Below are positions 1 through 45,271 of a stretch of 45,271 nucleotides of DNA, one piece after another (positions within the stretch are counted from its first letter, which is position 1; each line of letters opens with the position of its first letter). The stretch lies in assembly GCA_002791575.1 (NCBI GenBank), contig PFXI01000041.1, positions 1 to 45,271 on the forward strand, read 5' to 3'. This stretch comes from Zetaproteobacteria bacterium CG_4_9_14_3_um_filter_54_145. GTDB lineage: Bacteria; Pseudomonadota; Zetaproteobacteria; Mariprofundales; Mariprofundaceae. A program made the translations under genes and the position numbers. Below the pieces are notes generated by a model. It searched no databases. It was not told the origin of the DNA and was given only the letters and a program-made list of their open reading frames with translations.

Positions 1-1
1 G

Positions 2-154
2 GAGAAACCCGCAGGGAGAGCGATAATTAAAACGATTAATCCAACGGCTCAGGCGCTGACATTCAATTTTACTCAGGCTTTTGCAAGTGGCTCACCAGTA
101 ATATTCACTTCAACAGGAAAAGGAGATCTTCAAGCACGCCCAGGCCCCTGCTGA
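2..154 (+). CDS. C-terminal end of a gene cut by the window edge; possibly a pilin-like protein
   Basis: The frame starting at base 2 is open for 50 codons and ends in tandem stops (TGA at 152-154, TAA at 155-157). The translation ends KGDLQARPGPC and is rich in small and polar residues. A late F-x-S-T-G-K-G segment and a Cys near the very end recall the C-termini of GspH/FimT-type minor pseudopilins, but the piece is too short to assign. The N-terminal prepilin methylation motif, which would decide it, lies outside the window. The open frame and tandem stops support a real gene end; the family is a guess. It converges on pflA. Confidence 0.4.
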   Translation, partial: EKPAGRAIIKTINPTAQALTFNFTQAFASGSPVIFTSTGKGDLQARPGPC

Positions 155-201
155 TAAACATACAGTTTTTAACTGACCGCACTCAACACAGCCCGACAGC
201 A

Positions 202-996
202 TCAGCAGGCCGTCAGACCACGCACGCGGAACTGGTTAATCACGCGTTTCACCAGCTCCACGGAGGGGGCTCGCACATCCTTCAAATGGTAGGGAAATCC
301 CAGCTCTTCCCATTTATGCTCGCCCATCTTGTGAAATGGTAACACCTCCACCCGCTCCACGCCGTCGAGCGTCAACACGAAGTCGGCCAGATCTTCCACA
401 TCATCGAAATCGTCGGTGTAGCCCGGCACCAGTACATAACGGATCCACATCTTCTTGCCCATGGCGGAGAGACGGCGGGCAAAATCCAGCGTCGGCTGCA
501 GCGGTTTTGAGGTAAGCCTCAGGTATTTATCCGGATCAATATGCTTGATATCGAGCAGTACCAGATCGATATCATCAAACCACTCGTCGTCGAGCAGCGC
601 GGCCAGAAAACCCTGCGTATCGAGCGTGGTGTGCAGATGGTAATCGTGCTTGGCCAGATAAAAGATCTCACGCACAAAATCCGCCTGCATCAACGGCTCT
701 CCACCGGTGATGGTCAGCCCGCCGGCAAAACGCAGAAAGGATGCGAATTCGGCGATCTCTTCGAGCACGTGATCGACGGTCCTCAACGTACCGTTATGCA
801 TCTTTATTGTATCCGGGTTGTGGCAGTAGAGACAACGAAACTGGCAGCCGGAGACAAACAGCACAAAACGCATGCCGGGCCCGTCAACAGCGCTGCCCAT
901 TTCGCTGGAGTGCACAAAACCGCACAGCCTGCCCCGCTCATCAATACAGGCAGGCGAAATCATCCCCGCCTGTTTACCCTCGGTATTCTCTGTCAT
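202..996 (-). CDS. pflA: Pyruvate formate-lyase-activating enzyme (radical SAM)
   Basis: 264 aa. It installs the glycyl radical on pyruvate formate-lyase, using S-adenosylmethionine and a [4Fe-4S] cluster in the cytoplasm. The radical-SAM motif C-x3-C-x2-C is visible as CQFRCLYCHNPD near residue 52, followed by GGEPLMQ, the usual SAM-binding GGE. The start region RLCGFVHSSEMGSAVDGPGMR matches the PflA N-terminus, which opens with a Gly-x-Val-His-Ser-x-Glu and then the DGPG signature. Length is close to the 246 aa of E. coli PflA, with about 18 extra N-terminal residues. It lies 59 bp downstream of pflB on the same strand, so it is probably cotranscribed with its substrate gene. No focA formate-channel gene is adjacent. 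Confidence 0.95.
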   Translation of the reverse strand: MTENTEGKQAGMISPACIDERGRLCGFVHSSEMGSAVDGPGMRFVLFVSGCQFRCLYCHNPDTIKMHNGTLRTVDHVLEEIAEFASFLRFAGGLTITGGEPLMQADFVREIFYLAKHDYHLHTTLDTQGFLAALLDDEWFDDIDLVLLDIKHIDPDKYLRLTSKPLQPTLDFARRLSAMGKKMWIRYVLVPGYTDDFDDVEDLADFVLTLDGVERVEVLPFHKMGEHKWEELGFPYHLKDVRAPSVELVKRVINQFRVRGLTAC

Positions 997-1055
997 CGGT
1001 CAGCGGGTCCTGTGGCTGGCCGCCCTGCCATCACGGCAAGGCAGCACACGCAGTA

Positions 1056-3310
1056 TCAAAAGTGCAGGTGGAAGGTGCGGTTGATTACGTCGAGCTGCTG
1101 CTCACGGGTAAGCTTGATGAAATTCACCGCATAACCCGATACGCGCAGTGTCAGCTGCGGATAGTTCTCCGGATGCTCCATCGCATCCAGCAGCGTATCC
1201 CTGTTCAGCACGTTGACATTGACATGAAAACCGCTGGCATTACAGAACACATCAACACAGTTGCTCAGGTTATTCACCTGATCTGACAGCGTGTGGCCCA
1301 GCGCACTCTCCGTACAGGTTGCCGTCCACGAAATGCCATCCAGTGCCGCCTTGTATGGCAGCTTGGCTACCGATGCGCCGGAAGCGATAAAACCCTTGGT
1401 ATCGCGTCCGTTCATCGCATTGGCACCCGGTGCAAACGGCTCACCGGCACGGCGTCCGTCCGGCGTATTGCCGGTCTTCATGCCGTAGACCACATTGGAG
1501 GTGATGGTCAGCACCGACTGGGTAGGTGTGCTGTTGCGGTAGGTTTTATGTTTGCGGATCTTCTCCATAAACGTTTCAACCAGCCATACAGCAATCTGAT
1601 CCACACGGTCGTCGTTGTTACCATAAGCCGGATATTCGCCTTCAATAGCAAAATCCTTGGCGATGCCATGCTCATCACGCAGTACACGCACTTTGGCGTA
1701 CTTGATCGCCGAGAGTGAGTCGGCTGCCACCGACAGGCCGGCAATGCCGCATGCCATCGTGCGCAGCACATCACGGTCATGCAGTGCCATTTCGATACGC
1801 TCGTAATGGTATTTGTCATGCATAAAGTGGATACCGTTGAGCGCTTTGATATAGGTCGTGGCCAGCCACTCCATCATCTGCTCGAACTTCGCCACCACCT
1901 CATCATAATCCAGATATTCACTGGTGATCGGCTCAAATCCATCGACAATCTTCACGCCGCTCTTTTCATCGACGCCGCCATTGATCGCATACAACATGGT
2001 TTTTGCCAGATTGCAGCGTGCACCGAAAAACTGCATCTGCTTGCCGATACGCATGGCCGATACACAGCAGGCAATGGCATAGTCATCGCCCCAATGCGCG
2101 CGCATCAGATCATCCGATTCATACTGGATAGCACTGGTTTCAATAGAGACCTTCGAACAGAAATCCTTGAACCCTCTGGGCATGGCATTGGACCACAGTA
2201 CCGTCAGATTCGGCTCGGGTGCAGGTCCCAGATTATACAGTGAGTGCAGGAAGCGGAAACTGCTGCGGGTAACCAGTGTACGTCCATCCTCGCCCATGCC
2301 GCCGATCGCTTCGGTGTGACCCAGGCAGGATCGCCCGAGAAGAGCAGATCGTATTCCGGCGTACGCAGAAAACGCACGATACGCAGCTTGATCACCAGAT
2401 CGTCGATCAACTCCTGTGCCGAGGACTCATCCAGCAGACCCGCATCGATATCGCGCTGGATATAGATATCCAGGAAGGTGGAGATGCGACCGATCGACAT
2501 GGCCGCGCCATTCTGCTCCTTGATTGCAGCCAGATAACCGAAATAGGTCCACTGCACGGCCTCTTGAGCGGTTGCCGCAGGGCGTCCGATATCAAAGCCG
2601 TAGCTGGCCGCCATCTGCTTGAGCTCATCCAGTGCCCTGATCTGCTCGGATAGCTCTTCACGGGTGCGCAGCACCTCTTCACTGAAGACCACGCTGTCCA
2701 GCTCGCTTTTTTCGCGTTTTTTATCGGTGATCAGGAAATCGACACCGTAGAGTGCCACACGGCGGTAATCGCCGACAATGCGGCCACGGCCATAGGCATC
2801 CGGCAAACCGGTGATAATACCGGAACGGCGGCAGGCCAGAATGTCCGGGCTGTAAATATCAAACACGCCCTGATTATGATCTTTGCGGTAGAGCTTAAAA
2901 GCCTGTTTCACGGCCGGATCAAGCTTGAAGCCGTATGCCTCAAGGCCTGCTTCGACCATACGCAGACCGCCGTTCGGCACGATGGCGCGCTTGAGTGGCG
3001 CATCGGTTTGCAAACCGACAATCAGTTCCATCGCTTTGTTGATATAGCCCGGTTTATGGGCGGTAATAGAAGAGCCGATATCACTGGATACATCCAGCAC
3101 GCCCTTGAGGCGTTCCTGCTCGATAAGTTTTGATATCTCCACCCACAGCGCACTGGTGCGCTCGGTGGCGGCAGCCAGAAAGCTGTCATCGCCTGTGTAG
3201 GGTGAGTAATTCTGCTGAATAAAATCGCGGAGATCTATGCGGCTTTGCCACGCACTGCCGTTAAAGTCGAGCCAGGGTTGCAAATCCGGATCTGTTTCTG
3301 GTGAGTTCAT
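1056..3310 (-). pseudogene. pflB: Pyruvate formate-lyase, interrupted by one frameshift
   Basis: It converts pyruvate and CoA to acetyl-CoA and formate anaerobically. The N-terminal part (3310 to about 2318) reads MNSPETDP... through [17 protein letters not shown]. The C-terminal part (about 2313 to 1056) resumes in another frame with [15 protein letters not shown] and runs to the normal end. Together they give about 750 aa, the usual PFL length (760). All key residues survive: the catalytic Cys-Cys pair in AIACCVSAM and the glycyl-radical loop RVSGYAV near the C-terminus. The break fits a 2-bp duplication (GTGT at 2314-2317 on the plus strand); removing one GT restores the family sequence W-V-T-E-x-I-G-G-M-G. 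Start chosen at the ATG at 3310 (AGGTG upstream), not the longer frame to 3373. Either a recent inactivation or a sequencing error. Confidence 0.9.
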
Positions 3311-3390
3311 GATAACACCTATACGTGCTGATGTGTTGCAAATTGCCACAAACCAAAAGTGTTGCAGCATCACTTCTGCAAGGGGAGAGA

Positions 3391-3419
3391 TCAGGCGGAG
3401 CCGGAGAGGCTCCGCCTGA
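3391..3419 (-). terminator. Hairpin terminator after deaD
   Basis: Perfect 12-bp inverted repeat TCAGGCGGAGCC / GGCTCCGCCTGA (3391-3402 and 3408-3419) with a 5-nt loop, 8 nt beyond the deaD stop codon. On the minus strand it is followed by a pyrimidine-rich tract (TCTCTCCCCTT) rather than a clean U-run, so termination may be partial and some transcription may continue into pflB. Confidence 0.65.
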
Positions 3420-3427
3420 CGATCCTG

Positions 3428-5296
3428 TTATTTCTTTTTGCGCACCGGCTTTCTGGAGCTGCCCTCTGTACGCTTGTGCGGTCCGGCATGGCCACGCTTG
3501 CTGTCCCTGTCGGATGCACCGGGACGGAACTGCTTGCGCTTGACCGGACGATCAAAACCCGCGCCACCCTGCTGCTCCAGCTCGGCATTGAGCTGCTGCC
3601 CACAGACATGAATCTGCCTGAGCTGCTTCAATATTGCAGCCGGCATCCCTTCCGGCAGATCAACGGTACTGTAGTTGTCGGAAATCTGGATATGACCGAT
3701 AAATTCAGACTCCAGACCCACTTCGTTGGCAATAGCGCCGACGATATTGCGCGCTTCGGCACCATGGCTGCTGCCTACTTCCAGGCGGTAACGATCCTTG
3801 CCACGCTCAGGTGCACCCGCATCGCGACTGCGTGCCGGCTTCTCACGTCTTGGCCGCTCATCAGCGCCGAAACTCTCGGCCCTCTCCACGCGCTCGCTGC
3901 GCGGACTGCGTGTACGTGGCTCGGCTGACGATTCAAAACGGGGTGAACGCTCTTCACGCTCACGCTGTGGACGTGCGGGTTGATTCTTGAGAATAAGATC
4001 CTTGCCGCCCTGTGCCATATAGGCCAGCGCCGCAGCAATCTCCTGAGCAGGCACATTATGTTCCCGTTCATACTGCTCAACAATACCGGCAAACATCTCA
4101 AGCCCTTCGGCCGCCAGCGTATCGGTGATGCGCTGCTTGAACTCGGCGATACGCAGGTTGTTGATATCCTCGGTCGTCGGCATCTCCAGCATCTCTACGC
4201 GCTGGTTCGTTGCTTTCTCTATCGAGAGTAACATACGCTTTTCGCGCGGTGCAACAAACAGAATCGCATCGCCCTTGCGGCCGGCACGACCCGTACGACC
4301 GATTCGATGTACATAGGATTCGGTATCATGCGGAATATCATAATTGATCACATGTGAAATGCGCTCCACATCCAGACCACGGGCGGCAACGTCGGTAGCA
4401 ACCACAATATCAATCTTGCCGCTCTTCAGACGATTGACGATCTGCTCACGCTGGGACTGCTTGATATCGCCGTTCAGGGCCGTGGCTGCATAACCGCGCG
4501 CTTCAAGACGTTCGGCCACCTCTTCCGTCGCCGTTTTGGTGCGCACGAAGATGATCATGCCGTCAAAGGTCTCGAACTCGAGAATGCGCGTCAGCGCATC
4601 GATCTTGTTACGACCGCTAACCATCCAGTAACGCTGGCGAATGGTTGGCGCTGTCGTGGTTTTATCCTTGATGGTGACCTGTTGCGGATCTTTCAGATAG
4701 GACTGGGCAATCTTGCGGATCACCGCCGGCATGGTCGCCGAGAACAGGGCAATCTGGCGCTGTTCAGGCAGCTGCTCGAGCACCCATTTTACGTCATCGA
4801 TAAAGCCCATACGCAGCATTTCATCGGCTTCGTCGAGAACCAGTGTTTTCAAACCGCTCAGATTCAGCGTTTTGCGGCGCAGGTGATCCATCACGCGGCC
4901 GGGTGTACCGACCACGACATGCGCACCTCTTTTCAGCTGGCGCAACTGGATATCGTAGGACTGGCCGCCGTAAATCGGCAACACATGGAATCCCTTGATA
5001 TGGTGGGCGTATTGCTGGAATGCTTCGGCCACCTGAATCGCCAGCTCACGCGTTGGAGCCAGTACCAGCACCTGCGGATCACGCTGATCGATATCGATAT
5101 TGCTCAGGATTGGCAGCGCAAAAGCTGCGGTCTTGCCTGTTCCTGTCTGTGCCTGCCCGAGTACATCGCGGCCGGCCAGCATCAGTGGAATAGTTGCCGC
5201 CTGAATTGGCGTGGCACTTTCATAACCCTGATCTTTAATTGATTTCAGAACCAGCTCGGATAAGCCCAGCTCATTAAACAGTACATCTGTCGTCAT
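3428..5296 (-). CDS. deaD: ATP-dependent DEAD-box RNA helicase, DeaD/CsdA type
   Basis: 622 aa, close to the 629 aa of E. coli DeaD. It unwinds structured RNA in ribosome assembly, mRNA turnover and cold adaptation. Helicase motifs appear in order: Q-motif (GYESATPIQ), motif I AQTGTGKTA near residue 50, PTRELA, VGTPGRV, DEAD near residue 155, SAT, VATDVAARGLDV and HRIGRTGR near residue 330. A charged linker rich in Arg, Glu and Ser (about 435-490) leads to a DbpA-type RNA-binding domain (YRLEVGSSHGAEARNIVGAI, then VDLPEGMP) and a basic tail ending RKPVRKKK. The start ATG at 5294-5296 has AGG six bases upstream. The leader contains competing hairpins (see 5303-5334), and a strong hairpin lies further upstream at 5347-5377. 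Confidence 0.95.
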   Translation of the reverse strand: MTTDVLFNELGLSELVLKSIKDQGYESATPIQAATIPLMLAGRDVLGQAQTGTGKTAAFALPILSNIDIDQRDPQVLVLAPTRELAIQVAEAFQQYAHHIKGFHVLPIYGGQSYDIQLRQLKRGAHVVVGTPGRVMDHLRRKTLNLSGLKTLVLDEADEMLRMGFIDDVKWVLEQLPEQRQIALFSATMPAVIRKIAQSYLKDPQQVTIKDKTTTAPTIRQRYWMVSGRNKIDALTRILEFETFDGMIIFVRTKTATEEVAERLEARGYAATALNGDIKQSQREQIVNRLKSGKIDIVVATDVAARGLDVERISHVINYDIPHDTESYVHRIGRTGRAGRKGDAILFVAPREKRMLLSIEKATNQRVEMLEMPTTEDINNLRIAEFKQRITDTLAAEGLEMFAGIVEQYEREHNVPAQEIAAALAYMAQGGKDLILKNQPARPQREREERSPRFESSAEPRTRSPRSERVERAESFGADERPRREKPARSRDAGAPERGKDRYRLEVGSSHGAEARNIVGAIANEVGLESEFIGHIQISDNYSTVDLPEGMPAAILKQLRQIHVCGQQLNAELEQQGGAGFDRPVKRKQFRPGASDRDSKRGHAGPHKRTEGSSRKPVRKKK

Positions 5297-5302
5297 TACA
5301 CA

Positions 5303-5334
5303 CCTGTTAAACAGGGTGTTTGATGAACCCTGTT
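5303..5334 (-). promoter_or_regulatory. Competing hairpins over the deaD ribosome-binding site
   Basis: On the minus strand three related segments lie in a row before the deaD ATG: A = AACAGGG (5334-5328), B = CCCTGTT (5316-5310) and C = AACAGG (5308-5303). Segment C contains the AGG of the Shine-Dalgarno site. B can pair with A (7 bp, 11-nt loop), leaving the site free, or with C (short stem), hiding it. This is the layout of a simple translational switch. The sequence shows the complementarity; the regulatory role is inference. Confidence 0.45.
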
Positions 5335-5346
5335 ACCTAAAGATAA

Positions 5347-5377
5347 GGGGCTACACACGCCATGCGCATGCAGCCCC
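5347..5377 (-). terminator. Strong hairpin between ppnN and deaD
   Basis: On the minus strand GGGGCTGCATGCG and CGTGTGTAGCCCC pair over 13 positions (with G-U wobbles) around a CATGG loop, followed by TTATCTTT. On the plus strand the wobble positions become A-C mismatches, so the structure belongs to minus-strand RNA. It fits a Rho-independent terminator for ppnN. Because deaD follows only 51 bp further on, it could also act as an attenuator in the deaD leader. Confidence 0.6.
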
Positions 5378-5422
5378 CCTCTGACGGCGCACTATATACC
5401 AAGTCGCATCATAAGGCACGGC

Positions 5423-6793
5423 TTATACGATTTTGTAACAGGAACGGTAACTCTCGGCCGTCATCTTCATGCGTCCCTGCGCCACAAATGCAGTCAGCAG
5501 GGCATCCACCGGCTGCATAATGCTGGCTTCTCCATGTATTTCAAAATCACCATATTGCTCAATCGCCCGTATGCCTTCATCTTTAACATTACCGGCAACC
5601 AGCGCCGAAAACACACGCCGCATATTAGCCGCCAGCTGCCAGGGGAGCTGATTCTTATGCAGCGCCAGATTGCGCACATTGGCATGGGTCGGCGCAAACG
5701 GCTGCTGAAACGCATGATCAATGGTCAGTGACCAGTTGAAATAATAGGCATCACCCACATGCTTGCGATGCTCTCTGACCTGCACAACGCCCTCGCGCAT
5801 GGCTTGTGCCACCAGCGCCGGATCATCGATAATGATCTGGTATTTCTGCTGTGCCTCAACACCCAGTGTTGCGCCTATAAACGCGTCAATCTGGGCAAAG
5901 TATGCTCTGGCCGACTCCGGCCCGGTAAACACCAGCGGAAACGGTATGTCGCTATTATCCGGATGCAGCAACAGACCCAGCAGGTAGAGGATCTCTTCGG
6001 CCGTCCCGACACCGCCGGCAAACACCACCACGCCGTGACCGGCACGCACAAATGCCTCCAGCCTCTTTTCGATATCGGGAAAAATCGTCAGGTTATTCAC
6101 GATCGGATTCGGTGACTCGGCAGCAATAATTCCGGGTTCGGTAATGCCGAGGTAGAGACCGTCGGTCACACGCTGCTTGGCATGGCCGATGGTTGCCCCC
6201 TTCATCGGCCCCTTCATCGCACCCGGCCCGCAACCGGTACATACATCCAGGCTACGCAGTCCCATCTGGTAACCGACCTCTTTACTGTAGTCATACTCAT
6301 TGCGTGAGATGGCATGACCACCCCAGCAGACCACCAGTCGGGGTTCGCGTATCAGATCAAGCACACGGGCGTTGCGCAGGATATAGAACACCGCATTGGT
6401 AATGCCTCTGGAGCTACCCAGATCGATATTCCTGTTGTTATTGATCTCATCATGGACGAAAACGATGTCCCGCAACACAGAGAATAGATGTTCGTGGATC
6501 CCCTTGATCATCTGCCCGTCGACAAATGCGCTGGCCGGCGCATTGATCAGTTCCAGTTTGATACCCCGCTCCACCTGCCGCACATGGATTTCAAAATCCT
6601 TGTAGCGCTCGAGCAGCTCACGCCCGTCATCGATATCGCCGTCACAATTAAGCACCGCCAGCGAGCAGCTCCTGAAGATATGATAGAGCCCGCCCGTACT
6701 ATTATTATTCAGCAGCTGGCCTACCTCCAGCTTGGAGAGCACCTCCAAACGACCTGATGGCTCTATGATCGTATCCATGACTGCATAGCGCAT
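5423..6793 (-). CDS. ppnN: Pyrimidine/purine nucleotide 5'-monophosphate nucleosidase (LOG family, YgdH type)
   Basis: 456 aa, matching the 454 aa of E. coli PpnN. The family cleaves the N-glycosidic bond of nucleoside monophosphates to free base and ribose 5-phosphate; the E. coli enzyme is activated by (p)ppGpp. Residues 10-130 form the PpnN-specific N-terminal domain (LEVLSKLEVGQLLN, then FRSCSLAVLN). The central Rossmann core carries VVCWGGHAIS, CTGCGPGAMKGPMKGA and the catalytic loop FAGGVGTAEEILYLLG. The C-terminal domain ends VAQGRMKMTAESYRSCYKI. The start at 6793 has AAGGGGT five bases upstream. The gene is preceded by a 452-bp gap and followed by a hairpin at 5347-5377. Confidence 0.93.
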   Translation of the reverse strand: MRYAVMDTIIEPSGRLEVLSKLEVGQLLNNNSTGGLYHIFRSCSLAVLNCDGDIDDGRELLERYKDFEIHVRQVERGIKLELINAPASAFVDGQMIKGIHEHLFSVLRDIVFVHDEINNNRNIDLGSSRGITNAVFYILRNARVLDLIREPRLVVCWGGHAISRNEYDYSKEVGYQMGLRSLDVCTGCGPGAMKGPMKGATIGHAKQRVTDGLYLGITEPGIIAAESPNPIVNNLTIFPDIEKRLEAFVRAGHGVVVFAGGVGTAEEILYLLGLLLHPDNSDIPFPLVFTGPESARAYFAQIDAFIGATLGVEAQQKYQIIIDDPALVAQAMREGVVQVREHRKHVGDAYYFNWSLTIDHAFQQPFAPTHANVRNLALHKNQLPWQLAANMRRVFSALVAGNVKDEGIRAIEQYGDFEIHGEASIMQPVDALLTAFVAQGRMKMTAESYRSCYKIV

Positions 6794-7245
6794 AAGTACC
6801 CCTTGACTGTTTTCTGTTTCAGATCAGTCGTCACTGTCACTGCAGCAATATGCAGGCCAACAGCCCGACCTATCCTCTACGCCGAGTGTGACGACAACAT
6901 GACACAAAAACAGTGTACCAACGGCTCTATGCAAGCAATCTTATCCACCATGGCGGAACAGATGTCACAAAACGACGCCATCGCCAGAGATGCCATATAG
7001 CAGCAACAAATAGAATTTAAGAAAACCGTTGTTATTTAAAGACTTAAATACATGCCTACAATTTATGCATCTTCACTGTTACCTGTCACAAGCCTTGAGT
7101 AGCCTAACCTCGCCCGTATCCATCCACACAGTTATCCACAGCCTTTGTGGATAGTCGATAAAACCCTTGTTTTACATCATATTCGTTCAGCATCTCGGCA
7201 AAAAACAGGGAGACATCGGCTTCGTTGTTATAAGTCAGATACAAA
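6794..7245. other. 452-bp intergenic gap: AT-rich stretch and DnaA-box-like cluster
   Basis: No convincing gene. The stretch at about 7005-7075 is clearly AT-rich (for example GTTATTTAAAGACTTAAATAC cut into its two halves TTATTTAAA and CTTAAATAC). Around it lie sites resembling the DnaA box TTATCCACA: a perfect copy at 7132-7140, CTATCCACA on the minus strand at 7146-7154, TTATCCACC at 6941-6949, and a weaker CCATCCACA at 7120-7128. The promoter of ppnN must lie at the left end of the gap. Confidence 0.6.
7120..7154. promoter_or_regulatory. Cluster of DnaA-box-like 9-mers
   Basis: Within 35 bp: CCATCCACA (7120-7128, two mismatches to TTATCCACA), TTATCCACA (7132-7140, perfect) and CTATCCACA on the opposite strand (7146-7154, one mismatch). 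The two better sites face each other five bases apart. The arrangement resembles part of a replication origin or a DnaA-controlled regulatory region, but no dnaA, dnaN, rpmH, gidA or parAB gene is nearby. Confidence 0.45.
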
Positions 7246-7728
7246 TCAGTTCAGCTTTTCCAGCTCGCTACCGCCGTGGCCGGCATCCACCTTCAGGCGT
7301 CGGATGCCGTGGGTTGACCATTCATTCAGATACCACTCACTCAATTCCGTGATTTTCCCGATCCGCTCAAAACGGGCCAGCGCTGCAAAGCCCTCTTCCC
7401 CGAACTCGCCCACCAGATCGCGTGCGGCCAACCGGTCCGCCAACTCCTCCCAGAAGGACTCCTCCACATACGCATCAATGCACTGCAGGTAATCCGCTTC
7501 AAATTCCTTGGTTTCAAAGTATTCATCCCGTTTGTCATCATATTCGACCAGTGCACTCATCCCGGCATTGTGGGCGATGCTCTGCAACTTGCGCAGCACA
7601 TGTTTATGCGCCACCACTGCCGCATCAGCGCGCTCATTGCCCTCCAGGTGACCGTGTTTGACCCACTCGCCGATACAGGCCAGCTGCAACAACAGCGACA
7701 GCTCCTGCGGTGTCAGACTGATATCCAT
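7246..7728 (-). CDS. Uncharacterised 160-aa acidic protein
   Basis: I do not recognise the family. The protein is acidic and predicted mostly helical, with no signal peptide or membrane segment. Its N-terminus (MDISLTPQELSLLLQLACIG) is a helical Leu-rich segment. The middle carries a conserved-looking acidic and aromatic stretch (DDKRDEYFETKEFEADYLQ, then YVEESFWEELADRLAARDL). The C-terminal half has GKITELSEWYLNEW. Codon use looks like its neighbours. It lies 134 bp downstream of the hybrid kinase on the same strand, so it might be read from the same transcript, but the spacing does not force that. It is followed by the gap with the DnaA-like boxes. Confidence 0.75.
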   Translation of the reverse strand: MDISLTPQELSLLLQLACIGEWVKHGHLEGNERADAAVVAHKHVLRKLQSIAHNAGMSALVEYDDKRDEYFETKEFEADYLQCIDAYVEESFWEELADRLAARDLVGEFGEEGFAALARFERIGKITELSEWYLNEWSTHGIRRLKVDAGHGGSELEKLN

Positions 7729-7862
7729 TACTCCTCCCCTGTAACCTGTACACAGCTGATTACATGCGCCCGGACCGGGCTATGCGTCAACCACCAGCCA
7801 AAAGTATGCAGGAACATAGCGAAAAAAGAGAGGCCAGATCACTCGCCGCAAGCAGATCTGAT

Positions 7863-10421
7863 TTACGCTTTGCTCAGGGTTTCGCGTATCAACTGACTCA
7901 ATCTGGATACCGCAAACGGCTTGCTGATCACTTTTTCGCTAAAAACCTTGCCCCTTGAGCCGAGCGCGCTGAGCTTGTCATAGCCTGTGGCATATATGGC
8001 TTTTACATCCGGATTGATCTGACGCATCTGCCTTAGCGCATCCACACCACCCAATCTCGGCATAACAATATCCAGGATAACCAGATCAATCTCATGCTGT
8101 TGCTCCCTGTAACATTCAACCGCCACCAGACCGTCCTCCGCAACCAGCACCTGATAACCCAGCCCCTCCAGCACATCGCGGCCGGTATCCAGCACGGTTT
8201 CATTATCATCAACCAGCAGGATCGTTTCCCCGCAGCCCTGCATGATCTCATCCTCACTCTTCACCACGCTGTCTGGCTGACCGGACTCAATAAGGGGAAG
8301 GCAAAATCTCACGGTTGTACCCGTAGGTTCGGTTGTGGATGTTTCAATATCAATGACGCCGCCATGGGTTTTTATCGCCCCGTAAACCATGGCCAGACCC
8401 AGCCCTGTTCCTCGTCCCTGCTCCTTGGTGGTGAAAAAAGGCTCAAACACATGCTCCAGATGCTCTGCACTGATACCCGTACCGTTATCAATCACCGAAA
8501 TACAGGCATAGTCTCTCTTCTCCTGGCCTTCATGCTTTTTGAAAAAATTGTCATCGGCATGATAATGATCCAGGCTGATCGCAATCGAGGGGTTCGCCCT
8601 CTCCTGCACGGCATCATAGGCATTGTTGATCAGGTTCATCAACACCTGCTGTAGCTGGTTGATATCACCCTTGATCTGCATATCCGTGTCGTTGATGCTG
8701 TACTCCAGCTTCACATTCTCCGGCAGGGAGGCGTGTTGTAACTTGATCGTCTCCTTTAGAAATGAGGAAATGGTAACCGGCACCATCGCCACCACCCCTT
8801 TACGGGAGAAGGCCAGCAACTGCTGGATCATCGCGGCAGCGCCAAAGGAGAGCTTCTCGACACTATCGAGCCGCCTGATGACATCCGGCATATGACCCGC
8901 CGCTTTCTTGGCCAGATAGAGGTTGCCGGTAATGCCCGCCAGCGTGTTATTGAAATCATGCGCTATACCGCCAACCAGCGTGCCGATTGCTTCCATCTTC
9001 TGCGACTGGTGAAACTGCGCCTCGAGCAATTCAAACTGCTCCAGATTCTGCTGTATGCCGACATAATGGGTGGTCGCGCCGGCATCACTCCTGATCGGCG
9101 AAATGGTCAGCATGGCCGGATATAGGGTGCCATCCTTCTTTCTGTTGATCACCTTACCCTGCCATGTTCGGCCATCGGTAATGGTATGCCACATCTGCTC
9201 ATAGAACAGCCTGTTCTGGTTGCCGCTTTTCAGCAGATTTGCCTTCCGGCCCAGCGCTTCCTCTTCACTATAGCCGGTGATCTCCGTATAGGCCGGGTTA
9301 ATATGTACAATTTCACCTTCGGCATCGGTAATCACAATCGCCTCACCGGACTGCTCCATCGCCCGCGAGTAGCGCCGCACCTTCGCTTCGGCCTGCTTGC
9401 GCTCGCTGACATCGCGTACCAGGGCGATTGCAAACAGCTCCCCTTGCTGCTCAAGCCTGCCGATGCGCACCTCAACCGGAAAGGTGGAGCCATCCATCCT
9501 GCGCTGGGTGCCTTCAACCGTCACCGCCTCACCCCGAGCAATGCGGGCAAACAGTTGCAGGACATCCTCTGCCGAAAAATCCTCATCCACATCCGGAATC
9601 GAGCGGGCAAGCAGCGCCTCTCTGGTATAGCCAAGACTCTCGCATGCCGCCCTGTTGACATCGACAATTTTGCCGTTGCGATCAACCAGCAGAAAAGCAT
9701 CCGTGGCATTATCAACCAGTGCCCGGAACCGGCTTTCGCTCTCCTTTAATGCCATTTCCCGCTGCCGGATACTCTCCTGCATCTGGTTGATTCCTTCAGC
9801 CAGCTGACCGATCTCATCCCGACGGGAAACCGCCACCACCACCGGGTAGTCACCGGCAGCAATGGAGCGTGTTGCCTCAAGCATGCGCTGTAAACGCCTG
9901 ACAACCAGCCTGTTCAAAGAAGCAACGAGGATCACCACCATCAACAGCGCCAGCAGCGCCACATTCGCGGCCTTGCGCAGCAGCCGCTCGTTGAGCAGAG
10001 CCTGCATAAACTGTTTGGTCAGATAGACCTTCACCGAACCGATTTGCTCGCCCGCCCGCAAAATCGGACGCATTTGCACCAGATAGTCGCCACTGATGTG
10101 GTTGGTAGAGTCCACTACCGCCCACGATTGATTCCGCTGCTTGCCGACAAACAGTTTGCCGTCAGCCTCGACAAACATCGCATAGATGCGCTTGTCATCC
10201 ATCTCGCTGTCGATCACTCTTTCAGTCCACTCTTTATCGATCTCCCATAGGGGCAGGGCAAGGCTTTCGGAGAGGCGGTTAACCTTGATCGTTGTCAACT
10301 CCTCCAGCTCCTGCAACTCATTGCCCTGCGAGATACGGTATTCATTGACTTCCGATGCAATCAGACCGCCGCAGACAATGGCGATGGCAATCAAAATGAG
10401 GCTGGTTTTGATGCTGTTCAT
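7863..10421 (-). CDS. Membrane hybrid histidine kinase (two PAS domains, C-terminal receiver)
   Basis: 852 aa. Order: membrane segment at about 7-27, a periplasmic sensor of about 120 residues (with [18 protein letters not shown], typical of small double-membrane-anchored sensors), second membrane segment at about 152-172, HAMP at about 175-225, PAS1 at about 230-345, PAS2 at about 350-465, HisKA with the phospho-His in GGIAHDFNN near 488, and HATPase_c with N-box [11 protein letters not shown]1 DNGTGI, F-box FFTTK and G2 GTGLGLAMV. The receiver spans about 732-850, with acidic pocket VDDNE near 738 and phospho-acceptor Asp in VILDIVMP near 783. There is no output domain and no adjacent response regulator, so the phosphoryl group must leave via another protein. 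Its ATG overlaps the stop of the upstream solute-binding protein gene by 4 bp, indicating translational coupling with the likely ligand receptors. Confidence 0.92.
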
Positions 10422-11224
10422 TGCGCTATGCCGCCGACAAAACGATAGAGCCGTGAAAAATGCTCCAGCTCCGGCATATAGTGCTCCGGCAGCAATCCAG
10501 CGCCGTAATATTTTTTCACAATCGCACTGTATTCGCCACTATCCACAATGGTCTGCAGTCCCCGGCGATAGGCCTGCGCCACAGCCGCGGCATCGGGCTG
10601 CTGCTGCGACAACAGGATGGCAATCGGCGCCTCCGACTGCTCAACCGGGTTTACTGCAAAGGCATCGATCTCATCCGGAAACAGGTTGCGAATCATTTGA
10701 CGACCGACCAGCTCCACCTCGATCACCAGATCGATCCGACCTTTTCTGAGTTTACGAAACAGCGATGCCTGTGAATAGCTCTCCTCGACATCGATACCGG
10801 CTCTGGCAAAAGCGCTACGATCCACCAGCGCACCCTTGAGCATGCCCACCTTGAAGCCCTTCAGATCCGCTAGTGAAACGACCGAGAAGGCCTCACCATC
10901 ATGGTTCGGTTTGTAATAAAACAGGGCCACGTGGTAAACAGCAATCGGGATAATTGCGGCAAAATCCTGATTGCGCAGATAGAAGACCGGATTGCCAAGA
11001 TCGTTATTATCATCTTCGGCAATCATGCGCTGTAGCGGCTTGAATGACAGAACTGTCGTGACTCCGGCCGCTCTGGAGATCGCCTGCACAATCTCGCCGC
11101 CCATGCCGAAGCCTGTCATCGACTCAGACCAGTAGGGCGGGCTCTCATTGGCATCGAGCACCACACTCCCGGCCATCGCCGGGGATGTCGATAACAGTAT
11201 GGCCACCAGCATCCGTTTCAGCAT
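10418..11224 (-). CDS. Periplasmic solute-binding protein, family 3-like (second of a pair)
   Basis: 268 aa from the ATG at 11224, chosen because it opens directly into a signal peptide (MLKRMLVAILLSTSPAMA, cleavage after AMA). The mature protein has the bilobed SBP_bac_3 pattern: an N-terminal strand with DANESPPYW, then GFGMGGEIVQAISRAAG, FKPLQRM, the hinge-region LADLKGFKVGMLKG, and an RKGRIDLVIE segment near residue 180. The C-terminus ends with a helix and YRFVGGIAQ. It overlaps the downstream hybrid-kinase gene by 4 bp and follows a related gene 31 bp upstream. No ABC permease or ATPase gene is nearby, so a role as ligand sensor for the kinase is more likely than transport. The ligand is unknown. 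Confidence 0.82.
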   Translation of the reverse strand: MLKRMLVAILLSTSPAMAGSVVLDANESPPYWSESMTGFGMGGEIVQAISRAAGVTTVLSFKPLQRMIAEDDNNDLGNPVFYLRNQDFAAIIPIAVYHVALFYYKPNHDGEAFSVVSLADLKGFKVGMLKGALVDRSAFARAGIDVEESYSQASLFRKLRKGRIDLVIEVELVGRQMIRNLFPDEIDAFAVNPVEQSEAPIAILLSQQQPDAAAVAQAYRRGLQTIVDSGEYSAIVKKYYGAGLLPEHYMPELEHFSRLYRFVGGIAQ

Positions 11225-11255
11225 GCTGCAAGCCCGATATACACGATAAGCATGC

Positions 11256-12098
11256 TCACAAACCTTGTCCGGCACTGAATGACTCCAGTCGTCTGAGATA
11301 GAGCTTGCCATGCTCGGCACCCAGATATTTATCCAGGATAGTGCCGTATCGGCCATCCTTCACCATAGCGGCCAGCGCCTGCTTGAAGCGGGCTGCCGCG
11401 TCTTCGCCCGCTGCATGCTTGCGATTGAAAATCATATAGAGCACTTCATTGTCGACCACATCCGGCAAACTGACAAACTGCTCCTTTTCATCTGCCATAT
11501 AACGGTCCAGCAGCCACTCTATCGTCAGCGGCGGCACCTCGATAAAATCCACGTCACCGCGCCTGAGCTGCTTGAGCAGCGACATTGTGTTTCCGTATTT
11601 GACCGTACACCCCGCAGCTGTAAAACGACTGACATCCTCATCCTGATGCGAGCCGTAAACCAGCTGCTTGAGGTGGTCACTATCGAGGTTCAATCCGTCC
11701 GGGTGCTGCGGTTTGTAGTAGATATACTGCTCTTCCATCACCATGACCGGAATGATGATCAACGCCTTTCTCTGCACATCAGAGAAATGCAGGTGGCGAC
11801 CCATCACAGCCAGTGCATTCTCCTGCAGCAGGTAGTAATTCACCATACGTTTGAGCGGGTGAATGGAAAGATCGGCATCAATGCCGGCCGCCATCAGGGC
11901 TGTGCGCACAATCTCGGATACAGATCCCCCATCCACCACATCGGTTGAGACATAGGGAGGAAAGTCGACCGTATGAATCTCGTTTTCGTGCGCTGAAAAC
12001 AGCGTAGTTGTCACCCTGGGTCCGGTTGCAGATGCCACCGGCGCCAGCAGTACAAACGAGAGCAGTAGCGGCAGCAGCATCATCTGTGTCCTCTTCAT
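11256..12098 (-). CDS. Periplasmic solute-binding protein, family 3-like (first of a pair)
   Basis: 280 aa from the ATG at 12098, preceded by GGGAGAG and followed by a signal peptide (MKRTQMMLLPLLLSF to PVASA). The mature part carries VDFPPYVS, GGSVSEIVRTALMAAG, IHPLKRMVNYY, RRGDVDFIEVPP and a C-terminal MVKDGRYGTILDKYLG, which fits family 3 solute-binding proteins. It shares the P-L-(K/Q)-R-M position and the overall plan with the next gene, so the two look like diverged paralogues. It starts 14 bp after the serine hydrolase stop codon. As with its partner, no transporter genes accompany it. Confidence 0.8.
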   Translation of the reverse strand: MKRTQMMLLPLLLSFVLLAPVASATGPRVTTTLFSAHENEIHTVDFPPYVSTDVVDGGSVSEIVRTALMAAGIDADLSIHPLKRMVNYYLLQENALAVMGRHLHFSDVQRKALIIIPVMVMEEQYIYYKPQHPDGLNLDSDHLKQLVYGSHQDEDVSRFTAAGCTVKYGNTMSLLKQLRRGDVDFIEVPPLTIEWLLDRYMADEKEQFVSLPDVVDNEVLYMIFNRKHAAGEDAAARFKQALAAMVKDGRYGTILDKYLGAEHGKLYLRRLESFSAGQGL

Positions 12099-12112
12099 CG
12101 TGGCTCTCCCTG

Positions 12113-13447
12113 TTAATCTGCAATGGCCGATGCCGACTGCACCAGCACCTTGTCCCAAAGCTCAAAATGGTGCCCGAACGGATTGGTCTGACTCATAAAG
12201 ATCGTGATCTTCTGCTCTTTGGGATCGACACTGAAGCGGGTGGAATAAATACCCGCCCACTCATAGGTGCCGACATCGCCACTATCCACGCTATGCTCAC
12301 GATCGACCTGAATGGCGAAGCCTAGTCCGAACTTCCAGCCATGGCCGTGCAGAAATACCGCATCGTGCTCACCGATATGGTTGGTTGCCGTCATCAACTC
12401 AACTGTTTTGCGGCTCAGCAGCCGCACACCATCCAGCTCACCACCATTGAGCAGCATCTGCGTAAAGCGGTAATAATCGTAAACCGTGGAAAGCATGCTT
12501 GCCCCACCGGCCAGATATTTACCCGATGATGCCCTGGCATCGCCCGGATTCAGACAGAGATCGCCGGCAACAATCGGCTTCTCATCGGAAGCTCTGACCA
12601 GCCCGCCCTGCCAGTCACTCTGCCACACGGCCGCCAGCCTGGGTAACTTCTCTTCAGGCAAATAGAAGTAGCTGTCTTTCATTTTAAGCGGCTTGAAGAT
12701 ATGCTCTTCGACATAGCGGTCGAACGTCATACCGGAGACAACCTCCACCAGATATCCCAGCACATCGCTGTTCAGGCCATAGTCCCAGACCTCTCCCGGC
12801 TGGGCATAGAGCGGCAAGCCTCCCAGCCGTTTGACCATATCACCGATGGCCTCATCGGGCCGACAGAAGCCGTCGGTAATGCCGGCCTCCTTGTACATCT
12901 GCACAATCATATTGCGTGCAGGATCCGGGTAGACATCATTGAGAAAGAGATAGAGCAGGCCCGAGGTGTGGGCAAGCAGATCACGAATCTGCACTTCGCG
13001 TTTTACCGGCACCAGCCGATAGGGAAATTCAGCACCCGCAGGATTTGCAATCAGCACCTTCTGGTTGCGGAACTCGGGGATATATTTGGCGACCGGATCG
13101 GAAAGCAGCAACTTGCCCTCTTCATACAGCATCATGATCGCCGTACTGGTCACCGGCTTGGTCATCGACACAACCCTGAAAATGGTATCGCGCTGCATGG
13201 GTTTACCGACATCTGCCAGCCCCGACGCCTTGAAGTAGGCAATCTCACCCTTGCGCGCCACCAGCACAACCGCACCACCGATCTTTTTTTGCTCTACATA
13301 GTTCTCGATCAATCGATCCATATTTGTCAGGCGTGCGGCAGAAAGCCCCACACTTGCCGGTTTAACCATATGGTAGTCAGCCGCTGCGGATGGCTGGCTG
13401 CAGCAAACAGGTAGCAACAGGGCAAGCAGGAGCAACAGTACATTCAT
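12113..13447 (-). CDS. Exported serine hydrolase of the class C beta-lactamase / esterase family
   Basis: 444 aa. The N-terminus is a hydrophobic export signal with two cysteines (LLLPVCCSQPS) that could be a poor lipobox. The beta-lactamase fold is shown by the nucleophile motif S-x-x-K as SMTK near residue 95, a Tyr-x-Asn as YGLNSD near residue 225, and an H-x-G element in FLHGHGWKFGLGF near residue 370. These residues fit the AmpC-like family, which also contains esterases, D-aminopeptidases and penicillin-binding-like hydrolases; the sequence does not tell which. It heads the minus-strand unit leading into the two solute-binding proteins and the hybrid kinase, which suggests that it may release or modify the compound they sense. 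That link is inference. Confidence 0.85.
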   Translation of the reverse strand: MNVLLLLLALLLPVCCSQPSAAADYHMVKPASVGLSAARLTNMDRLIENYVEQKKIGGAVVLVARKGEIAYFKASGLADVGKPMQRDTIFRVVSMTKPVTSTAIMMLYEEGKLLLSDPVAKYIPEFRNQKVLIANPAGAEFPYRLVPVKREVQIRDLLAHTSGLLYLFLNDVYPDPARNMIVQMYKEAGITDGFCRPDEAIGDMVKRLGGLPLYAQPGEVWDYGLNSDVLGYLVEVVSGMTFDRYVEEHIFKPLKMKDSYFYLPEEKLPRLAAVWQSDWQGGLVRASDEKPIVAGDLCLNPGDARASSGKYLAGGASMLSTVYDYYRFTQMLLNGGELDGVRLLSRKTVELMTATNHIGEHDAVFLHGHGWKFGLGFAIQVDREHSVDSGDVGTYEWAGIYSTRFSVDPKEQKITIFMSQTNPFGHHFELWDKVLVQSASAIAD

Positions 13448-13742
13448 GGCAACATCCTCTTCTGTTCAGACTATAACTGTATTTCATTACAAGTGGTAAT
13501 AAAACTGCTACCGCTAAAAAAATCGAGGGCATTCGCCCCTGACCGGAGCCGGTACATTATCTATCGCGAATTGACCACAAAACATTAGGGTGTAAGCGTT
13601 ATAACAGGGGATCTGCAAAGCGCGATAACAGCGCTATGGCGCAACAAAAATGCCTGCTGCCACAACCACAGACCCTGCCATCAACGAACAGCCGCGGCCC
13701 CCTCCTCTTGCCGGATGGCGATGCCCTGTCACAATGCCGCAC

Positions 13743-14843
13743 ATGACACAAACACCGACAACAAAAACCGCCACGGCTGACCTTGCCCAGCTCAGCGCGC
13801 TTAATCTCCCCGCCCTGCAGGGATTGATGGAAGCTTGGATGCAGCCGAAGTTCCGCGCCAAGCAGATATATGAATGGTGCAACAAGGGCGTATTAAACCC
13901 GACGCTGATGAAAAACATACCGGAACTACTGCGTGATCGACTCGCCTCCTCACTGATGTGTGAGCCGCTACGTCTTATTCGCCGGGAATGTTCTGCCGAT
14001 GGCACACGCAAATATGTCTTTGCCCTCAATCGTCCGCGCCTGGCCGGCAAGATGGTTGAGGCGGTATTTATTCCCGAGGAGAAGCGCGGCACCGTATGCA
14101 TCTCCTCGCAGGTTGGCTGCGTACTGGACTGCCCCTTCTGCCATACCGGCACCCAGGGCTTTGAAGGCAATCTCAGCGCCGGCGAGATTGTCGCCCAGAT
14201 ACTGGCCATCAAGGCCGATCTGCGCGATGAACCGATGACGGACGAGCTGCATAACAGCGTCACGCATATTGTCTATATGGGCATGGGTGAGCCACTGGCC
14301 AATGAAGAGGGTGTACATGGCAGTCTGGCCATATTGATGGATGAGGATGGCTTGAATCTCTCACGCCGCCGCATCACGGTTTCAACCTCCGGTCTGACAC
14401 CGCAAATCGAGCGCCTCGGTGCGGTCTACCCGGTCAATCTGGCTATCTCCCTGCACTCGGCCATTGATGAGAAACGGGATGTGCTGGTGCCGATCAATCG
14501 CAAACACCCTTTGCAACAGCTGCGCGACTGTCTCAACGCCTACCCGCTTGCCACCCAGCGCCATATTACACTGGAGTATGTACTGCTCGATGGCGCCAAT
14601 GATCAGGCGGACGACCTGGCAGCACTGGCCCGCTTTGTGAACCCCGAACGGGAGTGGGTTAACCTGATCCAGTTTAACCCGTATCCGGGCAGTCCTTACC
14701 GCGGCACGGCAAAGGAGAACATGAACCAATTTGCGCAAGGCTTGATTTCAAAAGGTATTCGTGCGACTGTAAGGCGCTCGCGCGGACAGGATATCATGGC
14801 TGCATGCGGACAACTCAAGGCGGACACAAAAGAGGTTTCATGA
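13743..14843 (+). CDS. rlmN: Dual-specificity 23S rRNA / tRNA adenine-C2 methyltransferase
   Basis: 366 aa from the ATG at 13743. It methylates C2 of A2503 in 23S rRNA and of A37 in some tRNAs by radical SAM chemistry. The motif C-x3-C-x2-C is CVLDCPFCHTG, preceded by CISSQVG; GMGEPLAN, STSGLTP, NLAISLHS and LEYVLLDG follow in family order. The second catalytic Cys sits near the end in MAACGQL. The frame is open further upstream to 13650, but that extension is Pro- and Thr-rich and unlike the family; no start has a good ribosome-binding site, so the exact start is uncertain. Its stop overlaps the mtnP start by 4 bp (ATGA). Confidence 0.94.
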   Translation: MTQTPTTKTATADLAQLSALNLPALQGLMEAWMQPKFRAKQIYEWCNKGVLNPTLMKNIPELLRDRLASSLMCEPLRLIRRECSADGTRKYVFALNRPRLAGKMVEAVFIPEEKRGTVCISSQVGCVLDCPFCHTGTQGFEGNLSAGEIVAQILAIKADLRDEPMTDELHNSVTHIVYMGMGEPLANEEGVHGSLAILMDEDGLNLSRRRITVSTSGLTPQIERLGAVYPVNLAISLHSAIDEKRDVLVPINRKHPLQQLRDCLNAYPLATQRHITLEYVLLDGANDQADDLAALARFVNPEREWVNLIQFNPYPGSPYRGTAKENMNQFAQGLISKGIRATVRRSRGQDIMAACGQLKADTKEVS

Positions 14844-15712
14844 GTCAGCTCACCCCCCACCGCACCGGCATTATCGGAGGCAGCGGTCTGTATCATATCG
14901 ATGGCGTTGAAGTCATAGACACGCTTGCCATCGACACCCCCTACGGAGCGCCTTCGGGTGAGCTGCTGCTGGCCCGTATCGCCGATCAGGAGGTGGTGTT
15001 TCTGCCCAGACACGGGCCGGGCCACACCATTCCGCCGCACAAAATCAATTATCGCGCCAACATCCACGCCATGAAACTGGCCGGCGTGAAACGTATCATT
15101 TCGATCTCCGCCGTAGGTTCGCTACGCAAACATATCCATCCGGGTGACTTTGTACTCGTCGACCAGTTTGTCGATCGCACCCATGGTCGGGAAAACACCT
15201 TTTTCGACGGGCCACTCGTTGCCCATGTGTCGATGGCTGATCCTGTATGCAATCAGCTCAGGAGTGCTCTGACACAGGCCTGCCAGAGTGCGGGCATCAA
15301 CACCCATGATGGCGGCCGCTATCTGGTCATGCAGGGGCCGCAGTTCTCCTCCCGCGCCGAATCCGAACTCTACCGCAGCTGGGGTATGGATGTCATCGGC
15401 ATGACCAATCTGCCCGAAGCCAAACTCGCCCGCGAAGCAGAAATCTGTTATGCCACAGTAGCCATGTGCACCGATTACGACTGCTGGCACGGACAGGAAG
15501 AGGATGTCTCGGTACAATCTATTATCGAGATCATGCAGAGCAATGTCACCAGAGCGCAGCAGATGTTGCAGCTGTTTTTCTCTGCGCCTCAGCAGGGCAA
15601 AAGCGACTGCGCTTGCGGTGAGGCGTTGGAACATGGCATTTTCGCCGACCTGAAAAAACTGGATGATGCTGCCATACGCCCCGTTCATGCCCTGATCGAA
15701 CGGCTGCTGTGA
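14840..15712 (+). CDS. mtnP: S-methyl-5'-thioadenosine phosphorylase
   Basis: 290 aa. It phosphorolyses methylthioadenosine, the by-product of polyamine and autoinducer synthesis, to adenine and 5-methylthioribose 1-phosphate. The N-terminus GIIGGSGLY, the phosphate-site LPRHGPGHTIPPHKINYRAN and GMTNLPEAKLAREAEICY match the PNP/MTAP family. The pair of aspartates in CTDYDCW is the adenine-binding feature that separates MTAP from hypoxanthine- or guanine-specific relatives. The start is the ATG overlapping the rlmN stop, giving MSQLTPHRTG; the open frame to 14804 is not needed. Its stop overlaps the next start by one base (TGATG). Confidence 0.93.
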   Translation: MSQLTPHRTGIIGGSGLYHIDGVEVIDTLAIDTPYGAPSGELLLARIADQEVVFLPRHGPGHTIPPHKINYRANIHAMKLAGVKRIISISAVGSLRKHIHPGDFVLVDQFVDRTHGRENTFFDGPLVAHVSMADPVCNQLRSALTQACQSAGINTHDGGRYLVMQGPQFSSRAESELYRSWGMDVIGMTNLPEAKLAREAEICYATVAMCTDYDCWHGQEEDVSVQSIIEIMQSNVTRAQQMLQLFFSAPQQGKSDCACGEALEHGIFADLKKLDDAAIRPVHALIERLL

Positions 15713-16488
15713 TGCATCTGTTGCGATCCCGATCACCGCTGTGCTTCGCGCTACTTTTGCTGCTTGCCCTCTCCGCCTGTGCTACAAACAACAGCAAAGA
15801 GAATGAACGCCAGCTGAAGCTGGCAAGCCTGCATTACCAGATTGGTGTGGATGCCCTAGGCAAAGGCCTGCTGCCCAAAGCGTTCGAAGAGCTGATGGAA
15901 TCGGACAAGATCAGACCCGACCAACCGGCCGTGCTGGATGCACTGGCCTATGCCTGGGTGCTGCGCGGCGACATGAAAAAGGCCGAAGCCGCCTACCTGC
16001 GCGCCCTGCGTATGGGGGCGGGTGCCGCCACTCAGAACAATTACGCCAGCCTGCTCAATCGTTTGCAGCGCTATAGCGAGGCAGAAAAAGCTGCACGCAT
16101 CGCTCTTGATGATCCCCGCTATGCTAATCAGGATCTGGCCTATATCAATCTGGGCAATGCCCTGTTCGGACAGAAAAACTACGATGCAGCCATCGAAGCA
16201 TTTCAGCGTGCGCGGGTATTCAATCCCGACAACAGACTGGCCGACCTCAGACTGGCAGATGCCTATGCCCGTGCCGCAAAACCCATGCAGGCACAGCTCC
16301 TCTTTGAGTCCATTATCCGCACACAGCCGGACAACCGCGCCGCCGTCGAGGGACTGGTTAATGTATTGATGCAGCAGCAGCGCATCAATGCCGCACGCCA
16401 GGCACTGAGCGCGTTTAGCCGGGCAACCACTTCCGACATCGATCGCGCCTGGGCCATCGGCAGCATCAACAAGCCGGGGCAGCCATGA
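15712..16488 (+). CDS. TPR lipoprotein, PilF/PilW-like
   Basis: 258 aa. A lipoprotein signal peptide ends in LSAC near residue 24. The rest is built of tetratricopeptide repeats: motifs such as ALAYAWVLRGDMKKAEAAYLRAL (here shortened to GDMKKAEAAYLRAL), NYASLLNRLQRYSEAEKAAR and INLGNALFGQKNYDAAIEAFQ are clear. PilF/PilW is the outer-membrane pilotin that helps the type IV pilus secretin PilQ assemble. In many gammaproteobacteria it sits between rlmN and rodZ, as here apart from mtnP. The position therefore supports this assignment, but generic TPR similarity alone would not. The ATG at 15712 overlaps the mtnP stop; a GTG one codon earlier is also possible. It overlaps the next gene by 4 bp. 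Confidence 0.8.
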   Translation: MHLLRSRSPLCFALLLLLALSACATNNSKENERQLKLASLHYQIGVDALGKGLLPKAFEELMESDKIRPDQPAVLDALAYAWVLRGDMKKAEAAYLRALRMGAGAATQNNYASLLNRLQRYSEAEKAARIALDDPRYANQDLAYINLGNALFGQKNYDAAIEAFQRARVFNPDNRLADLRLADAYARAAKPMQAQLLFESIIRTQPDNRAAVEGLVNVLMQQQRINAARQALSAFSRATTSDIDRAWAIGSINKPGQP

Positions 16489-17459
16489 ACAAGTCCGAGG
16501 CCGACGATATCAACCCGGAAGAGGAAAAAGCTGCTGACGTAACAACAACGTCCGGCACCGATCTGAGGCAGGCGCTGCAGGTAGAAATCGGCAACAAACT
16601 TGCCGCAGCTCGTCTGGCCCTGCTCGAAGAGCTGGATGTGCCGGCCCGAAAGCTGAAACTGCGCCGCAAGCATCTGGAGGCACTGGAGTCCGGCCACTGG
16701 GATGCCATGCCCGATGAAGTCTACGCCATGGGCTTTTTACGCCAGTACAGCGCCTACCTCGGACTGGACCTGAGTGAAGAGGTTGAGCGCCTGAAAAATA
16801 GCGCTTACACGCTGACTCGCCCCCTCACCTTCCCCGACCCGCCGGTTGCCCCTTCACGACGCTGGGCCTGGATAGCTGCAGCACTATTTCTTATCCTTAT
16901 CGTGGTATTCAATTTCCTCTATCAGGATCTCGGCCCCCGTCATCCCTCCTCGGAGGTAACAGTATCCTATTCCGAGGCAACCGCTCCATCTGATGTTGAG
17001 CAGGACCCCCCAAAAGCTATGGATGCACCAGCAGCCGAGTCCGACACCACAAAGCGTGCAAGCACACCGGCAGCGACAGTGAGTGCCGCACCTGCTGCGC
17101 CAGTGTCAGAGCAGCCAAGTAGCAACACTACGGCCCGCATAGCACCGCAAGCTTCGGACAGTCGCACGCCACAGCCACGCAGCCACACTTACCGTTTTGA
17201 TGCCGTCGATGCGGCTGTCTGGATTCAGGTCTCCAGGCCGAATCAGGCGGGCGACGGTAAAGGTCGTCTGATCAGGGAAATACTGCTGGAACCGGGTCAC
17301 CACATCGAAATGCGCCAGCGGGTTGATGCGCTGTGGATCACCTGCGGCAACGCCCCGTCCCTGCGCATTACCATTGACGGGCGGGTCATGGCCGATGCAG
17401 GCAGCCTGAGCACAGGTAAGAAGGTACTGCGTGATCATCGCATCAGCAGTGAGGAATAA
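16485..17459 (+). CDS. rodZ: Cell-shape protein RodZ-like (HTH, one membrane segment, DUF4115)
   Basis: 324 aa. RodZ links the MreB cytoskeleton to the elongasome at the inner membrane. An N-terminal helix-turn-helix of the cro/C1 type spans about 30-110 (LRRKHLEALESGHWDAMP, YAMGFLRQYSAYLGLD). One membrane segment (WAWIAAALFLILIVVFNFLY) lies near 125-145. A Pro/Ala/Ser/Thr-rich periplasmic linker follows, then the C-terminal DUF4115-type beta domain at about 225-320 (FDAVDAAVWIQV, REILLEPGHHIEM, ITIDGR). The fold order matches RodZ. ATGA overlap with the preceding TPR gene. A 9-bp inverted repeat begins at its stop codon. Confidence 0.87.
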   Translation: MNKSEADDINPEEEKAADVTTTSGTDLRQALQVEIGNKLAAARLALLEELDVPARKLKLRRKHLEALESGHWDAMPDEVYAMGFLRQYSAYLGLDLSEEVERLKNSAYTLTRPLTFPDPPVAPSRRWAWIAAALFLILIVVFNFLYQDLGPRHPSSEVTVSYSEATAPSDVEQDPPKAMDAPAAESDTTKRASTPAATVSAAPAAPVSEQPSSNTTARIAPQASDSRTPQPRSHTYRFDAVDAAVWIQVSRPNQAGDGKGRLIREILLEPGHHIEMRQRVDALWITCGNAPSLRITIDGRVMADAGSLSTGKKVLRDHRISSEE

Positions 17460-17507
17460 TAGCAAGACGATGACTGATAGCGTGCCGGCCAGTAACCACT
17501 TGCTATT
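17458..17507 (+). repeat. Inverted repeat after rodZ
   Basis: AATAGCAAG (17458-17466) and CTTGCTATT (17499-17507) are perfect 9-bp complements separated by 32 bp, starting at the rodZ stop codon. No U-run follows, so it is not a standard terminator. It may be an RNA 3'-end structure or chance. The rest of the 180-bp gap to 17640 shows nothing else I can name except a Shine-Dalgarno GGAGAGGGGAG before the next gene. Confidence 0.35.
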
Positions 17508-17639
17508 TGACTGAGGCCACTGCATATTGCTCTGCCTTGCAGTAAGCCGTCTGCCGCCGAGGTTTTAACGACAGACACAGGACGCCGGATTTCACTACCG
17601 CGTCCTCGCAACAACACCTTTGGAGAGGGGAGCCCTTAC

Positions 17640-18317
17640 ATGAGCATTACGGATTTTCAATTTGCCCGCAAAAACATGGTGGATCACCAGATTCGCTGCT
17701 GCAAGGTACTGGATGCGACGACTCTGGATCTGGTCGAATCGATGCCGAGGGAAAATTTTGTGCCGGCTCATGTGAAAAGTCTGGCTTATATGGAAGGTCA
17801 TGTGCCTCTGCCCTGCAATCAGGAGATGCACAGCCCGTTACAGGAGGCGACGATCCTTTCGCACCTGGCCCTCAACGGTAGTGAGCGCCTGCTGGAGATT
17901 GGTACCGGCACCGCCTTTCTCACCACCATGCTGGCCATACAGGCCGGTGAAGTGATCAGTTGCGAAATCCACAAGCCACTGGCGGAATCAGCCGCCACCC
18001 ACCTGCATACTCACGGCATCACCAATGCGCAGGTGATCCACATCAACGCCATGGATGCTGAAGCCATGGCCGCCAGAACCGAATTACAGCAGCCGTTTGA
18101 TGTCATCGTTCTTGGTGCCGCCGTGAAAGAGATTCCACCCCATATCGAGGCCATGCTCGCCGATGGTGGTAAACTGGTCGCTTTTATCGGGCAGAACCCT
18201 GTTGTCTCGCTGATATTGAAAACCAAAAACGGTAAGACCTGGCAGGAGATCGGCCTGTTCGAGACACTGCTGCAGGATATGGAAGGCCTGCCGGAGAATC
18301 GTCAGTTCATCTTTTAA
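17640..18317 (+). CDS. Protein-L-isoaspartate O-methyltransferase family protein
   Basis: 225 aa. It has a class I SAM-methyltransferase fold with motif I LLEIGTGTAFLTTMLA near residue 90 and VISCEIHKPLAESA as motif post-I. The N-terminus FARKNMVDHQIRCC and VPRENF-like MPRENFVPA are typical of the PCMT branch common in proteobacteria, which is often not an active isoaspartate repair enzyme. The usual Pcm signature around the substrate site (the SQPY-x-V segment) is not obvious, so the substrate is left open. It has a good Shine-Dalgarno site (GGAGAGGGGAG, about 9 bases from the ATG). The stop overlaps the next start by one base. Confidence 0.82.
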   Translation: MSITDFQFARKNMVDHQIRCCKVLDATTLDLVESMPRENFVPAHVKSLAYMEGHVPLPCNQEMHSPLQEATILSHLALNGSERLLEIGTGTAFLTTMLAIQAGEVISCEIHKPLAESAATHLHTHGITNAQVIHINAMDAEAMAARTELQQPFDVIVLGAAVKEIPPHIEAMLADGGKLVAFIGQNPVVSLILKTKNGKTWQEIGLFETLLQDMEGLPENRQFIF

Positions 18318-18844
18318 TGCCCCGGCCAGCAGCGCCATGCCCTTCCATGCCTGAAACGATACGCCGCACATGCCTCTGTGTACTGACCGCCCTGACACTG
18401 CTGCTGACTCAGGCAGACAGACTCTGCGCTGAGCCGTCCGCATTCCAACGGCTCATTTTTATTGCCCTGCCCTGGCAGCTGGAAATCCGGGATGGCATAC
18501 CTGAACAGATCACCATGCGCGCGACAAGCCTCTGCAACAGTCGCATCAATACTCTCTCAGGCATGGGCCCGTGCCGGCCATTCGGCAAACAGGTTACGAT
18601 GCATGTGTATAGCACCGACAGATCCCGCCCCCTCCATCCCCGGCTCTTGCTGCAGCCACCGCTGTGGCTAACTATCAACAGTATGCACAACGCATCAGCC
18701 AGTGACTGGCATACGCCCCTGCTCACCCCGGCTGTCGCCAGAGCCGGAAAACTACTGCGCCAGCGCCAGATCAGGCGTGCGCAGCGCATGGCTGACCGGG
18801 CTTTTTATTTTGGCATTGACGCCGACAATGACGCGCTGAAATAG
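18317..18844 (+). CDS. Orphan exported protein, 175 aa
   Basis: Not recognised. The N-terminus has a basic region and a hydrophobic core (TIRRTCLCVLTALTLLLTQA) consistent with a signal peptide ending near ADRLCA. The mature part is small, with two Cys (SLCNSR and GMGPCRPF) about 15 residues apart that could form a disulphide, and a basic C-terminus (AGKLLRQRQIRRAQRMADRA). The first ATG overlaps the upstream stop (TAATG); the ATG at 18347 would give a more normal signal peptide (MPETIRRTC). Neither has a strong ribosome-binding site. Packing between two real genes on the same strand supports it being expressed. Confidence 0.6.
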   Translation: MPRPAAPCPSMPETIRRTCLCVLTALTLLLTQADRLCAEPSAFQRLIFIALPWQLEIRDGIPEQITMRATSLCNSRINTLSGMGPCRPFGKQVTMHVYSTDRSRPLHPRLLLQPPLWLTINSMHNASASDWHTPLLTPAVARAGKLLRQRQIRRAQRMADRAFYFGIDADNDALK

Positions 18845-18847
18845 ATC

Positions 18848-19261
18848 GTGCTGCAGATATCACCACACGTCGGCATACCCGATCATGAAATCGACATGCA
18901 GGCTATTCGCGCACAGGGCGCCGGCGGACAGCATGTCAACAAGGTTGCCAGTGCCATCCACCTGCGCTTTGATATCCATGCATCATCGCTGCCGGACGCA
19001 TACAAACAGCGGCTGCTGCAGTGGGCGGATCAGCGCATCAGCTCTGACGGTATCATCGTCATCAAGGCCCAGCAACACCGCAGTCAGGAACAGAACAGGG
19101 CAGCGGCACTGAGCCGGCTGCAGGCGCTTATCCGATCCGCCATTGCCATCGCCAGACAGCGCAGACCGACACGCAAATCACTGGGCTCCGTCAAGCGGCG
19201 ACTGGAGAGTAAGAACAGATGCAGCCAAAAAAAATCACTGCGCAAAAAGGTTACAGAATAG
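18848..19261 (+). CDS. arfB: Alternative ribosome-rescue factor ArfB (peptidyl-tRNA hydrolase, GGQ domain)
   Basis: 137 aa, close to the 140 aa of E. coli ArfB (YaeJ). It releases stalled peptides from ribosomes that lack a stop codon in the A site. The catalytic GGQ is in RAQGAGGQHVNK near residue 27; AIHLRFDIHASSLPD and SDGIIVIKAQQHRSQE follow as in the family. The basic C-terminal tail (RRPTRKSLGSVKRR to SQKKSLRKK) is the part that enters the empty mRNA channel. The start must be GTG at 18848: an in-frame stop lies six bases upstream, and the protein begins LQISPHVGIPD as in homologues. It lies 3 bp after the preceding stop. Confidence 0.94.
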   Translation: MLQISPHVGIPDHEIDMQAIRAQGAGGQHVNKVASAIHLRFDIHASSLPDAYKQRLLQWADQRISSDGIIVIKAQQHRSQEQNRAAALSRLQALIRSAIAIARQRRPTRKSLGSVKRRLESKNRCSQKKSLRKKVTE

Positions 19262-19274
19262 GCCCTACCGGTTC

Positions 19275-20372
19275 ATGAAATTCGCCGCTAGCATGCATGC
19301 CATGCCTTTGCACCCCCACGCCAAAACCCCGCCATCCACACCCAGGGATGAACAATCACTTGCCAACCCTTTGCGGCGCAGCCTGCTGCGCGGTGCGGGC
19401 CTTGCCGTCATACCGCTATGTTTGCCGACGGCCCTGCTGGCGGCAGTGATCAGAAAACCGACGCAGCACTTCAGCAAGGCTTATCTGGCCCGGCTGATTG
19501 CAAGTGAAACAGGCCTTGCCGAGAAACAGGTGGCCCAGACACTGCACGGGGCCCGCTTCACCCCCGCCGTCATCACAAGTATTACCACACCGTATGAGTC
19601 GCGCTCCTATGCCGAGTACAGACCGCTGTTTGTTACCGACAGCATGAAGCGCATGGGAGATGCATATCTGGCCGAACAGCAGGCTATTTTTGCCGATGTG
19701 GAGAAAAAATACCGGGTTGAGCCCGAGATCATTGCGGCCATTCTGGGTATGGAGACCCGTTACGGCCGCCATCGCGGCAGTGATCGCCTGCTCGATTCAT
19801 TGTACACTCTGGCTACCGGCTTCCCGCGCCGCGCTGATTTTTTCCGCCGTGAGCTGGGCGAATTCATGCTGCTGGCGAAGGAGGAAAAACTCGATGCAAC
19901 CCGCCAGCTGGGCTCCTATGCCGGCGCTTTCGGCACCACCCAGTTTATCCCGTCATCCTTCCGCGCCTATGCCGTGGATGCCGATGGCGATGGCAGACGC
20001 AATGTCTGGGACTCTCCCACAGATATCATCGCCAGTGTCGGCAACTATTTTCACCGCCATGGATGGCAAGCCGGACGCCCCTGTGCCCACTGGCTGCCTG
20101 TTTCCCAGCCCCTGCAACAGCGTGCCGAAGCCGGCTTCAAGCAGTGGAGCACGCTGGCTGAAATCAAACAGCATCTGCCGGCTCTGCCCGAGCGCTGGCG
20201 GGATGATGACAAGGTCACCATTATCGACATGAAACCTGCGCAGGGGCGTCGCTTTGCTCTGGTGCACTATAACTTCTATGTCATCACACGCTGGAACCGC
20301 TCTTATAATTATGCCATGGCTGCCGCCGAAGTCGCCGCCATGCTCGGAGGTGCATCATTCGCCGTCTCCTGA
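19275..20372 (+). CDS. mltB: Lytic murein transglycosylase, MltB family
   Basis: 365 aa. It cleaves peptidoglycan glycan strands, forming 1,6-anhydro-muramic ends. The catalytic Glu lies in AAILGMETRYGRHRG, followed by LDSLYTLATGFPRRADFFRREL, SYAGAFGTTQFIPSSFRAYAVD and GDGRRNVWDSPTDIIASVGNYF, all standard for MltB. The ATG at 19275 gives MKFAASMHAMPL; the frame is open further upstream through arfB but without family similarity. The export signal is unusual: LRRSLLRGAGLAVIPLCLP has a twin-arginine and reads like a Tat signal rather than the lipoprotein signal of E. coli MltB. The 3' end overlaps the presumed rlpA start. Confidence 0.9.
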   Translation: MKFAASMHAMPLHPHAKTPPSTPRDEQSLANPLRRSLLRGAGLAVIPLCLPTALLAAVIRKPTQHFSKAYLARLIASETGLAEKQVAQTLHGARFTPAVITSITTPYESRSYAEYRPLFVTDSMKRMGDAYLAEQQAIFADVEKKYRVEPEIIAAILGMETRYGRHRGSDRLLDSLYTLATGFPRRADFFRRELGEFMLLAKEEKLDATRQLGSYAGAFGTTQFIPSSFRAYAVDADGDGRRNVWDSPTDIIASVGNYFHRHGWQAGRPCAHWLPVSQPLQQRAEAGFKQWSTLAEIKQHLPALPERWRDDDKVTIIDMKPAQGRRFALVHYNFYVITRWNRSYNYAMAAAEVAAMLGGASFAVS

Positions 20373-21178
20373 TCACCCTGCTGATGCTCGTACTGCCACC
20401 TGTCCTGATCAGTGGCTGTGCAAAACCTGCAACACAGATGCCTGCCGCAAGCGATCGACCGCAACTGCCCGATGGCAGAGACGGCGTCCGTAAAACCGGC
20501 ACCCCCTATATGATCGATGGCCGCAGATACACACCGATGCAGGTTGAAACAGCCTATGATGAAACCGGGGTTGCATCCTGGTATGGCAAGGATTTTCACG
20601 GCAAGCCCACGGCCAATGGCGAGCATTACGATATGCATACGCTCTCGGCCGCGCATAAAACCCTGCCGCTGCCGACACTGGTGCGCGTAACCAATCTGGA
20701 GAACGGGCGCACTGTCATTGTACGGGTGAATGATCGCGGCCCGTTCGTCAAAGAGCGGCTGATCGACCTCTCCTATGCCGCCGCCAGAGAGCTCGGCTAT
20801 GAGAGGCAGGGTACGGCGCATGTGCGCGTGCAGACACTGGAAGCGGCACCTGTCGACATGCTGGCTGCAGGGGCTGCAATCAAGGCGCGGGAACATGCTG
20901 ATATGGTCAGGGTCAACCGGCCTGCCCCGCTCACCACGGTACACAGCGGCAAGCTGTTTGTGCAGCTGGGTGCCTTCTCCGTGCAGGAGAACGCCCTCAG
21001 GCAACAGAAGCTGCTACTCCCCCGCCACCCGGAAGCGCATCTGGTCAGCGTACCCATTGCCGGCCGCACGATGTATCGTGTGCGTATCGGCCCGTTCATG
21101 CAGGCTGACCAGGTAGAAAAAACCGTACTCACACTGAGACAGGAGGGCTTTAGCGACACCATGGTGATCATCGAATGA
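20357..21178 (+). CDS. rlpA: RlpA-type septal lytic transglycosylase (lipoprotein, DPBB + SPOR), probable ATT start
   Basis: 273 aa if begun at ATT 20357. RlpA cleaves glycan strands stripped of stem peptides at the septum. The double-psi barrel carries GVASWYGKDFHGKPTANGE, LSAAHKTLPLPT and VIVRVNDRGPF with the catalytic Glu and Asp positions of the family. A C-terminal SPOR domain (KLFVQLGAFSVQENALRQQ to YRVRIGPF) binds denuded septal glycans. The ATG at 20384 lacks a ribosome-binding site and would give a signal peptide without positive charge. Starting at ATT 20357 gives (M)RRLLITLLMLVLPPVLISGC, a proper lipoprotein signal, with GGAGG six bases upstream. It overlaps mltB by 16 bp in that case, and the next gene by 4 bp. 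Confidence 0.88.
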   Translation: MRRLLITLLMLVLPPVLISGCAKPATQMPAASDRPQLPDGRDGVRKTGTPYMIDGRRYTPMQVETAYDETGVASWYGKDFHGKPTANGEHYDMHTLSAAHKTLPLPTLVRVTNLENGRTVIVRVNDRGPFVKERLIDLSYAAARELGYERQGTAHVRVQTLEAAPVDMLAAGAAIKAREHADMVRVNRPAPLTTVHSGKLFVQLGAFSVQENALRQQKLLLPRHPEAHLVSVPIAGRTMYRVRIGPFMQADQVEKTVLTLRQEGFSDTMVIIE

Positions 21179-21720
21179 AACAACAGGCAACAACACGACC
21201 ACGTCTGGCCGCTTTCGGCTCCTCGCGAACCGGCTCGCATGAACCGGTGTATCGCGATGTATCCGCGCTCTCCAGATCCATTGCCGAGGCCGGCTGGAAC
21301 GGCATGACCGGTGGCCATCAGGGAATGATGGCTGCCTTCTCCGAAGGTATTCACGCCGGCGGCGGCCACGTTCGCGGCATTACGCTCGAGCGCTTCCCCA
21401 CCCCGCCGGAGAACACCTTCAGTGAGGAGGTGCGCGCTGCCGACTTCTTCGATCGCATGGGGCAGATGATCGAAAAATCGGACGCCTGGCTGGTGCTGCC
21501 GGGCGGTCTGGGCACCCTGGCGGAGTTGGCCATGACCTGGGATCTGATTGCCATTCATGTACTGGAGCCGCGGCCGCTGCTGCTCTATGGTGCCATGTGG
21601 GAGCCGGTTGTGGATGTGTTACGCGAGCAGTTGATCCTGTCGGCCGACCGGGCCTTTGACAGCATGCAGATATGCCACACCCATGCACAGGTGCTGCAAG
21701 CGCTCTCCACGCAAGCATGA
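21175..21720 (+). CDS. LOG-family protein (putative nucleotide 5'-monophosphate phosphoribohydrolase)
   Basis: 181 aa. A small Rossmann protein of the type once annotated as lysine decarboxylase. Visible are LAAFGSSRTG, the GGHQGMM segment in the place of the usual GGGxxGLM, and the signature PGGLGTLAELAMTWD with the catalytic Arg/Glu region around PGGxGTxxE. Known members release free base from nucleoside monophosphates (cytokinin activation by LOG proteins is the best-known case). It differs from the much longer PpnN at 5423-6793. It overlaps both neighbours by 4 bp (ATGA), placing it firmly in the envelope/RNA-modification run. Confidence 0.85.
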   Translation: MKQQATTRPRLAAFGSSRTGSHEPVYRDVSALSRSIAEAGWNGMTGGHQGMMAAFSEGIHAGGGHVRGITLERFPTPPENTFSEEVRAADFFDRMGQMIEKSDAWLVLPGGLGTLAELAMTWDLIAIHVLEPRPLLLYGAMWEPVVDVLREQLILSADRAFDSMQICHTHAQVLQALSTQA

Positions 21721-22592
21721 GTAATACCGACGCATTTGTTGACCTGAAGGGCAGTGTTACGGCCGCGCTGGCCGGACAACGGCTGGATCAGGGCGTGGCC
21801 GAGCTGTTCAAGCTGTCGCGTCGGCGCACCCGCCGCGCCATTGATGAGGGCGGCGTTTACCTCAATAGCAAACGCTGCCGGACGGCCGGTCGCAAACTCT
21901 GCCGTGATGATAAAGTACGACTGGTCATGCTCGATGGTGAGCGGCTGGTCCCGTTCTCTGCCGAACAGCTGGTCTGGCAACAGCCGCCACTCTTTCTGAT
22001 TCACAAAAAGAGCGGGCAATATGCCCAGGAAGCACTGCATCGCAGCCGCGGCACACTGCCCGATGAGCTGGCCCGTCACCTGCAACTGACAGCTACTGCT
22101 GCGGCCGAGCTGCGGCCGGTACATCGGCTGGATCGGGACACATCCGGCCTGATGCTCTTTTCCGCCAGTGCCGCGCTATTGCAACAACTGCAGGCGCACT
22201 GGCATGATGCTGTCGAGAAACGCTATCTGGCGGTCGTTTCACCCGCCCCGGAGTGGGATGATCAGCGCATCCGGCTGCCTATCGAGCGCACGCGTGATAC
22301 CAATGGCCGCTATCATGTTTCACCCGACGGACGCGCCTGCGACAGCGAGGCACATGTACTTGAGCGGCGCGATAACCGCGCACTGATAGCCCTTATACCG
22401 CATACCGGTCGCAGCCACCAATTGCGTGTACACCTTTCTGCACTAGGGTGTCCCATTCTTGGTGACAGCCGTTATGGCGGCAAATCACACCCCCGCCTGA
22501 TGCTGCATGCCGAGAGTCTGTGCATCCGGCCACCGGCACTGCCGGAAACAAATCAATGGAAAGCACCACCCGAGGAGAACTGGCAATGGTAA
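21717..22592 (+). CDS. RluA-family pseudouridine synthase with S4 domain
   Basis: 291 aa. It isomerises uridine in rRNA or tRNA. An N-terminal S4-like segment (GQRLDQGVAELFKLSRRRTR, then EGGVYLNSK) precedes the catalytic domain with HRLDRDTSGLMLF, whose Asp is the nucleophile, then EKRYLAVV and HTGRSHQLRVHL, then GDSRYGG. The target position cannot be told from this sequence. The ATG at 21717 overlaps the preceding stop (ATGA). The 3' end overlaps the dacA start by 7 bp. Confidence 0.88.
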   Translation: MSNTDAFVDLKGSVTAALAGQRLDQGVAELFKLSRRRTRRAIDEGGVYLNSKRCRTAGRKLCRDDKVRLVMLDGERLVPFSAEQLVWQQPPLFLIHKKSGQYAQEALHRSRGTLPDELARHLQLTATAAAELRPVHRLDRDTSGLMLFSASAALLQQLQAHWHDAVEKRYLAVVSPAPEWDDQRIRLPIERTRDTNGRYHVSPDGRACDSEAHVLERRDNRALIALIPHTGRSHQLRVHLSALGCPILGDSRYGGKSHPRLMLHAESLCIRPPALPETNQWKAPPEENWQW

Positions 22593-23836
22593 TAAAATCC
22601 CGAACAGGCATACAGGCGATGTCCCTGTTGCACACACTGGCCGTGATAATGTTGATCATACCCTTTTCCGCCCACGCTGCCGCGTGGCCCGAATCGCCTA
22701 CACTCAATGCCAAGTCATGGGCCATGATCGATGCCCGCTCCGGCCAGGTCATCGCCAGCCACAATCAGGACATGCAACTACCACCGGCGAGCCTGACCAA
22801 AATGATGACGCTCTATCTGGCGTTCGAAGCGCTCAAACAGGGGCGATTGTCAGAGGACACGCGCGTCTCCGTCAGCCAGAAAGCATGGAAAATCGGGGGC
22901 AGTACGATGTTTCTCGAGCCACGCATGCATCCGACAGTGGGTGATCTGCTACACGGCATTGCCACCTACTCGGGCAATGATGCCTGCATCGCACTGGCCG
23001 AGCATATGGAGGGCAACGAAAGCACCTTTGCCGAGCGCATGAACGCCAAGGCACGGGAACTGGGCATGTTGCACAGCCACTTTGCCAATGCCACCGGTTT
23101 CCCTACCGAAGGCCACTTCTCTTCAGCCGGCGACATGGCCCTTCTAGGTGCCGCCCTGTGGCGCGACTATCCCGAGCATTACAAACTGTTCAACGAAAGG
23201 GACTTTACCTATGACGATCGCACGCAGCCCAATCGCAACCGGCTGCTGTGGACCATGTCTGAAGCTGACGGTATCAAAACCGGGCACACCCAGGAGGCCG
23301 GCTACTGTCTGGTCGGCTCGGCTGAAAAAGAGAGCACCCGCTTCGTCGCTGCTGTATTCGGTGCCAAATCAGATCGGGCCCGTGCCCAGGAAACGCGCAC
23401 ACTGCTGCGCTTTGGTTTCAATCACTTTGTCACCAAACGACCTGCCGAGCGGGAGATTCGCCGCAAGGTTGAAGTATTCGAAGGCACAGAAGATCATGTA
23501 TGGCTCAGACCCGCATCCGATGTATGGGTAACCATCCCCAAGGGCAGCGAATCATCACTCTCATTCCGCCTGCGCTACGATGCGCCATTAAAAGCGCCGA
23601 TTCGTCAGGGCAAGAAGCTGGGCGTCATTGATGCCGTGATTGGCGACAAGAGTGACAAGGCCAGCATCGTGCTCTCCTTCCCGATGGTAGCTGCAAACGC
23701 TATTGAACAGGCATCATGGATCAGCAGGCAGTGGGATGGGATGCGCCTGTGGCTGCGCCGCACCGGCAATGATGCGATTGAGAGCGTAACGGGCGAGCCT
23801 GAAGATGGCTCCAGCCCGGCTTCTGATACAAAATAA
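22586..23836 (+). CDS. dacA: D-alanyl-D-alanine carboxypeptidase, PBP5/6 type
   Basis: 416 aa. It trims the terminal D-Ala from peptidoglycan pentapeptides in the periplasm. A signal peptide (AVIMLIIPFSAHA) is followed by the three active-site motifs: S-x-x-K as SLTK, S-x-N as SGN in TYSGNDA, and KTG in DGIKTGHT. The C-terminal PBP5-like beta domain (about 290-380) and an amphipathic tail (ASWISRQWDGMRLWLRR) probably hold it on the membrane surface. The start at 22586 has GAGGAG eight bases upstream inside the preceding gene. One base separates it from the D-amino-acid aminotransferase gene. Confidence 0.93.
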   Translation: MVIKSRTGIQAMSLLHTLAVIMLIIPFSAHAAAWPESPTLNAKSWAMIDARSGQVIASHNQDMQLPPASLTKMMTLYLAFEALKQGRLSEDTRVSVSQKAWKIGGSTMFLEPRMHPTVGDLLHGIATYSGNDACIALAEHMEGNESTFAERMNAKARELGMLHSHFANATGFPTEGHFSSAGDMALLGAALWRDYPEHYKLFNERDFTYDDRTQPNRNRLLWTMSEADGIKTGHTQEAGYCLVGSAEKESTRFVAAVFGAKSDRARAQETRTLLRFGFNHFVTKRPAEREIRRKVEVFEGTEDHVWLRPASDVWVTIPKGSESSLSFRLRYDAPLKAPIRQGKKLGVIDAVIGDKSDKASIVLSFPMVAANAIEQASWISRQWDGMRLWLRRTGNDAIESVTGEPEDGSSPASDTK

Positions 23837-23837
23837 C

Positions 23838-24704
23838 ATGACATTGACAGCCTGGGTCAACGGTCGCTTTCTGCCGCTGGCACAGGCTACAGTGCATATC
23901 GAAGATCGCGGCTTCCAGTTTGCCGATGGTATTTATGAGGTGATCGCCTGTTTCGGCGGCGTTTTTCTTGACCTGCCTGCCCACCTCTCACGCCTGCAAT
24001 ACTCATTGGATGCGTTGCAAATTCCGCTACCGCTGCCGTTTCCCGCTTTAACAGCGCTGCTGCATGAGGCCTACAGACGTAATCCGTTCGATCATGCCAT
24101 GCTCTACATCCAGATCACCCGCGGCGTGGCACCGCGTTCGCACCGGATCGAGCAACCGCTGACACCGACAATGGTGATCACCGTACGCGAGCTGCCCGAG
24201 CCATCCGAGCAACAGCTGGCACAGGGCGCCTCGGCCATCACGCGAGCGGATATCCGCTGGCAACGTTGTGATATCAAATCCATTGCCCTGCTGGCCAATG
24301 TACTGGGCAAGCAGCAGGCTGTGCAGGCTGGCGTAGATGAATGCTTCTGGCGTGATGATCAGGACTATATGCTGGAGGGTTGCAGCAGCAATGCGCTGGC
24401 CGTGATCAACGGCGTTCTGGTCACCCATCCGCTGGGTCATCAACTGCTTGGCGGCATTGCCCGCCAGATGACGCTGCGACTGGCAGCACGCCACGCCATT
24501 GCCTGCGAAGAGCGCGCATGGCGGCTGGATGAAACAGGCCTTAGCGAATGCATGATGAGCAGTACCACCGAAGCGGTTATGCCGGTATGCCATATTGACG
24601 GGCAAGCAATTGGCAATGGCAAACCGGGCCCGATCAGCATGATGCTGCGGCAATGGATGCTGGATGAATTCAGTGCACTGAGACAACAGAAGGAGCAGTC
24701 ATGA
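23838..24704 (+). CDS. dat: D-amino-acid aminotransferase (class IV, PLP-dependent)
   Basis: 288 aa, close to Bacillus D-amino-acid transaminase (about 282 aa). It interconverts D-alanine and 2-oxoglutarate with pyruvate and D-glutamate. Family positions are clear: EDRGFQFADGIYEV, the PLP-lysine segment DIKSIALLANVLGKQQA, EGCSSNALAV and MSSTTEAVMPV. RWQRCDIKS and THPLG also match the D-specific enzyme rather than IlvE or PabC. It starts 1 bp after dacA, whose product frees D-Ala, so the pair may recycle D-Ala to D-Glu or pyruvate; murI in the same window offers a second D-Glu source. ATGA overlap with the next gene. Confidence 0.88.
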   Translation: MTLTAWVNGRFLPLAQATVHIEDRGFQFADGIYEVIACFGGVFLDLPAHLSRLQYSLDALQIPLPLPFPALTALLHEAYRRNPFDHAMLYIQITRGVAPRSHRIEQPLTPTMVITVRELPEPSEQQLAQGASAITRADIRWQRCDIKSIALLANVLGKQQAVQAGVDECFWRDDQDYMLEGCSSNALAVINGVLVTHPLGHQLLGGIARQMTLRLAARHAIACEERAWRLDETGLSECMMSSTTEAVMPVCHIDGQAIGNGKPGPISMMLRQWMLDEFSALRQQKEQS

Positions 24705-25336
24705 TCAAGGGTGTATTACTGGATATGGACGGCACGCTGGTCGATGCCTTTGCGCCGATTATTCGCGCCCTGAACCAGACCTTCAGCGAGTACGGCATGC
24801 CGCAAATGACAGCGCAGGAAGTCAAACGGCATACCGGTCGCGGTGATTGCAGTATGATAGCCCTGTTCGGCGAGCGCAGGGAGGAGGCGGCCATCCGCTT
24901 TCTGGAAATTCACGATGAGGATTACCTGCAACGCATCAAGCCGCTGGATGGTGCGGAAACACTGCTCAGATGGCTGCAGAGCAATGCTATCCCCTGCGCC
25001 ATCGTCACCAGTAAATCGCAATCACGCGCCGAGGCGCAGCTGCATGTGCTCGGCTGGACCGATCTGTTGCAGGCCGTCGTCGGTAAAATCGACGGCCGTG
25101 CGGAGAAGCCGGATCCGGCGCCGCTGCTGCTGGCCTGCGAGATGCTGGGCATAGCAGCTGAGCACACTGTCATGGTCGGCGACGGCATTGCCGACATGAA
25201 AGCAGCCAACCGCGCCGGCAGTCGCGCACTCGGCCTCTGCGATGGTTTTACCGCCGCTGAGCTGACCGAAGCCGGAGCCGACAGCTGTTTTGAATCTTTG
25301 ACCGGAGTACACGCATGGCTGAAAAACAGACTGTAA
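24701..25336 (+). CDS. HAD-superfamily phosphatase, phosphoglycolate-phosphatase-like
   Basis: 211 aa. HAD motif I is DMDGTLVD (nucleophile and acid Asp), motif II AIVTSKS, motif III the Lys in RAEKPDP, and motif IV MVGDGIADMKAA. The helical cap between motifs I and II places it in the Gph/PGMB-like group; the substrate is not determined by the sequence. It has a strong ribosome-binding site (AAGGAG) within the dat 3' end, overlaps dat by 4 bp, and overlaps hslO by 22 bp, so it is translationally coupled on both sides. Confidence 0.88.
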   Translation: MIKGVLLDMDGTLVDAFAPIIRALNQTFSEYGMPQMTAQEVKRHTGRGDCSMIALFGERREEAAIRFLEIHDEDYLQRIKPLDGAETLLRWLQSNAIPCAIVTSKSQSRAEAQLHVLGWTDLLQAVVGKIDGRAEKPDPAPLLLACEMLGIAAEHTVMVGDGIADMKAANRAGSRALGLCDGFTAAELTEAGADSCFESLTGVHAWLKNRL

Positions 25337-26169
25337 ACGACAACGACGATACCCTGATCCGTTTCCTGCTGCCCGCAGCGCATACGCGCGGCGTCATTAT
25401 TCGCGGCAGCCGTATCTTTGCCGATGCCGCACGCATTCACCGGCTTGATCCGGCAGCAACCCAGGTATTCGGTCAGTCGCTGCTGGCATCCATTCTGCTA
25501 CTCTCCATCAGCAAGGGCGGCATGCGACAGGTACTGCAGCTGGATGCCCTCTCCGAATCCGAAGCGCTCTGGCAGCGCATTCTGGTCGAGTGCCGGCAGG
25601 GCGCCGTACGCGGCTATATCAGCGGCGACAGATCCGCGGATACAACGACCGAGACAACCATCGGTTCACACATGGGTAACCGATTGCGTATCTCCACCGT
25701 ACGCGATCTGGGCTTCGGGCAACCCTATATCTCGACGGTTGAGCATGAATCACCCTTTCTCGCCGATCACTTGATCCGCTACCTGACCCAGTCGACACAG
25801 ATTCGCGCCGATATTATTCTGCATGGTGATCTGGCGATCATGATTGAGGCCATGCCCGGCTGTAATGAAGAGCACTGGTTCAAAGCGATTGAAACGATGG
25901 CAAAAATCCCGGGCTCCGCACTCGCCAGTGAGACACCGGATCAACTGCTCCACTATTTTGACGGACTGCGCTGCAAGCAGGCCAGTCGCGACAGCTATGG
26001 CTACCACTGCATCTGCAATCCGGAGATGATGGCCAACGCTATCCAGTCGATGCCGGCTGAACAGCTGGATGATATGCTTGATGCCAGCGGTCAGATCACC
26101 GTCACCTGTCAGTATTGCGCCAACCACTACAGCATTCCGCACAGCGTGGATCCTAGCCGCCTGCAGTGA
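25315..26169 (+). CDS. hslO: Redox-regulated holdase chaperone Hsp33
   Basis: 284 aa, close to E. coli Hsp33 (292 aa). It prevents protein aggregation when its C-terminal zinc centre is oxidised. The N-terminal domain has FADAARIHRLDPAATQVFG and the typical LLAS-x-L segment. The C-terminal redox switch is complete: C-x-C (CIC) and C-x-x-C (CQYC) provide all four zinc ligands. GGAG lies eight bases before the ATG. It overlaps the upstream HAD gene by 22 bp and the next gene by 4 bp. Confidence 0.94.
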   Translation: MAEKQTVNDNDDTLIRFLLPAAHTRGVIIRGSRIFADAARIHRLDPAATQVFGQSLLASILLLSISKGGMRQVLQLDALSESEALWQRILVECRQGAVRGYISGDRSADTTTETTIGSHMGNRLRISTVRDLGFGQPYISTVEHESPFLADHLIRYLTQSTQIRADIILHGDLAIMIEAMPGCNEEHWFKAIETMAKIPGSALASETPDQLLHYFDGLRCKQASRDSYGYHCICNPEMMANAIQSMPAEQLDDMLDASGQITVTCQYCANHYSIPHSVDPSRLQ

Positions 26170-26852
26170 CTGAACTCAGTTACAATATAGTACGTCGACC
26201 CCGGCGCAGGACAGCCAGCATTGTCATCCATCCGGACAATCGCATCGATGTGCTGGCCCCTGTCGGTATCTCCGAGGCCCGCATTGCGGCATGGGTGAGC
26301 AGCAAACAGCTGTGGATTGAGCGAAAGATGCTCTTCAACACGCATACACGCAGCCAGCATCAGGCAAAGCGCTACCAGCAGGATGAGGCATTCACCCTGC
26401 TGGGGCGTGACTATGCGCTTAACCTGCAACCATCCACCAGGCGTCAGGTCAAGCTGTGCGGCGATTCGCTGATCTGCTACACGCCGGCACCGGATCAACG
26501 ACTGGCGATACAGAAACAGATCACCGGCTGGTATAAGCAGTACGCCGCAGCACATCTGCAGCAGCGGGTGGAGCATTATGCAGCACGCACCGACACCTCC
26601 CCTGCTCTGGTCGGCATCAAAAACTATCGCAGCCGCTGGGGCAGCTGCCATATTGACGGCCGCATCTACTTCAACTGGCGTATTATCATCGCCCCCGCCC
26701 ATGTCTCCGATTATGTAGTTGTGCACGAGTTGTGTCATTTGCATCAGCATAACCACTCACCGGCCTACTGGCAGAAGGTTGCATCAATCATGCCCGACTA
26801 CCGGGAAGCACAACAATGGTTGAAGATAAACGGCCTGTCGCTGGATCTGTAA
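26166..26852 (+). CDS. YgjP-like zinc metalloprotein (WLM / M48-like domain)
   Basis: 228 aa. The zincin motif H-E-x-x-H is HELCH in VVVHELCHLHQHNHS, followed by YWQKVASIMPDY. The segment NYRSRWGSCHIDGRIYFNW upstream of it is the hallmark of the YgjP / DUF45 family. An N-terminal stretch rich in Arg (RRPRRRTASIVIHPD) is also usual. Family members are often annotated as metal-dependent hydrolases; E. coli YgjP has been reported as a nucleotide-acting hydrolase, but the substrate here is not evident. The start is GTG overlapping the hslO stop (GTGA). It ends the long plus-strand run. Confidence 0.85.
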   Translation: MTELSYNIVRRPRRRTASIVIHPDNRIDVLAPVGISEARIAAWVSSKQLWIERKMLFNTHTRSQHQAKRYQQDEAFTLLGRDYALNLQPSTRRQVKLCGDSLICYTPAPDQRLAIQKQITGWYKQYAAAHLQQRVEHYAARTDTSPALVGIKNYRSRWGSCHIDGRIYFNWRIIIAPAHVSDYVVVHELCHLHQHNHSPAYWQKVASIMPDYREAQQWLKINGLSLDL

Positions 26853-26972
26853 GCACTCCGGAGTCACAGACATGCATACCCCAGGGCACCTTCTCCGGCT
26901 ATTCCTGCGATCACCATTCACCTTGCCGCATAGGAGCAAGCATCGGCGCTCCCGGCGGGCGATAGTGCAAAA

Positions 26973-27163
26973 CCTTTTTCACCACGAAGGAGACGAAGCA
27001 GAGAGAGGGGAAGCAAGGAAATATGGTGTATTTAAACGTGCCGGCAGCAAGTGAAGAGCATCAGGCCGGGTACACTCTCTATAATATTTCCATACAGTTT
27101 CTCCTCTGCGTCCTCTGCGTCCTCTGCGTCCTTTGCGTCCTTTGCGTCCTCTGCGGCAAAAGG
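26973..27163. repeat. Repeat element with related inverted ends and a 9-bp tandem array
   Basis: The left end begins CCTTTTTCACCACGAAGGAG; the right end, read on the other strand, begins CCTTTTGCCGCAGAGGACGC. Both continue as purine-rich GGA(C/G)ACG(A/C)A(A/G)(A/G) motifs, so the ends are imperfect inverted copies. Between them lie a non-repetitive part and six 9-bp units at 27103-27156: CCTCTGCGT three times, CCTTTGCGT twice, CCTCTGCGG once. No coding gene is inside. It resembles small non-autonomous repeats seen between genes in environmental bacteria, but I cannot name a family. Confidence 0.6.
27103..27156 (+). repeat. Six-copy 9-bp tandem repeat
   Basis: Units of 9 bp (CCTCTGCGT, CCTTTGCGT, last unit CCTCTGCGG) repeat without gaps six times. 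Unit changes are single substitutions (C to T at position 4). It forms the right arm of the element at 26973-27163. No spacers are present, so it is not a CRISPR array. Confidence 0.9.
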
Positions 27164-27307
27164 CTTTTGACTCTTCTGATCATTTACAGCTGTAAATCGT
27201 TACCCGCCTGCTCACCTGTGCTGGCAACGCATGTCAAATGCGTACGACTACTCTAGCATGCCCGCATCAATGCCCGTGTCGTTCACGATGCAATGGCAGG
27301 AGAACAC

Positions 27308-27844
27308 ATGCAAACCATCTGTTATGACATCATCTCTCTGAAGAGAAAGAAGCTTACACTGAAAAAATGCCAATATTGCAATAGTGACCTGCAGACCCAT
27401 GCAGTCGATCATTCGGCAGATTCCCGCGCATTCGATGAAAAAACAGAACAGGCTTTGGTTACCACCACAGCTGTGGCATGCCCGCATTGCGGATGGTGGG
27501 CTGTAAGAGAGCTGCGCGAAGATGTGGCACTCTATTCACCAGCGGTTGAAGAGTTGATTGTTATGGATGCGTCAAAAACAGTATCTGCCAAGCCTGCACC
27601 GCGCGCGCCGGCTGTAGAGAAGAGTGGCCCACCGCCGTGGGAGAAGGTAGTCGCTGACACAGCTTACTGGGCAAAACCGGAGACCATTCCATCGCGGGAA
27701 GCCGTGCTGTTATTCGGTACAGCGCAGATGCTGCTGCCCAATATCGGTAGTGGTTCCGGAGCAGCTGCATGGGAGAAGCTGAAATCTTATGCCCCTGTTT
27801 TATATCCGATCCTGATCATCGCCTTCATCGCCCTCTTCTTCTGA
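27308..27844 (+). CDS. Uncharacterised zinc-ribbon protein with C-terminal membrane anchor
   Basis: 178 aa from the ATG at 27308, which has CAGGAG five bases upstream; the in-frame ATG at 27293 has none. I do not recognise a named family. Two Cys pairs (CQYC near residue 21 and CPHC near residue 59, followed by GWW) form a likely treble-clef or zinc-ribbon. A Pro/Ala-rich linker follows (KPAPRAPAVEKSGPPPW). The last about 20 residues (YAPVLYPILIIAFIALFF) form a single membrane helix at the very C-terminus, so it would be tail-anchored with the zinc domain in the cytoplasm. It stands alone between a repeat element and a small minus-strand gene. Confidence 0.72.
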   Translation: MQTICYDIISLKRKKLTLKKCQYCNSDLQTHAVDHSADSRAFDEKTEQALVTTTAVACPHCGWWAVRELREDVALYSPAVEELIVMDASKTVSAKPAPRAPAVEKSGPPPWEKVVADTAYWAKPETIPSREAVLLFGTAQMLLPNIGSGSGAAAWEKLKSYAPVLYPILIIAFIALFF

Positions 27845-27905
27845 AGCAGAGCGATACCCGGGCAGGCGCTTCCTGTGCTTTGTTCGATGATGTGTAGTGT
27901 AACCG

Positions 27906-28067
27906 TCAGGCCTGAATCTGCATGCCCTGTTCATCTTCGATATAGAGCTTGTGACCCAGATGACGCAACCAGCCAGCAATCCGTACCAGCTTATAGTGCT
28001 TGCCGCTTACATGCCGGATCACACCGGCATCGATGAAGAGTCTGTATTGATGGTTTACGTTTACCAT
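27906..28067 (-). CDS. Small basic protein, 53 aa, unknown
   Basis: A short gene on the minus strand starting at the ATG 28067-28065 and ending with TGA at 27908-27906. A consensus ribosome-binding site AAAGGAG lies seven bases before the ATG, the strongest support for it. The protein begins MVNVNHQYRLFIDAG, continues VIRHVSGKHYKLVRIAGWL and ends GMQIQA. It is basic with several His and has alternating hydrophobic residues that suggest beta strands. There is no signal peptide or membrane segment and no recognised family. It converges with the zinc-ribbon gene and diverges from tgt. An AT-rich upstream stretch with TATTAT could be its -10 box. Confidence 0.6.
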   Translation of the reverse strand: MVNVNHQYRLFIDAGVIRHVSGKHYKLVRIAGWLRHLGHKLYIEDEQGMQIQA

Positions 28068-28137
28068 GACCGGTCTCCTTTGTGGCTTTTATAATATCAT
28101 CTATCGGTAATAGTTCATCCTAAATTAGCAGCAATAG

Positions 28138-29409
<1,272 letters not shown>

Positions 29410-29443
29410 TTGCCATCTTCCAATATTCAGGAGCATAACCCAC

Positions 29444-29788
29444 ATGAAATCTATCATTACCCACTCAATCGCAGCCATGGCTGCAGCATTTGCCATTGTT
29501 ACACCGGCGCTGGCCGAAGACGCAGCCTCAGCAGGCGGCTTCGCATCATTGATCCCGCTGGTGCTGATTATGGTCATCTTCTATTTCCTGCTTATTCGTC
29601 CGCAGCAGAAGAAGGTAAAAGAGCATCGTAATATTATCGAAGGTCTGAAAAAAGGTGATAAAGTCATTACCGGCGGCGGCTTCTACGGTACGGTCATTGA
29701 TGTGAAAGACGACTTCATGAAAGTCGAAATTGCCGAGAATGTCCGTGTCAAAGTAAAACGCGATACCGTTCTGGGCCTGTCCGATTAA
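29444..29788 (+). CDS. yajC: Preprotein translocase subunit YajC
   Basis: 114 aa. An accessory inner-membrane subunit that associates with SecDF. A short N-terminal hydrophobic stretch reads like a signal (MAAAFAIVTPALAED). It is followed by the YajC membrane helix and signature (LIPLVLIMVIFYFLLIRPQ, then QQKKVKEHRN) and a small cytoplasmic domain (GDKVITGGGFYGTV, VKVKRDTV). AGGAG lies upstream of the ATG at 29444. It has its usual place between tgt and secD. Confidence 0.94.
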   Translation: MKSIITHSIAAMAAAFAIVTPALAEDAASAGGFASLIPLVLIMVIFYFLLIRPQQKKVKEHRNIIEGLKKGDKVITGGGFYGTVIDVKDDFMKVEIAENVRVKVKRDTVLGLSD

Positions 29789-29818
29789 ATAACAGCTCTA
29801 CACAAAAGGATCTGATTC

Positions 29819-31399
29819 ATGCATACCTTCCCGCGCTGGAAAATCTGGTTAATCCTGACCGTTCTGGTCGTATCTCTGATGGGCTCTCTACCCAATGTCA
29901 CTAACGTGCCATCCTGGTGGCCGGCTGCCCTGAGCAACCCGATGAGTCTCGGACTTGATCTGAAAGGCGGCATCCACCTTGTACTCGATGTGGATGTCGA
30001 CAAGGCTGTAACGCACAGTGTCGAGGAAGATATCGACACGGCCCGCCAGACACTGCGTAAAGAGAAGATCCGCTATAGCAAGCTGGCCAGTGAAGGTAAC
30101 AGCCTGCATATCTCGATCAAACAGGCTGATGATCTGCCGGCTGCGGAAGCACTGCTGAAAGAGACATTCATCAATTATGATCTCGCCTCTGCTGCCGACA
30201 ATAGCTTTATACTGACACTGAAATCCTCAATTGCCGATGAAACCCGCAAATTTGCGGTTGATCAGGCGATTGAAGTGATCCGTGGGCGTATTGATGCTCT
30301 GGGCACTACGGAGCCCGTGATTGTCAAGCAGGGCAAGCGTCGCATTCTGGTCCAGATCCCCGGTTACGAAGATTCAGCGCGCGCCAAACAGCTGATCGGA
30401 CGCACGGCCGAGTTGCAGTTCAAGCTGGTTGATGAAAAAGGCGATCTGGAAAAAGCGATGGCCGGCAGCATCCCGCCCGGCGACATCATTATGTATGGCC
30501 CTGAAAAGACCCGCAACGGTCAAGTCAGCCGTCAGCCCTACCTGCTGAAGAAACATACCGAACTCGGCGGCAGCGAAATATCCGATGCCCGCGTATCGAT
30601 TGATTCCCGCTTTAACGAATATGCCGTAACATTGAAATTCAACAGCAAGGGCTCACGCAAGTTCGATAAATTGACAGGCTCACATGTCGGCGAACGTTTT
30701 GCGATTATCCTCGAAGGCGTGGTCAACTCCGCACCTGTGATCCGCGAGCGCATTTCCGGCGGCTCCGCGCAGATCACCGGCAGCTTTTCACCGGCTGAAG
30801 CACATGATCTGGCGATCATCCTCAGAGCAGGTGCGCTGCCGGCGCCGGTGCAGGTTGTTGAAGAGCGCTCGATCGGCCCGAGCCTGGGGCAGGACTCGAT
30901 TGATCAGGGAATGAACTCGATCATCATCGGCACGATTCTGGTACTGATCTTTATGGCCGTTTATTACCGTATGTTCGGCATGGTCGCCAATGTGGCGCTG
31001 GTCTTCAATATGCTGCTGATTCTGGCAGTCATGAGCATGATCGGCAGCACACTGACCCTGCCGGGCATGGCTGGTATCGTGCTGACAATCGGTATGGCGG
31101 TGGATGCCAATGTACTGATCTTCGAGCGTATCCGTGAAGAGCTGTCTCTGGGCAAGACCCCGCTGGCAGCCATTGACGGCGGTTATGCCAAGGCATTTTC
31201 CACCATTGTCGATGCCAATATCACCACACTGATTGCCGCCATCGTACTGTTCCAGTTCGGCTCCGGTCCGGTCAAGGGCTTCGCAGTAACACTCTCCGTC
31301 GGTATTCTGGCATCAATGTTTACAGCCATTACCGTCACCCGCGCCATCATTGCCCTGAGCACTGAGAAACGCGGTCGCATTGAAAAACTGAGCATTTGA
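29819..31399 (+). CDS. secD: Protein translocase subunit SecD
   Basis: 526 aa. With SecF it uses the proton gradient to complete protein export. An N-terminal membrane helix (IWLILTVLVVSLMGSLPNV) precedes the periplasmic domain with LGLDLKGGIHLVLDVD and VIRGRIDALGTTEP. The C-terminal membrane domain carries the RND signature GIVLTIGMAVDANVLIFERIREE (shown only in part: GMAVDANVLIFERI) with the conserved Asp. It ends EKRGRIEKLSI. It is shorter than E. coli SecD (615 aa), mainly in the periplasmic part, as in many bacteria. AAAAGGA precedes the ATG; secF follows after 9 bp. Confidence 0.96.
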   Translation: MHTFPRWKIWLILTVLVVSLMGSLPNVTNVPSWWPAALSNPMSLGLDLKGGIHLVLDVDVDKAVTHSVEEDIDTARQTLRKEKIRYSKLASEGNSLHISIKQADDLPAAEALLKETFINYDLASAADNSFILTLKSSIADETRKFAVDQAIEVIRGRIDALGTTEPVIVKQGKRRILVQIPGYEDSARAKQLIGRTAELQFKLVDEKGDLEKAMAGSIPPGDIIMYGPEKTRNGQVSRQPYLLKKHTELGGSEISDARVSIDSRFNEYAVTLKFNSKGSRKFDKLTGSHVGERFAIILEGVVNSAPVIRERISGGSAQITGSFSPAEAHDLAIILRAGALPAPVQVVEERSIGPSLGQDSIDQGMNSIIIGTILVLIFMAVYYRMFGMVANVALVFNMLLILAVMSMIGSTLTLPGMAGIVLTIGMAVDANVLIFERIREELSLGKTPLAAIDGGYAKAFSTIVDANITTLIAAIVLFQFGSGPVKGFAVTLSVGILASMFTAITVTRAIIALSTEKRGRIEKLSI

Positions 31400-31408
31400 G
31401 GCACTGAC

Positions 31409-32353
31409 ATGCAACTGATTCGTTCTGATATCCATATCGACTTTATCGGCAGGCGCAAGCTGGCCATGATCTTCTCTGCCGTGTTGATTCTGCTTTCACT
31501 GGGAACACTGGCTTTCAAGGGGCTGAACTTCGGCATCGACTTTACCGGTGGTACGCTGGTTGAGGTCAAGTTCGAGAAAGCGGTCAGTATCGCTGATATA
31601 CGCGCATCCATCTCCCCCAAAGGTTATGGCAATGCCGTTATTCAGGAGTTCGGCTCACCCGAGGAGATTCTGATACGCGTGCAGAACAAGGAGGGGGAAA
31701 AATCCTCCACCATCAGCACAGCCATCCTCGACGGTCTGAATGAAAAATTCACTGCTGACGCGGTGGAGATGCGACGTGTTGAGTTTGTCGGACCGCAGGT
31801 GGGTGAAGAGTTGACCCAGGCCGGCATTATGGCCGTTCTGATCGCCATGCTGGCTATTCTGGTTTATGTCACGTTCCGCTTTGAATTTCGCTTTGCCCTC
31901 GGTGCCGATGCAGCCCTGCTGCACGATATCACCATTGTCATGGGTCTCTTCGCCATTACCGGCAAGGAGTTCACCCTGCCGGTCATTGCTGCCCTGCTGA
32001 CCGTAATTGGTTACTCACTCAATGATACGATCGTGGTATTCGATCGCATCCGTGAAAACTTTGCCGCCAATCGCAAGCGCAAGAATCCCGAAGATGAGAG
32101 CATCGTCACCAATGTTTCAGTCAACCAGACGCTGTCACGTACGTTGATGACCTCATTCACCACGCTGCTGGTGGTCTTCGCCCTGTTCCTGCTCGGTGGT
32201 GAAGTGATCCACGACTTCGCCTTTGCCCTGATCTCCGGCATTGTGGTCGGCACCTACTCCTCGATCTATATTGCCAGCCCGGTGATGCTGTCGCTTGCCG
32301 GTCGGTTCCAACCCAGTGACGAAGAGACACGTGAGATGGAGGCCAGGCCCTGA
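31409..32353 (+). CDS. secF: Protein translocase subunit SecF
   Basis: 314 aa, similar to E. coli SecF (323 aa). Visible are the first membrane helix (RKLAMIFSAVLILLSLGTLA), the FGIDFTGGTLVEVKF signature, and the membrane domain with YSLNDTIVVFDRIREN. The C-terminal part reads RTLMTSFTTLLVVFALFLLGGE as in the family (given here in two pieces: RTLMTSFTTLLVV and FALFLLGGE). It ends REMEARP. Its stop codon overlaps the CTG proposed as start of the next gene. Confidence 0.96.
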   Translation: MQLIRSDIHIDFIGRRKLAMIFSAVLILLSLGTLAFKGLNFGIDFTGGTLVEVKFEKAVSIADIRASISPKGYGNAVIQEFGSPEEILIRVQNKEGEKSSTISTAILDGLNEKFTADAVEMRRVEFVGPQVGEELTQAGIMAVLIAMLAILVYVTFRFEFRFALGADAALLHDITIVMGLFAITGKEFTLPVIAALLTVIGYSLNDTIVVFDRIRENFAANRKRKNPEDESIVTNVSVNQTLSRTLMTSFTTLLVVFALFLLGGEVIHDFAFALISGIVVGTYSSIYIASPVMLSLAGRFQPSDEETREMEARP

Positions 32354-32754
32354 GCTCTGCCCTTTTCAAGGGGGATATCAGCCCGGATCTGGAACGGGAC
32401 ACGCTGCTGTTTACCGGCTATGACAATGACTATATCAAGGTCAACCGGGAACCCTGTTACAGCAGCCTGTGCATCCATGCAGGCCTGCTGACGATGCCGT
32501 GGGGACCTGAACGGCTCAGGGATATTACGGCTGAGAGCCTGAGCATGTTCCTGGATACGCCGCCGGAGATTCTCATTATCGGTACGGGCAGAACTACGGC
32601 TTTCCCTGATAATGCGATCATGCAGCAGCTGCGCGATCAGCATATCGGTCTTGAGTGCATGGATTCACGCTCTGCTGCACGCACCTATAATATCCTGTTG
32701 GCCGAAGGACGTAATGTATCGGCAGCCATGCTGCTGCCCGGGAGCAGAAAATAA
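32350..32754 (+). CDS. Mth938-like domain protein (DUF498), probable CTG start
   Basis: 134 aa if begun at CTG 32350. The family is small (about 125 aa), of unknown biochemical role, and often follows secDF in proteobacteria. The C-terminal half has the signatures PEILIIGTGR and SAARTYNILLAEGR. The only in-frame ATG (32494) would remove the N-terminal strands TLLFTGYDNDYIKVN and CYSSLCIH, which are part of the fold. Between the previous in-frame stop (32332) and that ATG there is no ATG, GTG or TTG. CTG at 32350 has GGAGG seven bases upstream and overlaps the secF stop as CTGA. The start is therefore non-canonical, or a base is wrong there. Confidence 0.85.
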   Translation: MSSALFKGDISPDLERDTLLFTGYDNDYIKVNREPCYSSLCIHAGLLTMPWGPERLRDITAESLSMFLDTPPEILIIGTGRTTAFPDNAIMQQLRDQHIGLECMDSRSAARTYNILLAEGRNVSAAMLLPGSRK

Positions 32755-33128
32755 TGTCTCGCTTTGAGTTGAGCATCGAAACCCACTTCTCCGCTGCGCA
32801 CCAGTTGCGCGACTACCCCGGTGATTGCGCCCGGCTGCACGGCCACAACTGGCATGTAAAGCTGTATGTCGAGTGTACGGAGCTGGATACGCTGGGGCTG
32901 GGCATTGACTACAAGACGCTGAAAAACGAGCTGAAGGCCGCTCTGGAGCCCTGGGACCACTATAATCTCAATGATGTGGCACCATTCGATACCATCAACC
33001 CGTCCAGTGAAAATGTTGCACTGGAACTATACAGGGAGATGAGCCGGCGTCTGGATGACGGGCAGGTACGTGTTTCGCGCATCGAGATATGTGAAACCTG
33101 CACGGCGATGGTCACATACTGGCCCTGA
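32754..33128 (+). CDS. queD: 6-carboxy-5,6,7,8-tetrahydropterin synthase (queuosine precursor pathway)
   Basis: 124 aa. It converts dihydroneopterin triphosphate to 6-carboxytetrahydropterin, an early step toward preQ1. Zinc ligands are the His in FSAAHQL and the two in LHGHNW; the catalytic Cys lies just before as DCARLHGHN. The C-terminal signature RIEICETCTAMVTY holds the substrate-binding Glu. It starts by overlapping the preceding stop (TAATG). Being in the same run as tgt, it links synthesis of the queuosine base with its insertion. A strong hairpin terminator follows. Confidence 0.92.
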   Translation: MSRFELSIETHFSAAHQLRDYPGDCARLHGHNWHVKLYVECTELDTLGLGIDYKTLKNELKAALEPWDHYNLNDVAPFDTINPSSENVALELYREMSRRLDDGQVRVSRIEICETCTAMVTYWP

Positions 33129-33152
33129 TTACGGGCTGACAGCATGCCAAAA

Positions 33153-33176
33153 AAAAGGGTCCCAAGGGACCCTTTT
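33153..33176. terminator. Bidirectional Rho-independent terminator
   Basis: AAAAGGGTCCC (33153-33163) and GGGACCCTTTT (33166-33176) form a perfect inverted repeat with A-runs on one side and T-runs on the other, so it works in either direction. It lies between queD (+) and the convergent small gene at 33194-33388 (-), closing both transcripts. Confidence 0.92.
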
Positions 33177-33193
33177 GTGTTAGGCGAGTGCGA

Positions 33194-33388
33194 TCAGACC
33201 TGGCACTCAGCGCGATACATGCATGGGCTGACAGCGCAATTGGTGATGGTCTGGAAGCATGGTGTATTGCCTTCTGCGGTCTGGATCTCGTGGATCAGGG
33301 CAGCCTTGTTCAGTTTGGCAGCACCCTTGAGATTCAGTTCTGAAGCCATTTCCAGCAGATGTTTCTTGGTTACTTTCTTTGTGCTCAT
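33194..33388 (-). CDS. Small Rho_N/SAP-like protein with C-terminal cysteines
   Basis: 64 aa. An N-terminal Rho_N/SAP-like helical unit (LLEMASELNLKGAAKLNKAALIHEIQ, seen here as ELNLKGAAKLNKAALIHEI) is followed by the motif QTAEGNTPCFQT and a short Cys tail (NCAVSPCMYRAECQ). This combination occurs in small proteobacterial proteins annotated as Rho termination factor N-terminal domain proteins; the three to four Cys may bind a metal. The role is not established; nucleic-acid binding is expected from the domain. Start at the ATG 33388 with GAGGTGG eight bases upstream; the GTG at 33400 is less likely. It converges on queD across a shared terminator. Confidence 0.82.
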   Translation of the reverse strand: MSTKKVTKKHLLEMASELNLKGAAKLNKAALIHEIQTAEGNTPCFQTITNCAVSPCMYRAECQV

Positions 33389-33497
33389 GTGATATACCAC
33401 CTCATTAGTTTGAAGCGCATATTAACTGTTTACAATTTACGGGCAAGTCAATGTGAATCACTTCCACATATCTGTATCATATTGCCACACCGGGCAA

Positions 33498-34295
33498 CTA
33501 AACAGACAGATAATGCAGCGTCACCGGAGCCTGCCACAACTGGCTCATCACCGGCTCAACCAGCGTACATTCACCACTACTCCAGAATTCGACCGTGCCG
33601 CTACCTGCAGAGGCACGCAGATCACGCATCTCCAGCTGTCGCTGCAATTGCCGGGCAATCGGCCCGCCTGTATCGATGATCTCGATGGCATCTCCAACAA
33701 TCTGCCTGATCAGGGGCAGCAGAAACGGGTAGTGGGTGCAGCCCAGCACCAGTGTATCGATGCCGCTCTCCAGCAGCGGCTGCAGATAACGCACGAGCAG
33801 CAATCTGGTCTTCTCGCCATACAGATCGCCCTGCTCCACCTGTTCAACCAGTCCGGGACAGGGCTGCAGTAAAATCCGCGCATGCTGTTCAAACTGTGAC
33901 TTCAACCCGTTGAATTTGCCGCTACCCAGCGTAGCTGTTGTGGCCAGCACACCGACAACACCCGATCGGCTGGAGAGTGCCGCCGGCTTGATCGCCGGCT
34001 CCATGCCGATCACCGGCATGGAAAATCGCTGTCTGAGCGTCTCAATGGCCACAGCCGTGGCTGTGTTGCATGCCACCACCAGTGCCTTGATCTGTTGCCC
34101 TGCAAGGAAGTCCGCCACGCTCAGGCAACGTCCCAGCACCTGCTCCGGTGGTTTGCAGCCGTATGGTATATAGGCGGTATCGGCCACATAGATCAGCGAC
34201 TCGTGTGGCAGCAGACGATGGATATGGGCCAGCACCGACAGGCCGCCCACGCCGGAATCAAATACGCCTATGCGTCGGGAGTGCATATCTGACAT
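33498..34295 (-). CDS. murI: Glutamate racemase
   Basis: 265 aa. It makes D-glutamate for peptidoglycan by a two-Cys mechanism. The first catalytic Cys is in VVACNTATA and the second in LGCTHYPFLLPL; GVFDSGVGGLSVL and DTAYIPYG are the usual N-terminal signatures. The ATG at 34295 (MSDMHSRRIGVFDSG) is 16 bp after the crcB stop; the ATG at 34286 is equally possible. The frame is open to 34520, but that extension lies over crcB and has no family similarity. It is the last gene of the rnj-to-murI run. Confidence 0.94.
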   Translation of the reverse strand: MSDMHSRRIGVFDSGVGGLSVLAHIHRLLPHESLIYVADTAYIPYGCKPPEQVLGRCLSVADFLAGQQIKALVVACNTATAVAIETLRQRFSMPVIGMEPAIKPAALSSRSGVVGVLATTATLGSGKFNGLKSQFEQHARILLQPCPGLVEQVEQGDLYGEKTRLLLVRYLQPLLESGIDTLVLGCTHYPFLLPLIRQIVGDAIEIIDTGGPIARQLQRQLEMRDLRASAGSGTVEFWSSGECTLVEPVMSQLWQAPVTLHYLSV

Positions 34296-34311
34296 CAGCT
34301 GTTCGATGATG

Positions 34312-34689
34312 TCAGAGCCAGCGCGCGCACTGAACGCCCAGCCATGTAAGCGACAGACATACCACGACCTGGCCGACAATATTGGCGAAGGCCATCTGCA
34401 TGGCCCCCTCCTGCAACAGACGCACCGACTCCAGTGAATAGGTAGAAAAGGTTGTAAACGCACCGAGAAAACCGACAGTAATGGCAAGACGCAACAACTC
34501 ACTGGCTGTAGATCGCTCAATCAGCCAGACAAACAAAAAACCCAGCAGAAAAGAGCCCAGGGCATTAACGGCGAAGGTGCCCCATGGGAAGGCACCGCCG
34601 GCCAGCCGCTGCACGGCCGAGGCCATCAGCCAGCGCATGACTGCACCCGCAGCACCGCCTATAGCTACAGCTGCCAGTTGTCGCATCAT
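34312..34689 (-). CDS. crcB: Fluoride ion channel Fluc/CrcB
   Basis: 125 aa. A four-helix inner-membrane protein that exports fluoride as a dual-topology dimer. Conserved features are IGGAAGAVMRW, GTFAVNALGSFLLGF (Asn and Gly of the pore) and GFLGAFTTFSTYS (the sodium/phenylalanine-box region). The ATG overlaps the rarA stop by 4 bp. No fluoride riboswitch is expected or seen, since it is inside an operon. Confidence 0.94.
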   Translation of the reverse strand: MMRQLAAVAIGGAAGAVMRWLMASAVQRLAGGAFPWGTFAVNALGSFLLGFLFVWLIERSTASELLRLAITVGFLGAFTTFSTYSLESVRLLQEGAMQMAFANIVGQVVVCLSLTWLGVQCARWL

Positions 34690-36026
34690 ACCGGCTCTCC
34701 TCCGCCCTTCTTCTGCTCACCCTGTTTGCCGGCACGCATCGATGCCAGCCAATCCATACGCTCGCGCAGTGTGCGCTCAAAGCCGCGTGCAACCGGCCTG
34801 TAGAGCGTGGGCTTACCCAGCTCCGCCGGAAAATGCTGCTGGTTCACCACCGCATGGTCATCATTGTGAGCGTATTGATAACCGGCCCCGTGACCAAGCT
34901 TCTGCATCAGTTTTGTCGGCGCATTGCGCAAATGCATCGGTACCTCTGCCGCTCGGGTCTGGCCGGCCAGCTTCCTTGCTTCTTTCTCCGCCATATAGGC
35001 GGCATTGCTCTTGGCAGATAGAGCCAGATAGATCGCTGCCTCAAACAGACCCTGCTCGCCTTCAGGCGAGCCGAGAATCTCATACATGCGGTGCGCATCC
35101 AGCGTAATATTTAGCGCTTTCGGATCGGCCAGCCCGATATCTTCCGTAGCCATACGAATCAAGCGCCGGGCGATATAGAGTGGCTGCTCTCCAGCCTCCA
35201 GCATGCGCGCCAGCCAGTAGACCGCCGCATCGGCATCGGAATCACGGATACATTTATGCAGAGCTGAAATCAGATCGTAGTGCGCATCGCCATCACGGTC
35301 ATAGCGGGCTGCACGCCGCAGGCTCTGCTGCTGCACAGCCGCCAGTGACCAGTGACGCAAAGGATCCGCCTGATACAGCGACTCAAGCGCATTCAGCGCG
35401 TAACGGGCATCTCCATCGCTGTTTTCCGCCAGCCAGCCAAGTGCATCATCATCAATGGTGAAGTTGGAGGTATCATTGCCCAGATAGCGGCATGCTCGTG
35501 CCAGAATAGTCGCCACATCCGTCGCCTGCAGCGGCTTGAGCACAATAACACGACAACGCGAGAGCAGCGCATTATTCAGTGAGAAGGAGGGGTTTTCCGT
35601 GGTCGCCCCGACAAGTACCAGCGTGCCGTCCTCGATACAGGGCAGCAGCACATCCTGCTGTGCCTTGTTAAAGCGGTGAATTTCATCGAGAAACAGTAAC
35701 CAGGTCTGGCCGGCTGATCTGGCACGGCGGATTACATCCTGCACTTCCGCCTTGCCGGCGGAGACTGCCGACAACTGCACAAACGGGATACCGGCAGCAT
35801 CGGCCATCAAGGTGGCCAGTGTGGTTTTACCTACTCCCGGCGGCCCCCAGAATATGCAGGAGCAGCAACGCTTCTCCTTCACCATCGTGGCAAACCAGGA
35901 ATCATCTCCGGTCAGATCTGACTGTCCAGCCACATCCTGCAGTGAACTCGGGCGAATCCGATAGGCCAGCGGCACGGAGACGTCAGCTGCAGCAACGCTG
36001 TCTAGCAGTGAAGCCTGCTTACCCAC
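34686..36026 (-). CDS. rarA: Replication-associated recombination ATPase RarA (MgsA)
   Basis: 446 aa, like E. coli RarA (447 aa). An AAA+ ATPase of the clamp-loader type that acts at stalled replication forks. Walker A is WGPPGVGKTTLA, Walker B LLFLDEIHRFNK, sensor 1 GATTENPSF, and the arginine finger region LLSRCRV. The C-terminal MgsA domain has HYDLISALHKCIRDSDADAA and VPMHLRNAPTKLM. I choose GTG at 36026, which has AAGG five bases upstream and lies just after the fadL-like stop; the frame is open to 36125 but that part overlaps the upstream gene and lacks similarity. ATGA overlap with crcB. Confidence 0.93.
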   Translation of the reverse strand: MGKQASLLDSVAAADVSVPLAYRIRPSSLQDVAGQSDLTGDDSWFATMVKEKRCCSCIFWGPPGVGKTTLATLMADAAGIPFVQLSAVSAGKAEVQDVIRRARSAGQTWLLFLDEIHRFNKAQQDVLLPCIEDGTLVLVGATTENPSFSLNNALLSRCRVIVLKPLQATDVATILARACRYLGNDTSNFTIDDDALGWLAENSDGDARYALNALESLYQADPLRHWSLAAVQQQSLRRAARYDRDGDAHYDLISALHKCIRDSDADAAVYWLARMLEAGEQPLYIARRLIRMATEDIGLADPKALNITLDAHRMYEILGSPEGEQGLFEAAIYLALSAKSNAAYMAEKEARKLAGQTRAAEVPMHLRNAPTKLMQKLGHGAGYQYAHNDDHAVVNQQHFPAELGKPTLYRPVARGFERTLRERMDWLASMRAGKQGEQKKGGGEPV

Positions 36027-36033
36027 CGATGCC

Positions 36034-37137
36034 TTAATTGAATTGGTTGGAAACAGTGAACACGACGCTCTGCCGGCGATCACGGTAGTTACCGGCATAG
36101 GCTCCTGTAGCTGTTTTCTTCGCATAAAAGGTATACTGGTAGGCTAGGTCGACATGCAGCCCGAACACATCACCGCCACCGCCAAGGCTGACCCGATGGC
36201 CATCCTGATCGGCGATTAGCGGATTGTAGTTGCGGGTGCGATTGGCGCCCTGATCATAGGCATAACCGATGCGAACCTGAGTATTTTCGCGCCAGGTCCA
36301 TGTCAGACCGACCATCGCAGTCAGCGTATCACGCAGGTCCAGTGTGTTGGTCTGGGCATTTACCCCTGTCACATTAATACCTTTCAGTACAGACCAGCGG
36401 GACCATTTCAGATCCGTTTCCATGTGCCATACATCTGAGAAATCATGTGCAATCGCCACAGTCACCTGATCAGGCAACTTGAATGAGAGCGTATCATTGG
36501 ACTTGGTCATACTGATGTTGGCGCCGGAGCGGTAAACAGCGCCGAGTGACCAGGCGGGCAGTGGCTTCCACAACAGCGAGGCATGGCCGCCGAAGCTTGC
36601 GACATCCGTACCTTTGAAGTTTTTCGTACCCTGCGACAGCGTCGCACGTGTAATATACCAGTCGCCACCCATGCCAACAGCCAGACTGCTGTCAATCGCA
36701 TAAACCAGATCGGCTGTCGTATGATCCACAGTCAGCTTGCCCACACCTGAAGCCGCCCCGAAAGCATCACTCCAGTTGTTGTTGGCAGCGTAGAGCGGCG
36801 AGAAACCGATACCGGCAGCAAGACGACCATCACGTGGCACCCAGGCTGCATAGAATTGTCCGAAAGTCGGTTCCGTACCGGTGTTCGAGGCTACACCGCC
36901 GGGAATTTTCACCGATGAGTTGCGAAAGCTCAGATCAATGCCGCCGGCAACTGTCACTCCCGGCTGCCAGGCAATACCGGACGGGTTATAGGCCAGCGCC
37001 GAGGCATCATTAGCAGTTGCGGCAAAGGCATTGGATACGCCTGCTCCTGCCGCAGACTGGTTTACCTGTTCAAAGCCGCCGGCATGGGCCGCAGCAGCAT
37101 ACGAACATGCGGCAATAAAAATAAACAATCGTTTCAT
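36034..37137 (-). CDS. OmpP1/FadL-family outer-membrane protein
   Basis: 367 aa. A signal peptide (MKRLFIFIAACSYAAAAHA) is followed by the FadL N-terminal plug pattern GGFEQVNQSAAGAGVSNA, then ATANDASALAYNPSGIAW, and many amphipathic strands ending in FTVSNQFN with a C-terminal aromatic region. FadL-type channels carry long-chain fatty acids or other hydrophobic compounds across the outer membrane; the substrate here is not known. It is somewhat shorter than E. coli FadL (446 aa). It sits 11 bp after lolA in the same run, which is unusual company for a porin. Confidence 0.88.
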   Translation of the reverse strand: MKRLFIFIAACSYAAAAHAGGFEQVNQSAAGAGVSNAFAATANDASALAYNPSGIAWQPGVTVAGGIDLSFRNSSVKIPGGVASNTGTEPTFGQFYAAWVPRDGRLAAGIGFSPLYAANNNWSDAFGAASGVGKLTVDHTTADLVYAIDSSLAVGMGGDWYITRATLSQGTKNFKGTDVASFGGHASLLWKPLPAWSLGAVYRSGANISMTKSNDTLSFKLPDQVTVAIAHDFSDVWHMETDLKWSRWSVLKGINVTGVNAQTNTLDLRDTLTAMVGLTWTWRENTQVRIGYAYDQGANRTRNYNPLIADQDGHRVSLGGGGDVFGLHVDLAYQYTFYAKKTATGAYAGNYRDRRQSVVFTVSNQFN

Positions 37138-37148
37138 GATTAAGGTCC

Positions 37149-37826
37149 TTATTCGCTGACTGTTGAACGCAGATCAAGCACATCCACGCCGTCAGGCGGG
37201 GTGAAGCTAAATAGTTTCTCGGCAGGTGCAACGTAAGAGCAATCCGACAGGTGCATCATATTGCGGTTGCCCAGCAAATCCTGTCGTTCAATATAAACCA
37301 GATTACCTTGAAGCGAGAAACCCAACCATACCTGCGGGGCATCGGTGACCTGAACCTTGAAGCGGTGAATATTGCGTTCAGCGTCAAAACTGCGCTCGAC
37401 AACCCTGATATCGGCCAGCGGCACACGGCCGTCAAGCAGCTTCATCACCACCGGATTGATCGTTTCCAGATCTGTCAGTCGCTCGGCCTGCAGCAGATCC
37501 GGTTCATAATGCCAGATCACCTGCCCGTCACCGACATAGAGCTGGTCATAGGGCTTGCGGTACTGCCAGCGAAAATGGCCGGGCTTAAGGATGGCAAGAT
37601 CACCCGAGTAGTGTTTGCCACCACCATCGGAAAACTCCATCAGCTGATCAAAACGGCAGGCGAAACCCCGCTGCGTTGCCAGTCGCTCAATGCTATTGGT
37701 AAAGGAGAGCCCCTTCTCCTGCCCATCGAGCTGCCAATCCTGTTTTACTGTCGCTGCAGAAGCAGATGTAATGCACAACAGCATCGCACTACAGAGTAGT
37801 GCCGCACTCAGTCTACTGAGACTCAT
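37149..37826 (-). CDS. lolA: Outer-membrane lipoprotein carrier LolA
   Basis: 225 aa. The periplasmic chaperone that carries lipoproteins from LolCDE to the outer membrane. A signal peptide (LCSAMLLCITSASA) precedes the half-barrel fold with HYSGDLAILKPGHFRWQY, QVIWHYEPDLLQAE and NRNMMHLSDC; the C-terminal FSFTPPDGVDVLD is the LolA signature. The ATG overlaps the ftsK stop by 4 bp, the ftsK-lolA order found in many proteobacteria. Confidence 0.93.
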   Translation of the reverse strand: MSLSRLSAALLCSAMLLCITSASAATVKQDWQLDGQEKGLSFTNSIERLATQRGFACRFDQLMEFSDGGGKHYSGDLAILKPGHFRWQYRKPYDQLYVGDGQVIWHYEPDLLQAERLTDLETINPVVMKLLDGRVPLADIRVVERSFDAERNIHRFKVQVTDAPQVWLGFSLQGNLVYIERQDLLGNRNMMHLSDCSYVAPAEKLFSFTPPDGVDVLDLRSTVSE

Positions 37827-40036
37827 TCGATCACCCCGCCGCCATCGCTACCTGATCGGGCAAGTACCTTGCGCAGACCACCGGAGCCCGGTGGTGTCAC
37901 CAACCCCTCGCGCTCCATCTGCTCAACCAGTCGGCTGGCCCTGTTGTAACCGATGCGCAGGTAACGCTGCACCATCGATACCGAACAGGAACCTTTTTCT
38001 ATGACCAGCGCCGCCGCTTCATCATATTTTTCATCGTGCTCATCATCACCTGCTCCACCACCCGGGCCGCTGGCAGCATCGGCCACACTGGCGATCTCGA
38101 ACACCTCTTCGCGGTAGTCCGGTGCGCCCTGCCCTTTCAGATGCTCAACCAGCTCCAGCACTTCAGCATCAGAGACAAAGGCACCATGCACGCGGCGCAG
38201 ATCGCGACTACCACTGAGAAAGAGGCTGTCGCCATGACCGAGCAGCTGCTCGGCACCCATCTGGTCAAGAATCGTGCGCGAGTCGATTTTGGAGGAGACC
38301 TGAAAAGACAAACGACTGGGCAGATTGGCTTTAATCAGACCGGTAATAACATCTACACTGGGGCGCTGGGTGGCCAGAATCAGGTGCAGGCCGGCAGCAC
38401 GCGCCTTTTGCGCAATGCGGCAGATTGCCTGTTCCACCTCTTTGCCGGCCACCATCATCAGGTCGGCCAACTCATCGATGATAATAACAATCATCGGCAG
38501 TCGCTCCGTCCCCTCCTGCTTCTCGGCTGACTTGTTATAACCGTCGATATTACGCACCTTGGCATCGCTCATCAGCTGATAGCGGCGTTCCATCTCGTAG
38601 ACGGCCCAGGCAAGCGCCTTGGCAGCCTTGTGCGGGTTGGTCACCACAGGCACCAACAGATGCGGAATATCATCGTAGACCGATAACTCCAGCATTTTAG
38701 GATCGACCAGAATCATACGCAGATCCTGCGGCGTGCAGGTCATCAGCATCGAGCAGATCATCGCATTGACCGCCACCGACTTACCGGAACCGGTTGTACC
38801 GGCCACCAGCAGATGCGGCATTTTGGCAAGGTCCGCCACCACCGGCTGACCGGAGATATCCACGCCCATCGCCATCGGCAATTGCAGCTTCTTGTTGGCA
38901 AACTCGGTACTGGAAAGTACCTGATGCATGACTACCATTTCCCGTATCTCATTGGGAATTTCTATCCCGATCACACTCTTGCCGGGAATATTGCCAGCCA
39001 CACGTACACTGATCGCCGACATGGAGCGAGCCAGATCGTCCTGCAGCGCCACAATGCGGTTGACCTTGGTACCGGGCGACGGTTCGAGTTCAAACTGGGT
39101 GACCACCGGCCCGGGTTGTACGGCTACAACCTTACCCTCCACCCGGTAGTCCAGCAGCTTCTTCTCCAGCATGCGGGCAACAGCCTGCAGTGTCTGCGGG
39201 TCCTGTTCGCGGTGCGTGCTTTCGCCACGATCAAACAGTGCCAGCGAAGGCAGCTTGAACCCGGAACCGGCCGGTTCATTGAAGGCCAGCTCTGTCTGTT
39301 GATCGACTTTAGCACGGCGGGAGACCTTGACCTTGGCAACCGACGCGACTTCCGCTTCGGACTCGGCAATATGTACAGGGCGTGTCGTACGTACCTTTTT
39401 GCGCTCCACACGCGCTTCAATACGATCCTTTCGCTCCGCTGCGCGGGTCAACATGCGCCTGACCTGCGCCAGCAACCAGGAAAAAGCCGAACAGATCCAC
39501 ATATACAGCTGCTTGAGCAGCGCCATCAATGAGCAGTGCGTAGCGGTTACGCCCGCACTGAGCAGTAGTGCCGCCAGCAAGACATCGCGACCGACATCGC
39601 CCAGAGCAAGATCAACCGTCTGGCTCAGCATTGAGCCCAACGCCCCGCCGGAGCCGGCCGGTAAGGCCAGCAGATCCATGGCGCTGCCTGACGGCAGATG
39701 TGCGTGCAACAGCGCCGCTACAGCCAGGATAACCGGCAACCAGAACAGCGACGTCCAGCCGACCAGCCACGGCTTAATACCCCAGGCCATACGCGCGATG
39801 AGCACTGCCAGCAGCAGCACCCAGCCCCAGGCGGCATAACCGAAGAGCTGGTAGATAAAGTCGGCAATATAGGCCCCGGCAATACCGGCCAGATTGCTGG
39901 CTGCTACCTGTGTTTCGTGGTTCAATGACGGGTCATGCGGTGAAAAGCTGGCCATAGCCAGTACCATCACAATAACCACCCCGGCCATCAGCAATGCCAG
40001 AGACTCGCGCGCAAGCAGACGAACATTCAAAGGCAC
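37823..40036 (-). CDS. ftsK: DNA translocase FtsK (cell division)
   Basis: 737 aa from GTG 40036. It couples chromosome dimer resolution to septation. Order: four N-terminal membrane helices (about 5-185), a short basic linker, the alpha domain (VQPGPVVTQFELEPSPGTKV), the beta ATPase with Walker A GTTGSGKSVAVNA and Walker B IIIDELADLMM, QKARAAGLHLILATQRPSVD, and a C-terminal gamma winged helix (SVSMVQRYLRIGYNRASRLV) that reads KOPS sites. The linker is much shorter than in E. coli (1329 aa). I place the start at the GTG that overlaps the rnj stop (TAGTG); the frame is open to 40093 but that stretch lies over rnj. It overlaps lolA by 4 bp. Confidence 0.94.
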   Translation of the reverse strand: MPLNVRLLARESLALLMAGVVIVMVLAMASFSPHDPSLNHETQVAASNLAGIAGAYIADFIYQLFGYAAWGWVLLLAVLIARMAWGIKPWLVGWTSLFWLPVILAVAALLHAHLPSGSAMDLLALPAGSGGALGSMLSQTVDLALGDVGRDVLLAALLLSAGVTATHCSLMALLKQLYMWICSAFSWLLAQVRRMLTRAAERKDRIEARVERKKVRTTRPVHIAESEAEVASVAKVKVSRRAKVDQQTELAFNEPAGSGFKLPSLALFDRGESTHREQDPQTLQAVARMLEKKLLDYRVEGKVVAVQPGPVVTQFELEPSPGTKVNRIVALQDDLARSMSAISVRVAGNIPGKSVIGIEIPNEIREMVVMHQVLSSTEFANKKLQLPMAMGVDISGQPVVADLAKMPHLLVAGTTGSGKSVAVNAMICSMLMTCTPQDLRMILVDPKMLELSVYDDIPHLLVPVVTNPHKAAKALAWAVYEMERRYQLMSDAKVRNIDGYNKSAEKQEGTERLPMIVIIIDELADLMMVAGKEVEQAICRIAQKARAAGLHLILATQRPSVDVITGLIKANLPSRLSFQVSSKIDSRTILDQMGAEQLLGHGDSLFLSGSRDLRRVHGAFVSDAEVLELVEHLKGQGAPDYREEVFEIASVADAASGPGGGAGDDEHDEKYDEAAALVIEKGSCSVSMVQRYLRIGYNRASRLVEQMEREGLVTPPGSGGLRKVLARSGSDGGGVIE

Positions 40037-41694
40037 TAGATTGCTACCACCACAGGCAGAACCATCGGCCTGCGTCCCAGCCTGCGCTTGCACCAGCGGC
40101 GCAGAAACAGACGCACCTCTTCCTTGGTTGCATCCAGATCAGCCAGCAGCTCTTGATCCAGGCCGCCCATAAAGCTGGCCAGATCATGCGCTGCATCGGC
40201 CAGCACATCTTCACTGACACTTTCATGCAGTACACCGCGCGCTTCCAGCTCCGGCAGCGATAGCAGCGTACCCTCATGGCGACTGAATATGACCGTCGCC
40301 GAAATCATGCCATCTTCCGCCAGAAAGCGGCGATCACGCAGCACAAAGCCGTCGATCTCATCACGGCTCTCACCATCGACAAAAATTGCCCCTGCATGGA
40401 AGTCCGGCCCGGGCCTGATGCCTGCAGAGTCCAGCTCTACGGAGTGGCCGTTCTCGGCAATGATCGTACGCTCGAATGCGACACCGGTAGCCACAGCCAG
40501 ATCGCGATGTTCCATCAGATTACGGAACTCCCCGTGTACAGGATAAAAATACTTCGGCCGGGTCAGCTGAATCATCATTTTCAACTCATGAGCCTGAGCA
40601 TGGCCGGAGACATGCACCGACGCCTGACCGGCATGCAGAATGCGCGCACCGCGCCTGTAGATATGGTTGTAGAGGCCGGCAATCACCCGCTCATTGCCGG
40701 GAATATTACTGGATGAAAAGATCACCAGATCACCCTCTCCCAGCTTTACACCGGTAAAGCGGCCATGGGCAATACGTCCCACTGCCGCACGTGATTCGCC
40801 CTGCGAGCCGGTGGCAATAATCAACAACTGATGATCGGCGACACTCTGCGACTGTTTGATATCCACAAAGGTGCCGGCCGGAATATTCAGACGTTTCAGA
40901 TCCTGGGCGATGCTCATATTGCGTTCCAGACTGCGTCCGGCAACCGATACACGGCGCCCGCAGGCAATGGCTGCATCCACGATCTGCTGGATACGGAACA
41001 TATTGGAAGCAAATGTGGTTACCACCACCTTGCCCTTGCATTGCGACACAGCCTGTCTGATTGCCGGCCCCACAATACGCTCGGAGGGACCGCTACCCGA
41101 GCGCGTGGCATTGGTGGAGTCAGAGGCGAGTAGTACCACACCCTGATCTCCCAGTTGGGAGAAGCGGTGCAGTGCTGATGCGCGCCCGTCGATCGGTGCC
41201 GGATCGAATTTAAAATCGCCGGTATGAATAATCACACCCAGCACCGTATGAATAGCAACCGACACGGCATCCATAATCGAGTGTGTTACAGGCACCCCTT
41301 CCACCTGGAACGGACCGATGGGAATGGTCGTACCATCTTCGGGCAGGGCATGCAGATCACCCTTGTATTTGGTTTCAGACAGTTTTGACCTCACCAGCGC
41401 CAGCGTCACTTCCGTGCCATAGACCGGCAATTTCAGGCGCGGCAGCAGTATCGGTACACCGCCGATATGATCTTCATGACCATGCGTCAGGATCAACGCA
41501 TGAATGTTAAGACCCAACTCGTCCAGAGCCGCAATATCCGGCACCACAATATCCACACCATGCTGCCCGGGCTCCGGAAACCCCATGCCGCAGTCAACAA
41601 TCACCGCATCATCATCGACGGCATACACCATCATATTCTTGCCAAATTCTCCAACGCCACCGAACGGAAAACAGCGAAGTACCGGATCACTCAT
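40036..41694 (-). CDS. rnj: Ribonuclease J
   Basis: 552 aa. A metallo-beta-lactamase/beta-CASP enzyme with 5'-exonuclease and endonuclease activity in RNA processing. The zinc motif H-x-H-x-D-H is THGHEDHIGG near residue 75; HTGDFKFDP and LLASDSTNA are further MBL motifs. The beta-CASP part shows VVTTFASNMFRIQ and FSSSNIPGNE, and HVSGHAQAHELKMMI with PKYFYPVHGEFR carries the last ligands. A C-terminal domain (about 460-552) completes it. RNase J is common in Firmicutes, Alphaproteobacteria and some deep branches but rare in Gammaproteobacteria, which gives a hint on taxonomy. AAGGAG lies before the ATG, and a good promoter candidate sits 34 bp upstream. Confidence 0.95.
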   Translation of the reverse strand: MSDPVLRCFPFGGVGEFGKNMMVYAVDDDAVIVDCGMGFPEPGQHGVDIVVPDIAALDELGLNIHALILTHGHEDHIGGVPILLPRLKLPVYGTEVTLALVRSKLSETKYKGDLHALPEDGTTIPIGPFQVEGVPVTHSIMDAVSVAIHTVLGVIIHTGDFKFDPAPIDGRASALHRFSQLGDQGVVLLASDSTNATRSGSGPSERIVGPAIRQAVSQCKGKVVVTTFASNMFRIQQIVDAAIACGRRVSVAGRSLERNMSIAQDLKRLNIPAGTFVDIKQSQSVADHQLLIIATGSQGESRAAVGRIAHGRFTGVKLGEGDLVIFSSSNIPGNERVIAGLYNHIYRRGARILHAGQASVHVSGHAQAHELKMMIQLTRPKYFYPVHGEFRNLMEHRDLAVATGVAFERTIIAENGHSVELDSAGIRPGPDFHAGAIFVDGESRDEIDGFVLRDRRFLAEDGMISATVIFSRHEGTLLSLPELEARGVLHESVSEDVLADAAHDLASFMGGLDQELLADLDATKEEVRLFLRRWCKRRLGRRPMVLPVVVAI

Positions 41695-41727
41695 GTAAAC
41701 TCCTTGTAAGGCCTTATCATTTCATTT

Positions 41728-41756
41728 GCTATACGGGATGCCGTGCGCCTTGTCAC
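41728..41756 (-). promoter_or_regulatory. Sigma-70-type promoter candidate for rnj
   Basis: On the minus strand GTGACA (41756-41751, five of six to TTGACA) and TATAGC (41733-41728, four of six to TATAAT) are separated by exactly 17 bp. Transcription would start about 25-30 bases before the rnj ATG and could cover rnj-ftsK-lolA-fadL-rarA-crcB-murI. Confidence 0.5.
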
Positions 41757-41776
41757 AGCTCACCCGTCAATCTTGT

Positions 41777-42358
41777 TTATGCCGCGCCGCGACTGCCCGG
41801 TTTAATCGCAGGCAGTCCGCCATCGGCGCATAATGGGCAGGTATCGGCAGCATAGGTCTCTACATCCAGACTCAGTGCTGTTGCATATGGCACATCAAAG
41901 CGCCCATCGACTCCCGGTGCCCGGTCGACCACGGCCAACACCTTCACCGGCACCCCGCCATGCTCGCGGACGACAGCCATGCACTCGCGCACTGAACCGC
42001 CCGTGGTAATCACATCCTCAACCACCAGTAGCCTGCTACCTGAAGGGATGGAGAAGCCGCGACGCAGTTGCATCTCGCCCTCCTTGCGTTCGGTAAACAG
42101 AAATGGCTTGTTCATTTGACGCGCCACTTCCTGGCCGATCACCAGTCCGCCGATGGCCGGAGCCACCACCATATCAATCGTCGAGGCATCCACCTTTTTG
42201 ATCAGCTCACGAGCCAGTGCCGTGGCGTTTTCCAGGTCCATCAGCACCAGTGCCGATTGCAGATAGCGCGCAGAGTGGCGCCCACTGGATAGAATAAAGT
42301 GGCCATTGAGCAGCGCTCCGGCATTTTCATACATGGCCAACAATTCATTCTCGTTCAT
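41777..42358 (-). CDS. pyrE: Orotate phosphoribosyltransferase
   Basis: 193 aa. It makes orotidine 5'-phosphate from orotate and PRPP in pyrimidine synthesis. The PRPP loop is LLVVEDVITTGGS; FILSSGRHSARYLQ and KPFLFTERKEG (with the catalytic-loop Lys/Glu) are in place. The tail CPLCADGGLPAIKPGSRG is the C-x-x-C form found in many bacteria. Start at the ATG 42358, five bases after AGGG; the adjacent ATG at 42361 is too close to it. It lies 82 bp upstream of rnj, on the same strand but separated by a promoter candidate. A 7-bp hairpin (GCCGCAA/TTGCGGC) at 42403-42420 lies in its leader. Confidence 0.94.
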   Translation of the reverse strand: MNENELLAMYENAGALLNGHFILSSGRHSARYLQSALVLMDLENATALARELIKKVDASTIDMVVAPAIGGLVIGQEVARQMNKPFLFTERKEGEMQLRRGFSIPSGSRLLVVEDVITTGGSVRECMAVVREHGGVPVKVLAVVDRAPGVDGRFDVPYATALSLDVETYAADTCPLCADGGLPAIKPGSRGAA

Positions 42359-42402
42359 CATATCCCTCGTTTCCGGCCGGTTCTGACAGCCAAAGCCTAA
42401 CC

Positions 42403-42420
42403 GCCGCAATATTTTGCGGC
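42403..42420 (-). promoter_or_regulatory. Small hairpin in the pyrE leader
   Basis: GCCGCAA and TTGCGGC pair over 7 bp around a 4-nt loop, 45 bp before the pyrE start. On the minus strand it is followed by GGTTAGGC, not a U-run, so it does not look like the UTP-sensing attenuator known before E. coli pyrE. Its function is unknown. Confidence 0.35.
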
Positions 42421-42540
42421 AGTGTAACAGGTTCACCCTTGTGGCAGAACCTTACACCTTGAATCAGGTATATTCGCTATTAATTTCTATTGCAGAATCA
42501 GCACGGAGAGGGTGGAAAAAGATCCGGCAAGGAAGGCTGA

Positions 42541-44567
42541 TTAATCGTAGGTATAGCTCACCTGAGCATAGTAGCGTTGCGAAATTCTTGCAGCGTAGCC
42601 GACAATACTGTCGGTATTACTCTGGTAGGAGGCCTGCAGCATGTCCTGACCGATCAGGCTGATCTCCAGATTCTCAACCGGCTTCCAGGCCAGGCGCATA
42701 TCCAGTCGGTGATAACCGTTAATATCACCCTCACGAAACGGACCGGTGAAATAGAGATTGGCATCGAACTCGATATTTTTCACCGGATTCAGCCCGACAC
42801 CAAGATGGAACCGGTTGGCAGGATCCTGCCCCTTGTTCGAGCGTACGGTCCAGATGGTTTCACCATCCTTGACCGGGTAATCGGTGTAAACCTGATGCAG
42901 ATAGGTATAGGAGCCCTTCAGCGTCAGCCACTGCCATGGATTGTAGCGGAAGTTGGCCTCAAAACCGTCGCCTTCGCCATTCAATACATTGGTCAGATAT
43001 TCCGGGATGACACCGCTAATAATATAGGGATTGGTAGCACTGCGATCCTGCCATGTATCCAGCACACCTTTATAGCGAATCTTGAAGGCAGTCAGCTCAA
43101 TAAGGCTCTCCTCCACCGGGCGCAGGCGGGCTCCGACTTCATAGGAGAGCACTTTTTCTGTCTTGGCCACACCCGAACCAACCTGCCTGACCAGCTTGCC
43201 GGCTGACCTTCTCAGGTTCCACTGCAGTCCGTTCTCCATATCATTGGGCGTACGTGCCGCCTCTGATGCAGAGATCCAGAGTGCCCAGCTCTCATCGGAG
43301 ACAATGGCGCGGGCGCTGGGCTGGTAGACCCAACTGGTGTAGGAGTTGCGCTCCATTTTCAAGCCGCCGATAATACGAAACTGGCCGTCAAACAGTCGCA
43401 GTTCATCATTGACAAAGAAAGAGGTCAGCTTGGTGGTGCGACTGGGCAGTTTAAACTGCGGCGTATCGCTCACATGCGTCCGCAAACGGCGGATATTGGT
43501 ACCCAGAGATATATTCTGACGCAGCAGATCGTTAAAATCGATCTGGAAATCACCGTCAAAAGTTTCCTTCTGCTCGCGCGTGACCTGCGTGTGCAGTTTA
43601 TACTGATCGTAAAATAACTGCCCCTTGAACAGGATATCCGGCATCAGGGCTGTCTCCAGCCGGAGCACCAGATTCTTGCCATTGAAACCGTTGTTACCGA
43701 TATACTCCTGGGCTAATTGAGCCGGTATGCTGACATCCGGCATCCAGTAACCTGATAGGCATCACCATGCAGTGTCACTCTGGTCGATCTGTCCGCACCC
43801 CAGTCGAGTCGGAAGCCCTGTTGATTCATACGTCTGAAATCCGGCGTATTTTCACCCTTGCGGTAGAGTGAGGGGTGTGCCGCTCCGCCCTGCGTTGGGA
43901 GCCCGCCACCACGCAACTCATTCATGGCATAGAACCTGTAATCCATGTTGCCGGCATGCGAACCGAAGCTGATATTACCGAAACCCTTGTCTGCTGTGCC
44001 GCCGCCGCCGGTGATACGCAATCCCTGCGATGCACCTGCACTTTTGGTGATGATATTGATCACGCCATTAACAGCATTGGAACCCCAGATAGCACCGCCC
44101 GGTCCGCGTACGATCTCAATGCGCTCAATATCTTCAAGCGGGTAGTTCTGAGCCACCCACCAGACACCGGAAAAGGTGGTCGTATAAATCGGCCGCCCAT
44201 CAACCATAACCAGCAGCAGATCTGTGAAAAAATCTGTCTGTCCGCGAATGCCGATCTGAAACTGGTTCATATTCGACTGTGACACCTGCAGTCCCGGCGC
44301 AAGCCTCAGCGCATCGGGAATACTTCTGGCTCCCGAACGGCGAATATCGTCGCTGCTGATCACGAATACGGCACCAGCCGTACCCATATACTTCTCTTCA
44401 TGCTTGGAGAGAGTCGTCACCTTGACGTTGACCAGCTCATCAATACTCATGGAGAGCAGATCATCCGGGGAGTAGCGATCCGCAGCCAAAGCCGGCAAGC
44501 AGAGCCCGGGCACAAGCAGCAGTAAAAACAAAAACCTTGAGCACACTGAACTGTTACTTAAATACAT
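42541..44567 (-). pseudogene. TonB-dependent receptor, interrupted by one frameshift
   Basis: An outer-membrane receptor for energised uptake. The N-terminal part (44567 to about 43745) has a signal peptide (FLFLLLLVPGLCLPALAA), SIDELVNVKVTTLSKHEE, and the plug domain with RSIPDALRLAPGLQVSQ, VMVDGRPIY, IERIEIVRGPGGAIWGSNAV and VINIITK. The C-terminal part (about 43743 to 42541) is a complete beta-barrel that ends in RYYAQVSYTYD with the terminal aromatic pattern. Together they give about 675 aa, a normal size. The frames join at about 43741-43745, where DAYQVTG should run into MPDVSIPAQ; one base is missing or two are extra. The plug type (S-I-x-E-L, then ISSDDIRRSGA) is common near sensor kinases in environmental bacteria. 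The substrate is unknown, and no Fur box is seen upstream. Confidence 0.85.
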
Positions 44568-44655
44568 CCCTCTCCCCACTGCGTTGTAACCAGACCACAT
44601 ATCCCAGCAAGTTCCACGCCAAAACAGACAACCATAGCCATGCAGAGAACAGAAG

Positions 44656-45271
44656 CTACCTGGCGATGATTACCTTCTGCAGCATTTCACTGAGTGTGTG
44701 TAGCGTAAACGGCTTCTGCAAGAAGCCACATGGCTTATCCGCATCAAACATGACGGCAACGCTTTCATGGCTGTAGCCACTGCAGATAAATACCGGCAGT
44801 GATGCATTCAGCCCGTGCAACAGCCCCAGTGCCTCTTTGCCATCCATAACGGGCATGGTCAGGTCCAGCAGTACGACATCGATCTGCTGCGCGTGCTCGC
44901 GATAGGTCTCTACGCCCTCTCTGCCGTTCGCTGCCAGCAACACCTTGCAATCCAGCTTTTTCAACAACCGCTCCACCACCGTTCTGACCATAAGCTCGTC
45001 ATCAATCACCAGTACCGTGCAGGCAATATGCGTCTCTTTAACCGGCTCATCTATGCTTTTAACGGGGATCGGATCCCCTATATCGCTGGCCGGCAGCAGC
45101 ACCGTAAAGCGCGTCCCCTGACCCGGTTTACTGTTAACCTGAAGCGTTCCGCCATGTGAGCGTACAATACCGAGCACGGCACTCATGCCGAGCCCGCGGC
45201 CGGTGAACTTGGTGGTGAAAAACGGATCGAACAGCTTTGCTTTTGTTGCGGCATCCATGCCTGAGCCGTCG
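44656..45271 (-). CDS. Hybrid histidine kinase, C-terminal part (cut by window edge)
   Basis: At least 204 aa are visible; the gene continues to the right. It opens within HATPase_c: G1 box [20 protein letters not shown], then [12 protein letters not shown] receiver domain follows, with [11 protein letters not shown], phospho-acceptor Asp in [13 protein letters not shown], Thr/Ser switch region FICSGYS and the conserved Lys in LQKPF. The end is [10 protein letters not shown]. Its layout (kinase core directly followed by a terminal receiver, no output domain) is the same as in the kinase at 7863-10421. The TonB receptor starts 88 bp downstream on the same strand, so the two are probably functionally linked. 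Confidence 0.88.

Follow-up and report, generated by a model that had tools for sequence, protein, structure and literature searches.

A conserved, probably regulatory deaD leader in Mariprofundus and a sister group, with two mutually exclusive folds predicted over its Shine-Dalgarno sequence

The gene deaD, for a cold-shock-type RNA helicase, in the window, the 45,271-base stretch of DNA from an iron-oxidizing marine zetaproteobacterium analyzed here, is preceded by a leader that is real and conserved and is probably regulatory, with two mutually exclusive folds competing over the Shine-Dalgarno sequence. We put the probability that this RNA of about 88 bases acts as a conserved two-state control of translation at about 0.5; the evidence comes from six genomes of one clade, and all fold energies are those of nearest-neighbor models. 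RNA-remodelling helicases need to be dosed, and the sensing of their own activity is largely an open question. The deaD leader offers a candidate for such sensing that is easy to test: it is short and natural, its two folds over the Shine-Dalgarno sequence of the gene are nearly balanced, and it has been conserved along with a promoter-like motif specific to deaD. The features of the locus are collected in Table 1.

Table 1. Features of the deaD leader and its neighborhood in the window
Feature	Position	Strand	Basis
ppnN, upstream neighbor of deaD, outside the leader	5423-6793	minus	NCBIfam NF038390, over cut-off
Promoter-like motif CGTGCCTT-N16-TATAGT-GCG (GTGCCT, 17-base spacer, TATAGT)	5388-5420	minus	pattern search
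5' leader hairpin, followed by UUAUCUUU (5346-5339)	5346-5379	minus	15 pairs predicted, G-U included
Segment 1, AACAGGGU, Shine-Dalgarno look-alike, competitor for segment 2	5334-5327	minus	core CAGGG invariant in 6/6
Segment 2, ACACCCUGUU, shared strand	5319-5310	minus	core CCCTG invariant in 6/6; energies of both folds
Segment 3, ACAGGUGUGU, carrying the Shine-Dalgarno sequence AGGUG (5305-5301)	5307-5298	minus	CAGGTG invariant in 6/6
deaD, DEAD-box RNA helicase of the DeaD/CsdA type, 622 aa	3428-5296	minus	ORF list, Pfam, NCBIfam

Read on the minus strand, the three segments lie in the order given in the original prediction, AACAGGG (5334-5328), CCCTGTT (5316-5310) and AACAGG (5308-5303), followed by TGTGTA and the ATG start codon (5296-5294). 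The proposal that the middle segment can pair with either the first or the third, the latter carrying the Shine-Dalgarno sequence, is backed both by RNA folding and by conservation in six genomes. In the open fold (the 1:2 pairing), AACAGGGU pairs with ACCCUGUU (5317-5310) to give 8 base pairs around a 9-base loop, leaving AGGUG free, and in the closed fold (2:3), ACACCCUGU (5319-5311) pairs with ACAGG(U)GUGU to give 9 base pairs with U 5302 bulged and AGGUG buried. The closed form had been drawn as CCTGTT with AACAGG only; the hiding of the Shine-Dalgarno sequence stands, and the extent of the pairing had to be enlarged to ACACCCUGU with ACAGG(U)GUGU. This enlarged pairing accounts for the conservation of the bases after the Shine-Dalgarno sequence, where the GUGUGU following CAG is invariant in the four Mariprofundus leaders (type A) and matches the ACAC of segment 2. 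Two exclusive folds of similar energy, one of them masking the Shine-Dalgarno sequence, are found for the minimal region in four genomes, with a balance that differs in longer contexts.

Among 78 zetaproteobacterial genomes, a strict pattern found the arrangement in four, with one match each, and the looser pattern CAGGG-N3-16-CCCTG-N2-9-CAGGTG found it directly before deaD in six, with 23 further matches elsewhere. The six carriers form one DeaD clade in the tree, with values of 98/97 for the four type A members and 99/98 for these together with the sister group (G083 and G084), which belongs to another genus. The original prediction was staked on conservation of the segments in close relatives, and the cores of all three are kept in 6/6, as are the core pairs of both 1:2 and 2:3, while the linkers differ in length (11/8/5 and 5/7/4 bases). 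Over the last 45 bases of the leader, the identity of the window to G003, G005 and G002 is 93, 83 and 71%, whereas the fourfold sites in deaD reach 61, 38 and 48% and bases -200 to -131 reach 45, 62 and 48%; seven other leaders of the window with upstream gaps of 100-500 bases show 44-77% identity to G003, the start being unsure for two of them (w10 and w26). A covariance model of the leader (R1) matched 4 of the 78 genomes at E < 1e-18 and missed the two sister-group leaders, and Rfam release 15 gave no match at gathering scores on either strand of the window. A regulon extending beyond deaD was considered and rejected, the next four R1 matches (E 0.005-0.02) being taken as chance because three overlap coding sequence and the fourth, in L204, resembles a terminator ahead of the following ORF.

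Compensatory changes, called for as a check on the pairing, were found for 1:2, at one pair beside the core (A-U in three, G-U in one and U-A in two leaders; paired in 6/6), and none were found for 2:3, whose core is invariant and therefore gives no covariation test. In the four-sequence set, the covariation of 1:2 was equaled by 135 of 500 column shuffles. That the sole compensatory change falls in 1:2 favors a reading in which the functional part is the 1:2 hairpin alone, stabilizing the message or keeping the Shine-Dalgarno sequence clear, with 2:3 a by-product of the likeness of segment 1; other zetaproteobacterial deaD leaders, such as those of genus g21, likewise have hairpins before the Shine-Dalgarno sequence and no clear three-segment logic. 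However, a 1:2 hairpin has no need of the invariant GUGUGU matching the ACAC of segment 2 in type A, and CAGGTG is kept in 6/6; we hold this reading to be possible but doubtful. The same segments could also be seen as DNA, the inverted repeat CAGGG...CCCTG being perfect and near the conserved promoter-like motif, and could be bound by a repressor, as an operator placed shortly after the promoter. This is improbable, as arm spacings of 11, 8 and 5 bases would rotate the half-sites on DNA and in 6/6 the third copy falls on the Shine-Dalgarno sequence. In the sister group only 5 core pairs of 2:3 hold contiguously, the closed state dominates in folding, and an extra upstream CCCUGA can capture segment 1. 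With this extra CCCUGA, L061 and L121 may have a four-segment switch upstream of deaD (P:Q and R:S closed, Q:R open).

How surprising the arrangement is by chance was gauged in two ways. In the first, exact triples of a 5-base word, its complement and a repeat of the word covering the Shine-Dalgarno sequence were counted: 2 of 429 control leaders have one, as do 272 of 20,000 shuffled versions of the window leader. Five-base words were used because an exact 6-base triple is not counted in the window, its loop there having a single base. In the second, a structure-based switch score, 1.8% of 381 control leaders attain 7 or more, which corresponds to seven segment 2 bases swapping partners; the score is 7 in three of the four Mariprofundus leaders and 4 in L004. 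The energy of the worse fold is ordinary, being equaled in 53, 43, 18 and 32% of the controls for L002, L003, L004 and L005, respectively. The arrangement is thus mildly improbable per gene, and because the window holds about 40 genes the evidence from a single leader is indecisive; it is the conservation of the arrangement that makes the case convincing.

The product of deaD shows the Pfam domains DEAD, Helicase_C, DeaD_dimer and DbpA, all four over their cut-offs, which is the domain set of the DeaD/CsdA type; its top NCBIfam match, NF008642, scores 670 bits and lies below the equivalog cut-off of 989 bits. On the minus strand deaD is downstream of ppnN, with a gap of 126 bases. In G002, ~2.9 kb including another gene separate the end of ppnN from deaD and the leader is still at deaD, so that it belongs to deaD and not to its neighbor. 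A stretch between ppnN and deaD in G002 (~12650-14200 of L192) matches, at 51%, an 852-aa kinase-like ORF of the window (7863-10421) that here sits upstream of ppnN. Elsewhere on the minus strand of the window, at 1056-3373, one gene is broken into two ORFs that overlap in different frames, whereas a single frame holds the matching sequence in G003 and in G002; the gene, which we take from its sequence to be pyruvate formate-lyase, carries a frameshift or an assembly error in the window.

The promoter-like motif is specific to the gene. The pattern CGTGCYTT-N16-TANNNT-GCG occurs exactly once per genome in the six genomes, always before deaD, with no occurrence of a reversed control pattern, and GTGC[CT]T-17-TAnnnT-GCG lies 124 to 83 bases before the start codon with the same 17-base spacing in 6/6. 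Its -35-like hexamer matches sigma-70 poorly, and a sigma-70 scan reported no site. From the position of the motif, transcription is expected to start near 5384-5385, giving the leader of ~88 bases. A start downstream of 5334 had been named as counting against a switch, and the conserved motif, upstream of that position, points to an earlier one.

The hairpin and tail described upstream of the segments proved real, with G-U pairs contributing to the stem, and in L003, L004 and L005 this hairpin shows one-sided changes and length differences. The suggested folding of 5296-5422 (127 bases) gave -53.8, compared with a mean of -40.1 (z -3.4), more stable than 200 of 200 dinucleotide shuffles; judged by eye, the excess stability comes mainly from the hairpin at 5379-5346. 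A GC-rich stem followed by UUAUCUUU could indicate an intrinsic terminator, either of ppnN or as an attenuator, in which case the rest of the leader would have no regulatory role. The U-run is interrupted, however, and a consensus scan of 5200-5520 found no terminator on the minus strand; the hairpin is preceded by the conserved promoter-like motif, and in G002 it stays with deaD although ppnN is not next to it there. We consider a terminator role unlikely, and a terminator of ppnN in particular is not favored given the G002 arrangement, the empty scan and the upstream motif. The hairpin also raises the idea of leader-peptide control, where a short ORF starting from it would place a ribosome before segment 1 and so select the fold. 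Inspection by eye places an AUG inside or beside the hairpin loop in 4/4 type A leaders, and in the window and L004 the frame stops 2 bases before segment 1, but it enters deaD in L003 and ends at the deaD start in L005, and the peptides share nothing obvious by eye, leaving such control very improbable.

The favored fold, as modelled, depends on the species and on the length folded. For the minimal region at 37 °C, the four Mariprofundus genomes give energy differences G12-G23 of -0.4, -0.7, -0.7 and -2.1 kcal/mol. With 30 coding bases added to the leader, the closed fold is favored in the window, L003 and L005 and the open fold in L004; L005 is closed in this longest context only. For the window leader, this length gives P(closed) of 0.96-0.99 and P(open) of 0.01-0.03 over 4-37 °C, and at 37 °C the open fold has a probability of 0.57 when the RNA is cut at the start codon versus 0.03 with the 30 further bases. 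Relative to their own shuffles, the Shine-Dalgarno accessibilities of the four type A leaders fall at percentiles 0.02, 0.13, 0.06 and 0.85, which is not unusual in every member. When growth of the chain is modelled at 25 °C, 1:2 keeps a probability of 0.99-1.0 up to a few bases short of the start codon, near which, in the window, it yields to 2:3. For the direct path from 1:2 to 2:3, the model gives a barrier of 11-14 kcal/mol between 25 and 37 °C, rising to 14-17 kcal/mol at 10 °C.

These temperature calculations bear on an RNA thermometer or cold switch, in which temperature alone would pick the fold, as the original prediction had allowed. Genes of the deaD/csdA type are linked to cold in other bacteria (PMC3485376), modelled refolding is slower in the cold, and on warming from 4 to 37 °C the open probability of the window leader, when cut at the start codon, climbs from 0.02 to 0.57. 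With 30 coding bases, however, the window leader remains closed throughout, and over the same temperature range the minimal-region G12-G23 moves from +0.6 to -0.4 in the window, the opposite trend to L004 (-2.0 to -0.7) and L005 (-5.3 to -2.1). A shift in the same direction in all members was not seen in the models, and a choice of fold by temperature did not hold up as a conserved property. We regard a thermometer as a poor explanation of this leader.

A leader controlled by refolding is favored because 1:2, as modelled, forms first and refolds slowly. Segment 1 would act as a decoy of the Shine-Dalgarno region that competes with segment 3 for the complementary segment 2. During transcription 1:2 would pair first, leaving the site open, and once segment 3 has been made the RNA could refold to 2:3 and bury the Shine-Dalgarno sequence, the fold thereby setting the translation of DeaD. 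More speculatively, DeaD, as an RNA-remodelling helicase, may accelerate the slow switching from one fold to the other; new messages would then be open when the helicase is scarce or slowed by cold and closed when it is plentiful, a negative feedback. On kinetic grounds we favor a helicase that would help the leader to reach the closed fold, the opposite sign to the earlier suggestion that the enzyme could melt the structure hiding its start site. This helicase-sensing reading is an attractive conjecture. Extended to a sensor of RNA-remodelling capacity, with an open fold that is made first and kinetically trapped, relaxation to the closed fold by DeaD, a speed of shut-off of the deaD message that reports free helicase, and a sister-group CCCUGA that makes a four-segment switch, it is a bold proposal that we rate as unlikely.

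Autoregulation of E. coli DeaD has been reported. Anti- and anti-anti-Shine-Dalgarno strands serve as translational switches in riboswitch expression platforms and ribosomal-protein leaders; the deaD leader resembles these in sharing one strand between a decoy and the Shine-Dalgarno sequence and differs in having no evident ligand-binding domain and no Rfam match. The cold-shock thermosensor leader of E. coli cspA works through alternative folds and responds to temperature, whereas the deaD leader as modelled has no consistent temperature switch. A cis-acting leader element of the cspA mRNA enhances ribosome binding (PMC9947658). Autoregulation of crhR with temperature is described in Synechocystis (PMC3485376), as are, for Caulobacter rhlE, a 186-nt leader and higher expression in the null strain (PMC5472812). 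The likeness is that the expression of a DEAD-box helicase gene depends on its own product; the difference is that the passages covered report no three-segment switch over the Shine-Dalgarno sequence, the deaD leader here being known from sequence and modelling. A three-segment deaD leader is not described in the titles and abstract openings searched, and no paper treating Mariprofundus together with DEAD-box proteins was found in the literature searched, most subscription journals lying outside the coverage of both searches.

Folding of deaD leaders across the class suggests, weakly, that the Shine-Dalgarno sequence tends to be hidden. Its mean unpaired probability is 0.25 in 50 zetaproteobacterial deaD leaders (of 58, duplicates, truncated leaders and those in which the script found no Shine-Dalgarno sequence being left out) and 0.24 in more distant, mostly gammaproteobacterial relatives (37 of their 65 leaders); among the controls, taken from G003, G008 and the window, 381 of 429 leaders give a mean of 0.41. 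The mean shuffle percentile of accessibility is 0.41 for the deaD leaders versus 0.54 for the controls, and p-values are not relied on because the rows are related. RNAalifold gave no convincing consensus fold for the leaders of genera g21 and g23 or of the other Mariprofundus genomes. Several unrelated zetaproteobacterial deaD leaders are structured near the Shine-Dalgarno sequence and could be a natural experiment in reinvented control. In g21 (L036, L124-L131, L133 and L134), a hairpin precedes the Shine-Dalgarno sequence and its arms covary by eye (GGGC/GCCC, GGGCGU/ACGUCC and UGGAUGU/ACAUCCA); these leaders are apparently analogous to, and not homologous with, that of the window. Also by eye, a short hairpin of the GAC..GUC type abuts AGGAAA in g23 (L135 and L138-L142), where in most of the leaders an upstream UUUCC could pair with the Shine-Dalgarno sequence. 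Other Mariprofundus and related genomes (L006-L015, L017-L020, L023, L038, L118 and L119) have an unrelated, strongly conserved deaD leader, ...TTTCTTAATG...CAGGCA..CTTCGC..CCGGTAATTTCCGCAGG, which by eye presumably resembles the universal 530-loop sequence of 16S rRNA.

Follow-up and report, generated by a model that had tools for sequence, protein, structure and literature searches.

A Mariprofundus-type zetaproteobacterium with a genome of 2.85 Mb carries four linked genes for an exported serine hydrolase, two paralogous solute-binding proteins (SBP1 and SBP2), and a membrane hybrid histidine kinase. With moderate confidence, this cassette is read here as a horizontally mobile, transporter-less periplasmic sensor in which SBP2 reports the ligand and SBP1 is mainly an adaptor. 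It looks like an environmental sensor rather than a chance cluster, and it recurs in iron, methane, and sulfur oxidizers of two phyla.

In the mechanism that we infer, the esterase-type hydrolase would act in the periplasm on a small compound of ester or amide type, making, trimming, or removing it, and SBP2 would bind the resulting (or the consumed) ligand. SBP2 would also dock on the PAS/Cache-like periplasmic domain and alter the activity of the sensor. SBP1, a diverged paralogue with a dispensable ligand-closing lobe, would be chiefly an adaptor that probably links the hydrolase to the rest of the complex. The sensor of most lineages would feed into c-di-GMP turnover through a REC-HD-GYP partner or a fused GGDEF-EAL, and the hybrid kinase of Mariprofundus would presumably act on a response regulator encoded elsewhere, for which an HD-GYP protein of the genome is a plausible candidate.

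Organization of the locus

The genes lie on the minus strand of the window, the whole stretch of 45,271 nucleotides that was analyzed, in the order hydrolase (12113–13447), SBP1 (11256–12098), SBP2 (10418–11224), and kinase (7863–10421). Gaps of 14 bp between the hydrolase and SBP1 and 31 bp between SBP1 and SBP2, followed by a 4-bp overlap of SBP2 and the kinase, bore out the coupling described in the first-pass annotation. Its statement that the locus has no ABC transporter and no output regulator also held, as neither was present among the neighboring window genes scanned. Both SBP genes start with ATG; an alternative upstream TTG at 12158 is possible for SBP1, and a longer ATG frame from 11356 is also present for SBP2. 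A promoter scan returned a single weak site upstream of the hydrolase (13499–13470), a number of sites within the range of shuffles. The neighbors are housekeeping genes, with a divergent rlmN upstream and ppnN, a deaD-type helicase gene, and pfl downstream.

Downstream of the kinase, a 160-aa ORF (7246–7728, minus strand) had no Pfam or NCBIfam match and turned up in none of the other cassette loci checked. The pyruvate formate-lyase gene (1056–3373) consists of two overlapping minus-strand frames (2204–3373 and 1056–2297) matching the two halves of TIGR01255, which indicates a frameshift, either real or sequencing-derived.

Conservation and probable horizontal spread

Hydrolase, SBP1, SBP2, and sensor keep a fixed order and strand in 39 of the 46 loci with a hydrolase of this subfamily. 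The search for co-occurrence proposed in the first-pass annotation thus found the order kept across two phyla, so that its own refuting case, a neighborhood not conserved in relatives, is clearly overturned. The idea of a co-inherited, transporter-less sensing module was upheld, since the cassette recurs with varying flanks and outputs and the operon includes no cognate transporter. Median gaps across the cassettes were 14, 12, and 3 bp. The other seven loci comprise three cut by contig ends, three with the hydrolase and SBP1 only (L125, L129, and L131), and one solitary hydrolase; one further locus, L028, has only SBP2 and the sensor. Because of these partial cassettes, the genes seem to form two sub-modules, hydrolase with SBP1 and SBP2 with the sensor, and the three hydrolase-SBP1 loci argue that this pair can act independently of SBP2 and the kinase. 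The solitary gene (L091, 5059–6393) is a long-branched second hydrolase copy, and the genome that carries it has a complete cassette as well.

Could a carboxylesterase and binding proteins have come to lie beside a kinase by coincidence? Other PF00144 homologues, about 41% identical, do occupy unrelated contexts, and the L091 copy stands alone. A chance neighborhood is nevertheless ruled out by the order conserved in 39 of 46 loci, in two phyla and between different flanks, and its probability is negligible.

Hydrolase, SBP1, and SBP2 occurred together in seven Mariprofundus genomes; the other members of the genus that were searched yielded no hydrolase and no SBP pair. Two conserved SBP2 peptides, used to scan 84,980 species at one genome apiece, recovered the cassette in MAGs of Methylococcaceae, Campylobacterales/Sulfurimonas, and Gallionellaceae. 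A hydrolase profile run against whole genomes was positive in 8 of 228 genomes of the Sulfurimonas family, 11 of 158 of the Gallionellaceae family, and 19 of 201 of the family of the Methylococcaceae MAG, and in evenly drawn class (369) and phylum (399) samples it found the hydrolase only in these same groups.

The hydrolase is the best-conserved component, with 55–82% identity to the window, followed by SBP2 (31–52%), SBP1 (13–55%), and the sensor (17–46%). The hydrolase tree splits into two deep clades that recur in the trees of SBP2 and the sensor, and in all three it is the same genomes that group outside their own family. On these phylogenies, the cassette therefore appears to have been transferred horizontally as a whole unit. 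All plasmid homologues of the hydrolase were below 60% identity (those listed, 38–42%). Plasmid carriage of the cassette was rejected: two plasmid homologues with annotated surroundings lacked it, and a third record is unannotated there.

The exported hydrolase

The hydrolase matched PF00144 with 222 bits (E 1.2e-65), and its closest solved structures are the family VIII esterases 7pp3 and 4ivi, not DD-peptidases. It shares with these carboxylesterases the PF00144 fold and an active site of the SxxK / Y / W-x-G type. The SxxK motif, the catalytic Tyr, and the W-x-G box are all present (S94-x-x-K97, Y223, and W397-A-G), and these residues are invariant across 46 homologues. Because esterases are nearest and S94, K97, Y223, and WAG do not vary, the protein is probably an active enzyme, esterase-like rather than an AmpC lactamase. 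A class C (AmpC) beta-lactamase identity was rejected, with a model score of 55.9 bits against a cut-off of 415 and WAG in place of KTG. The earlier label "AmpC-like hydrolase" therefore survives as an exported PF00144 hydrolase and loses its AmpC part. Motif, model scores, and nearest solved relatives likewise ruled out a cell-wall peptidase, and the previously suggested peptide or peptidoglycan substrate is disfavored by the family VIII relatives and the SxxK / Y / WAG motif.

With at least 55% identity to the window protein, the cassette hydrolases stand apart as a group, and the next relatives are at about 41%. We know of no linkage of the solved family VIII homologues (7pp3 and 4ivi) to SBPs or sensors.

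An esterase-like fold and motifs would also suit a negative element that destroys an environmental ester- or lactone-type compound, leaving the SBP2-kinase pair to sense the undegraded remainder, and L028 demonstrates that SBP2 and the sensor can occur without the hydrolase. Strict linkage of the hydrolase and its very high conservation across phyla would be expected of a single fixed substrate in both cases and do not discriminate; this negative role is considered rather improbable.

The paired binding proteins and the loss of a lobe

SBP1 and SBP2 are homologous (27% identity, E 5e-19). SBP1 has no Pfam match at all, and its AlphaFold model (pLDDT 84) matched the type II SBPs GluR0, LAO, and GlnBP with a probability of 1.0; a conserved ATGPR motif directly follows its signal peptide. 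SBP2 is SBP_bac_3-like, scoring 20.2 bits against PF00497, below the curated Pfam cut-off of 26.4, and in a profile search it matched AncQR (1.5e-8) and LAO. Of the earlier assignment of two family 3 solute-binding proteins, the type II SBP fold was retained, from the model for SBP1 and from homology to SBP1 and the profile search for SBP2, and the PF00497 label has less sequence support than that assignment suggests. The arginine of canonical family 3 amino-acid binders does not seem, from the sequences, to be retained in either protein.

Alignment revealed that residues ~125–214 of SBP1, the whole of lobe 2 between both hinge strands, are missing in frame in 13 loci. In the window protein, lobe 2 (residues 125–214) is encoded at 11457–11726 on the minus strand, and the modeled hinge strands span residues 113–128 and 208–225. 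Twelve of the lobe-less loci are of the Gallionella type, with the sister locus L136 full length, and the other is L089 of the Sulfurimonas family, known from one assembly, whose relatives L087 and L088 retain lobe 2. By this alignment, the lobe has been lost on at least two separate branches, in L089 independently of the Gallionella type. The shortened proteins keep the signal peptide, the ATxPR motif, and the C-terminal helices. SBP2 is lobe-complete in 39 of 39 full cassettes.

One lobe by itself cannot clamp a ligand, so in the lobe-less loci at least, SBP1 probably serves as an adaptor rather than reporting a second ligand. The first-pass annotation had proposed that the two binding proteins report different ligands, and the contrast between an SBP1 without lobe 2 in 13 loci and an SBP2 complete in 39 of 39 speaks against it. 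In the fuller form of that proposal, each paralogue would bind a ligand of its own and signal it to the kinase, with the hydrolase only supplying one of the two. The strong divergence of the paralogues would fit, as would the full-length SBP1 of most cassettes outside the Gallionella-type clade. Against this, at least two branches have lost lobe 2 in cassettes that are otherwise complete, and the amino-acid-binder arginine is seemingly gone from both proteins, so two ligands are judged unlikely.

In a Mariprofundus cassette from a single-contig genome (L025, 7977–8705; G008), SBP1 is frameshifted near its N-terminus and the cassette is otherwise complete.

Sensor domain and signal output

The kinase consists of a transmembrane segment, a periplasmic domain, a second transmembrane segment, HAMP, two PAS domains, DHp/HATPase, and REC (PF00072, residues 734–845, 7887–8222, minus strand). 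H488 and D784 are invariant within the genus. The periplasmic domain of ~125 residues (residues ~28–150, 9972–10340, minus strand) models as a single PAS/Cache-like domain (AF2, pLDDT 81) and matched the WalK model 9a5d (E 2e-8) and the CdgS9/LapD-type 4u64 (E 1e-3). Domain order and sensor model agree with the earlier description of a membrane hybrid kinase with its own small periplasmic domain. Identity with the hybrid kinase CckA was rejected (equivalog model 279 bits, cut-off 1000).

Other transporter-less pairs of an SBP and a hybrid kinase lie near cassettes (L023, 7875–11000; L021, 11003–14253; L100, 11700–15001), with SBPs of the Peripla_BP_4, NMT1, and phosphonate-type classes. The L023 kinase, which adjoins a Peripla_BP_4 SBP, gives a full-length match to the cassette sensor profile, and hence the cassette sensor family also occurs alongside SBPs of another class. 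Upstream of another Mariprofundus cassette (L024, 509–5855), a DUF1638-kinase fusion, a response regulator, and a REC-PAS-kinase-REC protein are encoded in a row.

The PAS/Cache-like sensor fold is common to all cassettes, and the output part changes. Hybrid kinases serve in Mariprofundus, in most methanotrophs, and in most Gallionella-type loci examined; the Sulfurimonas locus L033 has a plain kinase with separate REC and REC-HD-GYP genes, and in L034 and L096 the sensor is fused to GAF/PAS-GGDEF-EAL. A c-di-GMP enzyme is adjacent (mostly REC-HD-GYP) or fused (GGDEF-EAL) in 24 of the 40 non-Mariprofundus loci, one of which (L132) has its GGDEF gene on the opposite strand, and such an enzyme lies at most 4 kb away in six more of the 40. 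None of the seven Mariprofundus loci has a linked c-di-GMP gene.

At the window locus, the only phosphorelay output element is the REC domain of the kinase itself. The first-pass annotation let the signal leave by an unlinked phosphotransfer protein. A search of the window genome with the HPt family PF01627 alone gave hits only inside four large frames of 785–1054 aa, none standalone, and most non-Mariprofundus relatives have a linked c-di-GMP output, both of which weigh against that route. The window genome has 10 HD-GYP domains. Its best full-length match to the REC-HD-GYP of methanotrophs and Gallionella-type loci is just 33–35% identical (L143), and therefore no specific Mariprofundus partner is claimed; a c-di-GMP output in Mariprofundus would be an extrapolation from relatives.

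The genomes of redox-interface bacteria, Gallionella and Sulfuricurvum among them, carry unusually many c-di-GMP genes (PMC3770913). This richness fits the distribution of the cassette, yet it raises the background of adjacency, and because many of the hosts are so rich in such genes, some of the adjacency is expected (PMC3770913); nor do related loci count as independent cases. For Zetaproteobacteria, c-di-GMP has been put forward as a link between sessile growth and the formation of stalks (PMC8250860).

Relation to known receptors

As in SBP-activated receptors, an SBP gene is coupled here to a membrane receptor with a periplasmic sensor domain, in an operon without a cognate transporter and with a c-di-GMP or phosphorelay output (c-di-GMP in relatives, REC only in the window). 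In the LuxPQ and TorTS type, a periplasmic SBP presents its ligand to a hybrid kinase, and the signal leaves by phosphotransfer. Both systems, cited as examples of SBP-hybrid kinase pairs (PMC11113362, PMC9602780), differ from the cassette in having one SBP of another fold class and no hydrolase. NspS-MbaA of Vibrio cholerae likewise couples an SBP to a membrane receptor that alters c-di-GMP (PMC8967002), but its SBP is a single polyamine binder without an enzyme or a paralogous partner. ScrABC of Vibrio parahaemolyticus is an operon of a signal-making enzyme, a periplasmic SBP, and a c-di-GMP-controlling membrane receptor, with no transporter (PMC11315295). Its enzyme ScrA is an aminotransferase, it has a single SBP, and GGDEF-EAL is part of ScrC itself, whereas the cassette combines a PF00144 serine hydrolase, two paralogous SBPs, and mostly histidine-kinase receptors. 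On the best-supported reading, the cassette encodes a transporter-less, enzyme-coupled SBP receptor whose closest working counterparts are ScrABC and NspS-MbaA, from which it differs by a hydrolase and paired SBPs.

The likeness to ScrABC might extend to function, with the hydrolase making the cell's own extracellular signal of density or surface, SBP2 passing it to the sensor, and c-di-GMP falling or rising. The logic would be that of ScrA (enzyme), ScrB (SBP), and ScrC (GGDEF-EAL) (PMC11315295); the hydrolase is far better conserved than the sensor, and L034 and L096 hold direct GGDEF-EAL fusions. A class V aminotransferase directly upstream in L021 and, by sequence match, L022 would also suit this scheme, but it flanks two Mariprofundus loci only. 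Moreover, ScrA is not a hydrolase, and an exit of the product from the cell finds no support in these data, leaving a self-made signal possible, though not favored. The two aminotransferase genes, from two Mariprofundus species, are on the same strand as the cassette (L021, 3897–5027, Pfam-tested; L022, 3433–4560, with the same sequence start).

The preferred reading, a ligand-reporting SBP2 with SBP1 mainly as adaptor, places the cassette among transporter-less SBP-activated receptors, already known in kind. No combination of a serine hydrolase, an SBP, and a kinase or c-di-GMP system was described in the open-access literature searched, in line with the first-pass claim that no described system has exactly this make-up. 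A bolder proposal, held only tentatively, is that of an undescribed receptor architecture in which a periplasmic hydrolase is wired through a paralogous SBP pair (one reduced to a single-lobe, pure adaptor in some lineages) to a c-di-GMP/phosphorelay receptor, shared horizontally among iron, methane, and sulfur oxidizers at oxic-anoxic interfaces and sensing a common extracellular compound.

Only about ten SBP-activated sensor kinases have been characterized (PMC9602780), and the cassette would add an enzyme-coupled, two-SBP version to them. The loss of a lobe in SBP1 is an evolutionary experiment on what an SBP needs for signaling, and the cassette gives a tangible starting point for learning what Mariprofundus, Gallionella, and other redox-interface bacteria perceive.
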